Positions 1-64,000 of a stretch of 64,000 nt of DNA are shown here, piece after piece. Source of the DNA: Porphyromonas catoniae ATCC 51270 (GTDB lineage: Bacteria > Bacteroidota > Bacteroidia > Bacteroidales > Porphyromonadaceae); contig NZ_JDFF01000011.1 of assembly GCF_000565015.1 (NCBI RefSeq), positions 62,001-126,000 on the forward strand, read 5' to 3'. The notes under the pieces were generated by a model. The model did no database searches, was not told the DNA's origin, and worked only from the letters and a program-made list of their open reading frames with translations. Position 1 is the first letter of the stretch. Every line of letters begins with the position of its first letter. The translations under genes were made by a program, and so were the position numbers.

Positions 1-1356
1 GTCACCAGCATCAATAGCAGCGGCGTTACGAGCACGCTCCTTTTGTTGCTGCATCGCAGAGTCAAAGCCCTGCTCATCGACATTCATTCCATGCTCAGAG
101 AGGATAAGAGCTGTCAGATCAAGTGGGAAACCATAGGTATCGTAGAGCACGAAAGCATCATGACCATCTAGGGTCGTCACACCCTTAGCTCTCGCTTCGT
201 CTATTTGCTTATCTAGGAGGCGAATCCCCGTCTCTAGCGTACGCAGGAAGCTCTCTTCCTCCTCGCGGATGACCTTAGCGATCAGGTCACGCCCAGCCTC
301 AAGCTCGGGATAGGCATCGCCCATCGTCTCAATAAGGACGGGTAGCAGAGCATACATAAAGGCTTCACGGCGCCCAAGGAAGGTATAGCCATAGCGGACC
401 GCACGACGCAGGATACGTCGGATGACATAGCCCGCCTTGGCATTAGAGGGCAGCTGGCCATCCGTAATAGCAAACGCAATAGTACGGATGTGGTCTGCAA
501 TGACACGCATCGCTACATCCGACTTCTCATCTGCACCGTACTCGATGCCCGTGAGGGTCGCAATCGTCTGGATGATTGGCGTGAAGATGTCGGTATCGTA
601 GTTGGAGGTCTTGCCTTGCAGTGCCATACAGAGACGCTCGAAGCCCATCCCTGTATCAATCACACGCTTAGGAAGGGGCTCAAGAGAGCCATCTGCCTTG
701 CGGTTGTACTGCATGAAAACGAGGTTCCAAATCTCAATGACCTGTGGATGCCCCTGATTAACGAGCGAAAGACCGGAGACCTGCTGGCGTTCCTCTTCGC
801 TACGGATGTCAATATGGATTTCAGAGCAAGGGCCACATGGACCTTGGTCACCCATCTCCCAGAAGTTATCATGCTTATTCCCATTGAGGATACGCTCCTG
901 AGGGAGGTGCTTTCCCCAGATGCTAGCAGCCTCATCATCGCGCCCTAGCCCCTCGGCTGGTGCACCCTCAAAGATTGTGACGTAGAGCCTATCCGTAGGC
1001 AGCTTGAGTACCTCGGTCAGATATTCCCAAGCCCAGTCAATGGCCTCCTGCTTGAAGTAGTCGCCAAAGGACCAGTTACCCAGCATCTCAAACATCGTAT
1101 GATGATAGGTGTCATGCCCTACCTCCTCGAGGTCATTATGCTTCCCACTGACGCGAAGACACTTCTGTGAATCTGCGACACGAGGGTATTTGATTTCGGC
1201 GTTACCGAGGATAATGTCCTTGAACTGGTTCATCCCAGCATTCGTAAACATCAGGCTTGGGTCGCCCTTGATGACCATGGGGGCAGAGGGGACGATCTGA
1301 TGTCCCTTACTTCTGAAAAACTCTTTGTAGGATTCGCGAATCTCTTTTGAGGTCAT
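1..1356 (-). CDS. alaS: Alanyl-tRNA synthetase, N-terminal 452 residues (partial)
   Basis: Charges tRNA-Ala with alanine in the cytoplasm. The frame opens at the ATG complementary to 1354-1356 with [14 protein letters not shown], the usual AlaRS start, followed by [10 protein letters not shown] and [10 protein letters not shown] of the class II catalytic core. It stays open to position 1, where the read is still AlaRS-like ([18 protein letters not shown]). The family is about 870 residues long, so roughly half (the editing and C-terminal domains) lies beyond the left edge. A TACTTTTG element that could be a -7 box lies at 1422-1429 on the same strand. The upstream gene corA ends with its own terminator, so alaS is probably transcribed alone. 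Confidence 0.95.
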
Positions 1357-1455
1357 TGCTCTACAGTCTCTATATATTTATATCGTATGACTTTGCGTAA
1401 ATATCCCTTCACGGGGAAGTACAAAAGTACACTATTTCAAGTTAATATATGCATA

Positions 1456-1495
1456 AAAAGATGCGTATGACTTCTGGACGTCATACGCATCTTTT
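1456..1495 (-). terminator. Terminator after corA
   Basis: A perfect 16-bp stem (1456-1471 with 1480-1495) and an 8-nt loop. On the minus strand it is followed by TTTTT. It sits between the end of corA and the start of alaS. Confidence 0.85.
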
Positions 1496-1553
1496 ATGAG
1501 GAGGAGGTCACACTCCCGACAAGGGGAGGCAAAGAGGGAGAAAACGCTCTGCT

Positions 1554-2477
1554 CTAGAACCACTTAATCCTACGGAATAAGTAGAAGGCTAGCGATGAGA
1601 TAGCCGCTGACACGAGGAAGATGATAAGAAAAGCCCAATACCATTCCCCGAGGTACACGTTCACATTCATCCCAAAGAAGCTCGAGATCATCGTCGGGAT
1701 CGTCAGCACGATCGAGATACTCGTCATGCGCTTCATGATCGTATTGACGTTGTTGGAGATGATGTTAGCCGAAGCATCCATCATACTCGTCACAATGTCG
1801 GTGTAGATATTGATCGTATTGTAGGCCTGCCTAAGCTCTATACTCACGTCCTCGAATAAATCAGGGTCAACACTACTGGCACGAGACGTCGTACGAAGTC
1901 GCCCCAGCATCGCTTCGTTCCCTCGTATTGATGTGCTGAAGTACACGAGCGATCGCTGCAAGCGCATGATACGCAGTAGGTCTTCATTACGAATACTCTG
2001 CTCCAGCTCTTTCTCTGCTCTATTGATCTCCAGATACATCAGCTTCAGGTACTTCAGGAACCATACGGCTGAGGAATAAATCATACGAGTGATAAACTCT
2101 CGCTGACCCGCGATCTGGATGTTCTTACGGCGAATGTGATTGATGAAGTCAGGGAGCATCTGTGTCCGTCGGTAGCATACGGAGACCGTTGCTTCGTGCC
2201 CCGTGATGATGCCGATTGGCACAGTCTGATAGGGCATTCCCTGCCCTCCTCCATCCATCGGGATACGTAGGATGGTAAGCAACCATTCATCCTCACGCTC
2301 AGCACGAGGACGTTCATCAATATCGGCGATGTCGGAGAGGAATTCTCGAGGAATGCCCAGGTCTCTAGTGAGGAAGAGGAAATCATCCTCATCGGGGCAT
2401 TCTACATTGACCCAGCAGGAGTGGGTATAGTCTGCTAGTTCGGGGAGCCCAGGCTCTAGGCTAAGGAAACTCTTCAT
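1554..2477 (-). CDS. corA: CorA-family magnesium/cobalt transporter
   Basis: Predicted inner-membrane Mg2+ channel of the CorA family, 307 residues, close to the usual 310-320. The large N-terminal part is soluble and rich in acidic and helical segments, as in the CorA funnel. Two membrane helices lie at the C-terminus, with the selectivity motif GMN at about residues 269-271 just after the first helix, then a short loop (VYLGEWYW) and a basic tail (FRRIKWF). The start MKSFLSLEPG is the first ATG in the frame. Single gene with its own downstream hairpin. I saw no M-box riboswitch in the leader. Co2+ or Zn2+ specificity cannot be read from the sequence. Confidence 0.92.
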   Translation of the reverse strand: MKSFLSLEPGLPELADYTHSCWVNVECPDEDDFLFLTRDLGIPREFLSDIADIDERPRAEREDEWLLTILRIPMDGGGQGMPYQTVPIGIITGHEATVSVCYRRTQMLPDFINHIRRKNIQIAGQREFITRMIYSSAVWFLKYLKLMYLEINRAEKELEQSIRNEDLLRIMRLQRSLVYFSTSIRGNEAMLGRLRTTSRASSVDPDLFEDVSIELRQAYNTINIYTDIVTSMMDASANIISNNVNTIMKRMTSISIVLTIPTMISSFFGMNVNVYLGEWYWAFLIIFLVSAAISSLAFYLFRRIKWF

Positions 2478-2862
2478 ATCTATCTTGTCTCCTAGCTGCC
2501 ACCATGGGTAGCTATCTATGGAGATCTTTATCTACTTTGAGGGGAGAAAAACGAGACATTTCAGGGAGGAGAGGCATCTGAACCTCACACCCAAGTCATC
2601 GTCCTAAGCTCCGAGGGAAGGAGATAAAGATCGGACGACGACCATCATGCACCGAGCATGCGCTCATCCGGAGGGAGGGAGTCGTCCATAGCTACTTTAA
2701 CTCTATTTATTCAAACTATTTTAACCTATTCTTTTAACCTATTCTAGAGGAGCAAACAATCTATCAGTTGCCCTTTCTATGCCAGCAAAGATAAGAAAAA
2801 GCCCTTAGTTTCTATCCGTGGCATCAGAGAAAGCCTCATTTACCTATTTCTTGCAAACATAC

Positions 2863-2925
2863 CTAATGGCATACGAGGGAGGATACGACAAAAGGGAAAA
2901 TCCCTTGTATTCATTTCGCCATTAG
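2863..2925. repeat. Inverted repeat with nested hairpin
   Basis: CTAATGGC (2863-2870) is the exact reverse complement of GCCATTAG (2918-2925). Between them is a second hairpin, AAGGGA-aaa-TCCCTT. It could be a small structured RNA, a protein-binding dyad, or the remnant of a small inverted-repeat element. No T-tract follows, so it is not a convincing terminator. Confidence 0.5.
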
Positions 2926-3016
2926 CTCTACACCGATTGGAAAAATCACCCCACGAAACACCATCATAACCAACTATAAAACAGCACGATACAAAATAAT
3001 AAAAATTGGACTTCAC

Positions 3017-3123
3017 GAGTTACCATAACTCTTCGCAACGACTTACTATAACTCGCTGAAACGAGTTACCACAACTCTCCGCAGCGAGTTACCATAAGTC
3101 GTCATAGCGACTTATGGTAACTC
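3017..3123. repeat. Palindromic 23-nt tandem array, family A, copy 1
   Basis: Five 15-nt units start at 3017, 3040, 3063, 3086 and 3109, exactly 23 nt apart, separated by variable 8-nt spacers. The unit is GAGTTA-CCA-TAACTC or a one- to three-base variant. The last unit has the inverted centre TGG and is the exact reverse complement of unit 4, so 3085-3100 can pair with 3108-3123. Imperfect inverted repeats at 2970-2982 and 3158-3170 (10 of 13 matches) bracket the array. Confidence 0.9.
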
Positions 3124-3336
3124 ATTAACCACCCTTACAAATAGCTGTATACAGGGCGTTTTGTGGATGGCTCCCGTCAGACTCCCCTCGAGACCATTTA
3201 ACGACGAAAAGAAATCGAACAACTAGGCGGTGTTCGGACATCTAAGCGAAGAATGAACCCGACCTCACAGCCAAGGACAAGGGCTAAGGAGCGTAGTGGC
3301 AAGGAGAGATACAGCACTGCATTGAGTCGGTTTCGC

Positions 3337-3344
3337 TATCTTTG
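3337..3344 (+). promoter_or_regulatory. -7 promoter element of the DUF4837-pdxA unit
   Basis: TATCTTTG fits the Bacteroidota -7 consensus TAnnTTTG and lies 56 nt before the ATG at 3400. No well-spaced TTG is seen upstream. Its position argues that translation starts at 3400 and not at the earlier in-frame codon at 3253. Confidence 0.55.
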
Positions 3345-3399
3345 TTCAAAGCAACTAGTTAGTCATGGTATTCAAACTCCATTAATTATCCTTCCCAAT

Positions 3400-4464
3400 A
3401 TGAACCAGCACATGCGGGCTTTTGCAATGACCCTCTGCCTTGCAGTAGCCACTCTCTCTAGCTGTAAATCTAAGTCTGGTGGATCCGTACTCCAGCAGAA
3501 CGCTACAGGTAAGCCTGGCGAACTTATGCTCGTCATGGACAAAGAATACTTCGAGGCTCCAATGGGTCTCGCTCTCTATGACCTCCTCGAGGATGATGCT
3601 CCTGCTCTACCACAGAGCGAACCTTCACTGCGTATCTCACGTGTACCGACCCAATCCTTCTCGGGCTTCATGCAGCTCGTACGCAACGTGCTCATCATAG
3701 ATGTAGACAAGGATCGCTACACAAAGACCTCCCTGAAATACAGCTACGATGACTGGGCAAAGGGGCAAATCGTCCTACGGATTACCTCGCCTTCACCTGA
3801 CTCTGTCATCAGCTACACACAACGGGATGGAGAGGCGATCATGAACCTCTTCGTACGCCATGAGCTATACCTCTTCGCAGACCTACTGGCAAAGCAATAC
3901 AGCCAAGTGGCGCAAAGGAAGGTGGATAGCCTCTTTGCTCATCGAGTAAACGTGCCTGAGGATATACGTGCGAGCAAGGTAGGGAAGGATTTTTTGTGGA
4001 TGTCCAACTCCTCGATGCGCTCCCGACATGACATACTCGTCTACACCTATCCCTATACCTCAGACAAGGACATCAGCCTTGATGCTATTGTCTCTAAGAG
4101 AGACTCCGTCCTAAAGGCAAATATCTCAGGTGAATTTGAAGGCTCATACCCCTGCACAGAGCAAAACTATGGGCTGCTCTACCGCAAGGTACAACTCGGG
4201 CAGGAGCGTCCTCGTGCCGAGGTACGCGGACTATGGAAGATGGTCGGAGGAGCTATGATGGGCGGGCCATTCGTCTGCCAGGCAATAGTGGACGAAGTGG
4301 CAAAGAAGGTGTACGTATTCGAGGGCTTCGTCTATCGCCCTAACGAAGACAAGCTACACCTCATCCGTATGATGGAGGCTGCTCTCTACACCTTCCGTCC
4401 CTCAGCGACTAAGGATTTTGACCCACAGGTCATCCTCTCTACTAAGTACACCAAGGGCTTCTAA
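3400..4464 (+). CDS. DUF4837-family lipoprotein
   Basis: A predicted envelope lipoprotein of 354 residues. The chosen start gives MNQHMRAFAMTLCLAV followed by the lipobox LSSC, while the longer frame would bury this signal behind 49 polar residues and read through a promoter element. The body matches my memory of DUF4837, a Bacteroidota family of unknown function, with many aromatic residues and the ending STKYTKGF. It ends 9 nt before pdxA, so the two are probably co-transcribed, but I see no functional link to vitamin B6. The family call is from recall, not from a search. Confidence 0.7.
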   Translation: MNQHMRAFAMTLCLAVATLSSCKSKSGGSVLQQNATGKPGELMLVMDKEYFEAPMGLALYDLLEDDAPALPQSEPSLRISRVPTQSFSGFMQLVRNVLIIDVDKDRYTKTSLKYSYDDWAKGQIVLRITSPSPDSVISYTQRDGEAIMNLFVRHELYLFADLLAKQYSQVAQRKVDSLFAHRVNVPEDIRASKVGKDFLWMSNSSMRSRHDILVYTYPYTSDKDISLDAIVSKRDSVLKANISGEFEGSYPCTEQNYGLLYRKVQLGQERPRAEVRGLWKMVGGAMMGGPFVCQAIVDEVAKKVYVFEGFVYRPNEDKLHLIRMMEAALYTFRPSATKDFDPQVILSTKYTKGF

Positions 4465-4473
4465 GCAATTCCC

Positions 4474-5574
4474 ATGGAAGGAAAACGGATAAAAGTAGCC
4501 ATCACACACGGCGACATCAATGGGATCGGCTATGAGGTCATACTCAAGATCTTCGAGGATGACCGCCTATGCGAGCTATGCACACCTATACTCTATGGCT
4601 CAACACGTGTAGCCTCTTTCTGGCGTACACAGCTCACTCTTGAGCAGGTCTCTTGGCACAAGATTTCTTCGCCTGAGGAAGCCCGAGAGGGCGTACTGAA
4701 TATACTAGACTGTACCAGTGGGCATGAGACGGTGAAGATAGGGGAAGAGACCGCAGAAGCAGGACAAAGTGCATTCATAGCCCTAGAGCGTGCAGTGGCT
4801 GATATACGTTCGGGGCTATGCGACGTGCTGGTCACAGCTCCAATCAACAAGGCAGTGATGCCTCAGGACGTATTCCCATTCAAGGGGCATACCGAGTACC
4901 TACAAGCTGTAGGAGCTAAGAATGCAGGTGAGTCACTCATGGTACTCGCCTCAGGAGACTGCCGTATAGCACTTGCCACAACACATATCCCCGTCAAGCA
5001 GGTATCTTCTGCCCTAAGCAAGGAGCTAATCCTAACCAAGCTTCGACTACTAGAGGCCGGATTGCAGCAAGACTTTGGGATTACGAAGCCTCGCATCGCT
5101 GTACTAGCTCTCAACCCACATGCTGGGGACAAAGGCCTAATGGGCCAAGAAGAGATGATGGTTATCCGCCCAGCCATTGACGAAGCCTTTGCCTCAGGGA
5201 TCATCACCTTTGGCCCTTATCCAGGAGATGGCTTCTGGGGAAGCGGGCGTGTAGATTCATTTGATGGTATACTGGCGATGTACCACGACCAAGGCTTGGC
5301 ACCATTCAAGGCTCTCTACATGAGCCAAGGGGTAAATGTCACGCTCGGACTACAGTTCGTGCGTACATCGCCTGACCACGGCACGGGCTACGACATCGCG
5401 GGCAAGGGCATAGCTGACCCTACATCCATGCGAGAAGCCATTTACTACGCTCTAGATATCTACAGAGCACGCAGACGCTATGATGAAGCGACACGTAACC
5501 CACTACGTCGCCACTACCATAACCGCAGTAGAGACGATGAGAAAATCGACACTACGAGCAGCGAGGAATACTAA
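4474..5574 (+). CDS. pdxA: 4-hydroxythreonine-4-phosphate dehydrogenase
   Basis: Oxidises 4-phosphooxy-threonine with NAD in the DXP-dependent pyridoxal phosphate pathway, using a bound divalent metal. At 366 residues it is slightly longer than the usual 330. Motifs in order are THGDINGIGYEV at the N-terminus, TAPINK, FKGHTEYL, LNPHAGD, and the metal/substrate region YHDQGLAPFK, then RTSPDHGTGYDIAG near the C-terminus. The three family metal-binding histidines are present in GHTEYL, YHDQG and SPDHGTG. The C-terminal 35 residues (NRSRDDEKIDTTSSEEY) are an acidic, polar extension beyond the family core. Confidence 0.95.
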   Translation: MEGKRIKVAITHGDINGIGYEVILKIFEDDRLCELCTPILYGSTRVASFWRTQLTLEQVSWHKISSPEEAREGVLNILDCTSGHETVKIGEETAEAGQSAFIALERAVADIRSGLCDVLVTAPINKAVMPQDVFPFKGHTEYLQAVGAKNAGESLMVLASGDCRIALATTHIPVKQVSSALSKELILTKLRLLEAGLQQDFGITKPRIAVLALNPHAGDKGLMGQEEMMVIRPAIDEAFASGIITFGPYPGDGFWGSGRVDSFDGILAMYHDQGLAPFKALYMSQGVNVTLGLQFVRTSPDHGTGYDIAGKGIADPTSMREAIYYALDIYRARRRYDEATRNPLRRHYHNRSRDDEKIDTTSSEEY

Positions 5575-5614
5575 CGAAGTGAGACGAAGACAGAAGGTGA
5601 TTTAGCTCCAAGAG

Positions 5615-8600
5615 ATGGCACTAAACGTCTACACAGCCTCTGCTGGATCGGGCAAGACCCACACATTGACACGTGAGTATCTACGACTTGCACTAGCCAG
5701 CGATAACGAAAAAGCCTTCCAAGGCATACAAGCGGTGACCTTCACCAACAAGGCTACTGCCGAGATGAAGGAGCGTATCATCGAGGAGCTTCATCGCCTC
5801 TCGGTAGAGCCTAAAGCTTCTCCTTTCTTCAAAGAACTAACAAGTGCTCTTTCTGTCACAGAGACAAAGCTAAAAGAGCGTGCCACAAAAACACTGCGAG
5901 CCCTACTGCTCAATTACACAGACTTTCGAGTACGAACGATTGACTCCTTCTTCCAAGAGATCATCCGCTCCTTCGCTCATGAGCTAGGATACTCTGGGAA
6001 TATGCGCCTTGAGCTAGACGCCAAGTCAATCATCCACGAGGCTGTAGTTGAGGTCCTCGCAGACCAAGACACAAGTAAGGCAAGCAACAGCAGTGTACAG
6101 AGTTGGATTACATCACTTGCCGAAGAATCAATGGAGTCAGGGCGAGGCTACCGCATCGAGCAGTCGATGAGCAACTTTGCCCTACAGCTGGAGGTAGAGG
6201 CTGTGAAGCTCTTACGTCAAAACCACTCGTTCCCGAAGAAAGAAGACATCAAGGAGCTCCAGGAGGAACTCAAAACCATCATCGATGAGCTACGGAAGAA
6301 AACGCTTGAGCTCTGCCATGAGATTAAAGCCATCTTCGACGAACTTAAACTTCCTCAAAGCGAGTATAAACGGGGAAATAACCCCATATCAGGCATTATC
6401 GAATGTATTAAGGCTGGAGGTGATATACTTGAGAATCCATCAAAAGGATTCTACTGTGATCAATCTGCACTTCCTAAGCTAGCAACAAGTGAAGACCCTA
6501 TATCCGTCCTCTTCAGCAAAGAGAAGCGAAAGGAGCATGAAGCAATAGTAGCTCCGAAACTCCCTGACATCATTTCTTTAATCGAAAAATTCAGAGAGCT
6601 ATGCCACAGCGATGAAGGGAAGAAGTACATGACAGCTGTCACAATCTATAATTACCTTGGCCTGTATGGGCTACTCATCGATATTGACACCAAGCTCCAG
6701 GAGCTCAAGCAAACAGAGGGGACAATGCTCCTAGCAGATGCTCCTTCACTCATAGCATCTCTCCTGAAGGATGTACAGACCGATGCCCCCTTCCTCTACG
6801 AGAAGATTGGGACAAGGATCCATCACCACATGATCGATGAGTTTCAGGACACCAGCACCATGCAGTATGGGAACTTCCGACCACTCCTACAGAATGCCAT
6901 GGCTGAGGGATCGGACTGCCTCATCGTTGGTGATTCTAAGCAGAGTATCTATCGCTTCCGTAGCTCCGATAGTTCACTCCTCACTACTACACTTGCTAGA
7001 GACTTCCCTAAGGAAATCAAACATCAAAGCTTAAAAGAAAACTGGCGAAGCACCCCAGAAATCATTGAATTTAATAACAAGCTCTATCCTCTTCTTTTAG
7101 AGCAGATCAAGAGCATATTCAAGGATCAGATTAAGGCTAGTTACTCCAACGAAGCAGATCCCAATCGAGAGGCTCTTGAACAATCCCTACAAACACTCCT
7201 CTCCACCTATACCGATATAGAGCAAACAGTCCCCAAGCAGAAGGCCGAAGCCAAGGGCTTAGTTGCCCTCTACACCTACACGGGGAAAAAGACAAACAAG
7301 AAGGGGGATGAAGAAGGACAAGAAGAGGCAAGAAGCGAAGACGATGCCCTAAGCCAACTGCCACACACCATCATTGATTTACAGCGAAGGGGCTACCGAC
7401 CCAATGAGATTGCCATCCTCGTAAGGGAACGAAAGAATGCAGCAGCTGTCGCCGAAGCCCTACAGAGCTTCCCTCGCGAAGAGCTGGGTGAGTACTCACT
7501 GGACTTCATTTCGCAAGATGCCCTCTCTGTATCAAACTCCCCATATGTTCGCTTCATCATCGCTGCTCTAGCCTATATAGGGAAGGGTGAAAGTGACCTG
7601 CAGCTAGCAATCCTTGAGGAGGCATATGGGCAGCTCTTGATGTCCGGAGGCAAACAGGCTACCCCTACTCCCCTACCCGAGAATATACTCCTCGAGTTAC
7701 AGACCATTGGACGAAGAGGTCTATATGAGGCAGCAGAAGCCATCATTCATCTCTTCCATCCTGTGTTACCTGAGGGTGAAGATGCCTATATCGTCTGCCT
7801 CCTTGACATGCTTTACTCTTGGGAGGCAGAGCAAACAGCTGACATCTCAACTTTCCTAGATTACTGGGATGAGAAAGGGGCATCACAGACCATCGTCACC
7901 CCAACAAATGAGCGAGCCCTCACCCTGATGACAATACATAAGTCTAAGGGGCTAGGCTTCCCCGTCGTCCTATTACCAGACCTCAATTGGAAACTAGATG
8001 AGAATGCAGGGAAAGATAAGATCCTCTGGTGCTCAATTGAGGGCAAAGACCTACCAACTCGCTATGCCAAAAGTATCCCAAGTGTACCCATCCGCTATAG
8101 CGCCTACCTACAACACACATACTTCGCTGGTGAATATTATGAGGAGCAAATGCACAGCACGTTTGATGCACTGAACCTACTATACGTTGCGACCACACGT
8201 GCTAAAGAGGAGCTACATATCTGGGTAAAGAAAGAATCAGACACCTCATCAAACAAGAATAGTTCATCCACATCACTAGGTACGATCAATAGGCTCTTTG
8301 CGCGTAAGCTCGACGATACTCCACTGCGAGAGCTATTGATAGATGGAATCGCTAACCTCCAAGAGGATACTCCTACCACCTCTGCATTTCCACAAAGGAC
8401 GACCGCCACAAAGGCAACTCCAGGCGAGGACACACTTCGGATTAGCTCCATCACGTCTTACCCCATCATCCGTCGTATATCGGTGCTGCGCAAAGGTCTG
8501 GAGTACTTCACCGAAGAGAAGCAACGAGCATATGGACACACCATGCATCTCATCCTCTCTGAGATTAAGACGGGGGATGATATCGATACTGCACTAGAGC

Positions 8601-8980
8601 ATGCCGTGTCTGAGGGGAATATCTTACCCGAAGAAGTAGCACAGCTTTCCAAAATACTGCAGGAGATCATCTCCACACCAGAGTGCAAGCACTGGTTCGA
8701 TGGTACAGGACAGGTGCGCAACGAAACTCCTATCCTAGGTGGAGGACTAAAGGGAAGTAAACGTCCTGACCGTATTGTCTTCTACGACGATGCTCATGTC
8801 GAGATCATTGATTATAAGTTTGGCCACTATGACAAACACTATACGTCGCAAGTACGGGAATACATGCAGCTCGTTCAGCGTATGGGCTACAATGACGTGC
8901 GAGGCTTCCTCTGCTACATCGATCAGAAGAAAGTCAAGGTAGTCCCCGTCTCACTCCCTAATTCCTCCGCAAAGTCCTAA
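5615..8980 (+). CDS. UvrD/AddA-like helicase with C-terminal PD-(D/E)xK nuclease
   Basis: A superfamily 1A DNA helicase-nuclease of 1121 residues, expected to process DNA double-strand ends as RecB or AddA does. The order is Walker A (ASAGSGKTHT, residues 8-17), motif Ia (VTFTNKATAEM), Walker B (DEFQDTS, about 407), motif III (VGDSKQSIYRFR, about 438), motif IV (LKENWRST), motif V (TIHKSKGLGFP, about 772) and motif VI (YVATTRAKEELH, about 856). A RecB-type nuclease ends the protein, with RPDRIVF and IIDYKFG at about 1050-1070. No addB or recC-like partner is adjacent. It starts 40 nt after pdxA and may be in the same transcript. AddA-like is the closest description, but the subfamily is not certain. 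Confidence 0.88.
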   Translation: MALNVYTASAGSGKTHTLTREYLRLALASDNEKAFQGIQAVTFTNKATAEMKERIIEELHRLSVEPKASPFFKELTSALSVTETKLKERATKTLRALLLNYTDFRVRTIDSFFQEIIRSFAHELGYSGNMRLELDAKSIIHEAVVEVLADQDTSKASNSSVQSWITSLAEESMESGRGYRIEQSMSNFALQLEVEAVKLLRQNHSFPKKEDIKELQEELKTIIDELRKKTLELCHEIKAIFDELKLPQSEYKRGNNPISGIIECIKAGGDILENPSKGFYCDQSALPKLATSEDPISVLFSKEKRKEHEAIVAPKLPDIISLIEKFRELCHSDEGKKYMTAVTIYNYLGLYGLLIDIDTKLQELKQTEGTMLLADAPSLIASLLKDVQTDAPFLYEKIGTRIHHHMIDEFQDTSTMQYGNFRPLLQNAMAEGSDCLIVGDSKQSIYRFRSSDSSLLTTTLARDFPKEIKHQSLKENWRSTPEIIEFNNKLYPLLLEQIKSIFKDQIKASYSNEADPNREALEQSLQTLLSTYTDIEQTVPKQKAEAKGLVALYTYTGKKTNKKGDEEGQEEARSEDDALSQLPHTIIDLQRRGYRPNEIAILVRERKNAAAVAEALQSFPREELGEYSLDFISQDALSVSNSPYVRFIIAALAYIGKGESDLQLAILEEAYGQLLMSGGKQATPTPLPENILLELQTIGRRGLYEAAEAIIHLFHPVLPEGEDAYIVCLLDMLYSWEAEQTADISTFLDYWDEKGASQTIVTPTNERALTLMTIHKSKGLGFPVVLLPDLNWKLDENAGKDKILWCSIEGKDLPTRYAKSIPSVPIRYSAYLQHTYFAGEYYEEQMHSTFDALNLLYVATTRAKEELHIWVKKESDTSSNKNSSSTSLGTINRLFARKLDDTPLRELLIDGIANLQEDTPTTSAFPQRTTATKATPGEDTLRISSITSYPIIRRISVLRKGLEYFTEEKQRAYGHTMHLILSEIKTGDDIDTALEHAVSEGNILPEEVAQLSKILQEIISTPECKHWFDGTGQVRNETPILGGGLKGSKRPDRIVFYDDAHVEIIDYKFGHYDKHYTSQVREYMQLVQRMGYNDVRGFLCYIDQKKVKVVPVSLPNSSAKS

Positions 8981-9081
8981 CCAAAGGGGACAATCAGACA
9001 TACCCTGAGATAGGACAAATCGTCCGCTGTTTAGAGTCTGCCTTAGCTCTCAGGCATAAGGAAGCGATTATCTAGAAGCAC

Positions 9082-9108
9082 AAAAGGCTCTCTATCTGAG
9101 AGCCTTTT
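9082..9108. terminator. Bidirectional terminator between helicase and tRNA-Leu
   Basis: A perfect 11-bp hairpin, AAAAGGCTCTC-tatct-GAGAGCCTTTT, with T-tracts on both strands. It is placed between two convergent genes. Confidence 0.85.
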
Positions 9109-9144
9109 ACTATTCGCTGTAAGGACATTTGTCTTTTTCTTACG

Positions 9145-9228
9145 TACCTAGAGTGGGACTCGAACCCACACAGCCAAATTGGCCAAGGGATTTTAAGTCC
9201 CTCGTGTCTACCATTCCACCATCTAGGC
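9145..9228 (-). tRNA. tRNA-Leu (anticodon TAA)
   Basis: An 84-nt class II tRNA on the minus strand. It has the acceptor GCCTAGA/TCTAGGT, a D-loop with GGAATGGTAGAC, the anticodon stem-loop AGGGA-CTTAAAA-TCCCT giving TAA, a long variable arm as expected for leucine, and the T-loop GGTTCGAGTCC. CCA is not encoded. It decodes UUA. Confidence 0.95.
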
Positions 9229-9259
9229 GAACCAAGACTTGCGTCATTTAAAGGTGGTG

Positions 9260-9290
9260 CAAAGGTACTCCATTTCCCGATTATTCGCAA
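9260..9290 (-). promoter_or_regulatory. Promoter of tRNA-Leu
   Basis: On the minus strand TTG (9290-9288) is followed after 20 nt by TACCTTTG (9267-9260). This fits the Bacteroidota sigma-ABfr promoter and lies about 30 nt before the mature tRNA. Confidence 0.75.
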
Positions 9291-9394
9291 CCACGAGTAA
9301 CGAACATCAGCGTCCAACCTACGCCATACGAATGCAGATAACAATGGGCTAATCTACCCTGCTGAGTCTGGAGGCTAATCTCAGCAAGGCTTTG

Positions 9395-10393
9395 CTACTT
9401 GTCGCAATCTTGCTCAGCCCTATCGAAGTTAGGTCTTAGGTTACGTATCGTGCGCTGTAGCCCCACGAGTCCTGCTCGCTTGACAGCAGTACCAGCAAAG
9501 AGCGCAAGGTACTCCTCTTCGGTCATTGCCTCCAGCTCCTCGGGCGAGAGTGCCAGCAGCCTCTCCCGAGGCTTATAGTCCTCGACTGTCGTCGGACGTG
9601 CATATCTATTCCACGGACAGCACTGCTGACAGGCATCACAGCCATAGACACGCTTACCGATACTTGCCCTTAGCTCGGTGGGTATCTCCCCTTTCTGCTC
9701 AATCGTGAGGTAACTGATGCATCGCCGAGCATCTATACGACCAGGCGAGAGGAAGGCACTTGTGGGGCAAGCCTTCAGACAACGCTCACAGCGCCCACAC
9801 ATACTACGCATGGGTTCATCACACGGTAGGTCAATATCCACCAGCAGTTCGCCGAGGAAGAAATAGCTCCCTGCACGTGGGATGATTAGCAAACCATTCT
9901 TACCTCGCCAGCCCAAGCCTGCACGCTCCGCCCAGTAGCGTTCCATGATCGGGGCAGAGTCCGAGAAGGCCCTCCCCTCGACCTCCAGCCCCAGCTCTAT
10001 CTGCATATATTTCAGTAGCTGATCCAGACGCTTCTTGACGACCTTATGGTAGTCCCTTCCATAGGCATAGTAAGCGAACTGCGGGGCGTCAGGATGTTGC
10101 TTCTGCTGAGGATAGTAGTTCATTGCCACTACAATCAGGCTACGTGTACCAGGAAGTAGGGCACAGGGGTTGGCACGAAGTGCTCGATTACGTGCCAAGT
10201 ACTCCATATCCCCATGAAAGCCTGCCTCGACCCAGCTATCATACTCTCTAAGGGCATCCTCTGCTACGGGTGCCGCACGAGCTACCCCACAAGCACTAAA
10301 GCCGAGGCGTAGAGCTTCGGCTTTAATACTTGTGACGATCGCACTCTGCGTCTCGTCGTATGGGATGGGATTTAATTGTTGCGAAATACCCAA
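9395..10393 (-). CDS. queG: Epoxyqueuosine reductase
   Basis: Catalyses the last step of queuosine synthesis in tRNA, reducing epoxyqueuosine to queuosine with a cobalamin and two 4Fe-4S clusters. It has 332 residues. The N-terminal half carries the family sequences RLGFSACGVA and YHKVVKKRL and the GWRGKNGLL stretch. The clusters are held by CGRCERCLKACP and CDACQQCCPWNRY. The start at 10393 lies 22 nt inside the end of the upstream HU/SPOR gene, so the pair is probably translationally coupled. A slightly later start cannot be excluded. It depends on cobalamin, which may matter given the B12/haem-type importer elsewhere in the window. Confidence 0.93.
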   Translation of the reverse strand: MGISQQLNPIPYDETQSAIVTSIKAEALRLGFSACGVARAAPVAEDALREYDSWVEAGFHGDMEYLARNRALRANPCALLPGTRSLIVVAMNYYPQQKQHPDAPQFAYYAYGRDYHKVVKKRLDQLLKYMQIELGLEVEGRAFSDSAPIMERYWAERAGLGWRGKNGLLIIPRAGSYFFLGELLVDIDLPCDEPMRSMCGRCERCLKACPTSAFLSPGRIDARRCISYLTIEQKGEIPTELRASIGKRVYGCDACQQCCPWNRYARPTTVEDYKPRERLLALSPEELEAMTEEEYLALFAGTAVKRAGLVGLQRTIRNLRPNFDRAEQDCDK

Positions 10394-11346
10394 GCAGTGC
10401 TATAAGAAGGGTGCTCCTTAACAAACGAATTAAGGAAGGTGTAAGCTGCATCAGAGCTGTCAAATGAGGCAACACTGAGGCGAATTACTTTCCCCGTACG
10501 AGAGCAATAAGCCTGTATATCCTTCGTCCCCAGTTCACTGACGGCCTGCTTGTAGTAGCTCTCTAGTCGCTCTTTCGTTGGCTCTGTAGCAATGATGATG
10601 TGGTAGCGATTATCCTGCTCAGAGCAGTACTGCAAGCCTTGCTCTTGTGGTATGTCTACGACCTCTGGCTTCTTCTCCTCGAGAGTTGCCGTACCAAAGA
10701 GTTGCTCTGCCGAATAGCTCGTAGGAGTGAAACCTGCCTGATAGCTACGCTCCGACTCCGCCCCTCGTCCCCAAGGGATGAGAGAGAGGGCCACAAATGC
10801 TACTGCAGCAGCATAGCCCAAGGCACGCTTGGAGAAACGTAGTAGGATGTAGTCTCCCTTCTCCCGAGGGGCAGTACGCGCTACTTCGGCTGTCTCTATC
10901 ATCTCTATCATTTGCTGCTGGGCAAGACGTGGTAGCGTGAGTGATGTGTAACCATAGCTCGCTCCGAGGGTCGCAGGTGAAGAGGGCTGTGGGACAAAAC
11001 TCACCACACCCGAAGCACTCATCTGCAGAGTACCGATCCCTGGTAGTTCGATTGTCCCCATCTGGATCAGTGCATGACGCAGCTGCTTCACCTCTTCCTC
11101 CAGCACCAAACGTGCTCGACGTAGGGAGAGTCCGAGGAGCAGGGCATAGCGTTCCTCCAGCAGTCCATCGCTGTGCGTGAGCTCTTGGTTGAAGTGCAGC
11201 TCCGCCGATGGTGGGTAAGCAATCGCCTTATCGGCGTTGTACGAAGCCGGGAGTACCTCACGGATGAAGCCCCCAAGCTGTGGTACGACAACGTAGTGAT
11301 GCCGAAGTAGAAGGAAGGTAATTTGCTCTGCTAAGCGATAGTTCAT
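10372..11346 (-). CDS. HU-CCDC81-like and SPOR domain membrane protein
   Basis: A 324-residue envelope protein. The N-terminal 120 residues read like the bacterial HU-CCDC81 double domain (LLRHHYVVVPQLGGFIRE, then ELPGIGTLQMSASG). A single membrane helix sits at about 178-192 (YAAAVAFVALSLIPW). The C-terminal 75 residues form a SPOR-like fold (YHIIIATEPTKERLESYY, then AYTFLNSFVKEHP), a domain that binds denuded peptidoglycan at division sites. The orientation would put the HU part in the cytoplasm and SPOR in the periplasm. This fits a role linking DNA or a partner protein to the cell wall, which is inference from the domains. It overlaps queG. Confidence 0.78.
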   Translation of the reverse strand: MNYRLAEQITFLLLRHHYVVVPQLGGFIREVLPASYNADKAIAYPPSAELHFNQELTHSDGLLEERYALLLGLSLRRARLVLEEEVKQLRHALIQMGTIELPGIGTLQMSASGVVSFVPQPSSPATLGASYGYTSLTLPRLAQQQMIEMIETAEVARTAPREKGDYILLRFSKRALGYAAAVAFVALSLIPWGRGAESERSYQAGFTPTSYSAEQLFGTATLEEKKPEVVDIPQEQGLQYCSEQDNRYHIIIATEPTKERLESYYKQAVSELGTKDIQAYCSRTGKVIRLSVASFDSSDAAYTFLNSFVKEHPSYSTAWVFRNN

Positions 11347-11372
11347 AAGCTCCTACAGTTTATCTTTACCTG

Positions 11373-11380
11373 CAAAGATA
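11373..11380 (-). promoter_or_regulatory. -7 element of the HU/SPOR-queG unit
   Basis: TATCTTTG on the minus strand, 27 nt before the start codon, fits TAnnTTTG. No matching TTG is found at 19-20 nt. Confidence 0.5.
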
Positions 11381-11573
11381 CGGTAAACCATCGTATCATG
11401 CCATCGTAGCTCCCAACATACCAAGAAACTAAAGTAAGGAGCAAGATACACCTTCGAGGAAGGTAACCTCATGCTGTCTCCCATGGCACAAAAGGGTACA
11501 CAAGCCATGCTAACCACCTCAACAAAACGCTAATTAATAGCTACTTACAAGCACCCCTCAAGGGTGCAACAAC

Positions 11574-11680
11574 GAGTTACCATAACTCGTCATCGAGAAT
11601 TACGGTAAGTCGCTACAACGAGTTATGGTAAGTCTCCAAGACGAGTTATGGTAACTCATTGGGATGAGTTATGGTAACCC
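11574..11680. repeat. Palindromic 23-nt tandem array, family A, copy 2
   Basis: Five 15-nt units start at 11574, 11597, 11620, 11643 and 11666, exactly 23 nt apart. Centres run CCA, CGG, TGG, TGG, TGG. Unit 1 (GAGTTACCATAACTC) and unit 4 (GAGTTATGGTAACTC) are exact reverse complements. Imperfect terminal inverted repeats at 11514-11530 and 11713-11729 (12 of 17) bracket the array, giving a 216-bp element. The rest of the 584-bp gap between the HU/SPOR gene and the tRNA holds only the two promoters. Confidence 0.9.
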
Positions 11681-11876
11681 GTTCTCCCCTGCTCTGAAGA
11701 TCCGTAGATAGGACGTTTTATGAATGTGGGAAATGGTAGCCCAGACACCTATTCCTCTTCGCTTACCTAGGCTCTAGCATCATGCCCCTACTCCTTAAAT
11801 CCGAAGGTATGGAGGGAAGCAACGAGGGGCTTTGGATCTGTCACATTGCACCTCATTGGATAAGGGAGGAAGGCTC

Positions 11877-11907
11877 TTGTATGGACAAAATATTTATACT
11901 ACCTTTG
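11877..11907 (+). promoter_or_regulatory. Promoter of the CAT-anticodon tRNA
   Basis: TTG (11877-11879), 20 nt, then TACCTTTG (11900-11907), 24 nt before the tRNA. It matches the Bacteroidota promoter in both elements and spacing. Confidence 0.78.
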
Positions 11908-11930
11908 CAGAGCTTTCTGAAAAAGCAAGC

Positions 11931-12004
11931 GGCGAGATAGCTCAGCTGGTTAGAGCGTCGGATTCATAATCCGAAGGTCGGGGGTTCAAGTCCCCCTCTC
12001 GCTA
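11931..12004 (+). tRNA. tRNA with CAT anticodon, probably elongator Met
   Basis: A 74-nt cloverleaf with acceptor GGCGAGA/TCTCGCT, the D-loop AGCTCAGCTGGTTAGAGC, the anticodon arm CGGAT-TCATAAT-CCG with CAT, and the T-arm GGGGGTTCAAGTCCCCC. The first acceptor pair G-C rules out initiator Met. CAT can also be tRNA-Ile2 after lysidine modification. I prefer elongator Met, but the sequence alone does not settle it. Confidence 0.9.
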
Positions 12005-12037
12005 CTCACATTTTCACCATTCTCACTGATTAAGTGT

Positions 12038-12072
12038 GTGGAGGCTACACCCCGATGGGATGTAGCCTCCAC
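12038..12072 (+). terminator. Hairpin after the CAT tRNA
   Basis: A perfect 12-bp stem (12038-12049 with 12061-12072) and an 11-nt loop. There is no T-tract, so it may be an RNA-processing or weak termination structure. Confidence 0.45.
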
Positions 12073-12092
12073 TGCTATATATGCCCCAAGAA

Positions 12093-12132
12093 AAAAGGTC
12101 GTGCGGAGAGTAGTCTCACCGCACGACCTTTT
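12093..12132. terminator. Bidirectional terminator before the arginine decarboxylase end
   Basis: A perfect 14-bp stem (AAAAGGTCGTGCGG with CCGCACGACCTTTT) and a 12-nt loop. It lies between the rightward tRNA and the leftward decarboxylase gene. Confidence 0.85.
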
Positions 12133-12176
12133 ACATGAAGGAGGGACAAAGCTCAGTGCCAGCCCCTATTTCGTCG

Positions 12177-12731
12177 CTAGATATGGCGATCCATGGGCTC
12201 TACAACAGGGAGCTGGAAGTCCACAAAGCAGAGACCTGCTAGTGCCGTACCATAGCGCTTCTCGATTGTAATCCCTTCGGTCACAAAGTTCAGTTCGCCG
12301 AGGAAGTACTGCGAGTAAGTCTTCTGATGGAGGTCATTGATCACACGGATGAGACGTGCCTCAAGCTCCTCAATGCGGTAGCGACCACTCACCTCACAGA
12401 CCAGCCCACCAACCTTCTCATCGAAGTTCTCATCAGCGTACATCCAGGCATAGACGATCCCAGCCGAGACGAACTCATCCTGCTGTCCGTGCGATACGGA
12501 CATGATCGTCTTAAGCTCTGAGCCAAAGGGAGGGAGATCTATCTCGTCCATCGTCGCAAGGTGTGCCGTAGCAGGTAGCACCGAGGAGTAGACCATGATA
12601 TTGAAGTCTGATATACCAGCGTCATAGAGCGCCATATGATAAGAGCCAGCGTGTAGCTCTAGGTCAGACTCACCACTTCCCTTGGTGACAAAGAAAGTGT
12701 GGGGGATAAGATTCCCTACGTAGTTACTCAT
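12177..12731 (-). CDS. Pyruvoyl-dependent arginine decarboxylase
   Basis: Predicted to convert arginine to agmatine and CO2 with a self-made pyruvoyl cofactor (PvlArgDC family, first described in archaea). At 184 residues it matches the family length. The diagnostic segment is LYDAGISDFNIMVYSSVLP. Family members cleave between two serines in such an SS(I/V)LP sequence, here Ser49-Ser50, and the second serine becomes the pyruvoyl group. GSGESDLELHAGSYHMAL before it and KYSQYF-like and GITIEKRYG sequences after it also fit. It is a single gene between two hairpins with a -7 element upstream. No agmatine deiminase or antiporter lies nearby, so polyamine synthesis and acid resistance both remain possible. 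Confidence 0.82.
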   Translation of the reverse strand: MSNYVGNLIPHTFFVTKGSGESDLELHAGSYHMALYDAGISDFNIMVYSSVLPATAHLATMDEIDLPPFGSELKTIMSVSHGQQDEFVSAGIVYAWMYADENFDEKVGGLVCEVSGRYRIEELEARLIRVINDLHQKTYSQYFLGELNFVTEGITIEKRYGTALAGLCFVDFQLPVVEPMDRHI

Positions 12732-12836
12732 TTAGTTTCTGTACAAAATAATGTTTTAATACCCAATCTTCTCGTTCTCAGAGCAAACGTGCTACCCGAC
12801 ATCTGGAAGTCTCTAGATAGCAACGAAATGCGATGC

Positions 12837-12844
12837 AAAGGTAC
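12837..12844 (-). promoter_or_regulatory. -7 element of the arginine decarboxylase gene
   Basis: TACCTTTG on the minus strand, about 105 nt before the start codon, leaving a long 5' leader. No TTG is found at the expected distance. Confidence 0.5.
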
Positions 12845-12912
12845 ATTAAATTTGTGTATATACCCTTATCTTGCTGAGCATATGCCCCTTCCTGATGGCT
12901 AAAAGACAAAAG

Positions 12913-12948
12913 TAATAGGCGATGCACCATGTGGTACATCGCCTATTA
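12913..12948 (-). terminator. Terminator of the SusCD-thioredoxin operon
   Basis: TAATAGGCGATG pairs with CATCGCCTATTA, with further inner pairing. On the minus strand it runs into a T-rich stretch (CTTTTGTCTTTT). It lies directly downstream of the last gene of the operon. Confidence 0.8.
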
Positions 12949-13009
12949 TAGCTCTTATCTGAAGTAGCCCAACCTCCCTTACACGGGAAGGAAGAGGCCG
13001 TGGGAGCAA

Positions 13010-14335
13010 CTACTGTTGGAGGAGCTCAAGGGTGGAGAGCTTGTAGACAACAGAGGCCTGAATCATCTGCTGAGCTTGCTCCATCGATGCCATCTGAAGA
13101 GACTCCGCATAGGCTTGGTTGTAGTACTTCTTTGCCTCGGCGTAGTTCTTTAGCTCTTTGTAGGAGTCACCAACCATCACAAGGTAGTTGATCTTATTCA
13201 TCAGTACAGGCTCAGCTGGGATAGCCTTCTCTAACCAAGCAATTGCCTGCTTGTGGTCAGCCTCCTTGAGCTTGCCACCCGCTGCATAGTAGAGGGATTG
13301 GGCAGCCTTACCATAGTCTCCAGGGAGGGCATCTTCTCCAAGCCCTGAGAGGTATTTGCCCATCATATCCATATAGCGAGGCACGTCCTTATCCTTGTAA
13401 ATCGCATAGAGTGCGCCGAAGTAATCTACTGACTTCTGGTAGGGCGTCACCTGCTTGAACTTAATGACGTCGTAGGCCTTCTTGTAGTCCGTACGGATCT
13501 TCTCTAGGTAATCCTTATACCGAGCATCACCTTTCTTAACCAGCTCCTCCATACGGTCATCATTCTTCTCGATGACGTAGTAAGCAGCAGGCTCCCCTAC
13601 GGCTGCGATCCAAGCATCCAGGTTAGCATTGATGTACTCTACTATCTTAGCTGTCTCATCAGCATCATCACCACCGAGGCTACTTATAATCATATAGTCC
13701 TTACGATTGATGAGGCTGTTATCCTTCATCTTCTCAGCGATGTAGCTACGATAGAGTTTACGTACACGCACCACCCACTTCTCGGCATCCATACCATCTT
13801 GTGTAGTGAGGAAGCGAGGAGCCTGTGTGAGTAGCTCCTGCTGGATGGTGAGGTCATTGGGACTCTTGCGGTGCTGCTGGTAGAGATCCTCAAAGCTGAT
13901 GAGTTCGCCCACAGCGGTACGAGCCATTTCAATGAGTTCATCAGCGTTCATGAAGCCCACGTTAATTGCGATGGCCTTCCCCTCGGTATCAATGAAGCCG
14001 AGTGTAGGGAACGCATCTACCTTGTACTTCTTCGCTGTCTCTACATTCTCAGGCTTTTCGGCATCCATCTGCAGCGAGACGAACTTCTCGTTAAATAGCT
14101 TACCCACCTGAGGCTGTGTAAAGATGGTCTTCTCCATCTTCTTACATGGCCCACACCACGTGGCATAGAAGTCCACAAAGAGAGGTTTACCTTGCTTCTT
14201 GGCTTCCTTAAGAGCCTCCTCAAAGGTTCCCTTAAAGAAGCGTATGCCTTCGCCCTCTTGGGCCCGGGCAGGTAGAGCCACGAGCAGTAGGATGAGAGCG
14301 AGGAGGTATTGCTTGAGCTGTGTCATAGCAGTCAT
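13010..14335 (-). CDS. Exported thioredoxin-domain protein with C-terminal repeats
   Basis: A periplasmic or secreted thiol-disulfide protein. The start MTAMTQLKQYLLALILLLVALPARAQ gives a clear signal peptide with an AxA site; the longer frame to 14428 would overlap the upstream gene. A thioredoxin fold follows with the active site WCGPC (C61, C64), the DFYATWCGPCKKME context and a cis-Pro-like AFPTLGF. The remaining about 300 residues are helical with TPR-like texture (AIAWLEKAIPAEP, YAEAKKYYNQAYAE). It is the last gene of an operon that starts with SusC and SusD. It may reduce or fold a surface protein of that system, but this is inference. DUF255-like relatives are an alternative label. 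Confidence 0.8.
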   Translation of the reverse strand: MTAMTQLKQYLLALILLLVALPARAQEGEGIRFFKGTFEEALKEAKKQGKPLFVDFYATWCGPCKKMEKTIFTQPQVGKLFNEKFVSLQMDAEKPENVETAKKYKVDAFPTLGFIDTEGKAIAINVGFMNADELIEMARTAVGELISFEDLYQQHRKSPNDLTIQQELLTQAPRFLTTQDGMDAEKWVVRVRKLYRSYIAEKMKDNSLINRKDYMIISSLGGDDADETAKIVEYINANLDAWIAAVGEPAAYYVIEKNDDRMEELVKKGDARYKDYLEKIRTDYKKAYDVIKFKQVTPYQKSVDYFGALYAIYKDKDVPRYMDMMGKYLSGLGEDALPGDYGKAAQSLYYAAGGKLKEADHKQAIAWLEKAIPAEPVLMNKINYLVMVGDSYKELKNYAEAKKYYNQAYAESLQMASMEQAQQMIQASVVYKLSTLELLQQ

Positions 14336-14366
14336 GTCTATTATCTTAATGTTTGATACCAAGACC

Positions 14367-14828
14367 TTACTCTTCCTCTTGGATAATGAAGGTGCAGATA
14401 TCCGTGAGGATCTTCGTATGCCCCTCATTATACACCTTGAGGCTCACAGTGTAACGGCCATTAGGGAGGACCTTCACAGCCGCCGGGAAGACATTGATTG
14501 TGCCCCCAGATACGGTGATTGTACCCTTCTTCTCCTCTTCCTTGAAGCGTGCTGCATCACCGCCATCAGAGGCCTTCACATCGGAGAGCAGGTAGTTAAC
14601 AGGGTTTGTACCCGACACCCCCTGGATACGACCTGAGGACCATGGCGCAGGATACTTCTGCTTCGTACTATGTGGACTATCATCAGCGACCTTGCGATAC
14701 GCCTGTACTTCCTTCTTGGGGAAGGAGGCATGATCCGCATCCAGATAGCCTACAGCCACCTTCTTACAAGCTACACCCGCAACGATGAGGAGCAGGGCGA
14801 GAGCGGAGCGAATGATCTGTATTTTCAT
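14367..14828 (-). CDS. Small lipoprotein of the SusCD locus
   Basis: A 153-residue predicted lipoprotein: MKIQIIRSALALLLIVAGVAC is a type II signal peptide with Cys21. The C-terminal half has the strand pattern of a small beta-sandwich (GTITVSGGTINVFP, PNGRYTVSLKVYNEG). I do not recognise a named family; it may belong to the short SusE/F-like accessory lipoproteins. It lies 12 nt after the FAS1-like gene and 31 nt before the thioredoxin gene in the same direction, so its role is presumably tied to the nutrient taken up by this SusCD pair. Confidence 0.7.
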   Translation of the reverse strand: MKIQIIRSALALLLIVAGVACKKVAVGYLDADHASFPKKEVQAYRKVADDSPHSTKQKYPAPWSSGRIQGVSGTNPVNYLLSDVKASDGGDAARFKEEEKKGTITVSGGTINVFPAAVKVLPNGRYTVSLKVYNEGHTKILTDICTFIIQEEE

Positions 14829-14840
14829 TGGAATATTTGC

Positions 14841-15530
14841 TTAGAAGTCACCTGGGGTGAAGTTATACTGGAGGGAGTGGACGATACCCGTTGTCGTGCG
14901 GATGTTATGCGAAGCGATTTCAGACTTCTTCTGCGTATCGCTTGACACGATATACAGATGGAGTCTCCCAGCACCTGGCACACCAGCGTAGGCGTCCTTG
15001 AAGGTATAGAGCCAAAGTACCTTGCCCGAGGCCATGGTGTAGTTCTCTCCACCTGTCCCGATTGGATTATTCGCATTCGAGGAAGGAGTACCTTGGGCAA
15101 AAGATTCAAGAGCTATCGCCTTCTTAGGTATCACACTAGAGAGAATGAATGCCTTGGCCTCATTAGCATCTAGCGCATCGACTAGAGCTTCAGTCTGCTC
15201 CTGTGTCAGGCTCTGTGCTTCTTCCTCTGAATGGTCATCCGCATACTTCTTTAACAGATACCTACGGATACTATGGTTGGTGATGCCTAGGAAGGTTATC
15301 TCCTTGCCATAGGAGCTCTTCCCCTCAAAGACGTCCTGCAGACCGATACGGCTAGAGAGCCGTACGAGCAGGCTCCAGTTGTAGGGATCTGACTTGAAGT
15401 ACTCCCACATCGTGGTGTTATGGTTCCCATTCGCACGCCCAGTCTCTACAAAATCATACTTCGTACATCCTGAGAGCAGGACGAAGGAGAGGGCAAGGAA
15501 GAGATATAGTGAATGCCTAATATTCTTCAT
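14841..15530 (-). CDS. FAS1 (fasciclin)-like lipoprotein of the SusCD locus
   Basis: Predicted surface lipoprotein of 229 residues. MKNIRHSLYLFLALSFVLLSGC gives a lipobox; in-frame ATGs at 15554 and 15542 would add eight or four residues. The mature part starts with TTMWEYFKSDPYNWSLL, then ITFLGITNHSIRRYLL, which is the pattern of the fasciclin-like proteins found next to SusC/SusD in Bacteroidota. The C-terminal part contains LHLYIVSSDTQ and a second FAS1-type segment. These proteins are thought to be adhesive or ligand-binding parts of the uptake complex. The gene follows susD within about 25 nt and belongs to the same operon. Confidence 0.72.
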   Translation of the reverse strand: MKNIRHSLYLFLALSFVLLSGCTKYDFVETGRANGNHNTTMWEYFKSDPYNWSLLVRLSSRIGLQDVFEGKSSYGKEITFLGITNHSIRRYLLKKYADDHSEEEAQSLTQEQTEALVDALDANEAKAFILSSVIPKKAIALESFAQGTPSSNANNPIGTGGENYTMASGKVLWLYTFKDAYAGVPGAGRLHLYIVSSDTQKKSEIASHNIRTTTGIVHSLQYNFTPGDF

Positions 15531-15555
15531 GATTACTATCATTTTAGAGTCCATG

Positions 15556-17100
15556 CTACATGTAGGGATTCCAGTACTTACGCTGCAGGATACGATGGTT
15601 TACGATCTTACCATCTCGATCCTGCCAAGCACTCTGAGGAATAGGTAGAGAGAGTGCTCCACCTGCTACATCACTTGCACTGAGCTGCTGGAACTTCCCA
15701 AGAAGCTCTGTACGATAATATCCATTACGGAGTATATCGTAGTAGCGAGAGTCATTCTCCATTAGGAACTCACGCTCACGCTCTCTAAAGATAGCCAGCT
15801 TGAGGTCGCTCTCACCCGTACGTGGATAGGCTACGGCACCTGCACGCTCGCGGATTTTATTCAGGTCAGCCTTGGCTAGACCTTCATTACCCAGCTTCGC
15901 ATAGCACTCGGCACGCAGCAGGTAAATATCTGCAAGCCTCCAGTAAACATAGTTAGCATTGATACTCACAAACGATAGTCCAGAGGGAGCAGAAGCATCG
16001 TTCATGAATACCGCCTCACGGAACTTGTATGGGATGGCATAATCCTTCCCATCGACGACATGAGCCTCGTTGAACTTGTAGAAGAAGGCCTGCCGACGTT
16101 TATCGCTTGCATCAGGATAAAGAGTGAGGATTGTGCTCTTTAAGAGACGGAAGGAAGCCGTCGCAATATCCCCTAGGGTCTTTGTCTTGTCTACGGGCCA
16201 CATAGCGAAGGCTGATGCCACATCGTTGTGTGTGACAGCAGTATTGCTTCGGCTCTTGTCGTAGGCAAGGCTAAAGATCTCCTCGGGGTTGTTTGCCTCG
16301 GGGTTGGAGAGCAACTTGCAGAGATCCTCTGGCGTAGAGACAAGAGAATAGGCTCCAGCCTCGCCCCCGATGATCTTCGTAGAGTACTCGACACTCTTCT
16401 GGTAAGCAGTCTGTGAGGTCTCCCCTGAGATTCCATAGAGGTCTATGATGCTCCCCTTCCACGCATAGAGGTGAGCCAAGAGCGCAGCAGCATTACCCTT
16501 AGAAGCATATTGCTTAGAGGAGAGTGTGCCACCACTCACGCTACGTAGCTTATCATAGGTAGGCAAGACGCTATAGGCTCGCTCGGCATGCTCAATGGCC
16601 TTATTCACCACGTCAAGCATGCTGGATAGTGGATAGATACGGATCTCCTTAGAGTTAGCGGTCACTACGGCCTCCCCGTAACCTCGGGAGAGAAGGAAGT
16701 AACCAAACCCAAGGGCGAAGTGAGCTTGCCCCGTATGATAGTTATAGCGATCCTCTGTGAGACCTTGCGTACGATGGATGTTATCCAGCAAGAGGTTTGC
16801 CTCGAAGATCATGTCGTACACTCCCGTCCAGTCAGCCCCACTCTGAAGGATGGTCTGAGGGTTCCAATCCCTCAGCTCATCTGCGCTCTGTGTCTCATCG
16901 GCTCTGAGACCAGCTTGGGTAAGGACAGAGACAGCATCCATACAGTTATTCATGTAGAAGTGTATGGAGGATGTGGTCGTATTTAGCTCGCTCTCTGAAG
17001 CGAAAGCATTCGTATATGTGATTGCATTCTCCGGTGTGTAGTCTAGCTTACAGGAAGAGACCACGAGGGGGAGAAGAAGCAGTGCTATCTTGTAACGCAT
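15556..17100 (-). CDS. SusD/RagB-family outer-membrane lipoprotein
   Basis: The nutrient-binding lid of a SusCD importer, 514 residues. The lipobox is LPLVVSSC (Cys17). The N-terminal region has FASESELNTTTSSIHFYMNN and the typical helical TPR-like part (GVYDMIFEANLLLDNI, YNYHTGQAHFALGFGYFLL). The C-terminal signature NANYVYWRLADIYLLRAECYA, ADLNKIRERAG and IFRERERELEF-like tail is standard for RagB/SusD. It starts 3 nt after susC ends, so the pair is coupled. Substrate cannot be deduced: no glycan enzymes are encoded nearby, and in Porphyromonas the RagAB relative imports peptides. Confidence 0.93.
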   Translation of the reverse strand: MRYKIALLLLPLVVSSCKLDYTPENAITYTNAFASESELNTTTSSIHFYMNNCMDAVSVLTQAGLRADETQSADELRDWNPQTILQSGADWTGVYDMIFEANLLLDNIHRTQGLTEDRYNYHTGQAHFALGFGYFLLSRGYGEAVVTANSKEIRIYPLSSMLDVVNKAIEHAERAYSVLPTYDKLRSVSGGTLSSKQYASKGNAAALLAHLYAWKGSIIDLYGISGETSQTAYQKSVEYSTKIIGGEAGAYSLVSTPEDLCKLLSNPEANNPEEIFSLAYDKSRSNTAVTHNDVASAFAMWPVDKTKTLGDIATASFRLLKSTILTLYPDASDKRRQAFFYKFNEAHVVDGKDYAIPYKFREAVFMNDASAPSGLSFVSINANYVYWRLADIYLLRAECYAKLGNEGLAKADLNKIRERAGAVAYPRTGESDLKLAIFREREREFLMENDSRYYDILRNGYYRTELLGKFQQLSASDVAGGALSLPIPQSAWQDRDGKIVNHRILQRKYWNPYM

Positions 17101-17103
17101 CGT

Positions 17104-20100
17104 TTAGAACTTTAGGTTAAGTCCAAGAGAGAACTTACGGTTAAGGGGATACATCTCTCCCGTATCCTTCCCTGTGTAGGGATTGACAATCTCAGGATCG
17201 AGGCCCGAGTAATTGGTCAGCAGGAAGAGGTTTTCTCCAGAGAGGTAGATACGAGCATCCTTCAGACGGAAGCGCTTCACCCAGTTTGCAGGGAGGCTGT
17301 AGGAGAGGGAGAGTTGCTTGAGGCGAAGGTAGCTGACTGTCTCTATGTTGCTATCTATATCACCATCGAACTGTCCGATGTAGCCACTATCAGCAAAGTC
17401 CAGTGAAGGGAACTGGGTCTTGTCTCCTGGCTTCTTCCAGAACGTTGCCTTGTTGAAGTCATTCATCACGACACCGAACTTCTGGTTGAAGTTGAAGGCG
17501 CCATTCTTAACCATGTTCATCATCTTACGACCAAGGGTGTAAGTGAAGAGCACATTCAGCGTGAAGTCCTTGTAGGTAATCTGGTTGGTGATCCCCCCAT
17601 AGGCTTGGGGAAGGGCACTACCAGCGTAGTACATGTCCTTACTATCGATGCGTCCATCACCATTCTGATCCTTGATCTTACGTCCCCCTACACGCAGTGG
17701 ATAGTTTTCGTTCTGGAAGTAGAGTGGGTTACGCTTACCAAGCTGGTTGTAGTAATAAGGGATCTCAGACTCATCCTGCACGAGACCTTCATCCTTGTAG
17801 GTATAGATCCCATAGATAGGACGACCCAGTACCTTATCATCGAGGTCGGTATCTCCGTAGGATTTCCTGAAGAGGTTCCAGTTGCGAGCTATATTGAAGC
17901 GTAGCATCCAAGAGAAGTCTTTCCTCTTGATGATGTCTGCTGACAGGTCAAGCTCAAGCCCTTCGTTAGAGATAGCGGAGGTGTTAGCCCAAGTCTTCTT
18001 GGCTCTGAAGAAGTTCCCAGGGGTAGGAATCTGCATCAAGAGGTCATAGGAATACTTGTAGTAGTAGTCAAGCTTTAGCTTCACTCTATAGTTGAATAAA
18101 TCCATATCCAACCCTAGGTCATACTGGTCACTCTTCTCCCATGTCAAGCGACTATTGGCCATGGAGCTGGGGATAAGCCCAGCCTCTCCGAGGTGGGTGT
18201 TACTCTCCTCCATCAAGCCATGTGCGAGGTAGGCTTCCTGAAACTTCTGTCCGGACTTACCCCACGAAGCACGAAGTTTCCCGAAGCTAAGGAACCAGAG
18301 GTCTTTCATAAAGCTCTCCTCACTGAACGCCCAAGCAAGTCCCACAGAAGGGAAGGGTGCCCAGCGCACATCACTGCCGAAGACAGACGAACCGTCATAG
18401 CGGATCGAGGCCTCAGCTAGATACTTCTTCTTGTAGTTGTATGACACGCGAGCTAGATAGCTGAGCATGGCCTGCTCCTCACGGTTTGTTTTCACAGACT
18501 GCAGTGCCTCTGTGATACCCTGTGTAGTGCGGAGCTTAGGCCATCCTTCTCCGATTTCACGGATGCGGTTTGTTGGTCCTCCTTGCGCACGTCCCTCCAT
18601 GCTCTCCAGCAGGTCATAGTTATAGGTTACGCCAGCCATGAGGTCGAAGTTATGGGTATTCTTCAGATTGAACCGGTAGGAAAGGATGTTCTCCCACTGG
18701 ATCATCGCCATCATGGAGCGAGCAGACTCTACAGAAGAGAGCTTATTATAATTGAGATAGGAAGGCTTGAAGATATGGTTATTGCTGTAATACACATCTC
18801 CAGAAGCCGAAGTGGAGAACTTAAGGTTACGGATAAACTCGTAGTCCAGCCCCACACTCAGACGAGCGTTGAACATCACATTGCGTGCCTTTGTATCTCG
18901 TATCTTCCGTAGTGTCTCCTCCTCTGCTGCCGATCCCTTACCAGGCATGACAGTAGGTGCTTCCTTAGGGTCTACAGCTAGCCCCTGCAGCTTCGCACCA
19001 TTGGCTGCATCTTGGTTATTATAGGCTAGGTTCAGACGAGTGAAGGCATTTAACTTCGGTGCTAGGCGTAGATCTAGGTTTGAGAGGAAGGTAGCCCGCT
19101 TAAACCCTGAATTGATTTGTATGCCTCGCTCATCGTAGTAGCCTGCGCTGACGAGGTAGCGGACGTTGTCATTCCCTCCCGAGGCATAGAGGTCAGCATT
19201 GGTGACCTTACCTACCTGGAAGATGTACTTCCACCAGTTCGTATCGTTGTTGTAGAATGAGTTCAGGGAGTCTTGTACTGAGGCAGGAGGGAGTTGGTCT
19301 GCAGATAGGACATTCCCATTACCCCAGAAGTAGTCGTACGACCCATCGTTGCTTGGCCCCCAGCCGTAGGAGTTCGCATAGCCCTTGGGGAAGACTGATT
19401 GGTCTGTACGCCAATCGTAGTGTCCGGTCCTCTGGTGCTGTGCTAGTAGGTAATGCACTCTACGCTCACCATGCCCCCTCATCTGAAGGGGAGTAGCTGG
19501 TAGGAAAGAGATCGACTGAGAGAAGTTGACACCAAACTCAGGTTTACCCGACTTCCCCTTCTTCGTTGTGATGAGGATGACCCCATTACCAGAGCGCGAA
19601 CCATAGAGCGAGGCAGAGGCAGCATCCTTCAGCACTTCTACTGATTCGATTGTCGAAGGGTCAATCCCTGCTAGAGCATTGATCCCCCCGGATACATCCG
19701 AAGGTAGCTTCGCAAGGGGCACACCATCTACAACGAAAAGAGGGCTACCATCATTCACTCCCTGCGTGTTGAGCGAACTGATACCTCGGATATTGATCTG
19801 CGTACCACGTCCACCAGGAGAGCCAGACTGGTTCGTCACCTCTAGCCCAGAGAGCTGTCCCTGAAGAAGCGTTTCAACTGAGGGGGCTGGTGCGTCCTTC
19901 AGCTGATCAGCCTTGATGGAGCTCACGGCACCGACTAGCTCACGAGTATTGCGGCGTCCATAGGCAATCACCGCTACCTCTCCTAGTTGCTTTACATTTT
20001 CCTTGATCGTGGCATCGACAGGTTTATTAGCCTCAAAGTGTACCGTAGCACTAAAGTACCCTACACTCGAAATCTCTAGCTCACCCGAGGGGAGGTCGGT

Positions 20101-20574
20101 AGTGATCGCAAAGCGACCCTCTGCGTCCGTCGTTCCTCCGAGCTTAGTGCCCTTGATGCGGACGTTTGCCCCGAACACGGGTGCACCTAGAGCGTCCTTC
20201 ACGACCCCCGTAATCTTACTTTTCCCCTGTGGGGCTTGCTGGAGGCGGAAGACACGTATCGTCTTGCCGTTAATGCTGTAAGTGAAAGGTGTGCCTTTGA
20301 GAATACCGGCTATAGCCTTCTCAGGGCTTACCTCATCGAAGGAGACGGTAGCCTTATAGCCCCCCGTCTTAACCTCGGGTTCATAGTCGATTCGATACCC
20401 ACTTTGTCGGGCAATGAAATCGAGGATACTCGAGAGATCTTTGTCCTTGAAGGACACCGAGATCGTCTCGTGTGGTGTCTGCGCAAAGGTTTCTGTAGGT
20501 TCAGCCAGTGTGAGGGCTAGACCACAGAGCAGTACCCCAGCGAAGGATTGGATGGTTCTTCGTCTGTGTCTCAT
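17104..20574 (-). CDS. SusC/RagA-family TonB-dependent transporter with STN domain
   Basis: A 1156-residue outer-membrane transporter. After a signal peptide ending ETFAQ comes an STN (secretin/TonB short N-terminal) domain at about 37-110 (SFKDKDLSSILDFIARQSGY), then a carboxypeptidase-regulatory-like beta-sandwich (GVVKDALGAPVFGANVRIKG, about 120-200). The plug follows, with the SusC box NIRGISSLNTQG and PLFVVDGVPL. A 22-strand barrel ends in SLGLNLKF with a terminal Phe. An STN domain in this family normally talks to a FecR-type anti-sigma factor, yet no ECF sigma or FecR gene is adjacent. It is the first gene of the operon, with a -7 element upstream and a 23-nt array in the promoter-side gap. 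Confidence 0.95.
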   Translation of the reverse strand: MRHRRRTIQSFAGVLLCGLALTLAEPTETFAQTPHETISVSFKDKDLSSILDFIARQSGYRIDYEPEVKTGGYKATVSFDEVSPEKAIAGILKGTPFTYSINGKTIRVFRLQQAPQGKSKITGVVKDALGAPVFGANVRIKGTKLGGTTDAEGRFAITTDLPSGELEISSVGYFSATVHFEANKPVDATIKENVKQLGEVAVIAYGRRNTRELVGAVSSIKADQLKDAPAPSVETLLQGQLSGLEVTNQSGSPGGRGTQINIRGISSLNTQGVNDGSPLFVVDGVPLAKLPSDVSGGINALAGIDPSTIESVEVLKDAASASLYGSRSGNGVILITTKKGKSGKPEFGVNFSQSISFLPATPLQMRGHGERRVHYLLAQHQRTGHYDWRTDQSVFPKGYANSYGWGPSNDGSYDYFWGNGNVLSADQLPPASVQDSLNSFYNNDTNWWKYIFQVGKVTNADLYASGGNDNVRYLVSAGYYDERGIQINSGFKRATFLSNLDLRLAPKLNAFTRLNLAYNNQDAANGAKLQGLAVDPKEAPTVMPGKGSAAEEETLRKIRDTKARNVMFNARLSVGLDYEFIRNLKFSTSASGDVYYSNNHIFKPSYLNYNKLSSVESARSMMAMIQWENILSYRFNLKNTHNFDLMAGVTYNYDLLESMEGRAQGGPTNRIREIGEGWPKLRTTQGITEALQSVKTNREEQAMLSYLARVSYNYKKKYLAEASIRYDGSSVFGSDVRWAPFPSVGLAWAFSEESFMKDLWFLSFGKLRASWGKSGQKFQEAYLAHGLMEESNTHLGEAGLIPSSMANSRLTWEKSDQYDLGLDMDLFNYRVKLKLDYYYKYSYDLLMQIPTPGNFFRAKKTWANTSAISNEGLELDLSADIIKRKDFSWMLRFNIARNWNLFRKSYGDTDLDDKVLGRPIYGIYTYKDEGLVQDESEIPYYYNQLGKRNPLYFQNENYPLRVGGRKIKDQNGDGRIDSKDMYYAGSALPQAYGGITNQITYKDFTLNVLFTYTLGRKMMNMVKNGAFNFNQKFGVVMNDFNKATFWKKPGDKTQFPSLDFADSGYIGQFDGDIDSNIETVSYLRLKQLSLSYSLPANWVKRFRLKDARIYLSGENLFLLTNYSGLDPEIVNPYTGKDTGEMYPLNRKFSLGLNLKF

Positions 20575-20689
20575 TAGGGTGTAGTTTATCTTGTCATTCT
20601 ATTTATCTCGTTCACTCAACAGCCGATGCGAAGCATGTCCTCAAGGCGTATACACAGTAGACTCTCTTAGATAACGCTCAGCACAGCCA

Positions 20690-20697
20690 CAAAGATA
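20690..20697 (-). promoter_or_regulatory. -7 element of the susC operon
   Basis: TATCTTTG on the minus strand, 116 nt before the start codon. The surrounding 18 nt (20690-20707) are identical to the yceD promoter at 28259-28276. Confidence 0.55.
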
Positions 20698-20760
20698 CAC
20701 AAAAGCCTAAGGTAGAGTATAGGGTACTCTTTTGCCCATACTCCCCACCCTCTTCAACTA

Positions 20761-20869
20761 GGTATCGAGGGTACCTCAAGACAGGTTACGGGGATACCTC
20801 AAGAGAGGTTACGGGGGTACCTCAAGAGGGTTTCCCTCGATACCTCTCAGGGGGGTATCGAGCTAGTGT
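20761..20869. repeat. Palindromic 23-nt tandem array, family B, copy 1
   Basis: Five units start at 20761, 20784, 20807, 20830 and 20853, exactly 23 nt apart. The 17-nt unit resembles GGTTACGGGGATACCTC, an imperfect palindrome, with 6-nt spacers (aagaca, aagaga, aagagg). Unit 4 has the inverted, C-rich centre. It occupies the middle of the 469-bp divergent gap between susC and the lipoprotein gene at 21044; the remainder of the gap holds one promoter element for each gene. Confidence 0.88.
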
Positions 20870-20986
20870 AGCTTAGCAGCACCAGCAAATTTAGACAATT
20901 TAGTAGACCATACATCTCTGTCCCTCCACTCCTATCATCACAAGGCTCATATCACACATTATGCACTCTATTTCCCTCAGATGCTG

Positions 20987-20994
20987 TACCTTTG
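20987..20994 (+). promoter_or_regulatory. -7 element of the lipoprotein gene at 21044
   Basis: TACCTTTG fits TAnnTTTG, 49 nt before the ATG at 21044. It lies inside the longer frame that opens at 20981, which supports the later start. Confidence 0.55.
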
Positions 20995-21043
20995 CACCGA
21001 GAAGAGAAACACTCCTCTCTATTCACAAACTCCAATTTATAAG

Positions 21044-22153
21044 ATGAAATCACATCTACACCTACAGGTGCGAGGTCTCCTTGTGCTTACGCTCGCCCTA
21101 GGTCTAGTAACCTCAGGTTGTCGTAGCAAGAACAATGACGACGCCGAGCGAGCCAAGCGAGAACAACTCCGTAGAGAGGCTGAAGCAAAGAAGCGAGAAG
21201 AAGAGGCCAAGCGAGCCAACAGCATCATCACAAACAACGTCATCAAGCAGATAAAGCTCGCAGCTTCCTTCGGCTTGAGATTTGGGGCTAATGCACCCTA
21301 CAACATTGGCTTCCTTCCTGCAGAGCCTGCAGGCATGGGTACCCTACAAACTCAACCTGAATACATCTATATGGGTATCCCCTCAAACCTAAAGGATAAG
21401 GCGATTGACCTCTCCCAAGGAGATGCAACCACCAACACATGGACAATAATGTATCGAGGAGATGCCTCATCAGAGGCAAAGGTCTTCGGACATAACGGGA
21501 ACACCACAGCTAAGAAAGGTAGTACCCTCACTTTCTCTGTCAAGGATCCTTGGAAAAATATCTTTGAGGTAAAACTACACCTCGTCTTCGAAGGTACAGA
21601 CAAGAAGGAGCAGGTAGTGGATGTAAACTACCTAGGTTCGTTCAAGGTCGGAGGAGATGGTTTCCTTCCCTTCGATGACCTGAGAGAGTATAAGGAGGTA
21701 GAGCCTCAGAGCCTCAACTACGACACAGCGAACGTAAAGTCCAGCCTCATCTCTAAGCTGGCAAAGAGCAAGAAGCTCACCGAGCTCATCCTACTGCCTG
21801 CAGCACCAACCCAAGACAATTTCGACAAGCTCCCTGAGGGACTTGCCATCCGTCTTCCAGAGTCTCTCCTGGGGACAGACATCTCACTTACCGTCGATAA
21901 CACCACGGAGCAAGCTCAAGAGAAGGGTTGGGCAATCACCTTCATAAAGGATGGGAAAAAGAGGGAGTTCTTTGGTAACCCTCTACTGCCTAAGCTACTT
22001 GAGGGCAGTAAGCTCCGTGTCGATGTACTCGGCGAAAATAAGTACAAGGTCACGGGAACGCTTATCTTCCATCACACTACGAAGCTCTATACCCTCACCT
22101 GCGCCTACGAAGGTACCTTCACGGAGGTGCCCGCAGCAAGCAAGCTGAAGTAA
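21044..22153 (+). CDS. Lipoprotein of unknown function with charged coiled coil
   Basis: A 369-residue predicted lipoprotein. MKSHLHLQVRGLLVLTLALGLVTSGC carries the lipobox; the frame is open from 20981, but that extension lacks a signal and covers a promoter element. After the cysteine, about 35 residues are almost entirely Arg, Lys, Glu and Ala (ERAKREQLRREAEAKKREEE), a strong single-helix or coiled-coil stalk. The rest is rich in short beta strands with PLLPKLLEGSKLRVDVLG near the end. I do not recognise a family. It has its own promoter and a strong terminator, so it is monocistronic. The stalk suggests a surface or periplasmic spacer, which is inference. Confidence 0.7.
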   Translation: MKSHLHLQVRGLLVLTLALGLVTSGCRSKNNDDAERAKREQLRREAEAKKREEEAKRANSIITNNVIKQIKLAASFGLRFGANAPYNIGFLPAEPAGMGTLQTQPEYIYMGIPSNLKDKAIDLSQGDATTNTWTIMYRGDASSEAKVFGHNGNTTAKKGSTLTFSVKDPWKNIFEVKLHLVFEGTDKKEQVVDVNYLGSFKVGGDGFLPFDDLREYKEVEPQSLNYDTANVKSSLISKLAKSKKLTELILLPAAPTQDNFDKLPEGLAIRLPESLLGTDISLTVDNTTEQAQEKGWAITFIKDGKKREFFGNPLLPKLLEGSKLRVDVLGENKYKVTGTLIFHHTTKLYTLTCAYEGTFTEVPAASKLK

Positions 22154-22221
22154 CTTTCCCCTAGAGAGCGAGCCACGTCGTGTGCCTCTGCACTGATACC
22201 GGCTCGGACGCTCCATCAAAT

Positions 22222-22261
22222 AAAGCCCCCCACTGACGTAGTTTCGTCAGTGGGGGGCTTT
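22222..22261. terminator. Bidirectional terminator at 22.2 kb
   Basis: A perfect 17-bp GC-rich stem (22222-22238 with 22245-22261) and a 6-nt loop, followed by T residues. It lies between two convergent genes. Confidence 0.9.
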
Positions 22262-22292
22262 GTTTACTCTAAGGGATGGTGTGCCGTGGACG

Positions 22293-23783
22293 CTACTTTG
22301 AGAAGCGGGTAACAAGTTCAGCAAAGGCCGTGCGAAAATTCGTGAGGTCTTCGGTGAGTATCTCTGCCAGTTCCTCATCTTTCATACTACGGATTTGCCA
22401 CGTCGTCTTGTCTGGGATGCGCTCTTTCCCAAAGAGGAGGTCTGCAAAGATCTCCCCCTGGAGTTTACAGCTAATCCACCCTGCACCAGAGGGCATGAAG
22501 CTGAAGTCTGCCTCTCGCCACTCAATCCTATCTAGCTCTTTAAAGAATAGGCTCTTGCGCCGGACATGATAGATACATTTATTGGTGAAGATATGCCGCC
22601 TAGCATACATAAATGGGACTTCGTCTGCCTCAAAGGCTATCTTCATCTTACGCTGCCACTTCGTCAGCGGTGACCAGAAATTGTAGTCACACCCTTCGTC
22701 ATCTTGAGGGAAGACAAACTCCCGAGTAAGCCCTTCTTCCTTCAGGTAATATGCCAGACCAGAGGCTCGTGCAGGACGGAGGAAGCACTCCTCTGCCAGC
22801 TGCAGAGCCCTCCCCTCTAGCTCTAGAGTAACACCTCGTTTACTTAGGTAGGCTCTGCGCTCATCGAGCTGTGCACGAGCCTTCCTACCCAACTCCTCCT
22901 CTGCCTTAGTATCAACAAGCGGTGCGAGTAGAGCCTTCAGAGCCTCAATATCACTACCTTCCCACAGGCCAAAGAGCTTGAAGGGCGTAGCCTGCATGGA
23001 GGCGAGTCCATAGATCCCGAGGGTATAGTCTTTGGCCTCGATGATGTACTTACCCTTAGCCCCAGAGCCATAGGCTTGCCAAGCCTTCCCAACGATTGCG
23101 CTGGCCCAGAAGGCATTCCACGAACTAAAGAGTCGCTCAGCATGCCCCCCGACATGCTCTAGAAGTTCCCCTGCCTCATCCTCGCTCAGATAGCCTACAT
23201 TACCTGCAGAAGCGATGATATCTACCATACGAGAGTAATTGAAGGCAAGGAAGGGAAGCCCCTCAGAGGCTACAAGGAACGTCTGATATTCCTCGAAGAA
23301 GTCTAGGAGCTTCTCCCCCTGCTTACTCTCTGGAGTCAGCAGGCTACGTAGCTCATTACCTACTGCCACAACGAGGGATACGGGCTGTGAGCCATCCATG
23401 ATGACAGGTATCTCACCCTCGTGAAAATGCTCTAGGGTCTTCTTGATCCCAGCCGTCGGAGCATACTTCTCTAGCGCCCTCCCTCGGAGTCCCTCAGACC
23501 TTAGCTCTTTACCATACTCACGATACATCTCAAAGAGGATGGAGTATGCAGGTAGTACCACATAGCTCTCTTCATCGAGATCGCGTAAGATCTCTAGCGT
23601 AGTCTCCGCACTACGTACACCGTAGTTACTACGCAGAGCTTCCACAATCTGATCCTTAAACCGCAGGAGGTAAGCAGGAGCCGTCTCTAGCAGATCCTGG
23701 GCAATTGCCTCGGGGTTAAGCACCGTACGCATGAAGGGCTGGTAACGATACACGCTACTCAGTAGGGTATATTTGCTTTGCAT
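22293..23783 (-). CDS. DUF1266-like protein
   Basis: A 496-residue protein with no signal peptide or membrane helix, so probably cytoplasmic. Residues about 195-260 (MVDIIASAGNVGYLSEDEAG, then LFSSWNAFWASAIVGKAW) have the layout of DUF1266 proteins: a helix, GYLSEEEA, a helix, then SW. The C-terminal 90 residues (ARRHIFTNKCIYHVRR, IEWREADFSF) alternate strands like a PH-type small domain. The first 190 residues are helical and unrecognised. It is a single leftward gene between a terminator and a 23-nt array. Function is unknown, and the DUF1266 match is from memory of the pattern only. Confidence 0.6.
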   Translation of the reverse strand: MQSKYTLLSSVYRYQPFMRTVLNPEAIAQDLLETAPAYLLRFKDQIVEALRSNYGVRSAETTLEILRDLDEESYVVLPAYSILFEMYREYGKELRSEGLRGRALEKYAPTAGIKKTLEHFHEGEIPVIMDGSQPVSLVVAVGNELRSLLTPESKQGEKLLDFFEEYQTFLVASEGLPFLAFNYSRMVDIIASAGNVGYLSEDEAGELLEHVGGHAERLFSSWNAFWASAIVGKAWQAYGSGAKGKYIIEAKDYTLGIYGLASMQATPFKLFGLWEGSDIEALKALLAPLVDTKAEEELGRKARAQLDERRAYLSKRGVTLELEGRALQLAEECFLRPARASGLAYYLKEEGLTREFVFPQDDEGCDYNFWSPLTKWQRKMKIAFEADEVPFMYARRHIFTNKCIYHVRRKSLFFKELDRIEWREADFSFMPSGAGWISCKLQGEIFADLLFGKERIPDKTTWQIRSMKDEELAEILTEDLTNFRTAFAELVTRFSK

Positions 23784-23843
23784 GGGATGGGTAAATAGTA
23801 AATGGGAGTAAGTGAATCGAGGCTTACAGCTAAGCTCAATATA

Positions 23844-23952
23844 GTTTACCGGGATACCCCTTGGGAGGTATCAGGGGTAACTCCCAGGAGGTTACGGGGT
23901 AAACGATCAGGAGGTTACGAGGGAACCTCTGGAGAGGTTTACAGGAAACCCC
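23844..23952. repeat. Palindromic 23-nt tandem array, family B, copy 2
   Basis: Five units start at 23844, 23867, 23890, 23913 and 23936, exactly 23 nt apart, with GGTTACGGGG-type cores and 6-nt spacers ending in GGA or AGA. It fills about half of the 215-bp gap between der (23999) and the DUF1266-like gene (23783), two genes that read in the same direction. Confidence 0.88.
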
Positions 23953-23998
23953 AACAACACACAACAAGGCTCATGAGTAGAGAGAAACAGCCTCGCGA

Positions 23999-25309
23999 CT
24001 ACTTCTCTCTAATGAATATATTGATGGGTGTACCAGAGAAGTCCCAATGTGCCCGTATCTGATTCTCGAGGAAACGTTTATAGGGCTCCTTAACCCACTG
24101 AGGGAGGTTGGCAAAGAAGGCAAAGCTAGGCACCGCTGTCGGGAGCTGCATGACATACTTGATCTTGATGTACTTACCCTTGGTCGCAGGTGGAGGCGTA
24201 GCCTCGATGATGGGGAGCATGACCTCATTGAGCTGGTGTGTGGGAATCCGCTTACTACGTCGCTCGTAGACCTGCTGTACCTCCTCGAGGACTTTGAAGA
24301 TACGCTGTTTGGTCAGAGCCGAGATGAAGATAATGGGGAAGTCCGTAAAGGGAGCGAGTCGCTCACGAATAGCTCTCTCAAAGGTCTTAATCACCGTATT
24401 GCTTTTCTCCTCTACCAAATCCCACTTATTGACGCAGACAATGAGTCCCTTGCTGTTCTTCTGAATAAGTGAGAAGATATTCAGGTCTTGGCTCTCTATC
24501 CCTCGGGTAGCATCCAGCATAAGCACGCAGACGTCAGCATTCTCAATAGCACGGATGGAGCGAAGGACAGAGTAGTACTCTAGATCCTCGTTCACTTTAC
24601 CCTTCTTACGGATACCTGCAGTATCGACAAGGTAAAAGTTCATACCAAACTTAGAGTAATGCGTATAGATAGAGTCTCGTGTAGTGCCAGCTATGTTGGT
24701 CACAATGTTCCGCTCCTCTCCTATAAAAGCGTTGATGAGGGAGGACTTACCTGCGTTGGGACGTCCTACGATAGCAATGCGCGGAGCATCTAGGGGTTCA
24801 TCCTCAGCCTCTCCCTCTGGTAGATGACTAACGATAGCATCAAGGAGGTCTCCCGTCCCACTGCCATTGACTGCAGAGATGGGCATAGGATCACCCAAAC
24901 CGAAAGCATAGAACTCCGCTGCAGCATAATGCTGTGTATAGTTATCGGCCTTATTGGCAACTAGGAGTACGGGCTTCTTTGTCCTGCGGAGCTTCGATGC
25001 TACTTCGTCATCAAGGTCTGTCGTACCACCCTCGATATCAACAACGAAGAGGATCACATCAGCTTCCTCCATAGCGATCTCAACCTGCTTATTGATCTCG
25101 CCCTCGAAGACATCCTCACTCCCTACAACCCATCCGCCTGTATCGACGATCGAGAACTCTCGGTCAAGCCAAGTGACCTTCCCATACTGCCTGTCTCGTG
25201 TCGTACCTGACTCCTCGCTGACGATTGCCCCACGCGTCTGGGTCAGTCTGTTGAAGAGAGTGGACTTACCCACATTCGGACGTCCAACGATGGCTACTAG
25301 ATGACTCAT
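23999..25309 (-). CDS. der: Ribosome-assembly GTPase Der
   Basis: Essential double GTPase for 50S ribosome maturation, 436 residues. The first G domain has [13 protein letters not shown] and NKAD; the second has [13 protein letters not shown] and NKWD. A KH-like C-terminal domain follows ([19 protein letters not shown], then [17 protein letters not shown]). The start [15 protein letters not shown] is unambiguous. It lies 36 nt downstream of era and is almost surely in the same transcript, an order also found in other Bacteroidales. Confidence 0.97.
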
Positions 25310-25345
25310 ATTCTATTTCTATCTATTGTTTGGGTAGGGATGTGC

Positions 25346-26251
25346 CTAGTCTAGGCGGTAGCCATAGGCACGAAGTAGGTTATCTCTATTGCGCCAGTCC
25401 TTCTCGACCTTCACAAAGAGCTCCAGGAAGATACGCTTGTCAAAGAACCGCTCCATATCTCGGCGAGCCATCGTACCTACTTTCTTCAGTGCTGCCCCCT
25501 TATGCCCGATAATGATGCCCTTTTGGCTCTCTCGCTCCGCTACAATTAGTGCTTGGATATGAATGCGGTCTACCTCTTCCCTAAAGGTCTCTACCACCAC
25601 TTCCACAGAGTAGGGTATCTCTTTTTGATAATAGAGGAGTACCTTCTCACGGATAATCTCTGTCACGAAAAAGCGAGCAGGCTTATCGGTTAAAGCATCC
25701 TTATCGAAGTAGGGAGGAGAGGGAGGAATGAGCGATTCAATTCGCCGACGGAGTGCCTCGACATTGAAGTTATTTAGCGCTGATAGTGGGATAATCTCTG
25801 CCTCGGGAAGCTCCTTATGCCACCGCTCTACAAGGGCAACAAGTGCCTCCTCATTCGTCAGATCGACCTTATTGATGATTAGAATCAGTGGACACTTAAT
25901 CCCCCGCACACGATTCAGGAAAAACTCATTCTTGTCTGCGGTCTCCACCGTATCTGTTACATACAGTAACACATCTGCATCTCCGAGGGCAGATTCAGAG
26001 AACTCCAGCATGCTCTCCTGCAGCTTATAGCTCGGACGTAGTACTCCGGGGGTATCGCTGTATACGATCTGTAGCTCAGGGGTATTGACAATACCCATAA
26101 TGCGATGCCTCGTAGTCTGTGCCTTAGAGGTGATGATGGAGACACGCTCACCCACGAGGAGATTCATCAGGGTAGACTTCCCGACGTTGGGGTTACCTAC
26201 GATATTGACGAAGCCCGAGCGGTGCTGGGGACTTACTGATACTTCGCTCAT
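25346..26251 (-). CDS. era: GTPase Era
   Basis: A GTPase that binds the 3' end of 16S rRNA during 30S assembly. The chosen start MSEVSVSPQHRSGF gives 301 residues, the normal length; the frame is open for another 24 codons, but that part covers the fabH terminator hairpin. Motifs are GNPNVGKST, SDTPG, NKVD and SALN, and the C-terminal KH domain has GIIIGHKGAALKKVG followed by FVKVEKDWRNRDN. It precedes der. Confidence 0.97.
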   Translation of the reverse strand: MSEVSVSPQHRSGFVNIVGNPNVGKSTLMNLLVGERVSIITSKAQTTRHRIMGIVNTPELQIVYSDTPGVLRPSYKLQESMLEFSESALGDADVLLYVTDTVETADKNEFFLNRVRGIKCPLILIINKVDLTNEEALVALVERWHKELPEAEIIPLSALNNFNVEALRRRIESLIPPSPPYFDKDALTDKPARFFVTEIIREKVLLYYQKEIPYSVEVVVETFREEVDRIHIQALIVAERESQKGIIIGHKGAALKKVGTMARRDMERFFDKRIFLELFVKVEKDWRNRDNLLRAYGYRLD

Positions 26252-26284
26252 CCGAGTGCTAAGTGTAGGGGTGGGATAGAAAAG

Positions 26285-26330
26285 GGAGACCTTGCCTGCC
26301 CGCACACGGAGGGGGACAGGCAAGGTCTCC
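26285..26330 (-). terminator. Terminator after fabH
   Basis: A perfect 14-bp stem (26285-26298 with 26317-26330) and an 18-nt loop. On the minus strand it is followed by CTTTTCT. It lies between fabH and the chosen era start. Confidence 0.8.
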
Positions 26331-26341
26331 TAGAGGGTGAC

Positions 26342-27343
26342 TTAGTGCTTCGGGTCGTAAGCCCACTTCACATACACGGCACCCCAAGTGAAGCCTGCAC
26401 CGAAGGAGGTAAGGATGAGGTTATCTCCCTTATGGAGCTTTTGCTCAAATTCCCAGAGGCAGATAGGGATAGTGGCAGAACTGGTATTACCTCGGTACTC
26501 AATGTTGACCATCACGCGATCCAGAGGTACCTGCATCTCGCGAGCCACGGCGTCGATAATACGCAAATTGGCTTGATGAGGTACTACCCAGGCGATATCG
26601 TCATACGTAAGACCATTACGCTCCATCACGAGGTGACAGCTGGAGGACATCCCCTTGACTGCCTGCTTGAAGACAGCGGCACCCTCCTGATAGACGTAGT
26701 GCATACGAGCATCAACCGTCTCGTGTGAAGGGGGACAGGCAGACCCACCAGCCTTCATGATGAGGTTAGTCTTCCCTACCCCATCGGTACGGAAGTAAGC
26801 ATCCAGCACCCCTGAGTGCTCCTCGGTAGGCTCAAGCAGTACACAGCCTGCTCCATCACCGAAGAGAGGGCACGTAGCTCGGTCGGTGTAGTCCGTGACA
26901 GCTGACATCTTCTCCGCAGCTACGACAAGCACACGCTTGTAGCGACCTGACCGGATGTAGTTTGCACCCGCCTCTAGGGCATAGATAAAACTAGGGCAGG
27001 CAGACTGTAGGTCGAATGTAAAGGCATTGACACAGCCAGTCTCATGAGCTACGATCGAGGAGGTCGTGGGGAAATGGTAATCTGGGGTATTGGTAGCAAG
27101 GATAATACCATCAATCGTCTTCGGATCGATGTTATTACGCTGGAAGAGATCCTTGACCGCCTGGATAGCCAGGTACGATGCCCCCTTTGAGGGGTCCTTG
27201 AGGATACGGCGTTCGCGTATACCCACACGGGTCATAATCCACTCATCATTCGTGTCGACCATCTTCTCGAGGTCGGCGTTAGTCAGCTTATCTTCTGGGA
27301 GATAACCTCCGACAGCTGTAATAGCTGCGTTGATGATGCTCAT
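26342..27343 (-). CDS. fabH: Beta-ketoacyl-ACP synthase III
   Basis: Starts fatty-acid synthesis by condensing acetyl-CoA or a branched acyl-CoA with malonyl-ACP. It has 333 residues. The Cys-His-Asn triad is visible as [22 protein letters not shown] and [23 protein letters not shown] and [16 protein letters not shown] are also standard. It follows rpmF and the YceD-family gene, the conserved yceD-rpmF-fabH block, but a terminator after rpmF suggests at least partial separation of transcripts. Confidence 0.96.
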
Positions 27344-27431
27344 AGGTTTTTTATTTCTGATATACGGATAGCAGGGGTTATCTTGCTACGCTTGAACATG
27401 TATAAAAATATCGAGCGCGAAGTTACAAAAA

Positions 27432-27457
27432 AAGCCCCAAAGCGACCTTTGGGGCTT
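27432..27457 (-). terminator. Terminator after rpmF
   Basis: AAGCCCCAAAG-cgac-CTTTGGGGCTT, an 11-bp perfect stem followed on the minus strand by seven T residues. This is a textbook intrinsic terminator. Confidence 0.9.
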
Positions 27458-27481
27458 CCTTTGTTTGTCCAGAGTGAAGGA

Positions 27482-27658
27482 CTAAGCTTGCTCGATAGCG
27501 AGCTTACCGCGGTAGTAACCACACTCACCGCACACGGTGTGGTAGACGTGCCATGCTCCACAGTTGGCGCACTTGGCTAGCGTAGGCATAGCTGCCTTGT
27601 CATGTGTACGACGCTTAGCGGTACGGGTCTTAGACTGTCTTCTTTTAGGATGTGCCAT
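27482..27658 (-). CDS. rpmF: 50S ribosomal protein L32
   Basis: A 58-residue ribosomal protein starting MAHPKRRQSKTRTAKRRTHD, the usual L32 N-terminus. A zinc ribbon is formed by CANC (30, 33) and CGEC (43, 46). It is a small gene just downstream of the YceD-family gene, 21 nt away, as in many bacteria. Confidence 0.96.
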   Translation of the reverse strand: MAHPKRRQSKTRTAKRRTHDKAAMPTLAKCANCGAWHVYHTVCGECGYYRGKLAIEQA

Positions 27659-27679
27659 AATCTATTTTGTTTTGAATTA

Positions 27680-28225
27680 CTAATCTCGCTTTAATTCCTT
27701 GAGGGCTGCCCAGCGCTCATCGATCATACTTTCCTCTTCATCCTCCCCCGCATCTTGCGCTGCGCTAGCGATCTCTTCGCTCTGCACCCCATGGATGATC
27801 TCCATCATCTCCTCGTTGCAGTCTCCCTCGTCATGCAGACGCTGCATAGGCAGGGAGAGTACAATATCCTCATAGAGGAGCCACTCCAAATCCAGCACGC
27901 CATCCAGCTCAGGGATGACAAGGATCTCGTCACTCTCCTCCCGATACTCGGAGCCAAACTTTACGATCAGCTCCCGCTCGGCCTCTATATCGATCTCCAT
28001 CGGATCGAGGCACCTATCACACGTGGTATCTACCACGCCATTGTAGGAGAAAGTAAGGTTGAAGATACTCCCCATGCGGTGAAGGTGAAGGTGTACCTCC
28101 ACCTCGCCTCCCTCAATGCCATTTGCCTCGAAGCTCTGGAAGTACTTATCCTCTAAGAGCCAAGAGTACTCATGGTCGCCCTCGGATAGCGTCCTTAGGC
28201 AGAGTTTATACTGGTCTGTATGCAT
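27680..28225 (-). CDS. YceD/DUF177-family protein
   Basis: A 181-residue cytoplasmic protein of the YceD (DUF177) family, linked to 23S rRNA accumulation in plants and bacteria and nearly always next to rpmF. The family core TCDRCLDPMEIDIEAE is present near residues 70-85, followed by an acidic central part and a C-terminal ERWAALKELKRD, which fits the usual DPRWAAL-type ending. A strong promoter lies 34 nt upstream. Confidence 0.88.
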   Translation of the reverse strand: MHTDQYKLCLRTLSEGDHEYSWLLEDKYFQSFEANGIEGGEVEVHLHLHRMGSIFNLTFSYNGVVDTTCDRCLDPMEIDIEAERELIVKFGSEYREESDEILVIPELDGVLDLEWLLYEDIVLSLPMQRLHDEGDCNEEMMEIIHGVQSEEIASAAQDAGEDEEESMIDERWAALKELKRD

Positions 28226-28258
28226 AGGGGCACTCAGCTAGTAGCGTAAAAATCTTCG

Positions 28259-28289
28259 CAAAGATACACAAAAGCCCCCACACCCACAA
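28259..28289 (-). promoter_or_regulatory. Promoter of the yceD-rpmF operon
   Basis: TTG (28289-28287), 20 nt, TATCTTTG (28266-28259) on the minus strand. Both elements and the spacing fit the Bacteroidota consensus. Confidence 0.75.
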
Positions 28290-28559
28290 GAAGAAACTGC
28301 GAATAGTAGACAGCAAAGCGCAGAGCGAACCTATACGAAAAGTAGAGCTGGGCTTATCCGCTTGCTGTCCATCATTTTCGTGCTTCTTCTTTCGCCCTAC
28401 CTTCCAAGCTCCCTAGTTCATTTGCCTCCCAAAGTACCCCTCCACTACCCCCACTTGTCATCCATATTTGTACCCTGTGTATGCTCCCACCCTCCTAGTC
28501 TCCCTAGATGATTACCCCTTTTACCCCCATCTCGCCACACCCTCATCCTCCCTCAGACA

Positions 28560-28645
28560 GGTACCGAGGAAACCCCTCACGAGGTATCGCCGTAAACTCC
28601 CGAAAGGTTCCCCCGATACCTCTTCACAGGTTCCCCCGTAACCTC
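28560..28645. repeat. Palindromic 23-nt tandem array, family B, copy 3
   Basis: Four units start at 28560, 28583, 28606 and 28629, exactly 23 nt apart. Most have C-rich centres (GGTTCCCCCGTAACCTC). It lies in the 511-bp gap between the ABC transporter and yceD. The rest of the gap has the yceD promoter, a C- and T-rich stretch (28380-28550) in which I see nothing else, and the ABC operon terminator. Confidence 0.85.
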
Positions 28646-28673
28646 CCATCCCCCATCCCTAGCCCTTAGAACT

Positions 28674-28708
28674 AAAAAGCCTCACTCTCCATCGCTGGAG
28701 AGCAAGGC
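28674..28708 (-). terminator. Terminator of the ABC transporter operon
   Basis: On the minus strand GCCTTGCTCTCC pairs with GGAGAGTGAGGC (12 bp with two G-U pairs), followed by TTTTT. Confidence 0.8.
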
Positions 28709-28736
28709 AAGCACCGCAAAGCCTGTACTGATCGAC

Positions 28737-29744
28737 CTATGAAAGTGCCGAGACCAAGTCTGTTAAGCTCCCGTAACTACGCACCTCTTCGCCATCCTTA
28801 ATCTGCCAATCTGTCGCTGTCACTACCAACTTTAGCCCAGTCTCTGTATCCTCTGAGCGTTTATAACCAAGCCGTGAGAGCGCATGCATCGTCCAATAGA
28901 CACGGTGATCCTCGCTAGGTATACCCTCTGCTACTAGGCAAATAGGACGAAGATCCTCCCTTTGCACTAAGAATTCTCCCCGCTCGACATCGTAGCTCAG
29001 CTCCTCAGTCCCGAAGACACGTCCCACATGCCCCCCGAGCACGAGTGCCTCGGGAATATCCGAGACGACCTTCCCCTCCCGATCCATCAGCCACAACCTA
29101 TCGCCCCAGCTCAGTGCTAGGTCAAGCTCATGGGTGGAGATAAGCATACTCTTACCCAACTCATGGGCAAGTCTACGGAGCATCAACACCAAATCCAGAC
29201 GAGAGGGAAGGTCAAGATGTGCCGTCGGCTCATCGAGGAGGATAAGCGGTGTGTCCTGAGCCAAAGCCCGAGCCACCATCACGCGCTGCCGCTCACCATC
29301 ACTGAGCTCAGCGATGAGACGTTGCTCCATCCCCTTCAGGTGACTCTGCTCAATGGCTTCAGAAACCATTTTCTCGTCTTCACGTTGAAGTTTGCCGAAG
29401 AAGTTCGTATAGGGATAGCGTCCTAGTGCAACGACATCCCACACGGTCATATTCCCCCCATCTACCCGCTCAGTCAGTACCAGACTTAGTGCCCGTGCAA
29501 CGTCTCTACGCCCTAGGCGAGCAAGGCTTCGCCCCAAGATCTTCACCTGTCCAGATAGTGGAGGGAGCAGACCAGCTATAGTATGCATGAGGGTAGACTT
29601 CCCACTACCATTAGGCCCCATAAGCATCACTACCTCACCCGAGGCTATACCTAGGTTTAGCTCCGAGGAAACCGTACGCCTACCTCGAGGCTCAGCATAG
29701 CCCGTCGAGAGATTTTCAAGCAAAAGGTGAGGACACTCTACCAT
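28737..29744 (-). CDS. ABC importer ATP-binding protein (FecE/BtuD type)
   Basis: Powers a type II ABC importer for iron complexes, haem or cobalamin. It has 335 residues. Walker A is GPNGSGKST, the signature is LSDGERQRVMVARAL, Walker B is LILLDEPTAHLD, and the H-loop is STHELDLAL. About 80 residues follow the normal end of the ATPase (IPSEDHRVYWTMHALSRLGY, then GLKLVVTATDWQIK); this extra domain is not found in standard FecE and may sense or regulate. It starts 1 nt after the permease ends, so the genes are coupled. Confidence 0.9.
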   Translation of the reverse strand: MVECPHLLLENLSTGYAEPRGRRTVSSELNLGIASGEVVMLMGPNGSGKSTLMHTIAGLLPPLSGQVKILGRSLARLGRRDVARALSLVLTERVDGGNMTVWDVVALGRYPYTNFFGKLQREDEKMVSEAIEQSHLKGMEQRLIAELSDGERQRVMVARALAQDTPLILLDEPTAHLDLPSRLDLVLMLRRLAHELGKSMLISTHELDLALSWGDRLWLMDREGKVVSDIPEALVLGGHVGRVFGTEELSYDVERGEFLVQREDLRPICLVAEGIPSEDHRVYWTMHALSRLGYKRSEDTETGLKLVVTATDWQIKDGEEVRSYGSLTDLVSALS

Positions 29745-29745
29745 A

Positions 29746-30780
29746 TTAGCTAAAGATCTTTTTCCCTCTCTTCCGCCCCAAGACTACGAGAATCACTACG
29801 GGGGCTCCAAGGAGGGAGGTCAGGGCATTGATGGGGAGAACGAACTGGTATCCAGGAGCCTGCGTCAAGAGATCACACACCAGCAAGACGAGGCTCCCCA
29901 CGAGCATCGTAGCGGGTAGTAACAGGCGATGGTCAGAGGAACGAAAGAGTAAACGTACGAAGTGTGGTACCGCCATCCCAAGGAAAGCAATCGGGCCAGT
30001 GAAGGCGGTAATGCCCCCGGCAAGTATGCTGGTGATCCCGATGAGCATATAGCGCACCCATAGGATGTTCACCCCAAGGGAGCGAGCATAGCTCTCACCG
30101 AGGTTTAGGGCATTCATTTGCTTGGGCATCAAGAGCGAAGCCAGAAGGGCAAACGCTACAACAGGGAGCATGAAGCCCAGCTGCCTCCAGGTAGTCGTAG
30201 AGACACTGCCAAATGACCAGATGAGGTACGTCTTCAGGGTTTCCTCGTGACTGAAGAACTGGAGGATAGAGATAACAGAACTGGCTAAGAACCCAACCAT
30301 CACCCCAATAATCAGCACCGACACCATATCCCCTACTCGGCTTGCTACAGCCGAGATTACCAGTAGCACCACAAGCGAACCAAGGCAAGAGGCAAGGATG
30401 ATCCCCCAAGTATTCACCCCTGATCCTAGGGCTAAGACCCCAGGGAAAAGCGCAGAGGCCATCGTATAGATGCCCACTCCCACGCCTGCACCACTATTGA
30501 TACCTAGGATGGAGGTATCGGCAAGAGGGTTACGAAAAAGGCTCTGCATCATTAGCCCTGCCACGGCAATACCTGCCCCTGCGAAGAGGGAGGTCAACGC
30601 CTTAGGTAGACGGAAGTGTAGGATTAGATAGCTATAGGTCGTCTCTTCCCCCTTCCCTAGGAGCGCATCCAGCACGTCCCCAATTGGGATAGATACACTC
30701 CCCCAAGCTACGTCAGCGACGAAGGCGAGGAGCGTAAGGAGCGAGAGCGAAAGAAAGATGAAGGGGATCTTGAGCCTCAT
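29746..30780 (-). CDS. FecCD-family ABC permease
   Basis: Membrane subunit of an iron-siderophore, haem or vitamin B12 importer, 344 residues with about ten membrane helices. Family sequences are LRLPKALTSLFAGAGIAVAG-like (N-terminal third), NPLADTSILGINSGAG, and GPIAFLGMAVPHFVRLLF near the C-terminus. The start is the ATG at 30780; the codon at 30792 is TTG and would add only four residues. It lies between the binding protein (23-nt gap) and the ATPase. Confidence 0.94.
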   Translation of the reverse strand: MRLKIPFIFLSLSLLTLLAFVADVAWGSVSIPIGDVLDALLGKGEETTYSYLILHFRLPKALTSLFAGAGIAVAGLMMQSLFRNPLADTSILGINSGAGVGVGIYTMASALFPGVLALGSGVNTWGIILASCLGSLVVLLVISAVASRVGDMVSVLIIGVMVGFLASSVISILQFFSHEETLKTYLIWSFGSVSTTTWRQLGFMLPVVAFALLASLLMPKQMNALNLGESYARSLGVNILWVRYMLIGITSILAGGITAFTGPIAFLGMAVPHFVRLLFRSSDHRLLLPATMLVGSLVLLVCDLLTQAPGYQFVLPINALTSLLGAPVVILVVLGRKRGKKIFS

Positions 30781-30803
30781 CACACAGAGCAAACAGAGGG
30801 TAA

Positions 30804-31955
30804 TTACTTCAGCTTCACAAAGTAAGTCGGCTCATACTCTGGCAGTAGCTGAGGACGAGTAGCCTTGATTAAATCCTTGAGGATCAAGTCGGGGTGGTAG
30901 GGTGCTCCTTCCCAAAAGTCCGAGCTACCATAGTTATTCCGTTTCCGATCTACCCATACATTCCCAGCCTTGGCAGCTTCAAAATGTTGGTAGCGTTCGT
31001 TGAGAGAAAGGAACTCACGGAGCGTCGTCAGCCGCTGCGGAGTAACGCAGATCCATATGCCTGCATTGCGGTGATGACTGAAGACATACTCAAAGCTAAC
31101 CGCCTCACTGGCACCCCCACGAGGGGCGAACTCATAGCGAAGCTTGGCATCCCTAAGCATTGAGGCCACGTATGAGCCTTCACTGGGGATATACCACACG
31201 CCTTGATAGTCGATCCCATAGAGAATTGGGAGCGTATCCTGCACGGAGGCTACGAGGTTACATGCCTCCTGATAGCGAGCCTCAATGGAACGAAAGACTG
31301 AGTCTGCCTGTACATTCCGACCGAAGAGCAGTCCAATCACTTTCAACCATTCAGCACGGGCAAGTAGACTCTCTTCCTGCCAGTTGTTTATGGTAATCGT
31401 GCTGATACCTGCTGCTATAAGTTCTTGGTCTTTATCCGTGCTTTCACTGAAACTTTGCAGGAGTACGTCTGGATGGGTAGCGAGGATCTGTTCGGTATTT
31501 CGCCCCATTCCCTGACCAATATTTGCGATGAGACCTTGCTCAACCTTTAGGTGCAGTAGGCTATCGTTGATATTGGAAGGTTCGCTACATGCCACCAGCA
31601 CATCCCGTAGACCTAGTATGGGCAGTACCCCAACGTCTGTGGTAGAGAGACTGCCTAGGGTGCGGGCAGGGATAGGGATAAGCTGCGCCGTCGTCTCGAG
31701 GGAGGGACGCTTGCCACGTGGATAGAGGATGTATCGCCCAAGCGTATCACCTGTCACGGGACCTAGGATGAAGAGTTCCTTGTAACCCTCGTGATTGACG
31801 ACCTGCATCCCCTTAGCATGTGTTAGGGTAACAGGATAGGCAAAATCAAGGGAGTCTACAGCGAGGCTATCCTGCAGCCCAGCCTGTCCTTTCCCCTTAT
31901 TTGTACAACTAAAAATGAGGGCAAGGGCAAAGAGAGACAAAAGAATCTTTTTCAT
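30804..31955 (-). CDS. Periplasmic substrate-binding lipoprotein of the ABC importer
   Basis: A cluster A-II type binding protein of 383 residues anchored by a lipobox (MKKILLSLFALALIFSC). It has the layout of FepB/BtuF proteins: DVGVLPILGLRDVLVACSEP, then NIGQGMGRNTEQILATHPDVLL, EWLKVIGLLFGRN, and a C-terminal lobe with YHPDLILKDL. Substrate is not evident. In P. gingivalis a similar binding protein-permease-ATPase set is the Iht haem/iron importer, so haem or iron is a reasonable guess. It is the first gene of the operon. I saw no cobalamin riboswitch in the 216 nt upstream. Confidence 0.88.
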   Translation of the reverse strand: MKKILLSLFALALIFSCTNKGKGQAGLQDSLAVDSLDFAYPVTLTHAKGMQVVNHEGYKELFILGPVTGDTLGRYILYPRGKRPSLETTAQLIPIPARTLGSLSTTDVGVLPILGLRDVLVACSEPSNINDSLLHLKVEQGLIANIGQGMGRNTEQILATHPDVLLQSFSESTDKDQELIAAGISTITINNWQEESLLARAEWLKVIGLLFGRNVQADSVFRSIEARYQEACNLVASVQDTLPILYGIDYQGVWYIPSEGSYVASMLRDAKLRYEFAPRGGASEAVSFEYVFSHHRNAGIWICVTPQRLTTLREFLSLNERYQHFEAAKAGNVWVDRKRNNYGSSDFWEGAPYHPDLILKDLIKATRPQLLPEYEPTYFVKLK

Positions 31956-32171
31956 AATAACGGGGTAATTGGTTTCAGAGGAAAAGGGCTATACATGCAG
32001 GACGAGCGAAGGAAAATGCTATGTAACTAGTGAGGTGAAGGCTGGAGAGGAAGGAGAACGGACTCTGAAGAGACTAGAGGGCTAAGGCAGGAGAGATGCA
32101 AGGGCAAGGTTCAGCGAGGTTAAAGTGTAAAGGCCTCAGACGAAGGGGTGGGAGCAAGGCTACCCCTATCC

Positions 32172-33209
32172 CTATTCAGCTAGGACAAGACGCTGGAAAC
32201 CAGGAGACATGATCGTACGAAAACGATCTGCACCATCCCCCAGTATCAGCATATATTCTACCCCAGGGAAGCGAGCGATGAAGGCGGGGACATCCTTTGA
32301 GGACAACGTCATGCAAGCCGTAGCAAGTCCATCGGCAAGCATACATGAGGGGGCAAGGATTGTTGCACTCAGTACATCCGTCTGAATGGGATAACCTGTA
32401 CGGGGATCAATCGTGTGGGCATACTTTTTCCCGTTGATCACTCGGTAGTTGCGGTAGTTGCCCGATGTCGCTAGTCCCCCAGGTGTAGTAGGGAGCTGAA
32501 GTCGTAGTTCAAACTCACTGATCCTACCCGACACATCATCTATAGGCTTATCGATGCCTATGACCCAACCTTCACCCGAGGGGTTCGTTCCCCTAAAGGC
32601 AATTTCCCCCCCTAGCTCCACAAGGTAACTGGTAGCACCCTTGCCAAGGAGTACCCGACCAACGAGATCCGAACAATAGCCCTTCGAAATAGAGGAAAAG
32701 TCTATTTTCATCCTTGGGTCAGCCTTGATCAATTCATTTCCCTCAAGGTGAACTAGCTGATAACCTACGAAGGGGAGGATACTATCGATTACCTGTGGAC
32801 TGATGCTATCTTTCTGCTCAAAGCCAAACCCCCATAGGTTGATAAGTGGGGCACATGTCACATCATAGCTCCCCTCACTTTTGCGGGAAATCTCCATTGC
32901 CTGCACAAAGACCTCTCGAAGCATGCTATCGGTATGTGTAGACTCATTTCTATTGATAGCCGTAATGAGGCTTGCGCTATCAAAGGGATTGAGGGAGCGA
33001 CTAAATGTATGGAAGGTTGAGTCCACTGCTCCACTGTAGTCCTCGGGGAGGTCATACTGGACGGAGAAGTAGGTATGAAAGACCTCTCCTGAGAGCTTCG
33101 TGTACTCGGCCTTTGAGGATTCTTTGGCACACGAGGAGAGAAGAAGTGTTCCCACGAAGGCGAGGCAGAGCAAGCCACCTCTCTGGCAAAAGCGATAGAC
33201 GGAAAACAT
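32172..33209 (-). CDS. apbE: FAD:protein FMN transferase lipoprotein (ApbE)
   Basis: Attaches FMN covalently to a threonine of exported redox proteins such as the RnfG/NqrC subunits. It has 345 residues from the ATG at 33209; the frame opens with a GTG at 33242 that overlaps the upstream stop. The lipobox is LLLSSC. Family motifs include MKIDFSSISKGYCSDLV, YLVELGGEIAFRG, YAHTIDPRTGYP and ADGLATACMTL. The target protein is not encoded in the window. It follows the glycosyltransferase gene closely. Confidence 0.92.
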   Translation of the reverse strand: MFSVYRFCQRGGLLCLAFVGTLLLSSCAKESSKAEYTKLSGEVFHTYFSVQYDLPEDYSGAVDSTFHTFSRSLNPFDSASLITAINRNESTHTDSMLREVFVQAMEISRKSEGSYDVTCAPLINLWGFGFEQKDSISPQVIDSILPFVGYQLVHLEGNELIKADPRMKIDFSSISKGYCSDLVGRVLLGKGATSYLVELGGEIAFRGTNPSGEGWVIGIDKPIDDVSGRISEFELRLQLPTTPGGLATSGNYRNYRVINGKKYAHTIDPRTGYPIQTDVLSATILAPSCMLADGLATACMTLSSKDVPAFIARFPGVEYMLILGDGADRFRTIMSPGFQRLVLAE

Positions 33210-33241
33210 CAGTCGAATAGTCGGTTTATAGGGAGAAATCA

Positions 33242-34195
33242 CTAGAGCTCCTCCTCGATCTTATAGTCATTTCGATCCTGAGACTGGCGAGCGAAAAGCT
33301 CAGCAAGGAAGCCCGTGAGGAAGAGCTGAGTCCCGATCACCATCGCCGTAAGAGCGATGAAGAAATACGGGCGATCAGTGACCAGAGGGGCAGGTGTCCC
33401 CGAGGTAATATGTACCAGCTTCGAGATCAGGACAACAGCTAAAGCAATGAAGCCAACGAGGAACATCAAGCTCCCACCCAAACCGAAAAAGTGCATTGGC
33501 TTTCGCCCAAAGGTAGAGGTAAACCATAGCGTAATCAGGTCAAGGTAACCATTGACAAAGCGACTGAGGCCAAACTTACTCGTCCCATACTTACGCGCCT
33601 GATGCTGTACCACCTTTTCCCCAATACGGGAGAATCCTGCTACCTTCGCCATGTAGGGGATATAGCGGTGCATATCGTTGTAGATCTCGATATTCTTGAC
33701 CACCTCCGAGCGATAAGCCTTCAGTCCACAATTGAAGTCATGTAGGTTGGGGATGCCCGAGAGCTTACGAGCCGTTGCATTAAACAGCTTCGAGGGGAGG
33801 TTCTTGCTCAGTATTGGATCATAGCGCTTCTGCTTCCAGCCACTCACTAGGTCATATCCCTCCTCACGTACCATACGATAGAGCTCGGGGATCTCATCAG
33901 GACTATCCTGAAGATCTGCGTCCATCGTGATAACGACATCCCCTCGTGTACGAGCAAACCCACACTGCAAGCCTGGCGACTTACCGTAGTTACGTCTGAA
34001 CTTCACGCCCCGCACATTTGGGTTACGTTGCCTCAGTGCCTGGATGACGTCCCACGAGTTGTCCGTGCTACCATCATTGATAAATATAATCTCGTAGCTA
34101 AAGCCATTTGCCTGCATGACACGGCTAATCCAAGCCTCTAGCTCAGGTAGAGACTCAGCTTCATTATAGAGTGGGATTACAACGGATATATCCAT
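33242..34195 (-). CDS. Glycosyltransferase family 2, polyprenyl-phosphate type
   Basis: Predicted to transfer a sugar from a nucleotide donor to undecaprenyl phosphate at the inner membrane. It has 317 residues. The GT-A domain starts MDISVVIPLYNEAESL, with DADLQDSPDEIP as the DxD region, and two C-terminal membrane helices (GLGGSLMFLVGFIALAVVL and FFIALTAMVIGTQLFLTG) as in GtrB/DPM1-like enzymes. The DUF4199 gene is 6 nt upstream, an association that recurs in Bacteroidota. Confidence 0.92.
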   Translation of the reverse strand: MDISVVIPLYNEAESLPELEAWISRVMQANGFSYEIIFINDGSTDNSWDVIQALRQRNPNVRGVKFRRNYGKSPGLQCGFARTRGDVVITMDADLQDSPDEIPELYRMVREEGYDLVSGWKQKRYDPILSKNLPSKLFNATARKLSGIPNLHDFNCGLKAYRSEVVKNIEIYNDMHRYIPYMAKVAGFSRIGEKVVQHQARKYGTSKFGLSRFVNGYLDLITLWFTSTFGRKPMHFFGLGGSLMFLVGFIALAVVLISKLVHITSGTPAPLVTDRPYFFIALTAMVIGTQLFLTGFLAELFARQSQDRNDYKIEEEL

Positions 34196-34201
34196 AGTCT
34201 T

Positions 34202-34714
34202 CTAGTTCCTTTTCAGTATGAGCCCCGTAATCGTCCCCCATATAGCTCCAAGGAAGATCGTGAAGCAATAATCCGTCCAGAGCCACTGCAAGAGGCTGAT
34301 TCCTCGTATCGATTCAATCATTTGCTCTACCTCGGCAGGACTTCCTATACCCTTCATAGACCGCATCTGAGTCAGCATCGGCTCTAGAAGCATAGGAGCA
34401 ACGTCACGAAAGTAGAAGTACTGGGGGATCAAGGCCACTATTGCCCCAAAGACATGGAGCAAGACTACGAAGCTAAAGCTCAACATGAAAGGGTAAGGTC
34501 CCGTAGGGTGATTCTGGTCTCGATAAGCTCGCGCTGCTCGGAAAGCTACAATGGGAATATACACAAGTAGCGCCAAGTACAACAGGAAAAAGAGCGGAGA
34601 GATGTATACCCCCAAAAGGCGCATCCCTGAGAGAGCAGCCAGAGCCACACCAAAGGAAGTACCTAGGCGGAGCGTAGTGCGGAGCAGTGGTGATGACGGA
34701 GTAGGTGTTGTCAT
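34202..34714 (-). CDS. DUF4199 membrane protein
   Basis: A 170-residue integral membrane protein with four predicted helices: near the N-terminus, LFFLLYLALLVYIPIV, LSFSFVVLLHVFGAIVALI, and a last helix ending TGLILKRN. The sequence between helices 3 and 4 (EQMIESIRGISLLQW) is amphipathic. This is the arrangement of DUF4199, which usually precedes a GT2 gene; its role is unknown, possibly as a partner of the transferase. A TACCTTTG element lies 20 nt upstream of the start. Confidence 0.78.
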   Translation of the reverse strand: MTTPTPSSPLLRTTLRLGTSFGVALAALSGMRLLGVYISPLFFLLYLALLVYIPIVAFRAARAYRDQNHPTGPYPFMLSFSFVVLLHVFGAIVALIPQYFYFRDVAPMLLEPMLTQMRSMKGIGSPAEVEQMIESIRGISLLQWLWTDYCFTIFLGAIWGTITGLILKRN

Positions 34715-34733
34715 TATTCTACTTAATGAGTTA

Positions 34734-34741
34734 CAAAGGTA
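34734..34741 (-). promoter_or_regulatory. -7 element of the DUF4199-GT2-apbE unit
   Basis: TACCTTTG on the minus strand, 20 nt before the ATG. A TTG lies 24 nt upstream, wider than usual. Confidence 0.5.
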
Positions 34742-34852
34742 CTATTATTACCTGACTGAAACGAGCAAGTTTCCCCCTCTCAAATTCTTTCCTTTCAGAA
34801 AGCAAAGGCAATCTAATCCCCGCAAACAAAAGCCTCTCAGCATCTCGCTGGA

Positions 34853-34938
34853 GGTATCCCCGTAACCCCTCATGAGGTATCCCCGATACCTTCTCTTAGT
34901 TTCCCTCGATACCTCTAGGGAGTTTCCCCCGATACCTC
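34853..34938. repeat. Palindromic 23-nt tandem array, family B, copy 4
   Basis: Four units start at 34853, 34876, 34899 and 34922, exactly 23 nt apart, with cores such as GGTATCCCCGATACCTT. It is followed two nt later by a separate strong hairpin. It lies between two genes that read leftward. Confidence 0.87.
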
Positions 34939-34939
34939 T

Positions 34940-34978
34940 GCGCCCCTACCTCTACACAAGCGGTAGAGGTAGGGGCGC
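34940..34978. terminator. GC-rich hairpin after the TonB receptor gene
   Basis: A perfect 16-bp stem (34940-34955 with 34963-34978) and a 7-nt loop. It lies 24 nt after the stop codon of the receptor gene. There is no T-tract on the minus strand, so termination efficiency is uncertain. Confidence 0.6.
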
Positions 34979-35001
34979 AAGTGATACAAATGAGACAAAG
35001 G

Positions 35002-37572
35002 CTACAGATCGAGGGTGGCGGAGAGGTAGAGGCGACGGGGCTGGTTCGGCCCATAGACATAGGCCGAGGCTCGTCCTGGTCCCATATCGGTGTCACGCTG
35101 GAAGGCGTTCAGGAAGTTCTGCACCCCCGCCTCTAACGTCAGCTTCACGAGCGAAGTGAGCTCAAAGGCGTAGCTTGCCCGAAGGTCAAGGTCTACAAAT
35201 GGCTTCGCATTGTAGAGATAGGCGTGCCCGTCGGCTACCCCACGGTAACGAGTGCCGTCCTGCTCAAACTCAAAGTGGCCATCGGGGCGGATCTTACCAG
35301 CAGGTACCCCGAGCTTGTCGAAGCCATCATAGGGCTCATGTGGTACCTTCATCCCACCTGTATAGGTACCCGAGAGGGTAAGGCTTAGGGCACGTGTGGG
35401 GTGAATTGTCCCTGTGAGGTAGCCGTAGACATTGGGGGTACGTTCGTAGTCCTTGGTGGCTATACGCTTCTGACCGGTATTCGCATCCTCGCCGAAGAGT
35501 TCCTTTTCTTCTCCATAGAGGCTACGCTGGAGCGTGAGTCCACCCTGCAGGTCAAAGAGGCGGCGGTAGGCTAGCTTTCCCTCGAGATTGACCCCGTATA
35601 CCTTGCTAGGGGCGCCCTTCATGTTCTGGATTGTGATCACGTGCTTCCCAGTGGAGGGATTGAGGACACCATCCTCACTGTCAGGGGTAAACTTATTCTT
35701 AATGAAGGTAGCAAAGCCCTCGCCCATGACATTGAGTTGCCAGCCACCGAAGGCGGTATACCAGTCTGCAGATAGGCTTAGGCTGCGTGAACGCTCTTCC
35801 TTGAGATCCTTCCCTAGGACACGTTCCTTGGGTTCACCACCTGCCAGCTGTACGTGCATCTCTTCGTCGAAGAATTGTGGAGCACGGAAGCCCTCGCTGT
35901 ACGAGAGACGTAGGCTAAGATCCTTCGTTGGAGAGAAGCGTACATTGGCACGAGGGCTTAGGATAAGCAGGGGATCGATGCTTAGCTTACCCCCCTGCAG
36001 TAGGCGCACATAGTCCAGACGACCACCGAGGAGGACGCTCCAGCGGTCGTTCGTGTACTCGATCTGATCGTACTGGGAGAATGTCCAGGTGACTTGGTCG
36101 ATAGCTTGTGAGCGGTAGCCGCTCTTGTCACGAAGGGTTGCATAGGTACCCTCTGCCCCAGCTGTGAGAGTAAAGGAGCGAGGGAAGTGGTGGATGTAGT
36201 TACCACCCACTTGGGCATCTAGCCCCTTGGTCTCGCCATAGGAGGTGAGGGCCTTTAGGGCTTCGTCGTATGCCTCTTGATACTTGCGTGCTTGCTCCTT
36301 CTCGAGGGGAGTGCCATTGGCGTTTCCTCGGGGAAGGGTCTTCAGTGGATCTAGCAAGTCTCCGGCATAGTCCCCGCCACCATAGTAGCTCTTACGCAGT
36401 ACCTGCTGGGCAGATGCGTAGAGGCTAAACTGATCTTTACCCGAAGCCGTAGCCTGATCAAACCGCAGACTTCCTCCATCGACGAAGTGCTGGAGGTACT
36501 CCGATATACGGGCTTGGAAGGGAGCCTCACTGAGGCGATCTCCCCCACGGCGATACTCGTGCATGGAGCGATATTCCGCTGTGAGCTTGCTGTACATACC
36601 CGTCTTATAATAGGAGCGGAAGCCAAGGGCTCTATTCTTCAGCTCGGGTATATCGGTGAAGCTATCTCCGTCGATGTCTACCATCCCCCTGCGGGAGTGC
36701 TGACCGAAGACCATCGCTGCAGCCCGACGATCCTCTGTGACAAGAGCGCCGTTGAAGCTCGTGGTAGGCATCAGCGAAGTATAGCGGTAATCCGCACCCT
36801 CGTAGCTGGTGTAGCTGTGGCGCAGGCTAGCGGAGTTCCTCAGTGGTTCACGTGTGATCACGTTGATGACCCCTCCGACAGCATTTGCGCCGAAGAGTGC
36901 CGAGCCCCCTCCTCGGATTACCTCCACACGTTCGATCATAGACGAAGGGATCTGCTCCAGACCATATACTCCTGCCAGCGCACTGAATACAGGGCGACTG
37001 TCGATGAGGATCTGCGAATAGGCACCTTCGAGTCCGTTGATACGTACTTGGTTGAACCCACAGTTCTGACAGTTATCCTCTATTCTAAGTCCAGGCTGGA
37101 AGCGCAGGCCTTGGCTCAGGTTATCGGAGTGAGTTTTCTGGAAGATCTCCTGAGAAAGTACCGTAACAAGACTCGGAGCACTCCTACGCATAGTCTCGTG
37201 TCTATTGGCAGAGATGACCACACCGTCTAGGTCGATAGCCTGCTGACGTAGATAGAAGTCATGGTGGCGACTATGTCCCGCTTGTATCGCCACTCCACTT
37301 GACTCCAAGGCATAGCCGAGGAGGCGTGCCTCCAGGATGTACGTCCCAGGACGCAGGTTAGGCAGAATAAAGGCACCGTTAGCATCTGTGGTCGTACCTA
37401 CGGTGGTCCCCTTGATAATGATTTGGACGTAAGGAAGGGCCTCGTGTGTCGAAGCGTCTACGACGGTGCCCACGATACTTCCTGTCGTCTCTGAGTGCTG
37501 AGCGAACGCACCTATCCCTACATATATAAGTAGGCAAAGCGCAAGAGTTGCTCGGAAAAGAATACTCTTCAT
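35002..37572 (-). CDS. TonB-dependent outer-membrane receptor
   Basis: An 856-residue receptor from the ATG at 37572, which gives the signal peptide MKSILFRATLALCLLIYVGIG; the frame extends 29 codons upstream without a signal. A carboxypeptidase-like domain (IVGTVVDASTHEALPYVQI) precedes the plug, which has DNCQNCGFNQVRINGLEG, ILIDSRPVFS and VIRGGGSALFGANAVGGVIN. The paired cysteines in the plug are a feature of one widespread Bacteroidota receptor group. The barrel ends in LYLSATLDL. Ligand is unknown; iron, haem or another metal complex is likely. No SusD partner is adjacent. Confidence 0.92.
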   Translation of the reverse strand: MKSILFRATLALCLLIYVGIGAFAQHSETTGSIVGTVVDASTHEALPYVQIIIKGTTVGTTTDANGAFILPNLRPGTYILEARLLGYALESSGVAIQAGHSRHHDFYLRQQAIDLDGVVISANRHETMRRSAPSLVTVLSQEIFQKTHSDNLSQGLRFQPGLRIEDNCQNCGFNQVRINGLEGAYSQILIDSRPVFSALAGVYGLEQIPSSMIERVEVIRGGGSALFGANAVGGVINVITREPLRNSASLRHSYTSYEGADYRYTSLMPTTSFNGALVTEDRRAAAMVFGQHSRRGMVDIDGDSFTDIPELKNRALGFRSYYKTGMYSKLTAEYRSMHEYRRGGDRLSEAPFQARISEYLQHFVDGGSLRFDQATASGKDQFSLYASAQQVLRKSYYGGGDYAGDLLDPLKTLPRGNANGTPLEKEQARKYQEAYDEALKALTSYGETKGLDAQVGGNYIHHFPRSFTLTAGAEGTYATLRDKSGYRSQAIDQVTWTFSQYDQIEYTNDRWSVLLGGRLDYVRLLQGGKLSIDPLLILSPRANVRFSPTKDLSLRLSYSEGFRAPQFFDEEMHVQLAGGEPKERVLGKDLKEERSRSLSLSADWYTAFGGWQLNVMGEGFATFIKNKFTPDSEDGVLNPSTGKHVITIQNMKGAPSKVYGVNLEGKLAYRRLFDLQGGLTLQRSLYGEEKELFGEDANTGQKRIATKDYERTPNVYGYLTGTIHPTRALSLTLSGTYTGGMKVPHEPYDGFDKLGVPAGKIRPDGHFEFEQDGTRYRGVADGHAYLYNAKPFVDLDLRASYAFELTSLVKLTLEAGVQNFLNAFQRDTDMGPGRASAYVYGPNQPRRLYLSATLDL

Positions 37573-37748
37573 GACATGATGTATTAAATGAATGAACGCT
37601 GAGGAGCCAAGGGCCTCGTCCCCAAGGTGCAGTCCACACCCATAGCTGGCTTGTAGCACAGATATAGGGAGGGATGTATGCGAAGATCGGAAGGTGAAAA
37701 GTCAGAACCTCTCTGGCAAGGTAAGGCTCTCTTTGGCTCTACTAAGCA

Positions 37749-37756
37749 CAAAGATA
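37749..37756 (-). promoter_or_regulatory. -7 element of the TonB receptor gene
   Basis: TATCTTTG on the minus strand, about 177 nt before the chosen ATG, leaving a long leader. No TTG at the usual distance. Confidence 0.4.
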
Positions 37757-38131
37757 AGGAAAGACTACCCTAACTCTGTCTTCCAAGGCTAAAATACCTA
37801 CTTGAGGGGAAGGGCAACACGATCTTTACCAATCCTCTAATACCACCTTTTCTCGACCTTCAATGCTTCCGCCACTGAACTACTAAAACTTCCTTTATTG
37901 AGCCTCTAATAGCTCCGTTACCAGACTCCCAACCCTCTCTCTTCTAGACCAGCAAGACTTCCTTCACTAGATGAGAGACACAGCCATCCTTCACCTATCT
38001 CTGTATCCTTCTTCACCATATACCTTACCCTACCTCACACCTATTACTACCTGAAACATCTGCTTTTTGTAGCCCCCTCCATCCACTCTCTCCCTACCAC
38101 TAGCTTAGCTTTTTCCTATATCCCCCTCAAT

Positions 38132-38217
38132 CACCTATCATAGGTGACAACATCCACCTATCATAGATGAAGACCGCCACCTATGATAGGTGATTGAGAA
38201 GGTTTCCCCGATAACTC
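38132..38217. repeat. Mixed 23-nt array: three family C units and one family B unit
   Basis: Units start at 38132, 38155, 38178 and 38201, exactly 23 nt apart. The first three are the palindrome CACCTATCATAGGTG or variants (CACCTATGATAGGTG has the centre inverted). The fourth, GGTTTCCCCGATAACTC, belongs to family B, yet keeps the register. This is the only array here where two core families join. Confidence 0.88.
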
Positions 38218-38449
38218 TATGAAGGAAGCAGGATGAATATGGCTGGTGCAACTAGCACAATTCGAAAGATTTTCCCCTCCTCACAGAGCGAGACTGCCGA
38301 GCTAGCCTAGACTACTCCAGACCTGCCTCTTACCAGAACTAGAGCAAAGACACCTCCGAGAGGACTCCCTCCAAACAAGATGGACGTATCGAGACGCCCT
38401 CCCCTAAGCAAAGAGGACAACACGGAGGGTGGATAAATAGAAAATGCTT

Positions 38450-38457
38450 TATATTTG
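38450..38457 (+). promoter_or_regulatory. -7 element of norB
   Basis: TATATTTG fits TAnnTTTG, 79 nt before the ATG. No TTG at 19-20 nt, as may be expected for an activator-dependent promoter. Confidence 0.5.
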
Positions 38458-38535
38458 CAGTGGTTTCTATTTACTTAAAACAAGTATAGATAAACAATTG
38501 TAAATATTGATACATAATCATTATTCCTATCACTC

Positions 38536-40782
38536 ATGACACCAAAGAAACTATGGTATGCCCTAGCGACAGTCATTCTATTGTCGTTTGGGGTGCTTGG
38601 CTTCTTCGGAGTGGAAATCTTCCGCACCATGCCCCCCTTCCCCAAGCAGGTGGTGACAACGGAGGGAGAGGTACTCTTCGAGGGTCAAGACATCAAGGAT
38701 GGTCAGAACGTCTGGCAATCCATCGGTGGACAGACTGTAGGTAGCATCTGGGGGCATGGAGCTTACATCGCTCCAGACTGGAACGCTGACTACCTCCACC
38801 GAGAGTCTGTAATCATGCTTCGTAAGCTCGCCGAACAAGACGGGCTAGACTACTCCACCCTCCCCGAGGAAGAGAAGGCAAAGTATCAGGTACTCCTACG
38901 CCAAGAGCTGCGTAAGAACACCTATGACCCCACCACGGGTATCATCACCTACTCTCCTCTACGCGCTGAGGCAGCTCGGGAAGTGGGAGAGCACTACGCC
39001 AAGCTATTCCTCGGCGATGATGCTCCTGAGTATGTGAAGCTCCGCTCCGACTATGCCCTGCGAGGCAAGAGCCTAGAAGACCCAGCAAAGATGGCCAAGA
39101 TGAACGCCTTCTTTGCTTGGACCTCTTGGGTCTGCGTTGCTAGCCGTCCAGGCAGTGATGTCAGCTACACCAACAACTGGCCTCACGACCCTGTCATCGG
39201 TAACGTTGCCCCAACGTCCCTTCATCTCTGGTCAGGCTTCAGCGTACTCATGCTACTGACAGCCGTGGGTATCCTCGTCTACTACTATGCACAAAGTAAG
39301 GAGGACGAAGAGGGTCCCCTGCCTACAGAAGACCCCCTACGTGGCATGAAGCCTACCGCCTCTATGCGTGCTACAATCAAGTACATCTGGATTGTATCGG
39401 CACTGATGCTCGTACAGATGGTGCTGGGGGCAATCACGGCACACTATGGGGTAGAGGGAGATGCTCTCTTCAGCCTGCCTATACAGGACTTCCTACCACA
39501 GGCTGTCTCTCGTAGCTGGCACGTCCAGCTGGCTATCCTCTGGATCGCTACCTCTTGGCTTGCCACGGGTCTGTATATAGCACCTGCCGTATCAGGTACA
39601 GAACCGAAGTATCAAGCCCTCGGGGTGAATGTCCTCTTCGGTGCCCTCATCTTTGTCGTTGTAGGCTCCTTAGTCGGACAGTGGATGGGTGTGATGCAGA
39701 AGCTCGGACTCATCGAGAACTTCTGGCTCGGTCACCAAGGCTATGAGTACGTAGAGCTCGGTCGCATATGGCAGATCCTCCTCTTGGTAGGTCTCGTGCT
39801 CTGGCTCTTCTTGATGATCCGTGCTCTGATACCGGCCCTCAAGCGCAAGGATGAGAACCGTCATCTACTGACCCTCTTCATCATCGCTTCGCTAGCCATT
39901 GCATTCTTCTACGCTGCAGGTCTAATGTATGGTCGCCAGACACACATGGCCATCGCCGAGTACTGGCGCTGGTGGGTAGTGCACCTCTGGGTAGAAGGGT
40001 TCTTCGAGGTATTCGCTACGGTTGTTGCTGCCTTCCTCTTCTGCCGTCTGGGGCTACTACGTATAAAGTCTGCCACAACGTCAGTACTCTTCTCTACCAT
40101 CATCTTCCTAGCAGGTGGTATCCTAGGTACCTTCCACCACCTCTACTTCAGTGCTACACCTACTGGCGTATTGGCTCTTGGAGCTACGTTTAGCGCACTA
40201 GAGATTGTCCCACTCGTACTAATCGGGATGGAAGCCTACCACAACTATAAGCTCTCGAAGGCAACGAAGTGGATTGAGGACTACAAATGGCCTATATACT
40301 GCTTCATTGCTATGTGTTTCTGGAACTTCCTAGGTGCAGGTATCTTTGGCTTTGCGATCAACCCACCGATTGCCCTCTACTATCTGCAGGGTCTCAACAC
40401 AACGGCAGTGCATGGTCACGCCGCACTCTTTGGGGTGTATGGTATCCTAGGTATTGGGCTGATGCTCTTCTGCCTACGTGGTCTCTATCCCGACTACAAG
40501 TGGAATGACAAGCTGATTGGTACGGCCTTCTGGATGATCAACATCGGTCTGTTCCTCATGGTAACCATCAGTGTCCTACCTATCGGTATCCTACAGGCTC
40601 ACGAATCAATCACTAACGCCTATTGGTCAGCACGCTCGGCAGAGTTCCTCCAGCAGGACTTCATGCAGGTGATCCGCTGGATGCGTATGCCAGGTGACCT
40701 ACTGCTCGGGACGGGTGAGCTACTGCTCGTAATCTTCATCTTCGGGCTACACTTCGGGTGGTCTCGCAAGGCTAAGCGATAG
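38536..40782 (+). CDS. norB: Quinol-dependent nitric oxide reductase (single-subunit)
   Basis: Reduces two NO to N2O at the cytoplasmic membrane using quinol, for NO detoxification or respiration. With 748 residues it has the N-terminal extension of qNor (NorZ) type enzymes that replaces NorC. The periplasmic part shows QDIKDGQNVWQSIGG and GSIWGHGAYIAPDW. The haem-copper oxidase core has NVAPTSLHLWSG, RSWHVQLAILWIAT, WRWWVVHLWVEGFFEVF and HGHAALFGVYG, with the histidine ligands of the haems and non-haem iron. About 14 membrane helices are expected. It is a single gene with a very strong terminator. No other denitrification genes are nearby, so detoxification is likely. Confidence 0.95.
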   Translation: MTPKKLWYALATVILLSFGVLGFFGVEIFRTMPPFPKQVVTTEGEVLFEGQDIKDGQNVWQSIGGQTVGSIWGHGAYIAPDWNADYLHRESVIMLRKLAEQDGLDYSTLPEEEKAKYQVLLRQELRKNTYDPTTGIITYSPLRAEAAREVGEHYAKLFLGDDAPEYVKLRSDYALRGKSLEDPAKMAKMNAFFAWTSWVCVASRPGSDVSYTNNWPHDPVIGNVAPTSLHLWSGFSVLMLLTAVGILVYYYAQSKEDEEGPLPTEDPLRGMKPTASMRATIKYIWIVSALMLVQMVLGAITAHYGVEGDALFSLPIQDFLPQAVSRSWHVQLAILWIATSWLATGLYIAPAVSGTEPKYQALGVNVLFGALIFVVVGSLVGQWMGVMQKLGLIENFWLGHQGYEYVELGRIWQILLLVGLVLWLFLMIRALIPALKRKDENRHLLTLFIIASLAIAFFYAAGLMYGRQTHMAIAEYWRWWVVHLWVEGFFEVFATVVAAFLFCRLGLLRIKSATTSVLFSTIIFLAGGILGTFHHLYFSATPTGVLALGATFSALEIVPLVLIGMEAYHNYKLSKATKWIEDYKWPIYCFIAMCFWNFLGAGIFGFAINPPIALYYLQGLNTTAVHGHAALFGVYGILGIGLMLFCLRGLYPDYKWNDKLIGTAFWMINIGLFLMVTISVLPIGILQAHESITNAYWSARSAEFLQQDFMQVIRWMRMPGDLLLGTGELLLVIFIFGLHFGWSRKAKR

Positions 40783-40800
40783 CCTCCTCCCCACGACTTA

Positions 40801-40847
40801 AAAGGACAAGGGCTGCACTCCATGATGGAGTGCAGCCCTTGTCCTTT
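40801..40847. terminator. Bidirectional terminator after norB
   Basis: A perfect stem of at least 20 bp (40801-40820 with 40828-40847) and a small loop, placed between convergent genes. It starts with AAA and ends with TTT. Confidence 0.9.
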
Positions 40848-40885
40848 ATGCCTTCTCGGGGAATACCCCAAGGCTGTACGAGGGA

Positions 40886-43306
40886 TTACATACGGGAGCG
40901 TACGTCATCAGCATTACCATGGGCTTGCTTACCTCGTATCGGGGCACCGAAGCTATAAGTAATGCCTAGATTAAGTATGTTAGGAGTGGTATAGTTCCTA
41001 GCCACAATCGTATTTCCTCCCGTAGTCGTGGTAGCAGTGAACTCCTTAATGAATAGGTTGTACACGCCAGCCGATAGTTTGAGTTTCCCCTGAAGGAGTG
41101 CATAGGCTAGCCCTGCAGAGGCACGGAAGGACTGGCCTATCTTGAAGCCTCCATCAATCCGAGGTGTACCATACTCTGCATTAACATTTGCCGTCAATGT
41201 CTTAGCATGATTGAGGAAGATTGTTGCATTAATGCCTGCTGTATAGCTCAGCATTTCGTTATCCCAACCCTTACCCTCATCATTGCGTACCTTACTCTTG
41301 GTGTACTGCACACTCTGGTTAAGATAGGCTTGCAGGAAGGAGAGGGCAGTGAAGTAATAGTTATTGGACAGCCCCCACGCATACTCCGTCTCGTTGTTAC
41401 CAAATAGGTACTGGGCTTGGTTTGTCACAGCATCCAGCTCGATGAATTGGGTGATTCCATCCCAACGGTACTTACCGAAGGCGGAGAAGTTCAGCTTGCC
41501 TCCGAGGGTATAGCCTAGGGTGAGTGTCCCCTGCTTGGAGGCACGCAGATCCTCCCTACCCTTCATGATGGTATATTGGTTCTCATACCTAGGGAATGGG
41601 GAGAGCTGGAAAAAGCCTGGGCGCTCTAGTCGTACCGTGCCATCGAGGCTGAAGGCATGACGCTCATTCGGAGTGAAGCCAAGGTAGAGTGTGGGGAAGA
41701 CATTAAGGTAATCCTTGAGGTTCAGACGTCCCTGTCCGTCCTGAGTGCCTGCATTATGCGTGTACTCGAGGCGTATACCTGCTCGGCTTGTCCACTTAGC
41801 TGATAGGGGGAGCGAAGCATCAGCATAGAGGGCATAGATGTGTTCGTCGAAGGAGACATCTTCCTTACGACCATTCAGCAGGGGTTCCGTGTGACGCTTG
41901 TAGTGGAGACCATTCTCAGTATGCGACCAAGTCCCTTTTATCCCAAAGCTCGTCTGTGCTTTACCTATCGGGAGGGTGAAGTCAATATTCGTCAGGAAGG
42001 AATTGGCACGCTTCGTCCCATGTGAGGAATAGACGAAGTCTGAACCAGGGATAACAGCCTTCTGTGGCGTGAAACTCTCTGCCTGAAAGTCATCATCCGT
42101 CTTGGAGTTAGAGAAGACATAGTCAAAGTCCCAGCTGATCTTCCTACCAGGATGAGCGGGGAAGGTCTTCTCTAGGTGGAGGTTTGTTGCTAGATAGCCA
42201 TCGTCGGACTCCTCTGTATCCGTCCCGAGGGCGTACTTCTTTAGGGTCTTCGCTGGGAGGTCATAGTCTCGGGTATCATTGTCACGAATGACCTTCCCTC
42301 CATCGGGAGAGTAGGAGCAGGAGAGCCCCATGCTGAAGTCCGGACGGAAGTCATAGTCAAAGGTTGCCCTGAGGTTAAGCCCCCTATTCTTAATGACCAT
42401 ATCTGTTGCACTCTCCGAGTATAGCTGGGTCGAGGGATAGGTCTTCTCTGTGGCGAAGCCCCCAGCATATACCCATCTGTTATAGCCTGCCGTAAGGGAT
42501 GCTGTGGTCTTGCCCTGCTTATAGTTGAGGTTACCTGACACATTCCCACCCGACTTCCCCTTGATCAGTCGGTAGCCTGTAGATAAGCTTCCGCCGAAGA
42601 AGTCATTTTTAGGTTTCTTCAAGACGATATTAAGGATACCTGCATTCCCCTCTGCCTCATACTTGGCGGGAGGTGTAGTGATGACCTCCACCTGCCCAAG
42701 GTCTCGACTGGTGTAGGAGCGGAGGAGGTTCACCAGTGCCTTCCCTGAGAGGCGCACCCGCTTGTCATTGATCAGGACGATGACGTTCCCCTTACCAATG
42801 ACGGAGATGCCATCATCAGATACGTTGAGACCAGGTGTTTGCTTGAGGACGTCGAGGGCACTCTGCGCTCCGAGGCTAAGCTGCTCAGCGTCGAAAACCA
42901 GACGGTCAGCCTTTCGAGCGATAATCGGTCGCTTAGCCGAGACGGTGACTGCCTGGAGCTGAACGCTCTCCTCACTGAGGCTAATCGCAGGGAGGGTCAA
43001 CTCACTCTTGCCCGAGGGGATGGTGAGTCGCTCGGTATAGGGTTTATAACCCAGCCCCTTAACCTGGAGGATATAGTCCCCCGAGGGTATTGTCAGGTGG
43101 AATGCTCCCGTAGCATCGCTCACCGCCCCACTGACGAGGGAGCTATCGGCAGGAGCGAGCAGGAGTATATTAGCGAAGTCTACAGGGGCTTTGCTTGCTG
43201 ACGCAAGGACTTTCCCTTGGACAGCGACCTCTGCCCTCTGGGCAAAGGCTATTGTGCTGGTTGAGATAAGCAACAGCACGAGTGTGTACATGTAAATCCG
43301 TTGCAT
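40886..43306 (-). CDS. Outer-membrane beta-barrel family protein (TonB receptor-like)
   Basis: An 806-residue outer-membrane protein with signal peptide MQRIYMYTLVLLLISTSTIA. A carboxypeptidase-regulatory-like domain (VQGKVLASASKAPVDFANIL, then VKGLGYKPY) leads to a reduced plug (SALDVLKQTPGLNVSDDG, EVITTPPAKYEAEGNAGILN) and a long barrel. This matches the family labelled outer membrane beta-barrel protein 3, common in Bacteroidota and of unknown cargo. The C-terminus carries a charged tail after the last strand (APIRGKQAHGNADDVRSRM), so it does not end with the usual aromatic residue. A strong promoter lies upstream. Confidence 0.88.
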   Translation of the reverse strand: MQRIYMYTLVLLLISTSTIAFAQRAEVAVQGKVLASASKAPVDFANILLLAPADSSLVSGAVSDATGAFHLTIPSGDYILQVKGLGYKPYTERLTIPSGKSELTLPAISLSEESVQLQAVTVSAKRPIIARKADRLVFDAEQLSLGAQSALDVLKQTPGLNVSDDGISVIGKGNVIVLINDKRVRLSGKALVNLLRSYTSRDLGQVEVITTPPAKYEAEGNAGILNIVLKKPKNDFFGGSLSTGYRLIKGKSGGNVSGNLNYKQGKTTASLTAGYNRWVYAGGFATEKTYPSTQLYSESATDMVIKNRGLNLRATFDYDFRPDFSMGLSCSYSPDGGKVIRDNDTRDYDLPAKTLKKYALGTDTEESDDGYLATNLHLEKTFPAHPGRKISWDFDYVFSNSKTDDDFQAESFTPQKAVIPGSDFVYSSHGTKRANSFLTNIDFTLPIGKAQTSFGIKGTWSHTENGLHYKRHTEPLLNGRKEDVSFDEHIYALYADASLPLSAKWTSRAGIRLEYTHNAGTQDGQGRLNLKDYLNVFPTLYLGFTPNERHAFSLDGTVRLERPGFFQLSPFPRYENQYTIMKGREDLRASKQGTLTLGYTLGGKLNFSAFGKYRWDGITQFIELDAVTNQAQYLFGNNETEYAWGLSNNYYFTALSFLQAYLNQSVQYTKSKVRNDEGKGWDNEMLSYTAGINATIFLNHAKTLTANVNAEYGTPRIDGGFKIGQSFRASAGLAYALLQGKLKLSAGVYNLFIKEFTATTTTGGNTIVARNYTTPNILNLGITYSFGAPIRGKQAHGNADDVRSRM

Positions 43307-43340
43307 TGTTTACCGGGTGTTTCTAGTGACTAATACACTG

Positions 43341-43370
43341 CAAAGGTAGATATTCTTTTTTAATCACCAA
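43341..43370 (-). promoter_or_regulatory. Promoter of the beta-barrel protein gene
   Basis: TTG (43370-43368), 19 nt, TACCTTTG (43348-43341) on the minus strand, 35 nt before the ATG. The best-formed promoter in the window. Confidence 0.8.
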
Positions 43371-43477
43371 ATCTTTTCATCGAGAGTCAAAATCCTCTCC
43401 CCTCAGTGTATGATATCCCCTCCTCCTAGAGAGCATGTTAGCTCTCTACTTATAGTGGCAGACACATCGTCTATCGA

Positions 43478-43563
43478 ACCCACGTATGCGTTCCGTAGAG
43501 ACCCTTGCATGGGTTTGAGATGAAGTCCTTGCATGGGTCGAATAAGGAACCCTTGCAAGGATT
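43478..43563. repeat. Palindromic 23/24-nt tandem array, family D
   Basis: Four units with cores ACCCACGTATGCGTT, ACCCTTGCATGGGTT, GTCCTTGCATGGGTC and ACCCTTGCAAGGATT. Core-to-core distances are 23, 24 and 24 nt. It lies in the 493-bp gap between the beta-barrel gene and the RNase HI gene, which also holds the barrel promoter and the RNase HI terminator. Confidence 0.78.
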
Positions 43564-43686
43564 TCCCCTGACGAATAGAGAGGCTACGAAGCGGAGGAAA
43601 CGAAAGGCATAAGGAGGGAGTGAGGATGAGCCTCATCGGAAGCAGACAGAGGGAACTCGGATACTACCCAAAAGGGTAAGCAGAAA

Positions 43687-43732
43687 AGACAAACGTGGTA
43701 AGTGAGCATTGTCCTCCTTACCACGTTTGTCT
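43687..43732 (-). terminator. Terminator after the RNase HI gene
   Basis: A perfect 16-bp stem (43687-43702 with 43717-43732) and a 14-nt loop, ending in TCTTTTCT on the minus strand. It lies 68 nt after the stop codon. Confidence 0.75.
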
Positions 43733-43799
43733 AGGTCGTATTTATGCTTATGCTGGCGTTCTCGTTGCCTTTCCTTCACACAGCTCTATTGTTCCCCAG

Positions 43800-44426
43800 C
43801 TACTTCCTACCATAGTCGGCAGGGATCTCTCCCCAGCTGACCGTGTCCCACTTATAGACGGGTGTGGTGTAGGGGTGTGTCTGTAGCCATCGCTCTGCAC
43901 GCTGGATTAGGTCAAAGAGAGGCTCAGACTTCGGGGTGCGCTCCAGTAAGGTCTTGCACCGCTTCTTGCGTACCCACGTCAGTGCAATCTGACTATCCGA
44001 GTAGATGACAAGCCCCGAGAGCTGGCGTTGCTCGATGAGGGCGAGTGCATGGACGATGGCTAGGAACTCTCCGATGTTATTCGTACCCATCTCAAACGGC
44101 CCCATTTCAAAGAGTGTTGTTCGTGAGGGTAGATAGACGCCTCGGTATTCCATCACCCCAGGGTTACCCGAGCATGCAGCATCAACAACGATAGCCTCTG
44201 GTATCGGTGTGGTCGTCTTGCTCTGCATCTCCTTAGGGACCTTATGACGGCGCTCGAAGCCATACGCACCATCTTCGTAGGCCATCCGAGCCTCACGCTC
44301 GGAGTCAAAGGCCTTAAACTTCGCATTCGGATAGCCCGTAGTCTGTGCCTGACATTCGCTCCAGGTCTCGTAGACCCCTGGCTCATGCCCTGCCCAGACA
44401 ACATACCATTTCTTTCGCTTGCTCAT
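43800..44426 (-). CDS. rnhA: Ribonuclease HI with N-terminal hybrid-binding domain
   Basis: Cleaves RNA in RNA-DNA hybrids. It has 208 residues. The N-terminal 50 residues (KWYVVWAGHEPGVYETWSEC, then FKAFDSEREA) are the caulimovirus viroplasmin-like domain that binds hybrids. The catalytic domain has VVDAACSGNPG (Asp), TNNIGEFLAIVHAL (Glu) and YSDSQIALTWV (Asp), and the fourth acidic site is likely near PADYGRK. It starts 2 nt after the Sir2 gene ends and is the last gene of the DPP11-Sir2-RNase HI operon. Confidence 0.93.
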   Translation of the reverse strand: MSKRKKWYVVWAGHEPGVYETWSECQAQTTGYPNAKFKAFDSEREARMAYEDGAYGFERRHKVPKEMQSKTTTPIPEAIVVDAACSGNPGVMEYRGVYLPSRTTLFEMGPFEMGTNNIGEFLAIVHALALIEQRQLSGLVIYSDSQIALTWVRKKRCKTLLERTPKSEPLFDLIQRAERWLQTHPYTTPVYKWDTVSWGEIPADYGRK

Positions 44427-44428
44427 CC

Positions 44429-45142
44429 CTATTCTTCGGCTTGGCAGAGACGATGGCAGAGCTCCCGAACTCCCTCGGAGGCTCCCTTCTGGATCTGTAT
44501 CAGGTCGGGACGATAGGTGCTGTGCACGGGCTTAGGATCAATTAAGAAGACTGGGCAGTCTCTCCTCGTATAACCAAGGAGGGCCGCAGCGGGATAGACC
44601 TCCAGGGATGTACCAATGACAACGAAGAGATCTGCCCCTTCGGTTGCTTCGATAGCGGGTATCATATTCGGCACCTCTTCACCAAACCATACGATGAAGG
44701 GGCGTAGCTGGCTCCCGTCAGGAGCCATATCACCCACGTGCAGCGCAGAGGTATCTGGAGTAACGGGGTAAGTGGTGTAGGGGTCGCGTACTGACCGATT
44801 CTTCATCAGCTCCCCATGTAGGTGTATAACCTCCCTGCTACCTGCACGCTCGTGCAGGTCATCCACATTTTGGGTAATAATCGTCACCCGATACCTATCC
44901 TCTAGGGAAGCCAAGAGACGATGTCCCTCATTAGGCTGGGCACCCTCGAACTCCCGTCGACGCTCGGCATAGAAGTCAAGCACTCGCTGGGGATTGCTTG
45001 CCCACCCTTCTACCGAAGCCACCTCTTGTGGTGAATATCCTGCCCAGAGACCATCACTGTCTCTAAACGTCGAGAGTCCACTCTCGGCACTCATACCTGC
45101 CCCCGTCAACACGACGAGGTGTAGCATAGATGACTCTTGCAT
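44429..45142 (-). CDS. Sir2-family NAD-dependent protein deacylase lacking zinc cysteines
   Basis: Predicted to remove acyl groups from lysine with NAD consumption. It has 237 residues. The NAD-binding motifs GAGMSAESGLSTFRD and TQNVDDLHERAGS and the catalytic HLHGE are present, as is FIVWFGEEVPN. Between HGE and IVWFGE there is no CxxC pair, so the usual zinc ribbon seems absent, as in a group of Bacteroidota sirtuins. Its ATG shares one base with the TAA of the peptidase gene (TAATG), so translation is coupled. The coupling to a secreted peptidase is probably a matter of expression rather than function. Confidence 0.9.
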   Translation of the reverse strand: MQESSMLHLVVLTGAGMSAESGLSTFRDSDGLWAGYSPQEVASVEGWASNPQRVLDFYAERRREFEGAQPNEGHRLLASLEDRYRVTIITQNVDDLHERAGSREVIHLHGELMKNRSVRDPYTTYPVTPDTSALHVGDMAPDGSQLRPFIVWFGEEVPNMIPAIEATEGADLFVVIGTSLEVYPAAALLGYTRRDCPVFLIDPKPVHSTYRPDLIQIQKGASEGVRELCHRLCQAEE

Positions 45143-47319
45143 TACATGGGATCTGTGACCAGCGATAGCTCATCAATCAGACGCTTCGCCCCACCAACCT
45201 CATCGATGATGAGGAGTATATAGCGAATGTCGCAGATGATGCTACGCTGATAGTCGGGAAGGTACTTGATATCACCCGCAACCCCCTCCCAGTTGCGATC
45301 AAAGTTGATACCGATGAGGTGGCCATACTTATTAAAGACTGGGCTACCGGAGTTACCACCGGTCGTATGGGTAGTGGCACAGAAGTTCACAGGCATCTCA
45401 TAGCTACCATCAGCCTGCTTCACCGTCCAGCGGCTACCATGACCATAGCTCTGGTTCTGGTAGATCTGCTTGAGACGGTCTGGGACAACGAACTCCCATG
45501 AGCTGGGGTTCTCCTTCTCCATTATTCCCCTCAGCGTAGTTGGTACTTTGTACTCAACAGCATCCGAAGGACTATACCCCCTGACCTCCCCATAGGTGAA
45601 GCGAAGGGTGCTATTAGCGTCCGGCCAAAGACTGCTCAAGCCCTCACCAACCGAAGCTCCACCACCAGCGAGGCTAATGCCAGCGAGGTAATCTCGGCGA
45701 GCCTTATCAATCTTCGTATCAAAGGGACGAAGAGCTTCTCTTAGCTCCTTCATACGACCTCGCACGGAGGAGGCAAACACAGCAACAGGATCTTCACCCA
45801 AGGCCTTCTTTTGCTCCTCTTGCGAGAGCTTCATAAAACGAGCATAGCCCTGCTCACTCGTGAAGTATGACTGGGCGAAGAGCGCATCCACATACGCCTC
45901 TACACTGCCATACTTATTGAGTCCTTGCCGCAGAGCTTCAGGCCACTGCTTCGCCTGCTGTATATACTCAGTGAGGACAGCCTTAGCAATCTTGGCATCT
46001 ACCACAGGAGAATAGTCCTCATTGCAATAGCTATGGAATGCCTTCTCTAGGTCTGTAGGCTTTAGGTCAAGCCCAGGGGCTCGTGTCAGCTCAATGGCTT
46101 GGAAGATCCCTTCGTCAAGGAGCCAATACTCCCGACGCATCGCTGCACGCTCCTTGATTGCTCCATCTATATCAGTGATGGACTGTGCATATCGTACACG
46201 AGCCTTACTACCCGTCCGACCTTCAGTCGCCCAGCCCTTGACACGCTCCATCGTCTCCTGAGAGAAGGTCATGAAGCCGGAGCGTGATATACCCCAGTTC
46301 GCCCCCATGGCTCTCTTATGTCCATTCTGCGAACGGGCATACTTAGCGGCATACATAATGTTAATCTTGGGATCAGCGAGCATCTCTCGAAGCATCACCT
46401 CCTGACGTATGCCTCGCATACGGATACGGATTTGGTTATCGATGTCCCTCCATTCTCGGATCTCATCTGGCAGGGCAAAGTGATTTGTCCTACCGGGGAA
46501 GCCCATGATCATCGCAAACGAGCCCTTCTCTACACCCGAGGTAGAGATATTGAACCAACGCTTAGGGTGAAGGGGGACATTATCCTTAGAGTAGGCAGCT
46601 GGATTGCCATTAGCATCTGCGTAGATACGGAAGATAGAGAAGTCCCCCGTATGACGTGGATACCTCCAGTTATCCGTATCAGCACCAAACTTCCCAATGG
46701 AACTAGGCGGTGCACCCACGAAGCGTATATCCGAATAGACCTTCTTTATAAAGAGTAGGTACTTGTTCCCATTATAGAATGGCTTAATCTCCAACTCTGT
46801 CCCCGGATGAGAGCGAAGGTATGCCTCTCCGTACTTCTTTTGTGCAAGTCCCTCCAAGTAGCTGGGCGAAAGGAACTCCATCCCATTACCCTTCTTGATC
46901 TTCTTCAGCTCACTCTGTACGTAGCTTGTCACATCCTCAATGCGATCAATGAACGTAACCACGACTCCCTTGGCTGGTAACTCATCGGCAAAGCTCTTTG
47001 CCCAATACCCATCCTGCAGGTAGTTATGCTCTACACTACTCAGCCGCTGTATCGCATCGTAGCCACAGTGATGGTTCGTCAGCACCAACCCTTGAAACGA
47101 AATTACCTCGCCCGTACAGCCACCGTCGAAGCTAACGACGGCATCCTTGAGCGAGGTGCCATTGGGGTTATAGATATCGTATTCCTTGAGTTGGAGTCCT
47201 CGTTTCACGAGGGTTGGGTATTGTCCAGCTAGTTGCTCCATGAGCCACATACCTTCGTCAGCTCGGGCTGTTACCCATAAACTCACGGCTGCTAACACAG
47301 CAAAGATCGTCTTGCGCAT
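45142..47319 (-). CDS. dpp11: Asp/Glu-specific dipeptidyl-peptidase DPP11 (family S46)
   Basis: A periplasmic serine peptidase that releases dipeptides with Asp or Glu at P1. It has 725 residues from the ATG at 47319; the codon six bases earlier is TTG. The signal peptide is MRKTIFAVLAAVSLWVTA. The catalytic His lies in LVLTNHHCGYD (83/84) and Ser657 in TTGGNSGSPVF. Arg675 in GINFDRNWEG sits 18 residues after Ser657, the same spacing as Ser655-Arg673 of P. gingivalis DPP11, whereas DPP7 has Gly there. This residue sets the acidic specificity. It is the first gene of an operon with the Sir2 and RNase HI genes. Confidence 0.93.
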   Translation of the reverse strand: MRKTIFAVLAAVSLWVTARADEGMWLMEQLAGQYPTLVKRGLQLKEYDIYNPNGTSLKDAVVSFDGGCTGEVISFQGLVLTNHHCGYDAIQRLSSVEHNYLQDGYWAKSFADELPAKGVVVTFIDRIEDVTSYVQSELKKIKKGNGMEFLSPSYLEGLAQKKYGEAYLRSHPGTELEIKPFYNGNKYLLFIKKVYSDIRFVGAPPSSIGKFGADTDNWRYPRHTGDFSIFRIYADANGNPAAYSKDNVPLHPKRWFNISTSGVEKGSFAMIMGFPGRTNHFALPDEIREWRDIDNQIRIRMRGIRQEVMLREMLADPKINIMYAAKYARSQNGHKRAMGANWGISRSGFMTFSQETMERVKGWATEGRTGSKARVRYAQSITDIDGAIKERAAMRREYWLLDEGIFQAIELTRAPGLDLKPTDLEKAFHSYCNEDYSPVVDAKIAKAVLTEYIQQAKQWPEALRQGLNKYGSVEAYVDALFAQSYFTSEQGYARFMKLSQEEQKKALGEDPVAVFASSVRGRMKELREALRPFDTKIDKARRDYLAGISLAGGGASVGEGLSSLWPDANSTLRFTYGEVRGYSPSDAVEYKVPTTLRGIMEKENPSSWEFVVPDRLKQIYQNQSYGHGSRWTVKQADGSYEMPVNFCATTHTTGGNSGSPVFNKYGHLIGINFDRNWEGVAGDIKYLPDYQRSIICDIRYILLIIDEVGGAKRLIDELSLVTDPM

Positions 47320-47346
47320 ATACAAGTAGTTTTGTTTGATGATGAT

Positions 47347-47354
47347 ACAAAGAT
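47347..47354 (-). promoter_or_regulatory. -7 element of the dpp11 operon
   Basis: TATCTTTG on the minus strand, 28 nt before the ATG. No well-spaced TTG. Confidence 0.5.
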
Positions 47355-47413
47355 AGAGAAAAGGAAGTGAGGGTGGACTGACAAGAGAAGGACAGTGTAC
47401 AACGCTTTCAGTG

Positions 47414-47421
47414 TATCTTTG
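47414..47421 (+). promoter_or_regulatory. -7 element of the phosphoethanolamine-transferase-like gene
   Basis: TATCTTTG on the plus strand, 41 nt before the ATG at 47462. No well-spaced TTG. Confidence 0.5.
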
Positions 47422-47461
47422 TACTTGATATTAAGAGAATAAAAATCCCTCACGAGCATAT

Positions 47462-49190
47462 ATGGTTAATCATTCCCCCTCACTCTGGCGTAGTTATGCC
47501 ACTAGGCTATACGGCTTACGACTCATCTTTTGGCTCCTTTTGGCCATCCAGCTTTATCCTGTCGCCTACTATTATATTAATATCTGGAGGCTCCCATACA
47601 TTAGTGAATTCGTCTATCAGGGAATAAGCATCCTCAGCTGGTCCTCGATCCCTGTACTCCTCATAGCTCTGATCCCTTGGCTTAAAGTACGCCAAGCTCT
47701 GGTGACCTTCACTCTGATTGTCTATGGCTTCCTGATGCTTTTCGAAGGCTTCTTAGTCTATTCATATAGCTCAGTCTACACCGATAGTATCGCCTTAAAT
47801 ATACTCGCTACCAATCCCAACGAAGCATCCTCATTCCTCGAGAACTTAAATTATAAAGCCCTCCTCTTACCACTCTTCATCCTCATCCTCCTACTTAGCC
47901 TTTACCTCTTAGGTAGAAGAAATCTAACGTCTGAAGGGAAACGCTGGCAAATACGCCTCTTCTGTGCCGTTGTACTCTCACCGCTTCCTCTCTCTCCTCG
48001 TTGTATATCCTGCACAGCGAGCAACAAGGAGTTTCCTCTATATGGCTCCCGCTGAGCGTATATACCAAGGGACGACAGACTGTCTACGTGATGCACGGGA
48101 TCTAGCTGCCTATGCCGAGCAGATTAAGCACATTGATCTCGGGAAGATAGAGCATAGTGAGGATTTAGATAGTGCCACAATTGTCATCATCATCGGCGAA
48201 TCAATGCGCCGAGACTACATGCACTGCTATGGCTATCCACTACCCAATACACCCAAGCAAGATTCTCTGGTCGCTACGGGAGATCTCATCCTCTTCTCTG
48301 ATGTTGTTTCCTCTGCCTCTTGGACTGTAGGCTCCGTATCACAGAGCATGAGTTTCTATACTAGGGAGGATGAACCGACAGAGTGGTATAAGTTCCCTAC
48401 CCTACCATTTGTACTTTCGAAGGCGGGATACTACACCTATTGGTTAAGCAATCAGGAGCGTCAGGGAGCTGGGCTACAGCCACTGGCTACACTGGCAATG
48501 ACAGCAGATAGCACCCGCTTTGCAAAAGATCGAACAGTAGGGAACTGGGACTCAGCAGAGGATCTTGATCTCATTCCTCTCCTTGGGTCACAATCAATGA
48601 TCCCTCAGGAGAGTAAGGTCAAAGCACTAGTACAGGTCGTTCATCTCATGGGCTCACATTCTCCCTATTCCTATCGTTGTCCTAAGGCAATGGCACGCTT
48701 CCAGACCACGGACCTTCCCAAGACCCTTCCTAACGGAATGCCAACGCCCTCTGACTCCAAACGTAGTGAGATCATCCGAGACTATGTCAATTCGATTTAC
48801 TATAATGACTTAGTTGTATCTAAAATCATCGAACACTTTGCTTCTAAGCCTGCTATCATTCTCCATTTTTCTGACCATGGCCAAGCAATCTTCGAGAATC
48901 CTCAACGCCCAGACTACTGTGAACACGAGGTCTCTCAACCTGGCGTTTCAATTCCGCTCATGGTCTACTTCTCACCCGTAATGCGCCAGAGTCATCCAGA
49001 ACTATACGCTAGGGTCCTTGCGGCAAAGGACAGGAAGATCATGACAGACCTCATCGCCAACTCGGTGCTAGGCTTACTTGGCATCAAGATGAAGTACTAC
49101 AATCCCCAGCTGGACTTCTTCTCACCAAGCTATAATACATCACGTCATCGCCTCATCCCAGGCTATGATGGCACCCCCATAGAATTCTAA
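47462..49190 (+). pseudogene. Phosphoethanolamine-transferase-like gene, split by a frameshift
   Basis: Two overlapping frames together make one inner-membrane sulfatase-fold enzyme of the EptA/CptA type. The first (47462-48055) gives four membrane helices (LIFWLLLAIQLYPVAYYYI, LLLPLFILILLLSLYLLG). The second (usable from about 47997 to 49190) gives helix five (LLVVYPAQRATRSFL) and the periplasmic catalytic domain: IVIIIGESMRRDYMHCYGYP, ASWTVGSVSQSMSF with the probable nucleophile, and HFSDHGQAIFE. The break falls at a (CT)4 run, 47988-47995; one more CT, or one base fewer, would rejoin the frames as PLSLLVVYP. So the gene is either inactive in this isolate, switched by slippage, or affected by a sequencing error. 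Expected role: adding phosphoethanolamine to lipid A or core. Confidence 0.82.
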
Positions 49191-49207
49191 AGTATAGTCC
49201 AAAGTGT

Positions 49208-49250
49208 CCCCATACGTCTCTCACTCCGATAGACTGAGAGACGCATGGGG
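49208..49250 (+). terminator. Terminator after the phosphoethanolamine-transferase-like gene
   Basis: A 16-bp stem with one mismatch (49208-49223 with 49235-49250) and an 11-nt loop, followed by ATACTATTTT. Confidence 0.8.
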
Positions 49251-49431
49251 ATACTATTTTCTCTGCTTTCAAAGCCACCCTAATCTCTATTAGATAGATT
49301 AAACAACAGAGAGACCACAAATAGAGGAAAGCATCTAAACGATACTGATGGCCAGGGGTCTTTACTTGGGCACACTCAACAAGCACTCGTCGTACCATTA
49401 ACATGCTTAGCTCGTAATCACGTTATTATTA

Positions 49432-49439
49432 TAAATTTG
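49432..49439 (+). promoter_or_regulatory. -7 element of the tsaE operon
   Basis: TAAATTTG fits TAnnTTTG, 80 nt before the tsaE ATG. Confidence 0.45.
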
Positions 49440-49518
49440 TGACCAAGAACCTGTGTGTAGCCCAATAGCACCTCTAAATTAAGTATGGTTATGAGGCACA
49501 TGCTGGAATAGAAATAGA

Positions 49519-49977
49519 ATGGATACAGAGACCACATACCTATTGCCTAAGGCAGAGGTGGCGAAGAGCATTGCCCGTCAATTCGTTGATGAGGTGTTGC
49601 CTTGGGGGGATGTCTTCGCTTTTTACGCACCAATGGGTACGGGAAAGACAACCTTCATCAAGGCACTTTGTGAAGTACTAGGTGTTGAGGACGTAATTAA
49701 TAGCCCAACATTCTCGATCATCAATGAATACAGAGCGGAGCCTTCTGGAGAGCTTATTTACCACTTCGACTGCTACCGCTTAGAGAAGCTCTCAGATGCC
49801 CTCAGCCTCGGAGCAGACGACTATCTGCAGAGTGGAGCCCTATGCTTCATTGAATGGCCTGAGGTAATAGAGGATATTCTACCTGAAGGCACCATACGCA
49901 TCACCCTCGAGGAGCTCGAGGATGGGCAGCGTAAGCTGGTAGCTCGGTATAGAAAAGAGGCAGAGAATCATGAATAA
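49519..49977 (+). CDS. tsaE: tRNA threonylcarbamoyladenosine biosynthesis ATPase TsaE
   Basis: The ATPase that helps TsaB-TsaD make t6A37 in ANN-decoding tRNAs. It has 152 residues. Walker A is [14 protein letters not shown], followed by the family signature [19 protein letters not shown] and [10 protein letters not shown]. The stop overlaps the tdk start by 8 nt, so the two are coupled. It opens a rightward run of genes that extends to the Big_5 lipoprotein. Confidence 0.95.
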
Positions 49978-50554
49978 TCTCTTTGAAACAGGGCGTGCCC
50001 ACCAACGAGGAAGTATAGAAGTGGTCTGCGGGTCAATGTTCAGCGGGAAGACGGAGGAGCTTATTCGCCGTCTACGTAGAGCGAAGATAGCAGGACTACG
50101 CGTGGAGATATTCAAGCCTAGCATTGACACCAGATACGATGACGTGCAGGTGGTCTCACACGACCACAATACAATCCTCTCAACACCTGTTGACAACTCC
50201 TCAAACATCCTATTGCTGGCCTCTGAGGTAGACGTCATCGGTATTGATGAAGCACAGTTCTTTGACGAACGGTTACCCGAGGTGGTAGAGGCTCTAGCAG
50301 ACCAAGGAATACGAGTGATTATTGCTGGGCTTGACCTTGACTTCAAGCGTAAGCCTTTCGGTCCAATGGCAACACTTTGTGCGATTGCCGATTCGGTGGA
50401 TAAGATTCATGCTATCTGTGTAGAGTGCGGTAGCTGGGCCAACTATTCCTACCGCCTAGTATCAGGCGAGCAACAGGTAATGCTGGGTGAAGCCGCAGAA
50501 TATAGCCCTCTATGCCGCACTTGTTACCTAAAGCACACACATCCTAACGACTAA
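49970..50554 (+). CDS. tdk: Thymidine kinase
   Basis: Phosphorylates thymidine to dTMP (type II, tetrameric salvage enzyme). It has 194 residues. P-loop [11 protein letters not shown], Walker B-like [12 protein letters not shown], and [12 protein letters not shown] (lasso-adjacent). The zinc site is formed by CVECG and CRTCY. The start overlaps tsaE. The C-terminus ends soon after the second zinc pair, as usual. Confidence 0.96.
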
Positions 50555-50578
50555 GTGTCTAAACCTCTTCTTACGATA

Positions 50579-51424
50579 ATGAACCCATTTAAGACCCTCT
50601 TGCTCTTATCGTCCCTTCTACTTGGGCTCACCATCCCGAGCTGTATCGTTGTTCAATCCAATAAGACACAGACCATACAGCAAGGCTCACACAAGCTCAT
50701 GAGTCCCACACTCGGAGGGAAGCTCTTTACCTCAGCATGGATGCAGCGCTCTGCGGAGTACAAAGCACTGTGCCAACAGGCCTACAACATAGCTACTGAA
50801 CGCCTACTCGCTGCGACATCCAACCCTCGCAATAAAGGTAAACGCTGGGCAATCGTAACAGATATCGATGAGACCATTGTAGACAATAGTGCTAACTCCG
50901 TACATCAAGCACTCAAGGGTGAAGACTACAGCCAATCCTCTTGGGATCACTGGTGTGACCTCGGTGAGGCAAAGGCACTCTCCGGGGCAGTAGCATTCTT
51001 CCGCTTGGCTGACTCGCTTGGCGTCTCCATCTACTACATATCCAACCGCGACGAAGTAAATAAACCAGGCACAAAACGAAACCTCATCGCACTGGGCTTC
51101 CCGCAGGTGGACGAAGAGCACTTCATGTTCCGAGACGCTTCACGGCAGTCAGATAAGACAAAGCGACGTAACGAGGTACTCCGTACCCATGAGATCTTGA
51201 TGCTCCTCGGCGACAACCTAGGAGATTTTGACCACTTCTTCGACGTGCGTGATGAGGCAAAGCGTGACGAAGGTGTAAAGCTCTTCGCCGAAGAGTTTGG
51301 ACGTCGTTTTATCATCTTGCCCAACCCCAACTATGGGACATGGGAACCTGCGATGAATGGAGGATATCCCTCGCTTAACGATAAGGATCAGAAGCTCCGT
51401 ACAATACTTCGCTCACATAAGTAG
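50579..51424 (+). CDS. Class C acid phosphatase, 5'-nucleotidase lipoprotein e(P4) family
   Basis: An outer-membrane or periplasmic HAD-type phosphatase that dephosphorylates nucleotides such as NMN or 5'-AMP. It has 281 residues from the ATG at 50579 (the frame opens eight codons earlier with GTG). The lipobox is LTIPSC. The HAD nucleophile motif is VTDIDETIVDNS (Asp95, Asp97), motif II ISNRD, and motif III/IV LLGDNLGDFDHFFD. SWDHWCDLGEAKALSGAVAF is typical of e(P4). It follows tdk by 24 nt; nucleotide breakdown outside and thymidine salvage inside are compatible roles. Confidence 0.93.
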   Translation: MNPFKTLLLLSSLLLGLTIPSCIVVQSNKTQTIQQGSHKLMSPTLGGKLFTSAWMQRSAEYKALCQQAYNIATERLLAATSNPRNKGKRWAIVTDIDETIVDNSANSVHQALKGEDYSQSSWDHWCDLGEAKALSGAVAFFRLADSLGVSIYYISNRDEVNKPGTKRNLIALGFPQVDEEHFMFRDASRQSDKTKRRNEVLRTHEILMLLGDNLGDFDHFFDVRDEAKRDEGVKLFAEEFGRRFIILPNPNYGTWEPAMNGGYPSLNDKDQKLRTILRSHK

Positions 51425-51466
51425 CCTGTTCCCCCGAACGCCCACCATCCCCAAAGACCTACTCCC

Positions 51467-52801
51467 ATGCTCACAACACGACAACTAGAGCAAATCGATC
51501 GACTCATCAGACGTGAAGTCGTCCCAGCCACAGGCTGTACCGAACCAGCTGCTGTCGCTCTCACCGTAGCCTATGCTGCAGCCATCCTACCTCGGAAGGC
51601 TCAAGCTATTGAGGTTCTACTCAGCCCTAACATGCTAAAGAATGCTATGGGGGTTGGCATCCCTGGCACAGGCATGTTTGGCATCCCCATTGCTATTGCT
51701 CTTGGAGTGGTCTTGGCGACGCCCGAGAAGCAGCTGGAGCTACTTGACACTTTCTCTGAAGAGGAGCTGAATAAGGCTAAGCAACTCGTTGCAGAGGATA
51801 AGATTTCCGTCCAGCTGAAGGAGGGAGAGCATGTGAATAAACTGTATGTGGAGGTACTGATAACAGACGAGCAGGGGCATATAGCACGCTCAGTGCTGGA
51901 GAAGACCCACACTGGACTAATTACACTGACCCTAGATGGCACCTCTCACCTAGAGCAATATGAGATCGGGCCAAGCCCTTGTGGTTGTGACGAAAAGATG
52001 GAAGGGAACGGAGAGACGGAGGAAGACATCGCCCTGACCTTTGACCTCGTCTACGAATATGCCCTTACTGCACCTCTCGAGAGCCTCCACTTCATCTACG
52101 AGGCAGCACTACAGAATAAGCGTGCCAGCGAATTCTCGCTCTCGCATAGCTATGGTCACGCACTGGGGAAGATGCTCCAGAGTGATCTCGGGCTACAATT
52201 CTTTGGTGACACACCTCTGACCCAAATGCTATCTTCGACGAGCCTTGCCTGCGATGCACGTATGGATGGAGCACCGGTTACCGTGATGAGTAACTCGGGT
52301 AGCGGTAACCAAGGAATCTCCTCCATGCTCCCCGTCTTAACCTTCGCTCAGCGCAGAGGACAAGATGAAGAAACCACGACGAGAGCCATTATGCTTAGTA
52401 GCCTCCTCGTAGTGTATATCAAGCAACAACTTGGCCGCCTCTCCTGCCTATGTGGCATGGTGGTCTCAGGGATTGGTACTGCATGTGCGCTCGTCTACCT
52501 CCTTGGTGGCACAAAGGAGCAATCAATTGGAGCAGTCAAGAATATGATTGGTAACGTCTCTGGTATGATCTGCGATGGGGCTAAACCCAGCTGTAGCCTT
52601 AAAGCTTCGACAGGAGTTAGCTCAGCATTAATCTCTGCTCTCCTAGCTATGGAGGGGCATGTAGTCACAGCTAACGAAGGCATCGTGGATGAGGATATAG
52701 ATTGCTGTATCCGTAACCTCGCTGACCTCGGTCGTGATGGTATGGCTGAGACTGATCTGAAAGTCCTGAAGATCATGACCAGCAAGGGCAAGCACAGCTA
52801 G
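51467..52801 (+). CDS. L-cysteine desulfidase family protein (CyuA/YhaM, UPF0597)
   Basis: Predicted iron-sulfur enzyme that breaks cysteine into pyruvate, ammonia and sulfide; serine dehydratase-like chemistry is possible. It has 444 residues. The N-terminal VVPATGCTEPAAVALT is the family signature; further conserved cysteines occur in GPSPCGCDEK, LSCLCGMVVSGIGTACAL, GMICDGAKPSCSLK and DIDCCIRN, and SNSGSGNQGI is also typical. These can bind a 4Fe-4S cluster. Hydrogen sulfide production from cysteine is a known Porphyromonas trait. It follows the phosphatase gene by 42 nt. Confidence 0.9.
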   Translation: MLTTRQLEQIDRLIRREVVPATGCTEPAAVALTVAYAAAILPRKAQAIEVLLSPNMLKNAMGVGIPGTGMFGIPIAIALGVVLATPEKQLELLDTFSEEELNKAKQLVAEDKISVQLKEGEHVNKLYVEVLITDEQGHIARSVLEKTHTGLITLTLDGTSHLEQYEIGPSPCGCDEKMEGNGETEEDIALTFDLVYEYALTAPLESLHFIYEAALQNKRASEFSLSHSYGHALGKMLQSDLGLQFFGDTPLTQMLSSTSLACDARMDGAPVTVMSNSGSGNQGISSMLPVLTFAQRRGQDEETTTRAIMLSSLLVVYIKQQLGRLSCLCGMVVSGIGTACALVYLLGGTKEQSIGAVKNMIGNVSGMICDGAKPSCSLKASTGVSSALISALLAMEGHVVTANEGIVDEDIDCCIRNLADLGRDGMAETDLKVLKIMTSKGKHS

Positions 52802-52865
52802 CTATCTTGGGGACTTGTGAAAGCCCCTCTGTGCTTGCGTTCTCCCTGAATAAAGTTTTTAATTG

Positions 52866-54962
52866 ATGACTAATAGGACGCTTCTTTTTGCGCGCTTATT
52901 CTTAATCGGCTCCCTCGCTATGTGGGGCTGTGCCAACCAAGGCTCTCCCGAGGGAGGTCCCTATGATACAGAGCCACCGAGGCTCGTGAGTGCCTCTCCA
53001 CAGATGAAGGCGACCGAGGTAAAAGACCGACGCTTCGTCCTGCACTTTGATGAATATATCAAGCTCAGCTCCGAGCAGGATAAGATTATTGTTTCCCCCC
53101 CACAGCTTCAGCCTGCTCGCATTACCGCTAATGGGAAGAGTGTGACTATCCACCTAGAGGATACGCTCAAAAAGGATGTGACCTATGGCTTCTACTTCGG
53201 TGATGCCATCTCTGACAATAACGAGGACAATCCCTTAGAGGACTTTGGCTACCTAGTCTCTACGGGCAAGCATATTGACTCGATGCAGCTCTCGGGGCAA
53301 GTTGTGGATGCCTTGACCTATGAGCCTGTGGCAGATTTGCTCGTCGGGGCACACTATGCCTCCTCGCTGACAGATAGTACCCTCTCTCGGGAGCTCTTCC
53401 CATTCGTCTCAAAGACCAACAAAATGGGGCATTTCACCATGCGAGGTCTCCCCGATACGACTTACCAAGTCTTTGCGACGAAGGATAATGACCGAAACTA
53501 CAAGTACAACGAGAAGAGTGAAGGGATAGCTTTCAATCGAACCAACTACCGCACGTCACTCCGTGACAGCATGCGTACCGATACCATTCGTATCGACTCC
53601 ATTGTGCGGCGTGACACACTCCATCGGGATTCACTTGTCACCTATCCCCATACTTATTATTTCCCCAATGATATAGCACTGCGCTACTCGGTACCGACAC
53701 AGGTACGAGAGGGGGTAGAGCGTCATAGCCGACCCGATAGCCTAATCTGTCGTATTGAGTTCTTGGCTGAGCCCAAGCGAATACCACATCTTCGCTCGCT
53801 GGATCGTCCCATGAAGGCGGACAGCACAATCTACTGGGCGACGGCCAAAGGGCGTGTCGTAGACTATTGGCTCAGAGATAAAGAATTGATAGCTCAAGAC
53901 TCCGTGCGCTTCATCCTCACCTACCCGAAGACCGATTCCCTTATGGCCGTACATGAGGTAACGGATACCCTTACCTTCTTGCGACCAAAAGTCCGAACAG
54001 AGCGAAAGGCCAAGAAGGGGGAAGTAGAGAAATCGCCTCTGCACCTTGCCTTCTCAGCTGCGAAGGGCATCCAAGCTGAGACCCCTAAGGATAGTCTTGT
54101 CCTCACGGCGTCTCGTCCGCTCGCCCCCTTCCGTCAAGAGGTAATCCACCTAGAGGCAACCACCGACTCTGTTTACAAGCCTCTCTCCTTCACCCTCCGC
54201 CAGGATAGTCTCGACCGATTACGCTATGAAGTACTCTTCGCCCGTGCCTATGGAGGGAAATACCGGATACGAATAGACTCTGCAGCCCTACAGGATCTCT
54301 ATGGAGCGCCCTCCGATTCTGTTGCCTTTGCCCAGTCGGTACAGGAGGAGAAAGAGCTGGGGCATCTCGTCGTCACACTCCAAGGGGTGAAGGAGCATGC
54401 CCTCGTACAGCTCCTCGACAAGAGTGACGCTGTGCTATCGGCCCAGCTCGCCCATGTTGTCTCCTCACCTACCCCACAGAGAGCTACCGACTCCCTCTCC
54501 ACTGCGTCGGAGACTACTGACCCTATGCTAGAGACCCTCCTCAAGCAACAGAGGGGGAACGCTCAGACTGCATCAAAGCTCCCCGACACCACACGCCTCG
54601 CTCCTCCCGATACTGAACGCCCCGACACCCTTCTCAAGGTCCCCGTAGAGCAGTGTCAGGTTTCGTTCCGCGATCTAAAACCCGGCGACTACTATCTACG
54701 TCTCATCATTGACACAGATGAGAGTGGGGACTTTACCCCTGGTGACTATCCCAAGCAAGACCCCGAGGAGGTTTACTATTGTCCTGCGACCTTTGCCATC
54801 AAAAAGGGGTTCACGACCGAGGAGCGCTGGGACATCCATGCGGTATCCCCCTTCTCGGCTAAACCCGAAGCTCTGCGCAAAACCAAGCCAGAGGAGGGGA
54901 AGAAGAAGCGAGAGGACAAGAATATTGAGTACTACAAACGCTGGGGTAAAAAGAAAAAATAG
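52866..54962 (+). CDS. Big_5 (Ig-like) domain lipoprotein
   Basis: A 698-residue lipoprotein. The first usable ATG is 52866 (52863 is TTG), giving MTNRTLLFARLFLIGSLAMWGC with a lipobox, then GSPEGGPYDTEPPRLVSASP, the standard opening of Bacteroidota Big_5 Ig-like proteins. Residues 30-135 form that domain (FDEYIKLSS, VTYGFYFGDAI). A carboxypeptidase-like domain follows at about 138-215 (SGQVVDALTYEPVADLLVGA). The C-terminal 100 residues include FRDLKPGDYYLRLIID and a very basic tail of repeated KK. The function is unknown; members are found in the outer envelope. It may share the tsaE transcript, though a 64-nt gap precedes it. Confidence 0.85.
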   Translation: MTNRTLLFARLFLIGSLAMWGCANQGSPEGGPYDTEPPRLVSASPQMKATEVKDRRFVLHFDEYIKLSSEQDKIIVSPPQLQPARITANGKSVTIHLEDTLKKDVTYGFYFGDAISDNNEDNPLEDFGYLVSTGKHIDSMQLSGQVVDALTYEPVADLLVGAHYASSLTDSTLSRELFPFVSKTNKMGHFTMRGLPDTTYQVFATKDNDRNYKYNEKSEGIAFNRTNYRTSLRDSMRTDTIRIDSIVRRDTLHRDSLVTYPHTYYFPNDIALRYSVPTQVREGVERHSRPDSLICRIEFLAEPKRIPHLRSLDRPMKADSTIYWATAKGRVVDYWLRDKELIAQDSVRFILTYPKTDSLMAVHEVTDTLTFLRPKVRTERKAKKGEVEKSPLHLAFSAAKGIQAETPKDSLVLTASRPLAPFRQEVIHLEATTDSVYKPLSFTLRQDSLDRLRYEVLFARAYGGKYRIRIDSAALQDLYGAPSDSVAFAQSVQEEKELGHLVVTLQGVKEHALVQLLDKSDAVLSAQLAHVVSSPTPQRATDSLSTASETTDPMLETLLKQQRGNAQTASKLPDTTRLAPPDTERPDTLLKVPVEQCQVSFRDLKPGDYYLRLIIDTDESGDFTPGDYPKQDPEEVYYCPATFAIKKGFTTEERWDIHAVSPFSAKPEALRKTKPEEGKKKREDKNIEYYKRWGKKKK

Positions 54963-55026
54963 GTCCTCGGCCCACTACGGCTCATCACTCTTTAACTCAT
55001 CCGAGCGACAGCCTCCCTACTCTAAG

Positions 55027-55053
55027 CGTACCTGTACCACCCGTACCGGTACG
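55027..55053 (+). terminator. Terminator after the Big_5 gene
   Basis: CGTACC (55027-55032) pairs with GGTACG (55048-55053) with an inner GTAC/GTAC pair, followed by TTTTTCTTTT. Confidence 0.75.
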
Positions 55054-55245
55054 TTTTTCTTTTGTCCTAACCGAACCCTTCCTTCTCCCTATCCATCTAG
55101 CTCCCTCCTGCATCATGAGGGGATAAAAGCTCCAAGTAGCGGAAGGTAAGATCACCCTTTATCACCTACCCTAAGCCCCTCGACCAACACCAACGCAAGC
55201 CTCTATACCACAACAATTTACACACCGACAAAAACACAAAACAAT

Positions 55246-55352
55246 GAGTTACCACAACTCGCTGAAACAAGTTACCATAACTCGTCTCAGAGACTTACCA
55301 TAACTCGTCGGAGCGAGTTACCATAACTTATTCTGACGACTTATGGCAACTC
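55246..55352. repeat. Palindromic 23-nt tandem array, family A, copy 3
   Basis: Five 15-nt units start at 55246, 55269, 55292, 55315 and 55338, exactly 23 nt apart. Centres are CCA four times, then TGG, the same order as copy 1. The sequence GTATA occurs 24 nt after the last unit, as in copy 1. No terminal inverted repeat like those of copies 1 and 2 is seen. Confidence 0.9.
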
Positions 55353-55583
55353 GTTGACCGCTCTATTTCAACACAGTATAACCACCTCTATATCAACTAC
55401 AATCCAGGCAACCTAGGAGCAATATGCATCACCTACCCTAGCAGATAGTGACCATGCTCATATCCCGTGGTGACTCCATGAGGTTAAAGGACGTAGACTT
55501 CAGTAAGAGGTATTCGCTCTAAAGCTCTGTGAGGATTAGGGGAGATTTGAGGCAAACATAGGTAGCCCTTCGGGTAAACAGGC

Positions 55584-55591
55584 TATATTTG
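55584..55591 (+). promoter_or_regulatory. -7 element of the hydrolase gene
   Basis: TATATTTG fits TAnnTTTG, 38 nt before the ATG at 55630. It overlaps the GTG at 55591, which rules that codon out as the start if the promoter is real. Confidence 0.55.
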
Positions 55592-55629
55592 TGAAGAGAA
55601 AATCTTTTCACATCAGTACAATACACTTC

Positions 55630-57030
55630 ATGATAACTAGGCTCTTCCCCTTGATGGCTGTTACCCTAGCCCTCGCCACCAGTTGTGGTAGCTCAAAAGG
55701 AAACACGTCAATCACACCCTCTACCCCACACAAAACAGCAGATGTAGCCTCTATACAAGCGTATTTCAGGGCATCTCTTGCTAGCCCAAGACAGACTTTA
55801 CCTAGCCCTCCGAGTGGGATAATTGCGTCATCACAGCTGGAGGCTGCACGTAAGACGCTTTGGGCGGAGTGGCAAAAGGCTAATCAAGCAACAAAGGGAA
55901 ATAAGCTCCCAGCACCCTCACCAATCGCTCCTCAAATGCCCAGCTCCGTATGGGCGCTGCCTGATGAGACGGGGACAGAGGGCACCTTCACCGCTCACAT
56001 GCCCTTCTACTATGGCTATAAGGGTGAACGCCCCAGTTCGGGCTATCCTCTTTTCCTCTATCTACACGGCTCAGGGGCAAAGGACGCAGAATGGCAGAAC
56101 GGTAAAGCCTTTGCGGGGCATTTTAAGGATGGGCCTTCAATGTACTTTGTTCCTCAGATCCCGAATGAGGGTTCACTCTACCGCTGGTGGCAACGCTCCA
56201 AGCTTGAGGCTTGGGATACACTCCTTCGTGAGGCATTCCTCACAGGGCAGATTGACCCCTTGCGTATCTACTTCTTCGGCATCTCGGAGGGCGGATATGG
56301 CTCTCAACGCTTGGCATCGTATTATGCTGACTATCTAGCTGGTGCAGGGCCTATGGCAGGGGGAGAACCCCTGATCAACGCACCAGTGGAGAACTGCCAG
56401 CATATCGCCTTCACCCTACGTACGGGGGAGCAGGATCGGATGTTTCATCGTGATGAACTCACCCGTATCACAAAAGAAGCATTCGAGGCACAGCAACGGT
56501 TATTTCCTAATGACTATCAGCATTGGATCGAGCTTATCCCAGGGCAGGGACATGCAATACCCTACGAACCAACCACACCCTGGCTCTTGGGCTATAAGCG
56601 CAATCCTCAGCCCAAGAGCGTTCATTGGGAGGACTTCCCCGTGGATGGTATATACCGCCGAGGCTTCTACAACCTAGAGCCCCTTGTGCGCCCTCAGGGA
56701 ACAGAGCGAGTCTACTATGAGGAGCAAATCGAGGGCAATACCATCACCCTCCGGGTACGCTCCGTGCAGTACAAGCCAACGCAGTACAGCCCTCATTGGA
56801 GCTTCCCCATGCGCTATGACAAGACCTATGCACCTATAACCGGGGGGAAGCTACGCCTCTACCTCAGCGAGGAGCTCATCAATCTCTCCCAACCTATCCG
56901 TGTGGTACTAAACGGGAAAGAGGTCTACAACGCTCGAGCATCTGCTCATTGGCAAGCCCTCGCTACCAGCTGTGTGGCGTTCGGTGATCCACTACGTCTC
57001 TTCCCCATCGCTCTTGAGCTTAGCTACTAA
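55630..57030 (+). CDS. Alpha/beta-hydrolase lipoprotein
   Basis: A 466-residue lipoprotein hydrolase. MITRLFPLMAVTLALATSC carries the lipobox (Cys19). The alpha/beta-hydrolase part has an oxyanion-loop LYLHGSGAK, the nucleophile elbow FFGISEGGYGSQ (Ser219) and GQGHAIPY with the probable catalytic His. A C-terminal domain of about 120 residues is strand-rich (RKLRLYLSEELINLSQPIRVVLNG-like layout) and may bind the substrate. This resembles esterases and S9-type peptidases of the phospholipase/carboxylesterase kind; a substrate cannot be named. It is monocistronic with its own promoter. Confidence 0.8.
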   Translation: MITRLFPLMAVTLALATSCGSSKGNTSITPSTPHKTADVASIQAYFRASLASPRQTLPSPPSGIIASSQLEAARKTLWAEWQKANQATKGNKLPAPSPIAPQMPSSVWALPDETGTEGTFTAHMPFYYGYKGERPSSGYPLFLYLHGSGAKDAEWQNGKAFAGHFKDGPSMYFVPQIPNEGSLYRWWQRSKLEAWDTLLREAFLTGQIDPLRIYFFGISEGGYGSQRLASYYADYLAGAGPMAGGEPLINAPVENCQHIAFTLRTGEQDRMFHRDELTRITKEAFEAQQRLFPNDYQHWIELIPGQGHAIPYEPTTPWLLGYKRNPQPKSVHWEDFPVDGIYRRGFYNLEPLVRPQGTERVYYEEQIEGNTITLRVRSVQYKPTQYSPHWSFPMRYDKTYAPITGGKLRLYLSEELINLSQPIRVVLNGKEVYNARASAHWQALATSCVAFGDPLRLFPIALELSY

Positions 57031-57191
57031 CTCATCCCCCAGCTCATCAGCACCTCCCCACCCAAAAGGTGAGATACAAGTGGCTCCAGTCGGGATATAG
57101 TCACCTTGGGCTAAAGCTATGGAAAGCTAAGACACCTCTAGCCTCCCAGCATCAAGAGGGTAGGGAGACAGCCAGATATGGGCTTTTGTAT

Positions 57192-57222
57192 TTGCTTATT
57201 AGGCAAAGTATTCGTAATTTTG
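57192..57222 (+). promoter_or_regulatory. Promoter of rpsU
   Basis: TTG (57192-57194), 20 nt, TAATTTTG (57215-57222), 70 nt before the ATG. Both elements fit the consensus. Confidence 0.75.
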
Positions 57223-57291
57223 CGCACTCATCAAGAGTTACATAGCTGGTATCCAAGCAAACGATAACAACAAAAGATAAGACAAAGAATT

Positions 57292-57486
57292 ATGATCGTA
57301 GTTCCAGTAAAAGAGGGCGAAAACATCGAAAAGGCTCTAAGAAGGTTCAAAAGAAAGTTTGAGAAGACTGGTGCTGTACGCGCTCTGCGTGCACGTCAGG
57401 CATTCATCAAGCCCTCTGTAGCACGCCGCAAGAAGATGGAGAAAGCCGTCTACGTCAAGCAGCTACAGCAGTCCGAAGAGCAATAG
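57292..57486 (+). CDS. rpsU: 30S ribosomal protein S21
   Basis: A 64-residue basic protein of the small ribosomal subunit, near the anti-Shine-Dalgarno region. MIVVPVKEGENIEKALRRFK is the standard start, and FEKTGAVRALRARQAFIKPS follows. It stands alone, as is usual in Bacteroidota, with a well-formed promoter and a downstream terminator. Confidence 0.96.
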   Translation: MIVVPVKEGENIEKALRRFKRKFEKTGAVRALRARQAFIKPSVARRKKMEKAVYVKQLQQSEEQ

Positions 57487-57632
57487 TAGTAACATGCCTC
57501 TATGGGCATGTCAGTCGTTTCGTATCTAGCACTCTCCCTTCCTTCTCCCTACCGAGATAAGTGAGCGTATAGTACAAGCCCTTCCTTACGTGGCTACCCC
57601 ATCATAGGCTATAACAATAGCCATTTAGATAT

Positions 57633-57673
57633 AAAGACTGCGCCCTGAGCATATACGCTGGGGCGCAGTCTTT
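57633..57673 (+). terminator. Terminator after rpsU
   Basis: AAAGACTGCGCCC pairs with GGGCGCAGTCTTT (13 bp, 15-nt loop), followed by GTTTGAT. Confidence 0.8.
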
Positions 57674-57836
57674 GTTTGATATAGCTCCCCAAGACTAGTG
57701 GGCAAGGTCATGAGGAGCGATTGTCACACCTCCGTTTTGCAAGGAGCAAAGAGCGAATGAACAAAGCTCTGGTAACCCCATTTTCTGACTGAAGACTACT
57801 TTCCCCTCTTTGCTAGGAAAGTTCATGATATCTTAC

Positions 57837-57844
57837 TACCTTTG
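57837..57844 (+). promoter_or_regulatory. -7 element of gcvT
   Basis: TACCTTTG fits TAnnTTTG, 43 nt before the ATG at 57888. It lies within the longer open frame and supports the later start. Confidence 0.55.
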
Positions 57845-57887
57845 GCATACACAAGTACAACTACAAACGACTAAGTACATAGACAAC

Positions 57888-58982
57888 ATGAAGACAACTC
57901 CATTCACGGCCATTCACAAGGCACTGGGAGCAAAGATGCACGAGTTCGCAGGCTATGACATGCCTATCGAGTACAGCACAGGGATCATCGATGAGCACAT
58001 GACAGTTGTCAAGGGCGTTGGCGTCTTTGACGTGTCCCACATGGGTGAGTTCTGGGTCAAAGGGCCAAAAGCATTACAATTCGTACAAGACATAACTAGC
58101 AACGATGCAGCCAAGCTAAAGGTCGGAGACATCCAGTACACCTGCTTCCCCAATGCTGACGGAGGTATCGTTGATGACCTGCTCGTCTATCACTACGAGG
58201 AAGAGAAATATCTACTGGTAGTCAATGCTGCGAATATCGATAAAGACTGGGCATGGTGTCAGGCACACAATGCCGTAGGGGCAGAGCTAGAGAATAGCTC
58301 AGACAATGTAGCACAGCTCGCCATACAAGGCCCTCTCGCTACACAGGTACTGCAGCGTCTCACCTCGGTCAATCTTTCAGAGATCCCTTACTATACCTTC
58401 AAGGTCGGTGAGTTCGCTGGTTGCCCAGACGTTATCTTATCCAACACAGGTTACACAGGTGCTGGAGGCTTCGAGCTCTACTTCTATCCCCAGTATGGAG
58501 AGAAGATATGGAATGCGATCTTCGAAGCAGGTAAACCTGAGGGTATTCGCCCCATAGGTCTTGGAGCACGTGATACGCTACGTCTAGAGATGGGCTTTTG
58601 TCTCTATGGCAACGACATCACAGACAAGACATCTCCACTAGAGGCAGGTCTGGGATGGATCACCAAGTTCAAAGACGATAAGAATTTCCCCAGCAAGGCA
58701 TTCCTAGAGCAACAGAAGGCAGAAGGAGTCACACGCAAGCTCATTGCATTCCGCCTCAAAGACAAGGGCATCCCTCGTTCACACTACGAGATAGCAGACG
58801 CTGAAGGGAATGTGATAGGAGAAGTGACCTCTGGCACTATGTCTCCCACACTCAAGGTCGGTATCGGTATGGGCTATGTCAAGAAAGAGTTTGCAGCACT
58901 TGGTACTCCCATCTACATCATGGTACGAGGTAGAGGCCTCGCAGCTGAGGTCGTCAAACCACCAATGCGCTCTGCCGAATAA
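57888..58982 (+). CDS. gcvT: Aminomethyltransferase (glycine cleavage T protein)
   Basis: Transfers the methylene group of glycine to tetrahydrofolate in the glycine cleavage system. It has 364 residues from the ATG at 57888 ([20 protein letters not shown]); the frame is open 26 codons further, but that part contains the promoter. Motifs include [47 protein letters not shown] and the C-terminal [19 protein letters not shown]. Genes for the P and H proteins are not in the window, so the system is dispersed. Confidence 0.96.
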
Positions 58983-59015
58983 CAAGGCGTTATCATTATA
59001 CTAAACAGGATAGAA

Positions 59016-59051
59016 ACTTTCCCTGCAAGAGTAACCTCCTGCAGGGGAAGT
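59016..59051 (+). terminator. Hairpin terminator after gcvT
   Basis: ACTTTCCCTGCA pairs with TGCAGGGGAAGT (12 bp with one G-U), with an inner GAG/CTC pair; CCATTTTAG follows. Confidence 0.65.
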
Positions 59052-59231
59052 GCCATTTTAGGGGAGTGCTCCGTACCTCAAATCAAAGTCTCTGACCTAT
59101 CGTTAAGACTGTGCCTCATTCATCTATCCCTATTAAATTCGTCTTACAGCACTAAAGCTAAGCCTTCAGCATATCTTTGTGGATTCGTCTCAATAGCCCC
59201 TTCTGCATAGTACCCAAACCATGACTTTTTG

Positions 59232-59239
59232 TATCTTTG
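59232..59239 (+). promoter_or_regulatory. -7 element of the barrel gene
   Basis: TATCTTTG, 89 nt before the ATG at 59329. A second identical element at 59172-59179 may be an additional start. Confidence 0.5.
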
Positions 59240-59328
59240 CGTGATAGCGTTAGTTGCACAATGCCTCATCGGAGACACTAGACTACGCTTCTTTACCCAA
59301 GGTTTAAGAATAATATATAGCTATAGAT

Positions 59329-60027
59329 ATGAAGATACTCAAACTTTTTACCGTTGGGGCCCTACTCCTCGCAGGGATATCCTCAACACTATCTGCACAG
59401 GAGCTGGGACAGCTCCACTATCGTGTGGAGGCAGGTGCAACCCTCTCTAAAATTTCCTCACTCGGTCTAGACCACCTAGGTGACAGAGGTACGGGACTGG
59501 TAAACTTCCGTGTTGGGGGTAGTCTGGTGATGCCCTTCGAGCACACAGCCTTCTCTTTTGCTCCTGGGCTGTATCTCATCGGGCGTGGTGAAAAGCAGAG
59601 CGATGACCGCTCAGGAGGAAGACGTCCACTAGCGAAGCTTGAGACTTATGCTCTACAGATCCCACTTGACCTCTCCTTCCGCCTAATAACCTTTGCAGAA
59701 GACCACCGCATCTTCTTCAACCTTGGCCCCTACTTTGCCTATGCTGTAAGCTCCAAGCTAACACGTGGTGGCGAGGTCGTCTCTGAGAACCCAAAGGCTA
59801 AGGCGTATACAAAGAGCTACGATATGCTCTCCAATGGACACATCAAGAGGTTTGAGTTTGGGCTCCAAGCTAGTGCAATGTACCAATGGAAGCAGCTCTA
59901 CCTACGCGGTGGTATCGAAGCCAGTGCCTTCAATCAGCTAAAGCTATGGGTGCCGGGTAGTGTCGCTAAGGGCGGATCTGCCTCACGCTACATCATGAGC
60001 TACATCACCCTCGGCTACGAGTTTTAG
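59329..60027 (+). CDS. Outer-membrane beta-barrel protein (PorT/OMP-2 type)
   Basis: A 232-residue outer-membrane barrel. The signal peptide is MKILKLFTVGALLLAGISSTLSAQ. The mature part alternates hydrophobic strands and polar loops (YRVEAGATLSKIS, FSFAPGLYLIGRG, LETYALQIPLDLSFRL, IFFNLGPYFAYAV) and ends in YITLGYEF with a terminal Phe, as expected for an 8- to 10-stranded barrel. It looks like the outer membrane protein beta-barrel domain family common in Bacteroidota. The function is unknown. It has its own promoter and a strong terminator. Confidence 0.85.
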   Translation: MKILKLFTVGALLLAGISSTLSAQELGQLHYRVEAGATLSKISSLGLDHLGDRGTGLVNFRVGGSLVMPFEHTAFSFAPGLYLIGRGEKQSDDRSGGRRPLAKLETYALQIPLDLSFRLITFAEDHRIFFNLGPYFAYAVSSKLTRGGEVVSENPKAKAYTKSYDMLSNGHIKRFEFGLQASAMYQWKQLYLRGGIEASAFNQLKLWVPGSVAKGGSASRYIMSYITLGYEF

Positions 60028-60084
60028 AAGACACTCACACTCTACTTCTCCCGTTGTAAAGCGATAGAGATAAGAGACAGTAAC

Positions 60085-60127
60085 AAACCACCCGATGAGT
60101 CTTTTAGTGAGACTCATCGGGTGGTTT
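60085..60127 (+). terminator. Terminator after the barrel gene
   Basis: A perfect 18-bp stem (60085-60102 with 60110-60127), 7-nt loop, followed by TCTTTTG. Confidence 0.92.
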
Positions 60128-60254
60128 TCTTTTGAACTTCCCTCCCAACTAAATAGTGGCTCAATCTCCTTCCTTGGAGAGCTTTACTTAGCCCCCTATC
60201 ACTGAAGCAGAACTTTTACCACATGACAAGTAGAGCACACCAAATTGAGGTAAT

Positions 60255-60298
60255 AAGCAAGCCCCTATCTCTTTTTAGCTAGAGATAGGGGCTTACTT
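60255..60298 (-). terminator. Terminator of the SusD-metallopeptidase-DUF4302 operon
   Basis: An 18-bp stem with one mismatch (60255-60272 with 60281-60298) and an 8-nt loop, 67 nt after the DUF4302 stop codon. Between this and the previous hairpin (60128-60254) I see nothing. Confidence 0.75.
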
Positions 60299-60364
60299 GT
60301 CTATAGGTAGTTATTCCAATTGTACTTCCTGAAATATTTCATCCAAGCGTACTACAAATGCTGG

Positions 60365-61711
60365 CTATATATCCACCTCAAAGTAGAAGGGCTCATTCGT
60401 GGGATCTGCTACCGAACTCATTTTCTTTACCGTCTTATTCGGTATTGGATCGATCGAGAACGGAGAGTAGTAAAGGATATTCTCTAGATACCACTCAATG
60501 GCTCGACGAGAGTAAAAGTACCCATCTCCATCTTGGATTATACGAGTAATATGGACCTGATTAGGCTGTCCATAAACACTGGTATAGTCTAAGTAATAAG
60601 TCCTATAGAATGTTTTATTATTTGGATTTGGATCTGGATAGGCATACAGGGTAACCTGTGGGAGACGAGATCTTCCCCATCTCCCCATATCTGCCATAAA
60701 CCAAAATAAGGCTGGGTAGCTGTCTTGTTTCTGAATCTCCACCAAGGTCTTAAACATCTCGTGAGCCTCACTATTTGATTTATCTTCCTCAAAGGAAGCT
60801 CTTAATGAACCCTCTGTGAGGTCATACGTACCAGAGAAGACTGTAAGCGTCTGCTTCCCGTCAAGAGTCTTCACTGTTCTCTTGTCTTCGCTAAGTTCAA
60901 AGCCCTCAAACTTCTGCCCCCCTATCTCTAGAGGTGTAATGAGTTTGATTCCCTTGTCCGTATAATAGAAGGGAATATTCTCCTTGACAGCCTTGGTGGT
61001 CTTATCTTCAGCCTTCGTGTAACGTACCCATAGCTGGCGTGCATAACCAAAGATTGAGATGGAAACCTCTTTACCCCCAAGCTGTAGGGGAGAAAGAGCT
61101 TTACCCTTTAGTGCCCCTTTTATCTCCTGCGTCTTGCTTAGATAGGTAGCATAATTCGCTTTCAGGCGAGTAAGTTGCATCTTGTTCCCCGTACGGCACC
61201 CCTTGAGGTAGATGACATTCTTATCCTCACTGACTTTCTCAACGATAAACTCAAAGTCACCATTATAGCCATTGGGAAGCCCCCAGTTTGGGTTGGAGTA
61301 ATAGTGCAGAGGCCTGCTGAAAGTATCAAACGTGAGGCGAAGCCCCGAGTTATGCGAGAAATGATAATTCGAGGTAAACTCCGTCTGGTATATCTGCTTT
61401 GTACCAGCCCCTGGGTTCTTAGGGTCATTGGGCACAGTTACCATCTCGCCATATTCCTCTGATGCAACTACCACATCCTTGTCTGACGTAAACTTCATAG
61501 AGAGATTGATTCCTCCATGATTCCCTTCATCGGGGATAAGGACGAGCGACCAACCATGCTGACTAGAGCGTAGGATATTGGAGACATCCTTCTCCTCTTG
61601 GGTCATCGCTGTCGAGGCATAGTTGCTACCACTAGGCATCTCCTCGTACTGACTACATGCACCAAGACCGAGAGCTAGGGCCAGAGACCATATATAATGA
61701 TTGTAACGCAT
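60365..61711 (-). CDS. DUF4302-family lipoprotein
   Basis: A 448-residue lipoprotein with lipobox LALGLGAC (Cys19). Features that fit my memory of DUF4302 are an N-terminal helix with NILRSSQHGWSLVLIPDE, then LSMKFTSDKDVVV, and a long all-beta body with LRLTFDTFSRPLHYY. DUF4302 is found in SusCD-type loci together with a zinc metallopeptidase, and this gene is 5 nt after that gene. It is the last gene of the operon in this window. The function is unknown, but a surface partner of the SusD protein is likely. Confidence 0.75.
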   Translation of the reverse strand: MRYNHYIWSLALALGLGACSQYEEMPSGSNYASTAMTQEEKDVSNILRSSQHGWSLVLIPDEGNHGGINLSMKFTSDKDVVVASEEYGEMVTVPNDPKNPGAGTKQIYQTEFTSNYHFSHNSGLRLTFDTFSRPLHYYSNPNWGLPNGYNGDFEFIVEKVSEDKNVIYLKGCRTGNKMQLTRLKANYATYLSKTQEIKGALKGKALSPLQLGGKEVSISIFGYARQLWVRYTKAEDKTTKAVKENIPFYYTDKGIKLITPLEIGGQKFEGFELSEDKRTVKTLDGKQTLTVFSGTYDLTEGSLRASFEEDKSNSEAHEMFKTLVEIQKQDSYPALFWFMADMGRWGRSRLPQVTLYAYPDPNPNNKTFYRTYYLDYTSVYGQPNQVHITRIIQDGDGYFYSRRAIEWYLENILYYSPFSIDPIPNKTVKKMSSVADPTNEPFYFEVDI

Positions 61712-61716
61712 AGTTA

Positions 61717-62871
61717 TTAGTATCCTGTTGGGTATTGGGTAAAGTCCATGTAAGGAATCTTGTAGAGTTTCTCAAGCGCCTTCTGGCGAATAGCGTCAAG
61801 ATCAGTACTGTACTCATCACGAATATACTGCTTCATGATGGAGAGCTTCTGTAGAATGATTTCCTTACCCGTGTACTTAGCATCGGGGCGTATCTTCTCA
61901 TTCGCAGACTTCAGTAGCTCTGCCCACTCCTCATCTGTACGTAGCACATAAGTAGCAAAGAGCTCAGCAAAGTCTTCGTCAGCATCAGTACTGGCATAAT
62001 CGCTCACAAAGCCAGCATGTAGAGACTTAAGCCCCTTTCGGTACCAATAAGAGAAGGCATCCTGTTTCTGATAGTCAAGAGCTGACAGCTTATCAAACTC
62101 AGGTGGATAAGCTCGCTCTTCATGGAGCGTGTGAGCAGACTCGTGAAAGAGTGTGCTGATATAGCTCTCACGCATCTGATACTCTTGACCTATTGTGAGC
62201 TTCTTGATGCGCTTATCGTACTTCGTAGCCTCGTGCTCCTCGGCTGTATACTCTCGGGTGAGACGTTCTCTTAAAGCCTGCTTTTGTTCATCAGTAAGGC
62301 CTGTCCCTGTATCCGCCTTCGCCTTCTCATCTTGCTTCTTGACCTCTTCCTCTACTCGCTCCCAAACTTCATAATCGATATATCTTTCGGCGAGATCTCT
62401 AATCTTTTCGATCCTAGCAACACTGGTATCTAGCTCATTGATATTATACATCCAGATCATTCCCTGCGGGGCAGCGCCAGCCATACGTCTATCTAGAGAA
62501 TAACCAGATGAGCCAAAGAGATTAACATACTTAACTGTATGCCTCTGGGCATAGCCCTCTGGAGCAGCTTCTTTGTAGGTATCAAAGAAGACAAAGTCAA
62601 TGAGGTTGAGAAACTCTACTGCTTTCTCCTCTTTTACGGGAGCCAATCGATAGCGTCGGTCGGTGAGCTTATCGTCGTAGCGATAGTCAATGCTGACATT
62701 ATACTTCTGAGCAAAAGCCTTCTGTATATATTTATCTAGTCTCGTCAGTAAGCCGACATCCTCGGGATCAATGACCTTACGATCTGATTTTACCCTGTCG
62801 ATGTCAGAGCTACATGCACTGAGAGCTCCCAGTGCACAAGCAACGATGAACGGAAATACTAGCTTCTTCAT
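61717..62871 (-). CDS. Putative zinc-binding metallopeptidase lipoprotein
   Basis: A 384-residue lipoprotein (lipobox LGALSAC, Cys20). The motif HESAH at 243-247 is a zincin-type HExxH, and DADEDFAELFATYV about 50 residues later can supply the third ligand, as in the putative zinc-binding metallopeptidases of SusCD loci. The central part has many charged helices (EEVKKQDEKAKADTGTG). Catalysis is not proven, since several relatives are annotated only as binding zinc. It lies between the SusD gene (15-nt gap) and the DUF4302 gene. Confidence 0.82.
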   Translation of the reverse strand: MKKLVFPFIVACALGALSACSSDIDRVKSDRKVIDPEDVGLLTRLDKYIQKAFAQKYNVSIDYRYDDKLTDRRYRLAPVKEEKAVEFLNLIDFVFFDTYKEAAPEGYAQRHTVKYVNLFGSSGYSLDRRMAGAAPQGMIWMYNINELDTSVARIEKIRDLAERYIDYEVWERVEEEVKKQDEKAKADTGTGLTDEQKQALRERLTREYTAEEHEATKYDKRIKKLTIGQEYQMRESYISTLFHESAHTLHEERAYPPEFDKLSALDYQKQDAFSYWYRKGLKSLHAGFVSDYASTDADEDFAELFATYVLRTDEEWAELLKSANEKIRPDAKYTGKEIILQKLSIMKQYIRDEYSTDLDAIRQKALEKLYKIPYMDFTQYPTGY

Positions 62872-62886
62872 AGCTATTTATATTGA

Positions 62887-64000
62887 TTACTTCCTGGGGT
62901 TCTGAACAATGCGTCCCTTAACAGCCTGTTGTGGTAGAGCGATGGCTTGACGAGCATCACGACTCTCAAGCTGACCTGCAAATATGTAGTTGCTGTTCTT
63001 GTTGATGCGGCGATAGACAGTAATACCGTATCGCTTGACATCCTGCCAGCGTAGTCCCTCGTGTATGGTTAGGATACGACGACACTGCAACACATGATGG
63101 AGGAGAGCCTCCTCTACACCTGTAATGGCGAAGTGAGGATTGAGCTTTTTCTTCAATGTCGGCAGAGTCTTGCTGTCATAGTTTATCTTGTTGTAGAAAG
63201 TGACAATCTCGTCCTTCGTGAAGGTTTTCTTGCGAGGGTTGCTTGGATCATTCCCGTCGTTGAGGTAGCGAGAGGTCCAGAGATTGAGATCTGCTATCCC
63301 TTCGTCATACTTCTTCTGAAGAATACGCGCCTCAGCCCGGACAAGGAGAGTCTCATCAGTAGTAAGTGGAGTATCCATCGTCTGGTAAGAACTACTAGGG
63401 AAGGTGGGGAACTTTGGCTGCACCGTCTTATTGATATTCCCCTCTACGTAGACGAATGGAGCAAAGAGGTATGCATCATCCTTACCCCATATATTCTGTG
63501 TAGAGAGGGTCTCATTTTGGGTGAGTTCCTTAGCGTGTGTGAAGCGAGAATTATAGTAGTTCGTACCATTGGTGATCTGCCAGTGGAAGGTGCTATAGGT
63601 CGAGACGGATAGCAGATTAGCTGGCAACTTTGTATCATAGTATGCCAAACCATAGGCCTGATCCGTACGAGGAATCGTACGGAAGGCACTCCAATCTCGC
63701 AACACAAGAGCGGGGTTACTTCCTAGCACTTTCGTGGCATATTCCTCCGCCTTTGCCCAATTCTGATAATAGAGATAGAAACGAGCTGCAAAGGCGTATG
63801 CCGAGGTTGTACCAAAGTGGAACTTCTTCAAATCCTCACTATAGTTAGAGGGATACCGCTCTAGGAGTGCAATCCCAGCTGTCAAGTCACTAGCAATATG
63901 CTGGTAGGTCTCAGCTAGAGTACCACGAGGATAGTCTGGTTGCAGACTCACTACTCGCTCTGCGACATAAGGGATACCTAAATCCTTAGAGCTTGTCTGG
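62887..64000 (-). CDS. SusD-family outer-membrane lipoprotein, C-terminal part (partial)
   Basis: The frame is open from 64000 down to the stop at 62887 with no candidate start that gives a signal peptide, so the N-terminus is beyond the right edge. The read includes DLGIPYVAERVVSLQPDYPR and YQHIASDLTAGIALLERYP of the helical core, TTDETLLVRAEARILQKKYD, and the C-terminal segment ILTIHEGLRWQDVKRYGI, all typical of SusD. The C-terminus RDARQAIALPQQAVKG is the usual ending. A susC gene is expected immediately to the right. It is followed by the metallopeptidase and DUF4302 genes in the same direction. Confidence 0.9.
   Translation of the reverse strand, partial: QTSSKDLGIPYVAERVVSLQPDYPRGTLAETYQHIASDLTAGIALLERYPSNYSEDLKKFHFGTTSAYAFAARFYLYYQNWAKAEEYATKVLGSNPALVLRDWSAFRTIPRTDQAYGLAYYDTKLPANLLSVSTYSTFHWQITNGTNYYNSRFTHAKELTQNETLSTQNIWGKDDAYLFAPFVYVEGNINKTVQPKFPTFPSSSYQTMDTPLTTDETLLVRAEARILQKKYDEGIADLNLWTSRYLNDGNDPSNPRKKTFTKDEIVTFYNKINYDSKTLPTLKKKLNPHFAITGVEEALLHHVLQCRRILTIHEGLRWQDVKRYGITVYRRINKNSNYIFAGQLESRDARQAIALPQQAVKGRIVQNPRK

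Follow-up and report, generated by a model that had tools for sequence, protein, structure and literature searches.

Among described systems, one of the closest to the arrays reported here is BrickBuilt of P. gingivalis, a MITE/minisatellite of 23-nt tandem units with no spacer regions between the repeats. It holds a single unit family, carries 1-23 units depending on locus and strain, and has a leader and a tail with 12-nt terminal inverted repeats (TIRs) (PMC4596501). The same source mentions 22-nt and 23-nt direct repeats in P. gingivalis W83 without locations or analysis. BOX elements of Streptococcus have the composition boxA-(boxB)n-boxC, and in S. suis one inner module is combined with differing end modules; the inner copy number is variable, the modules are larger than those described below, IS-like TIRs have been proposed, and copies are over-represented between convergent genes (PMC3049150). 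REPINs are tied to the RAYT (Y1) transposase (PMC3116915).

The locus under study occupies positions 38132-38217 of a 64,000-nt stretch of the Porphyromonas catoniae genome (hereafter the window). Two palindrome families meet there: A, with type sequence CACCTATNATAGGTG, and B, with type sequence GGTTTCCCCGATAAC and consensus GGTWWCSBSGWWACC. As the original prediction had described, three A units and one B unit with unrelated cores are present, exactly in phase, and each step between dyad centres is 23 nt (Table 1). The fourth unit had been assigned to a family seen at 20.8, 23.8, 28.6 and 34.9 kb, and a chain search bore this out by recovering 4-5 GGTWWCSBSGWWACC units at each of these places. 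Its score of 14/15 is reached by only 0.017% of window positions, and a 17-mer that starts with it extends to 38217. To the left, the slot in which a B unit sits in other A trios holds a decayed copy, which explains why only one B had been seen.

The gap that contains the array measures 0.9 kb and separates divergent genes for a TonB-dependent receptor and NorB; norB begins 321 nt downstream of the array, in agreement with the predicted position upstream of a nitric oxide reductase gene. Within the collection of named genomes, the closest protein to this NorB comes from Porphyromonas pasteri (90%). In another genome of the genus, G015, a rearranged palindrome array is found ~320-430 nt upstream of norB (L012, about 1070-1180). 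It belongs to another family and faces another divergent neighbour, and the coincidence may be due to chance, arrays being common.

Table 1. Features of the mixed array, its neighbouring genes and further arrays in the window
Feature	Position	Strand	Basis and remarks
Left B unit, decayed (CTTTTTCCTATATCC)	38109..38123		centre 38116; 9/15 vs B consensus; exactly 46 nt left of middle A
A unit 1 (CACCTATCATAGGTG)	38132..38146		centre 38139
A unit 2, middle (CACCTATCATAGATG)	38155..38169		centre 38162; one mismatch
A unit 3 (CACCTATGATAGGTG)	38178..38192		centre 38185; centre letter complements that of unit 1
Right B unit (GGTTTCCCCGATAAC)	38201..38215		centre 38208; 14/15 vs GGTWWCSBSGWWACC
Outer stem (predicted), inverted repeat TCAATCACCTAT...ATAGGTGATTGA around A trio	38127..38197		inverted-repeat and folding analysis
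Quinol-type nitric oxide reductase (norB/qNor)	38536..40782	+	PF22085, PF00115
TonB-dependent receptor, divergent neighbour on the other side of the array	35002..37659	-	PF00593, PF07715
B array, 4 units	20761..20844		chain search
B array, 5 units	23844..23950		chain search
B array, 4 units	28560..28643		chain search
B array, 4 units	34853..34936		chain search
C array, 5 units (GASTTAYNRTAASTC)	3017..3123		chain search
C array, 5 units (GASTTAYNRTAASTC family)	11574..11680		chain search
C array, 5 units (GASTTAYNRTAASTC family)	55246..55352		chain search

A recurrent B-A-A-A-B element

A search for further mixed arrays in this genome had been proposed as a check, and such arrays were found. 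A pattern search combined with BLAST across the whole 2.04-Mb assembly (25 contigs) identified 15 A loci, 14 trios and one duo. When the loci were aligned on the middle unit, B-like sequence in register was seen on both sides, and all 15 are embedded in B-like units. The B consensus was then scored at every offset from -200 to +200 relative to the middle A of the 14 trios. Scores peaked exactly at -46 and +46 (means of 11.07 and 10.93 of 15, against a background of 5.76; z = 10.7 and 10.5), with no other offset as high and weaker B signals at +/-92. Since B stands at exactly +/-46 on both sides of the trios, the recurrent element is B-A-A-A-B. It is present in ~15 copies, and the array upstream of norB is one of these rather than a one-off splice. 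In the two-unit copy (contig C9) the left B is in phase (13/15) and the right B is poor (8/15); one module has either been lost there or not yet gained. If the focal locus is viewed by itself, where just the right B unit convinces, an A trio might be thought to have aligned by chance with one unrelated B-like sequence, but 14 trios flanked on both sides, with z above 10 at exactly +/-46, refute this within the genome and leave it a negligible probability. Comparison of the 15 copies, a counterpart inside one genome of the strain comparison named as the refuting test, speaks against a chance fit.

Sequence features within the A trio point to pairing between its outer units. In 13 of 14 loci the central letter of unit 1 complements that of unit 3, and the combinations C...G and G...C both occur; shuffling the partners gives an expectation of 0.51 (p below 2e-4). 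Mismatches affect the middle unit in 10/14 loci as compared with 4/28 outer units (p 4e-4), and pairing of unit 1 with unit 3 is predicted on at least one strand in 13/14 loci. Relative to shuffled sequences, predicted folding of the focal locus has z values of -5.8 and -8.0, and that of an array of the C family (see below) -10.8. The covarying centre letters, the relaxed middle unit and the predicted folds are the best evidence for a long-range stem, although the A loci are related copies and few events may underlie the covariation.

Several asymmetries were observed in the same set of loci. With the contigs taken in their written orientation, which ought to be arbitrary, 15 of 17 mismatches to the A consensus (14 trios) fall in the 3' arm, and in 12 of the 14 trios the minus strand gives the more stable fold. 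The flanks of A arrays (+/-200 nt) are rich in pyrimidines to the left and in purines to the right (33% vs 60% purine), as if dyad symmetry reached far past the array.

The 23-nt period and the copying of whole arrays

Neighbour distances were counted without presupposing any period. A distance of 23 nt separates adjacent A units in 24/24 cases and adjacent units of the C family (GASTTAYNRTAASTC) in 121/123; in family F of G015 (RACCTACNGTAGGTY, usually four units), 72 distances are 23 nt and 10 are 22 or 24 nt. A sequence-blind scan of 462 kb of the genome for at least three consecutive 15-nt dyads, at periods of 12-60, returned 26 arrays at period 23 and a single one at the other periods, leaving out 46 (twice 23). 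Between arrays, C spacers show 47-51% identity and almost every one is distinct, yet their length is still 8 nt, indicating that spacing is held while sequence drifts. The arrays thus combine invariant spacing with free spacer sequence, as would be expected of protein-binding arrays, and the suggestion that selection acts on the period gains support.

The B and C families were counted in 561 kb of the 2.04 Mb. B arrays mostly have four modules, and exactly five units are present in 27 of the 31 C arrays. Within this sample C and B units are unmixed except in one weak two-unit chain. No isolated or scattered A units were found among B units: A forms a contiguous central block, with B only outside it. 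Likeness between C units is higher for the same position in different arrays (0.741) than for different positions within one array (0.681), which argues that whole elements, not single units, were copied; units within one array are no more alike than units between arrays (0.681 vs 0.693).

These observations bear on the mechanism that was first suggested, in which units are swapped or rewritten individually at their positions and their spacing is copied. The exact common phase of unrelated A and B modules is what such a process would produce, and two other palindromes share one 21-22 nt register in three further genomes (G018, G021 and G013). However, scattered mosaics are lacking, A never occurs singly or in mixed order within B arrays, and C units show no excess likeness within an array. 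Unit-by-unit rewriting is unsupported, and we consider it very improbable.

C units have an asymmetric core, CCA or TGG. Units 2-4 point in the same direction (25/25 for units 2 and 3), and units 1 and 5 are opposite in 20/27 arrays. Site-specific inversion of units 2-4 was considered as a source of the patterns -++++ and ----+ and set aside, as the two are reverse complements of one element; the orientation of the flanks is conserved too weakly to decide on such inversion. The flanks themselves show a weakly conserved GCCCT-AGGGC hairpin on one side and a T-rich TTGTTTT..AGTTGGTT stretch on the other. One C array (L142, about 9218-9670) lies inside a 78-nt, 77% inverted repeat located 75-195 nt from either edge, and no other array shows an enclosing repeat of this kind. 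Further families with a period of 23-24 nt occur in the genome (L145, 17389-17472), among them GGTAAAWTWWTTACC, whose spacers are ACCACC and of which the sample contains five arrays.

Possible explanations: protein sites or a mobile hairpin repeat

The reading that we favour, tentatively and as something short of probable, is that the dyad sites of these dispersed arrays are recognised in register by DNA-binding proteins acting cooperatively; arrays would have spread as wholes and would now be kept in phase by selection. This function is inferred. A module consists of a 15-nt dyad and 8 nt of spacer (23 nt in all) and would be a putative dimer site, with sequence-specific proteins occupying neighbouring modules at a distance of about two helical turns. 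A and B would serve two specificities with one common pitch. Arrays would work from the gene-upstream side, most likely in the local architecture or regulation of flanking promoters. Their genome-wide spread would be past, with phase now under selection and no single-unit swaps. The 23-nt spacing, the diverged spacers, the fixed unit numbers, B at +/-46, and the intergenic and divergent-gap placement speak for protein sites. So does the C unit, whose internal pairing at positions 3/13 and 7/9 is below chance: it is not hairpin-shaped, and avoids self-complementarity as an oriented protein site may and a hairpin should not. A long-range hairpin was also considered for the C family and dropped, as its arrays lack mirror covariation.

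All arrays examined are intergenic. The median gap with an array measures 616 nt, against 60 nt for gaps without one, and arrays occupy 21/37 divergent, 25/268 codirectional and 3/40 convergent gaps. The position of arrays, 100-600 nt upstream of genes, is distant for an operator. The adjoining genes, which include dnaN, protoporphyrinogen oxidase, topA, clp and TonB receptors, are functionally mixed and form no coherent regulon, which also counts against protein sites. Arrays, though of different families, at first appeared to be conserved upstream of G015 orthologues (8/13 vs 3/43, p 1e-4). An in-gap definition raised p to 0.006, and a requirement that each of the two gaps be at least 150 nt long raised it to 1.0; the association disappears under control for gap length, and it was not used as evidence, its loss being a further point against protein sites. 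Separately, the present genome and G015 show strong conservation of 100 nt located 240-340 nt upstream of orthologous TonB receptors (alignment score 186 vs 26 when shuffled). This stretch is located between array and gene (L133 3450-5846 and L163 5786-8056 upstream) and may represent a leader RNA or a small gene.

Both strands are predicted to fold strongly, which also raises the idea that the arrays are transcribed hairpins acting as terminators or mRNA-stabilising elements. This is improbable, as only 3/40 convergent gaps hold an array compared with 21/37 divergent ones, the A trio is not followed by a T-tract, and a terminator scan gave results at chance level. An Rfam search returned tRNAs only, with no match at the arrays.

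The main rival to protein sites is a hairpin-forming small repeat, although the two readings are compatible with each other. The array would be the body of a small non-autonomous element of REP/BOX/MITE type, mobile now or formerly, in which the outer A units would form a stem of roughly 20 bp capped by a terminal hairpin of the middle A, and the phase would be copied rather than selected. The apparent mutual pairing of the outer A units (13/14 against 0.51 expected), the relaxed middle unit and the strong predicted RNA folding favour it over protein sites. Dispersed copies with positional identity are likewise in its favour, as are the leader and tail flanks of C arrays, which are weakly conserved, and BrickBuilt offers a precedent in the genus for a 23-nt array within a MITE (PMC4596501). 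On the other side, inverted similarity between the two flanks of A, B, C and F arrays is the same as in shuffled sequences, and TIR-bounded arrays were rejected, none being found in general. PF01797 (Y1 transposase) has no match in the present genome and does match control genomes, and RAYT/REP mobilisation was rejected on this ground; IMG/VR contains no match to the arrays, and a phage origin was likewise rejected. Spacers that have fallen to ~49% identity without change of length imply that spacing was still held long after copying. Arrays are depleted between convergent genes, unlike BOX/RUP (PMC3049150), and the covariation may rest on few events. We regard a mobile repeat as possible but doubtful.

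Arrays in other Porphyromonas genomes and relation to known systems

Among 26 Porphyromonas genomes the C family is confined to the present one (209 adjacent pairs), and F, with 48 pairs in G015, is found in none of the others. NACYTAYNRTARGTN can serve as a common formula for A, C and F, changes in one arm being matched in the other, and the three families may be of common descent. The A pattern is absent from genome G041, which we take to be P. gingivalis ATCC 33277. Arrays of 4-5 units with a 22-nt period (AATCATTTTCGATTTATATATA type), distinct from BrickBuilt, were observed in P. gingivalis (L189 4348; L233 61 and 4602).

A survey of intergenic tandem arrays with periods of 14-60 nt, in samples from 18 genomes, assigned a period of 21-24 nt to about 105 of 113 arrays, and most sampled Porphyromonas genomes carry short intergenic arrays of this kind. 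The period is not a property of the genome, as 22-nt families occur in both the present genome and G015 and shared families keep their period across species; it goes with the sequence family. A second mixed design is present in G018, G021 (presumably P. asaccharolytica DSM 20707) and G013, with 2-3 CTTCGGAGGAA units between CCACGTGG-type units in a 21-22 nt register, so mixed arrays are not unique to the focal locus or species.

These arrays might belong to a genus-wide class of dispersed intergenic palindrome arrays, with about two helical turns per module (21-24 nt) and fixed module numbers, in which unrelated families can occupy the centre and the ends of one array (B-AAA-B here; CCACGTGG around CTTCGGAGGAA in other species). 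We think this rather unlikely. If true, it would call for a common pitch-measuring protein assembly, or a copying machine, indifferent to module sequence. Small dispersed repeats are usually regarded as decaying parasites; here spacing is exact, spacers drift, copies lie mostly upstream of genes, and the centre-and-ends plan returns in other species, built there from unrelated palindromes. The question of what reads a 23-nt pitch can be tested in a genus with important oral bacteria, and several families here, with more elsewhere, provide a large set of natural variants for testing it.

Short extragenic palindromes in organised clusters and many copies are common to REP/BIME/REPIN systems and the present arrays (PMC3116915); the genome here has no RAYT (Y1_Tnp) gene, and the order is that of a fixed-pitch array. 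The direct repeats of W83 and the 22-nt arrays of 4-5 units in ATCC 33277 probably belong to one class; dyads, fixed unit number and mixed arrays are not described for the W83 repeats in that source (PMC4596501). BrickBuilt shares with our arrays the genus, 23-nt dyad-symmetric tandem units (the period here being exactly 23), intergenic location, about 20 copies and long predicted stem-loops (PMC4596501). It differs in that the arrays here have a fixed unit number, two stacked families, units unrelated to the P. gingivalis repeat ATCCTCTCATATGAGACCATAGT, and flanks (A, B, C and F) in which neither the 12-nt leader/tail TIRs nor MITE-type TIRs were detected. BOX and the present element are both dispersed modular repeats in which ends of one kind surround tandem inner modules of another, as B does at +/-46 of A-A-A at 14 loci. 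In contrast to BOX, the inner copy number is not variable here (3 in 14/15 loci, 2 in one), the modules keep an exact 23-nt phase, and the element is rare between convergent genes.
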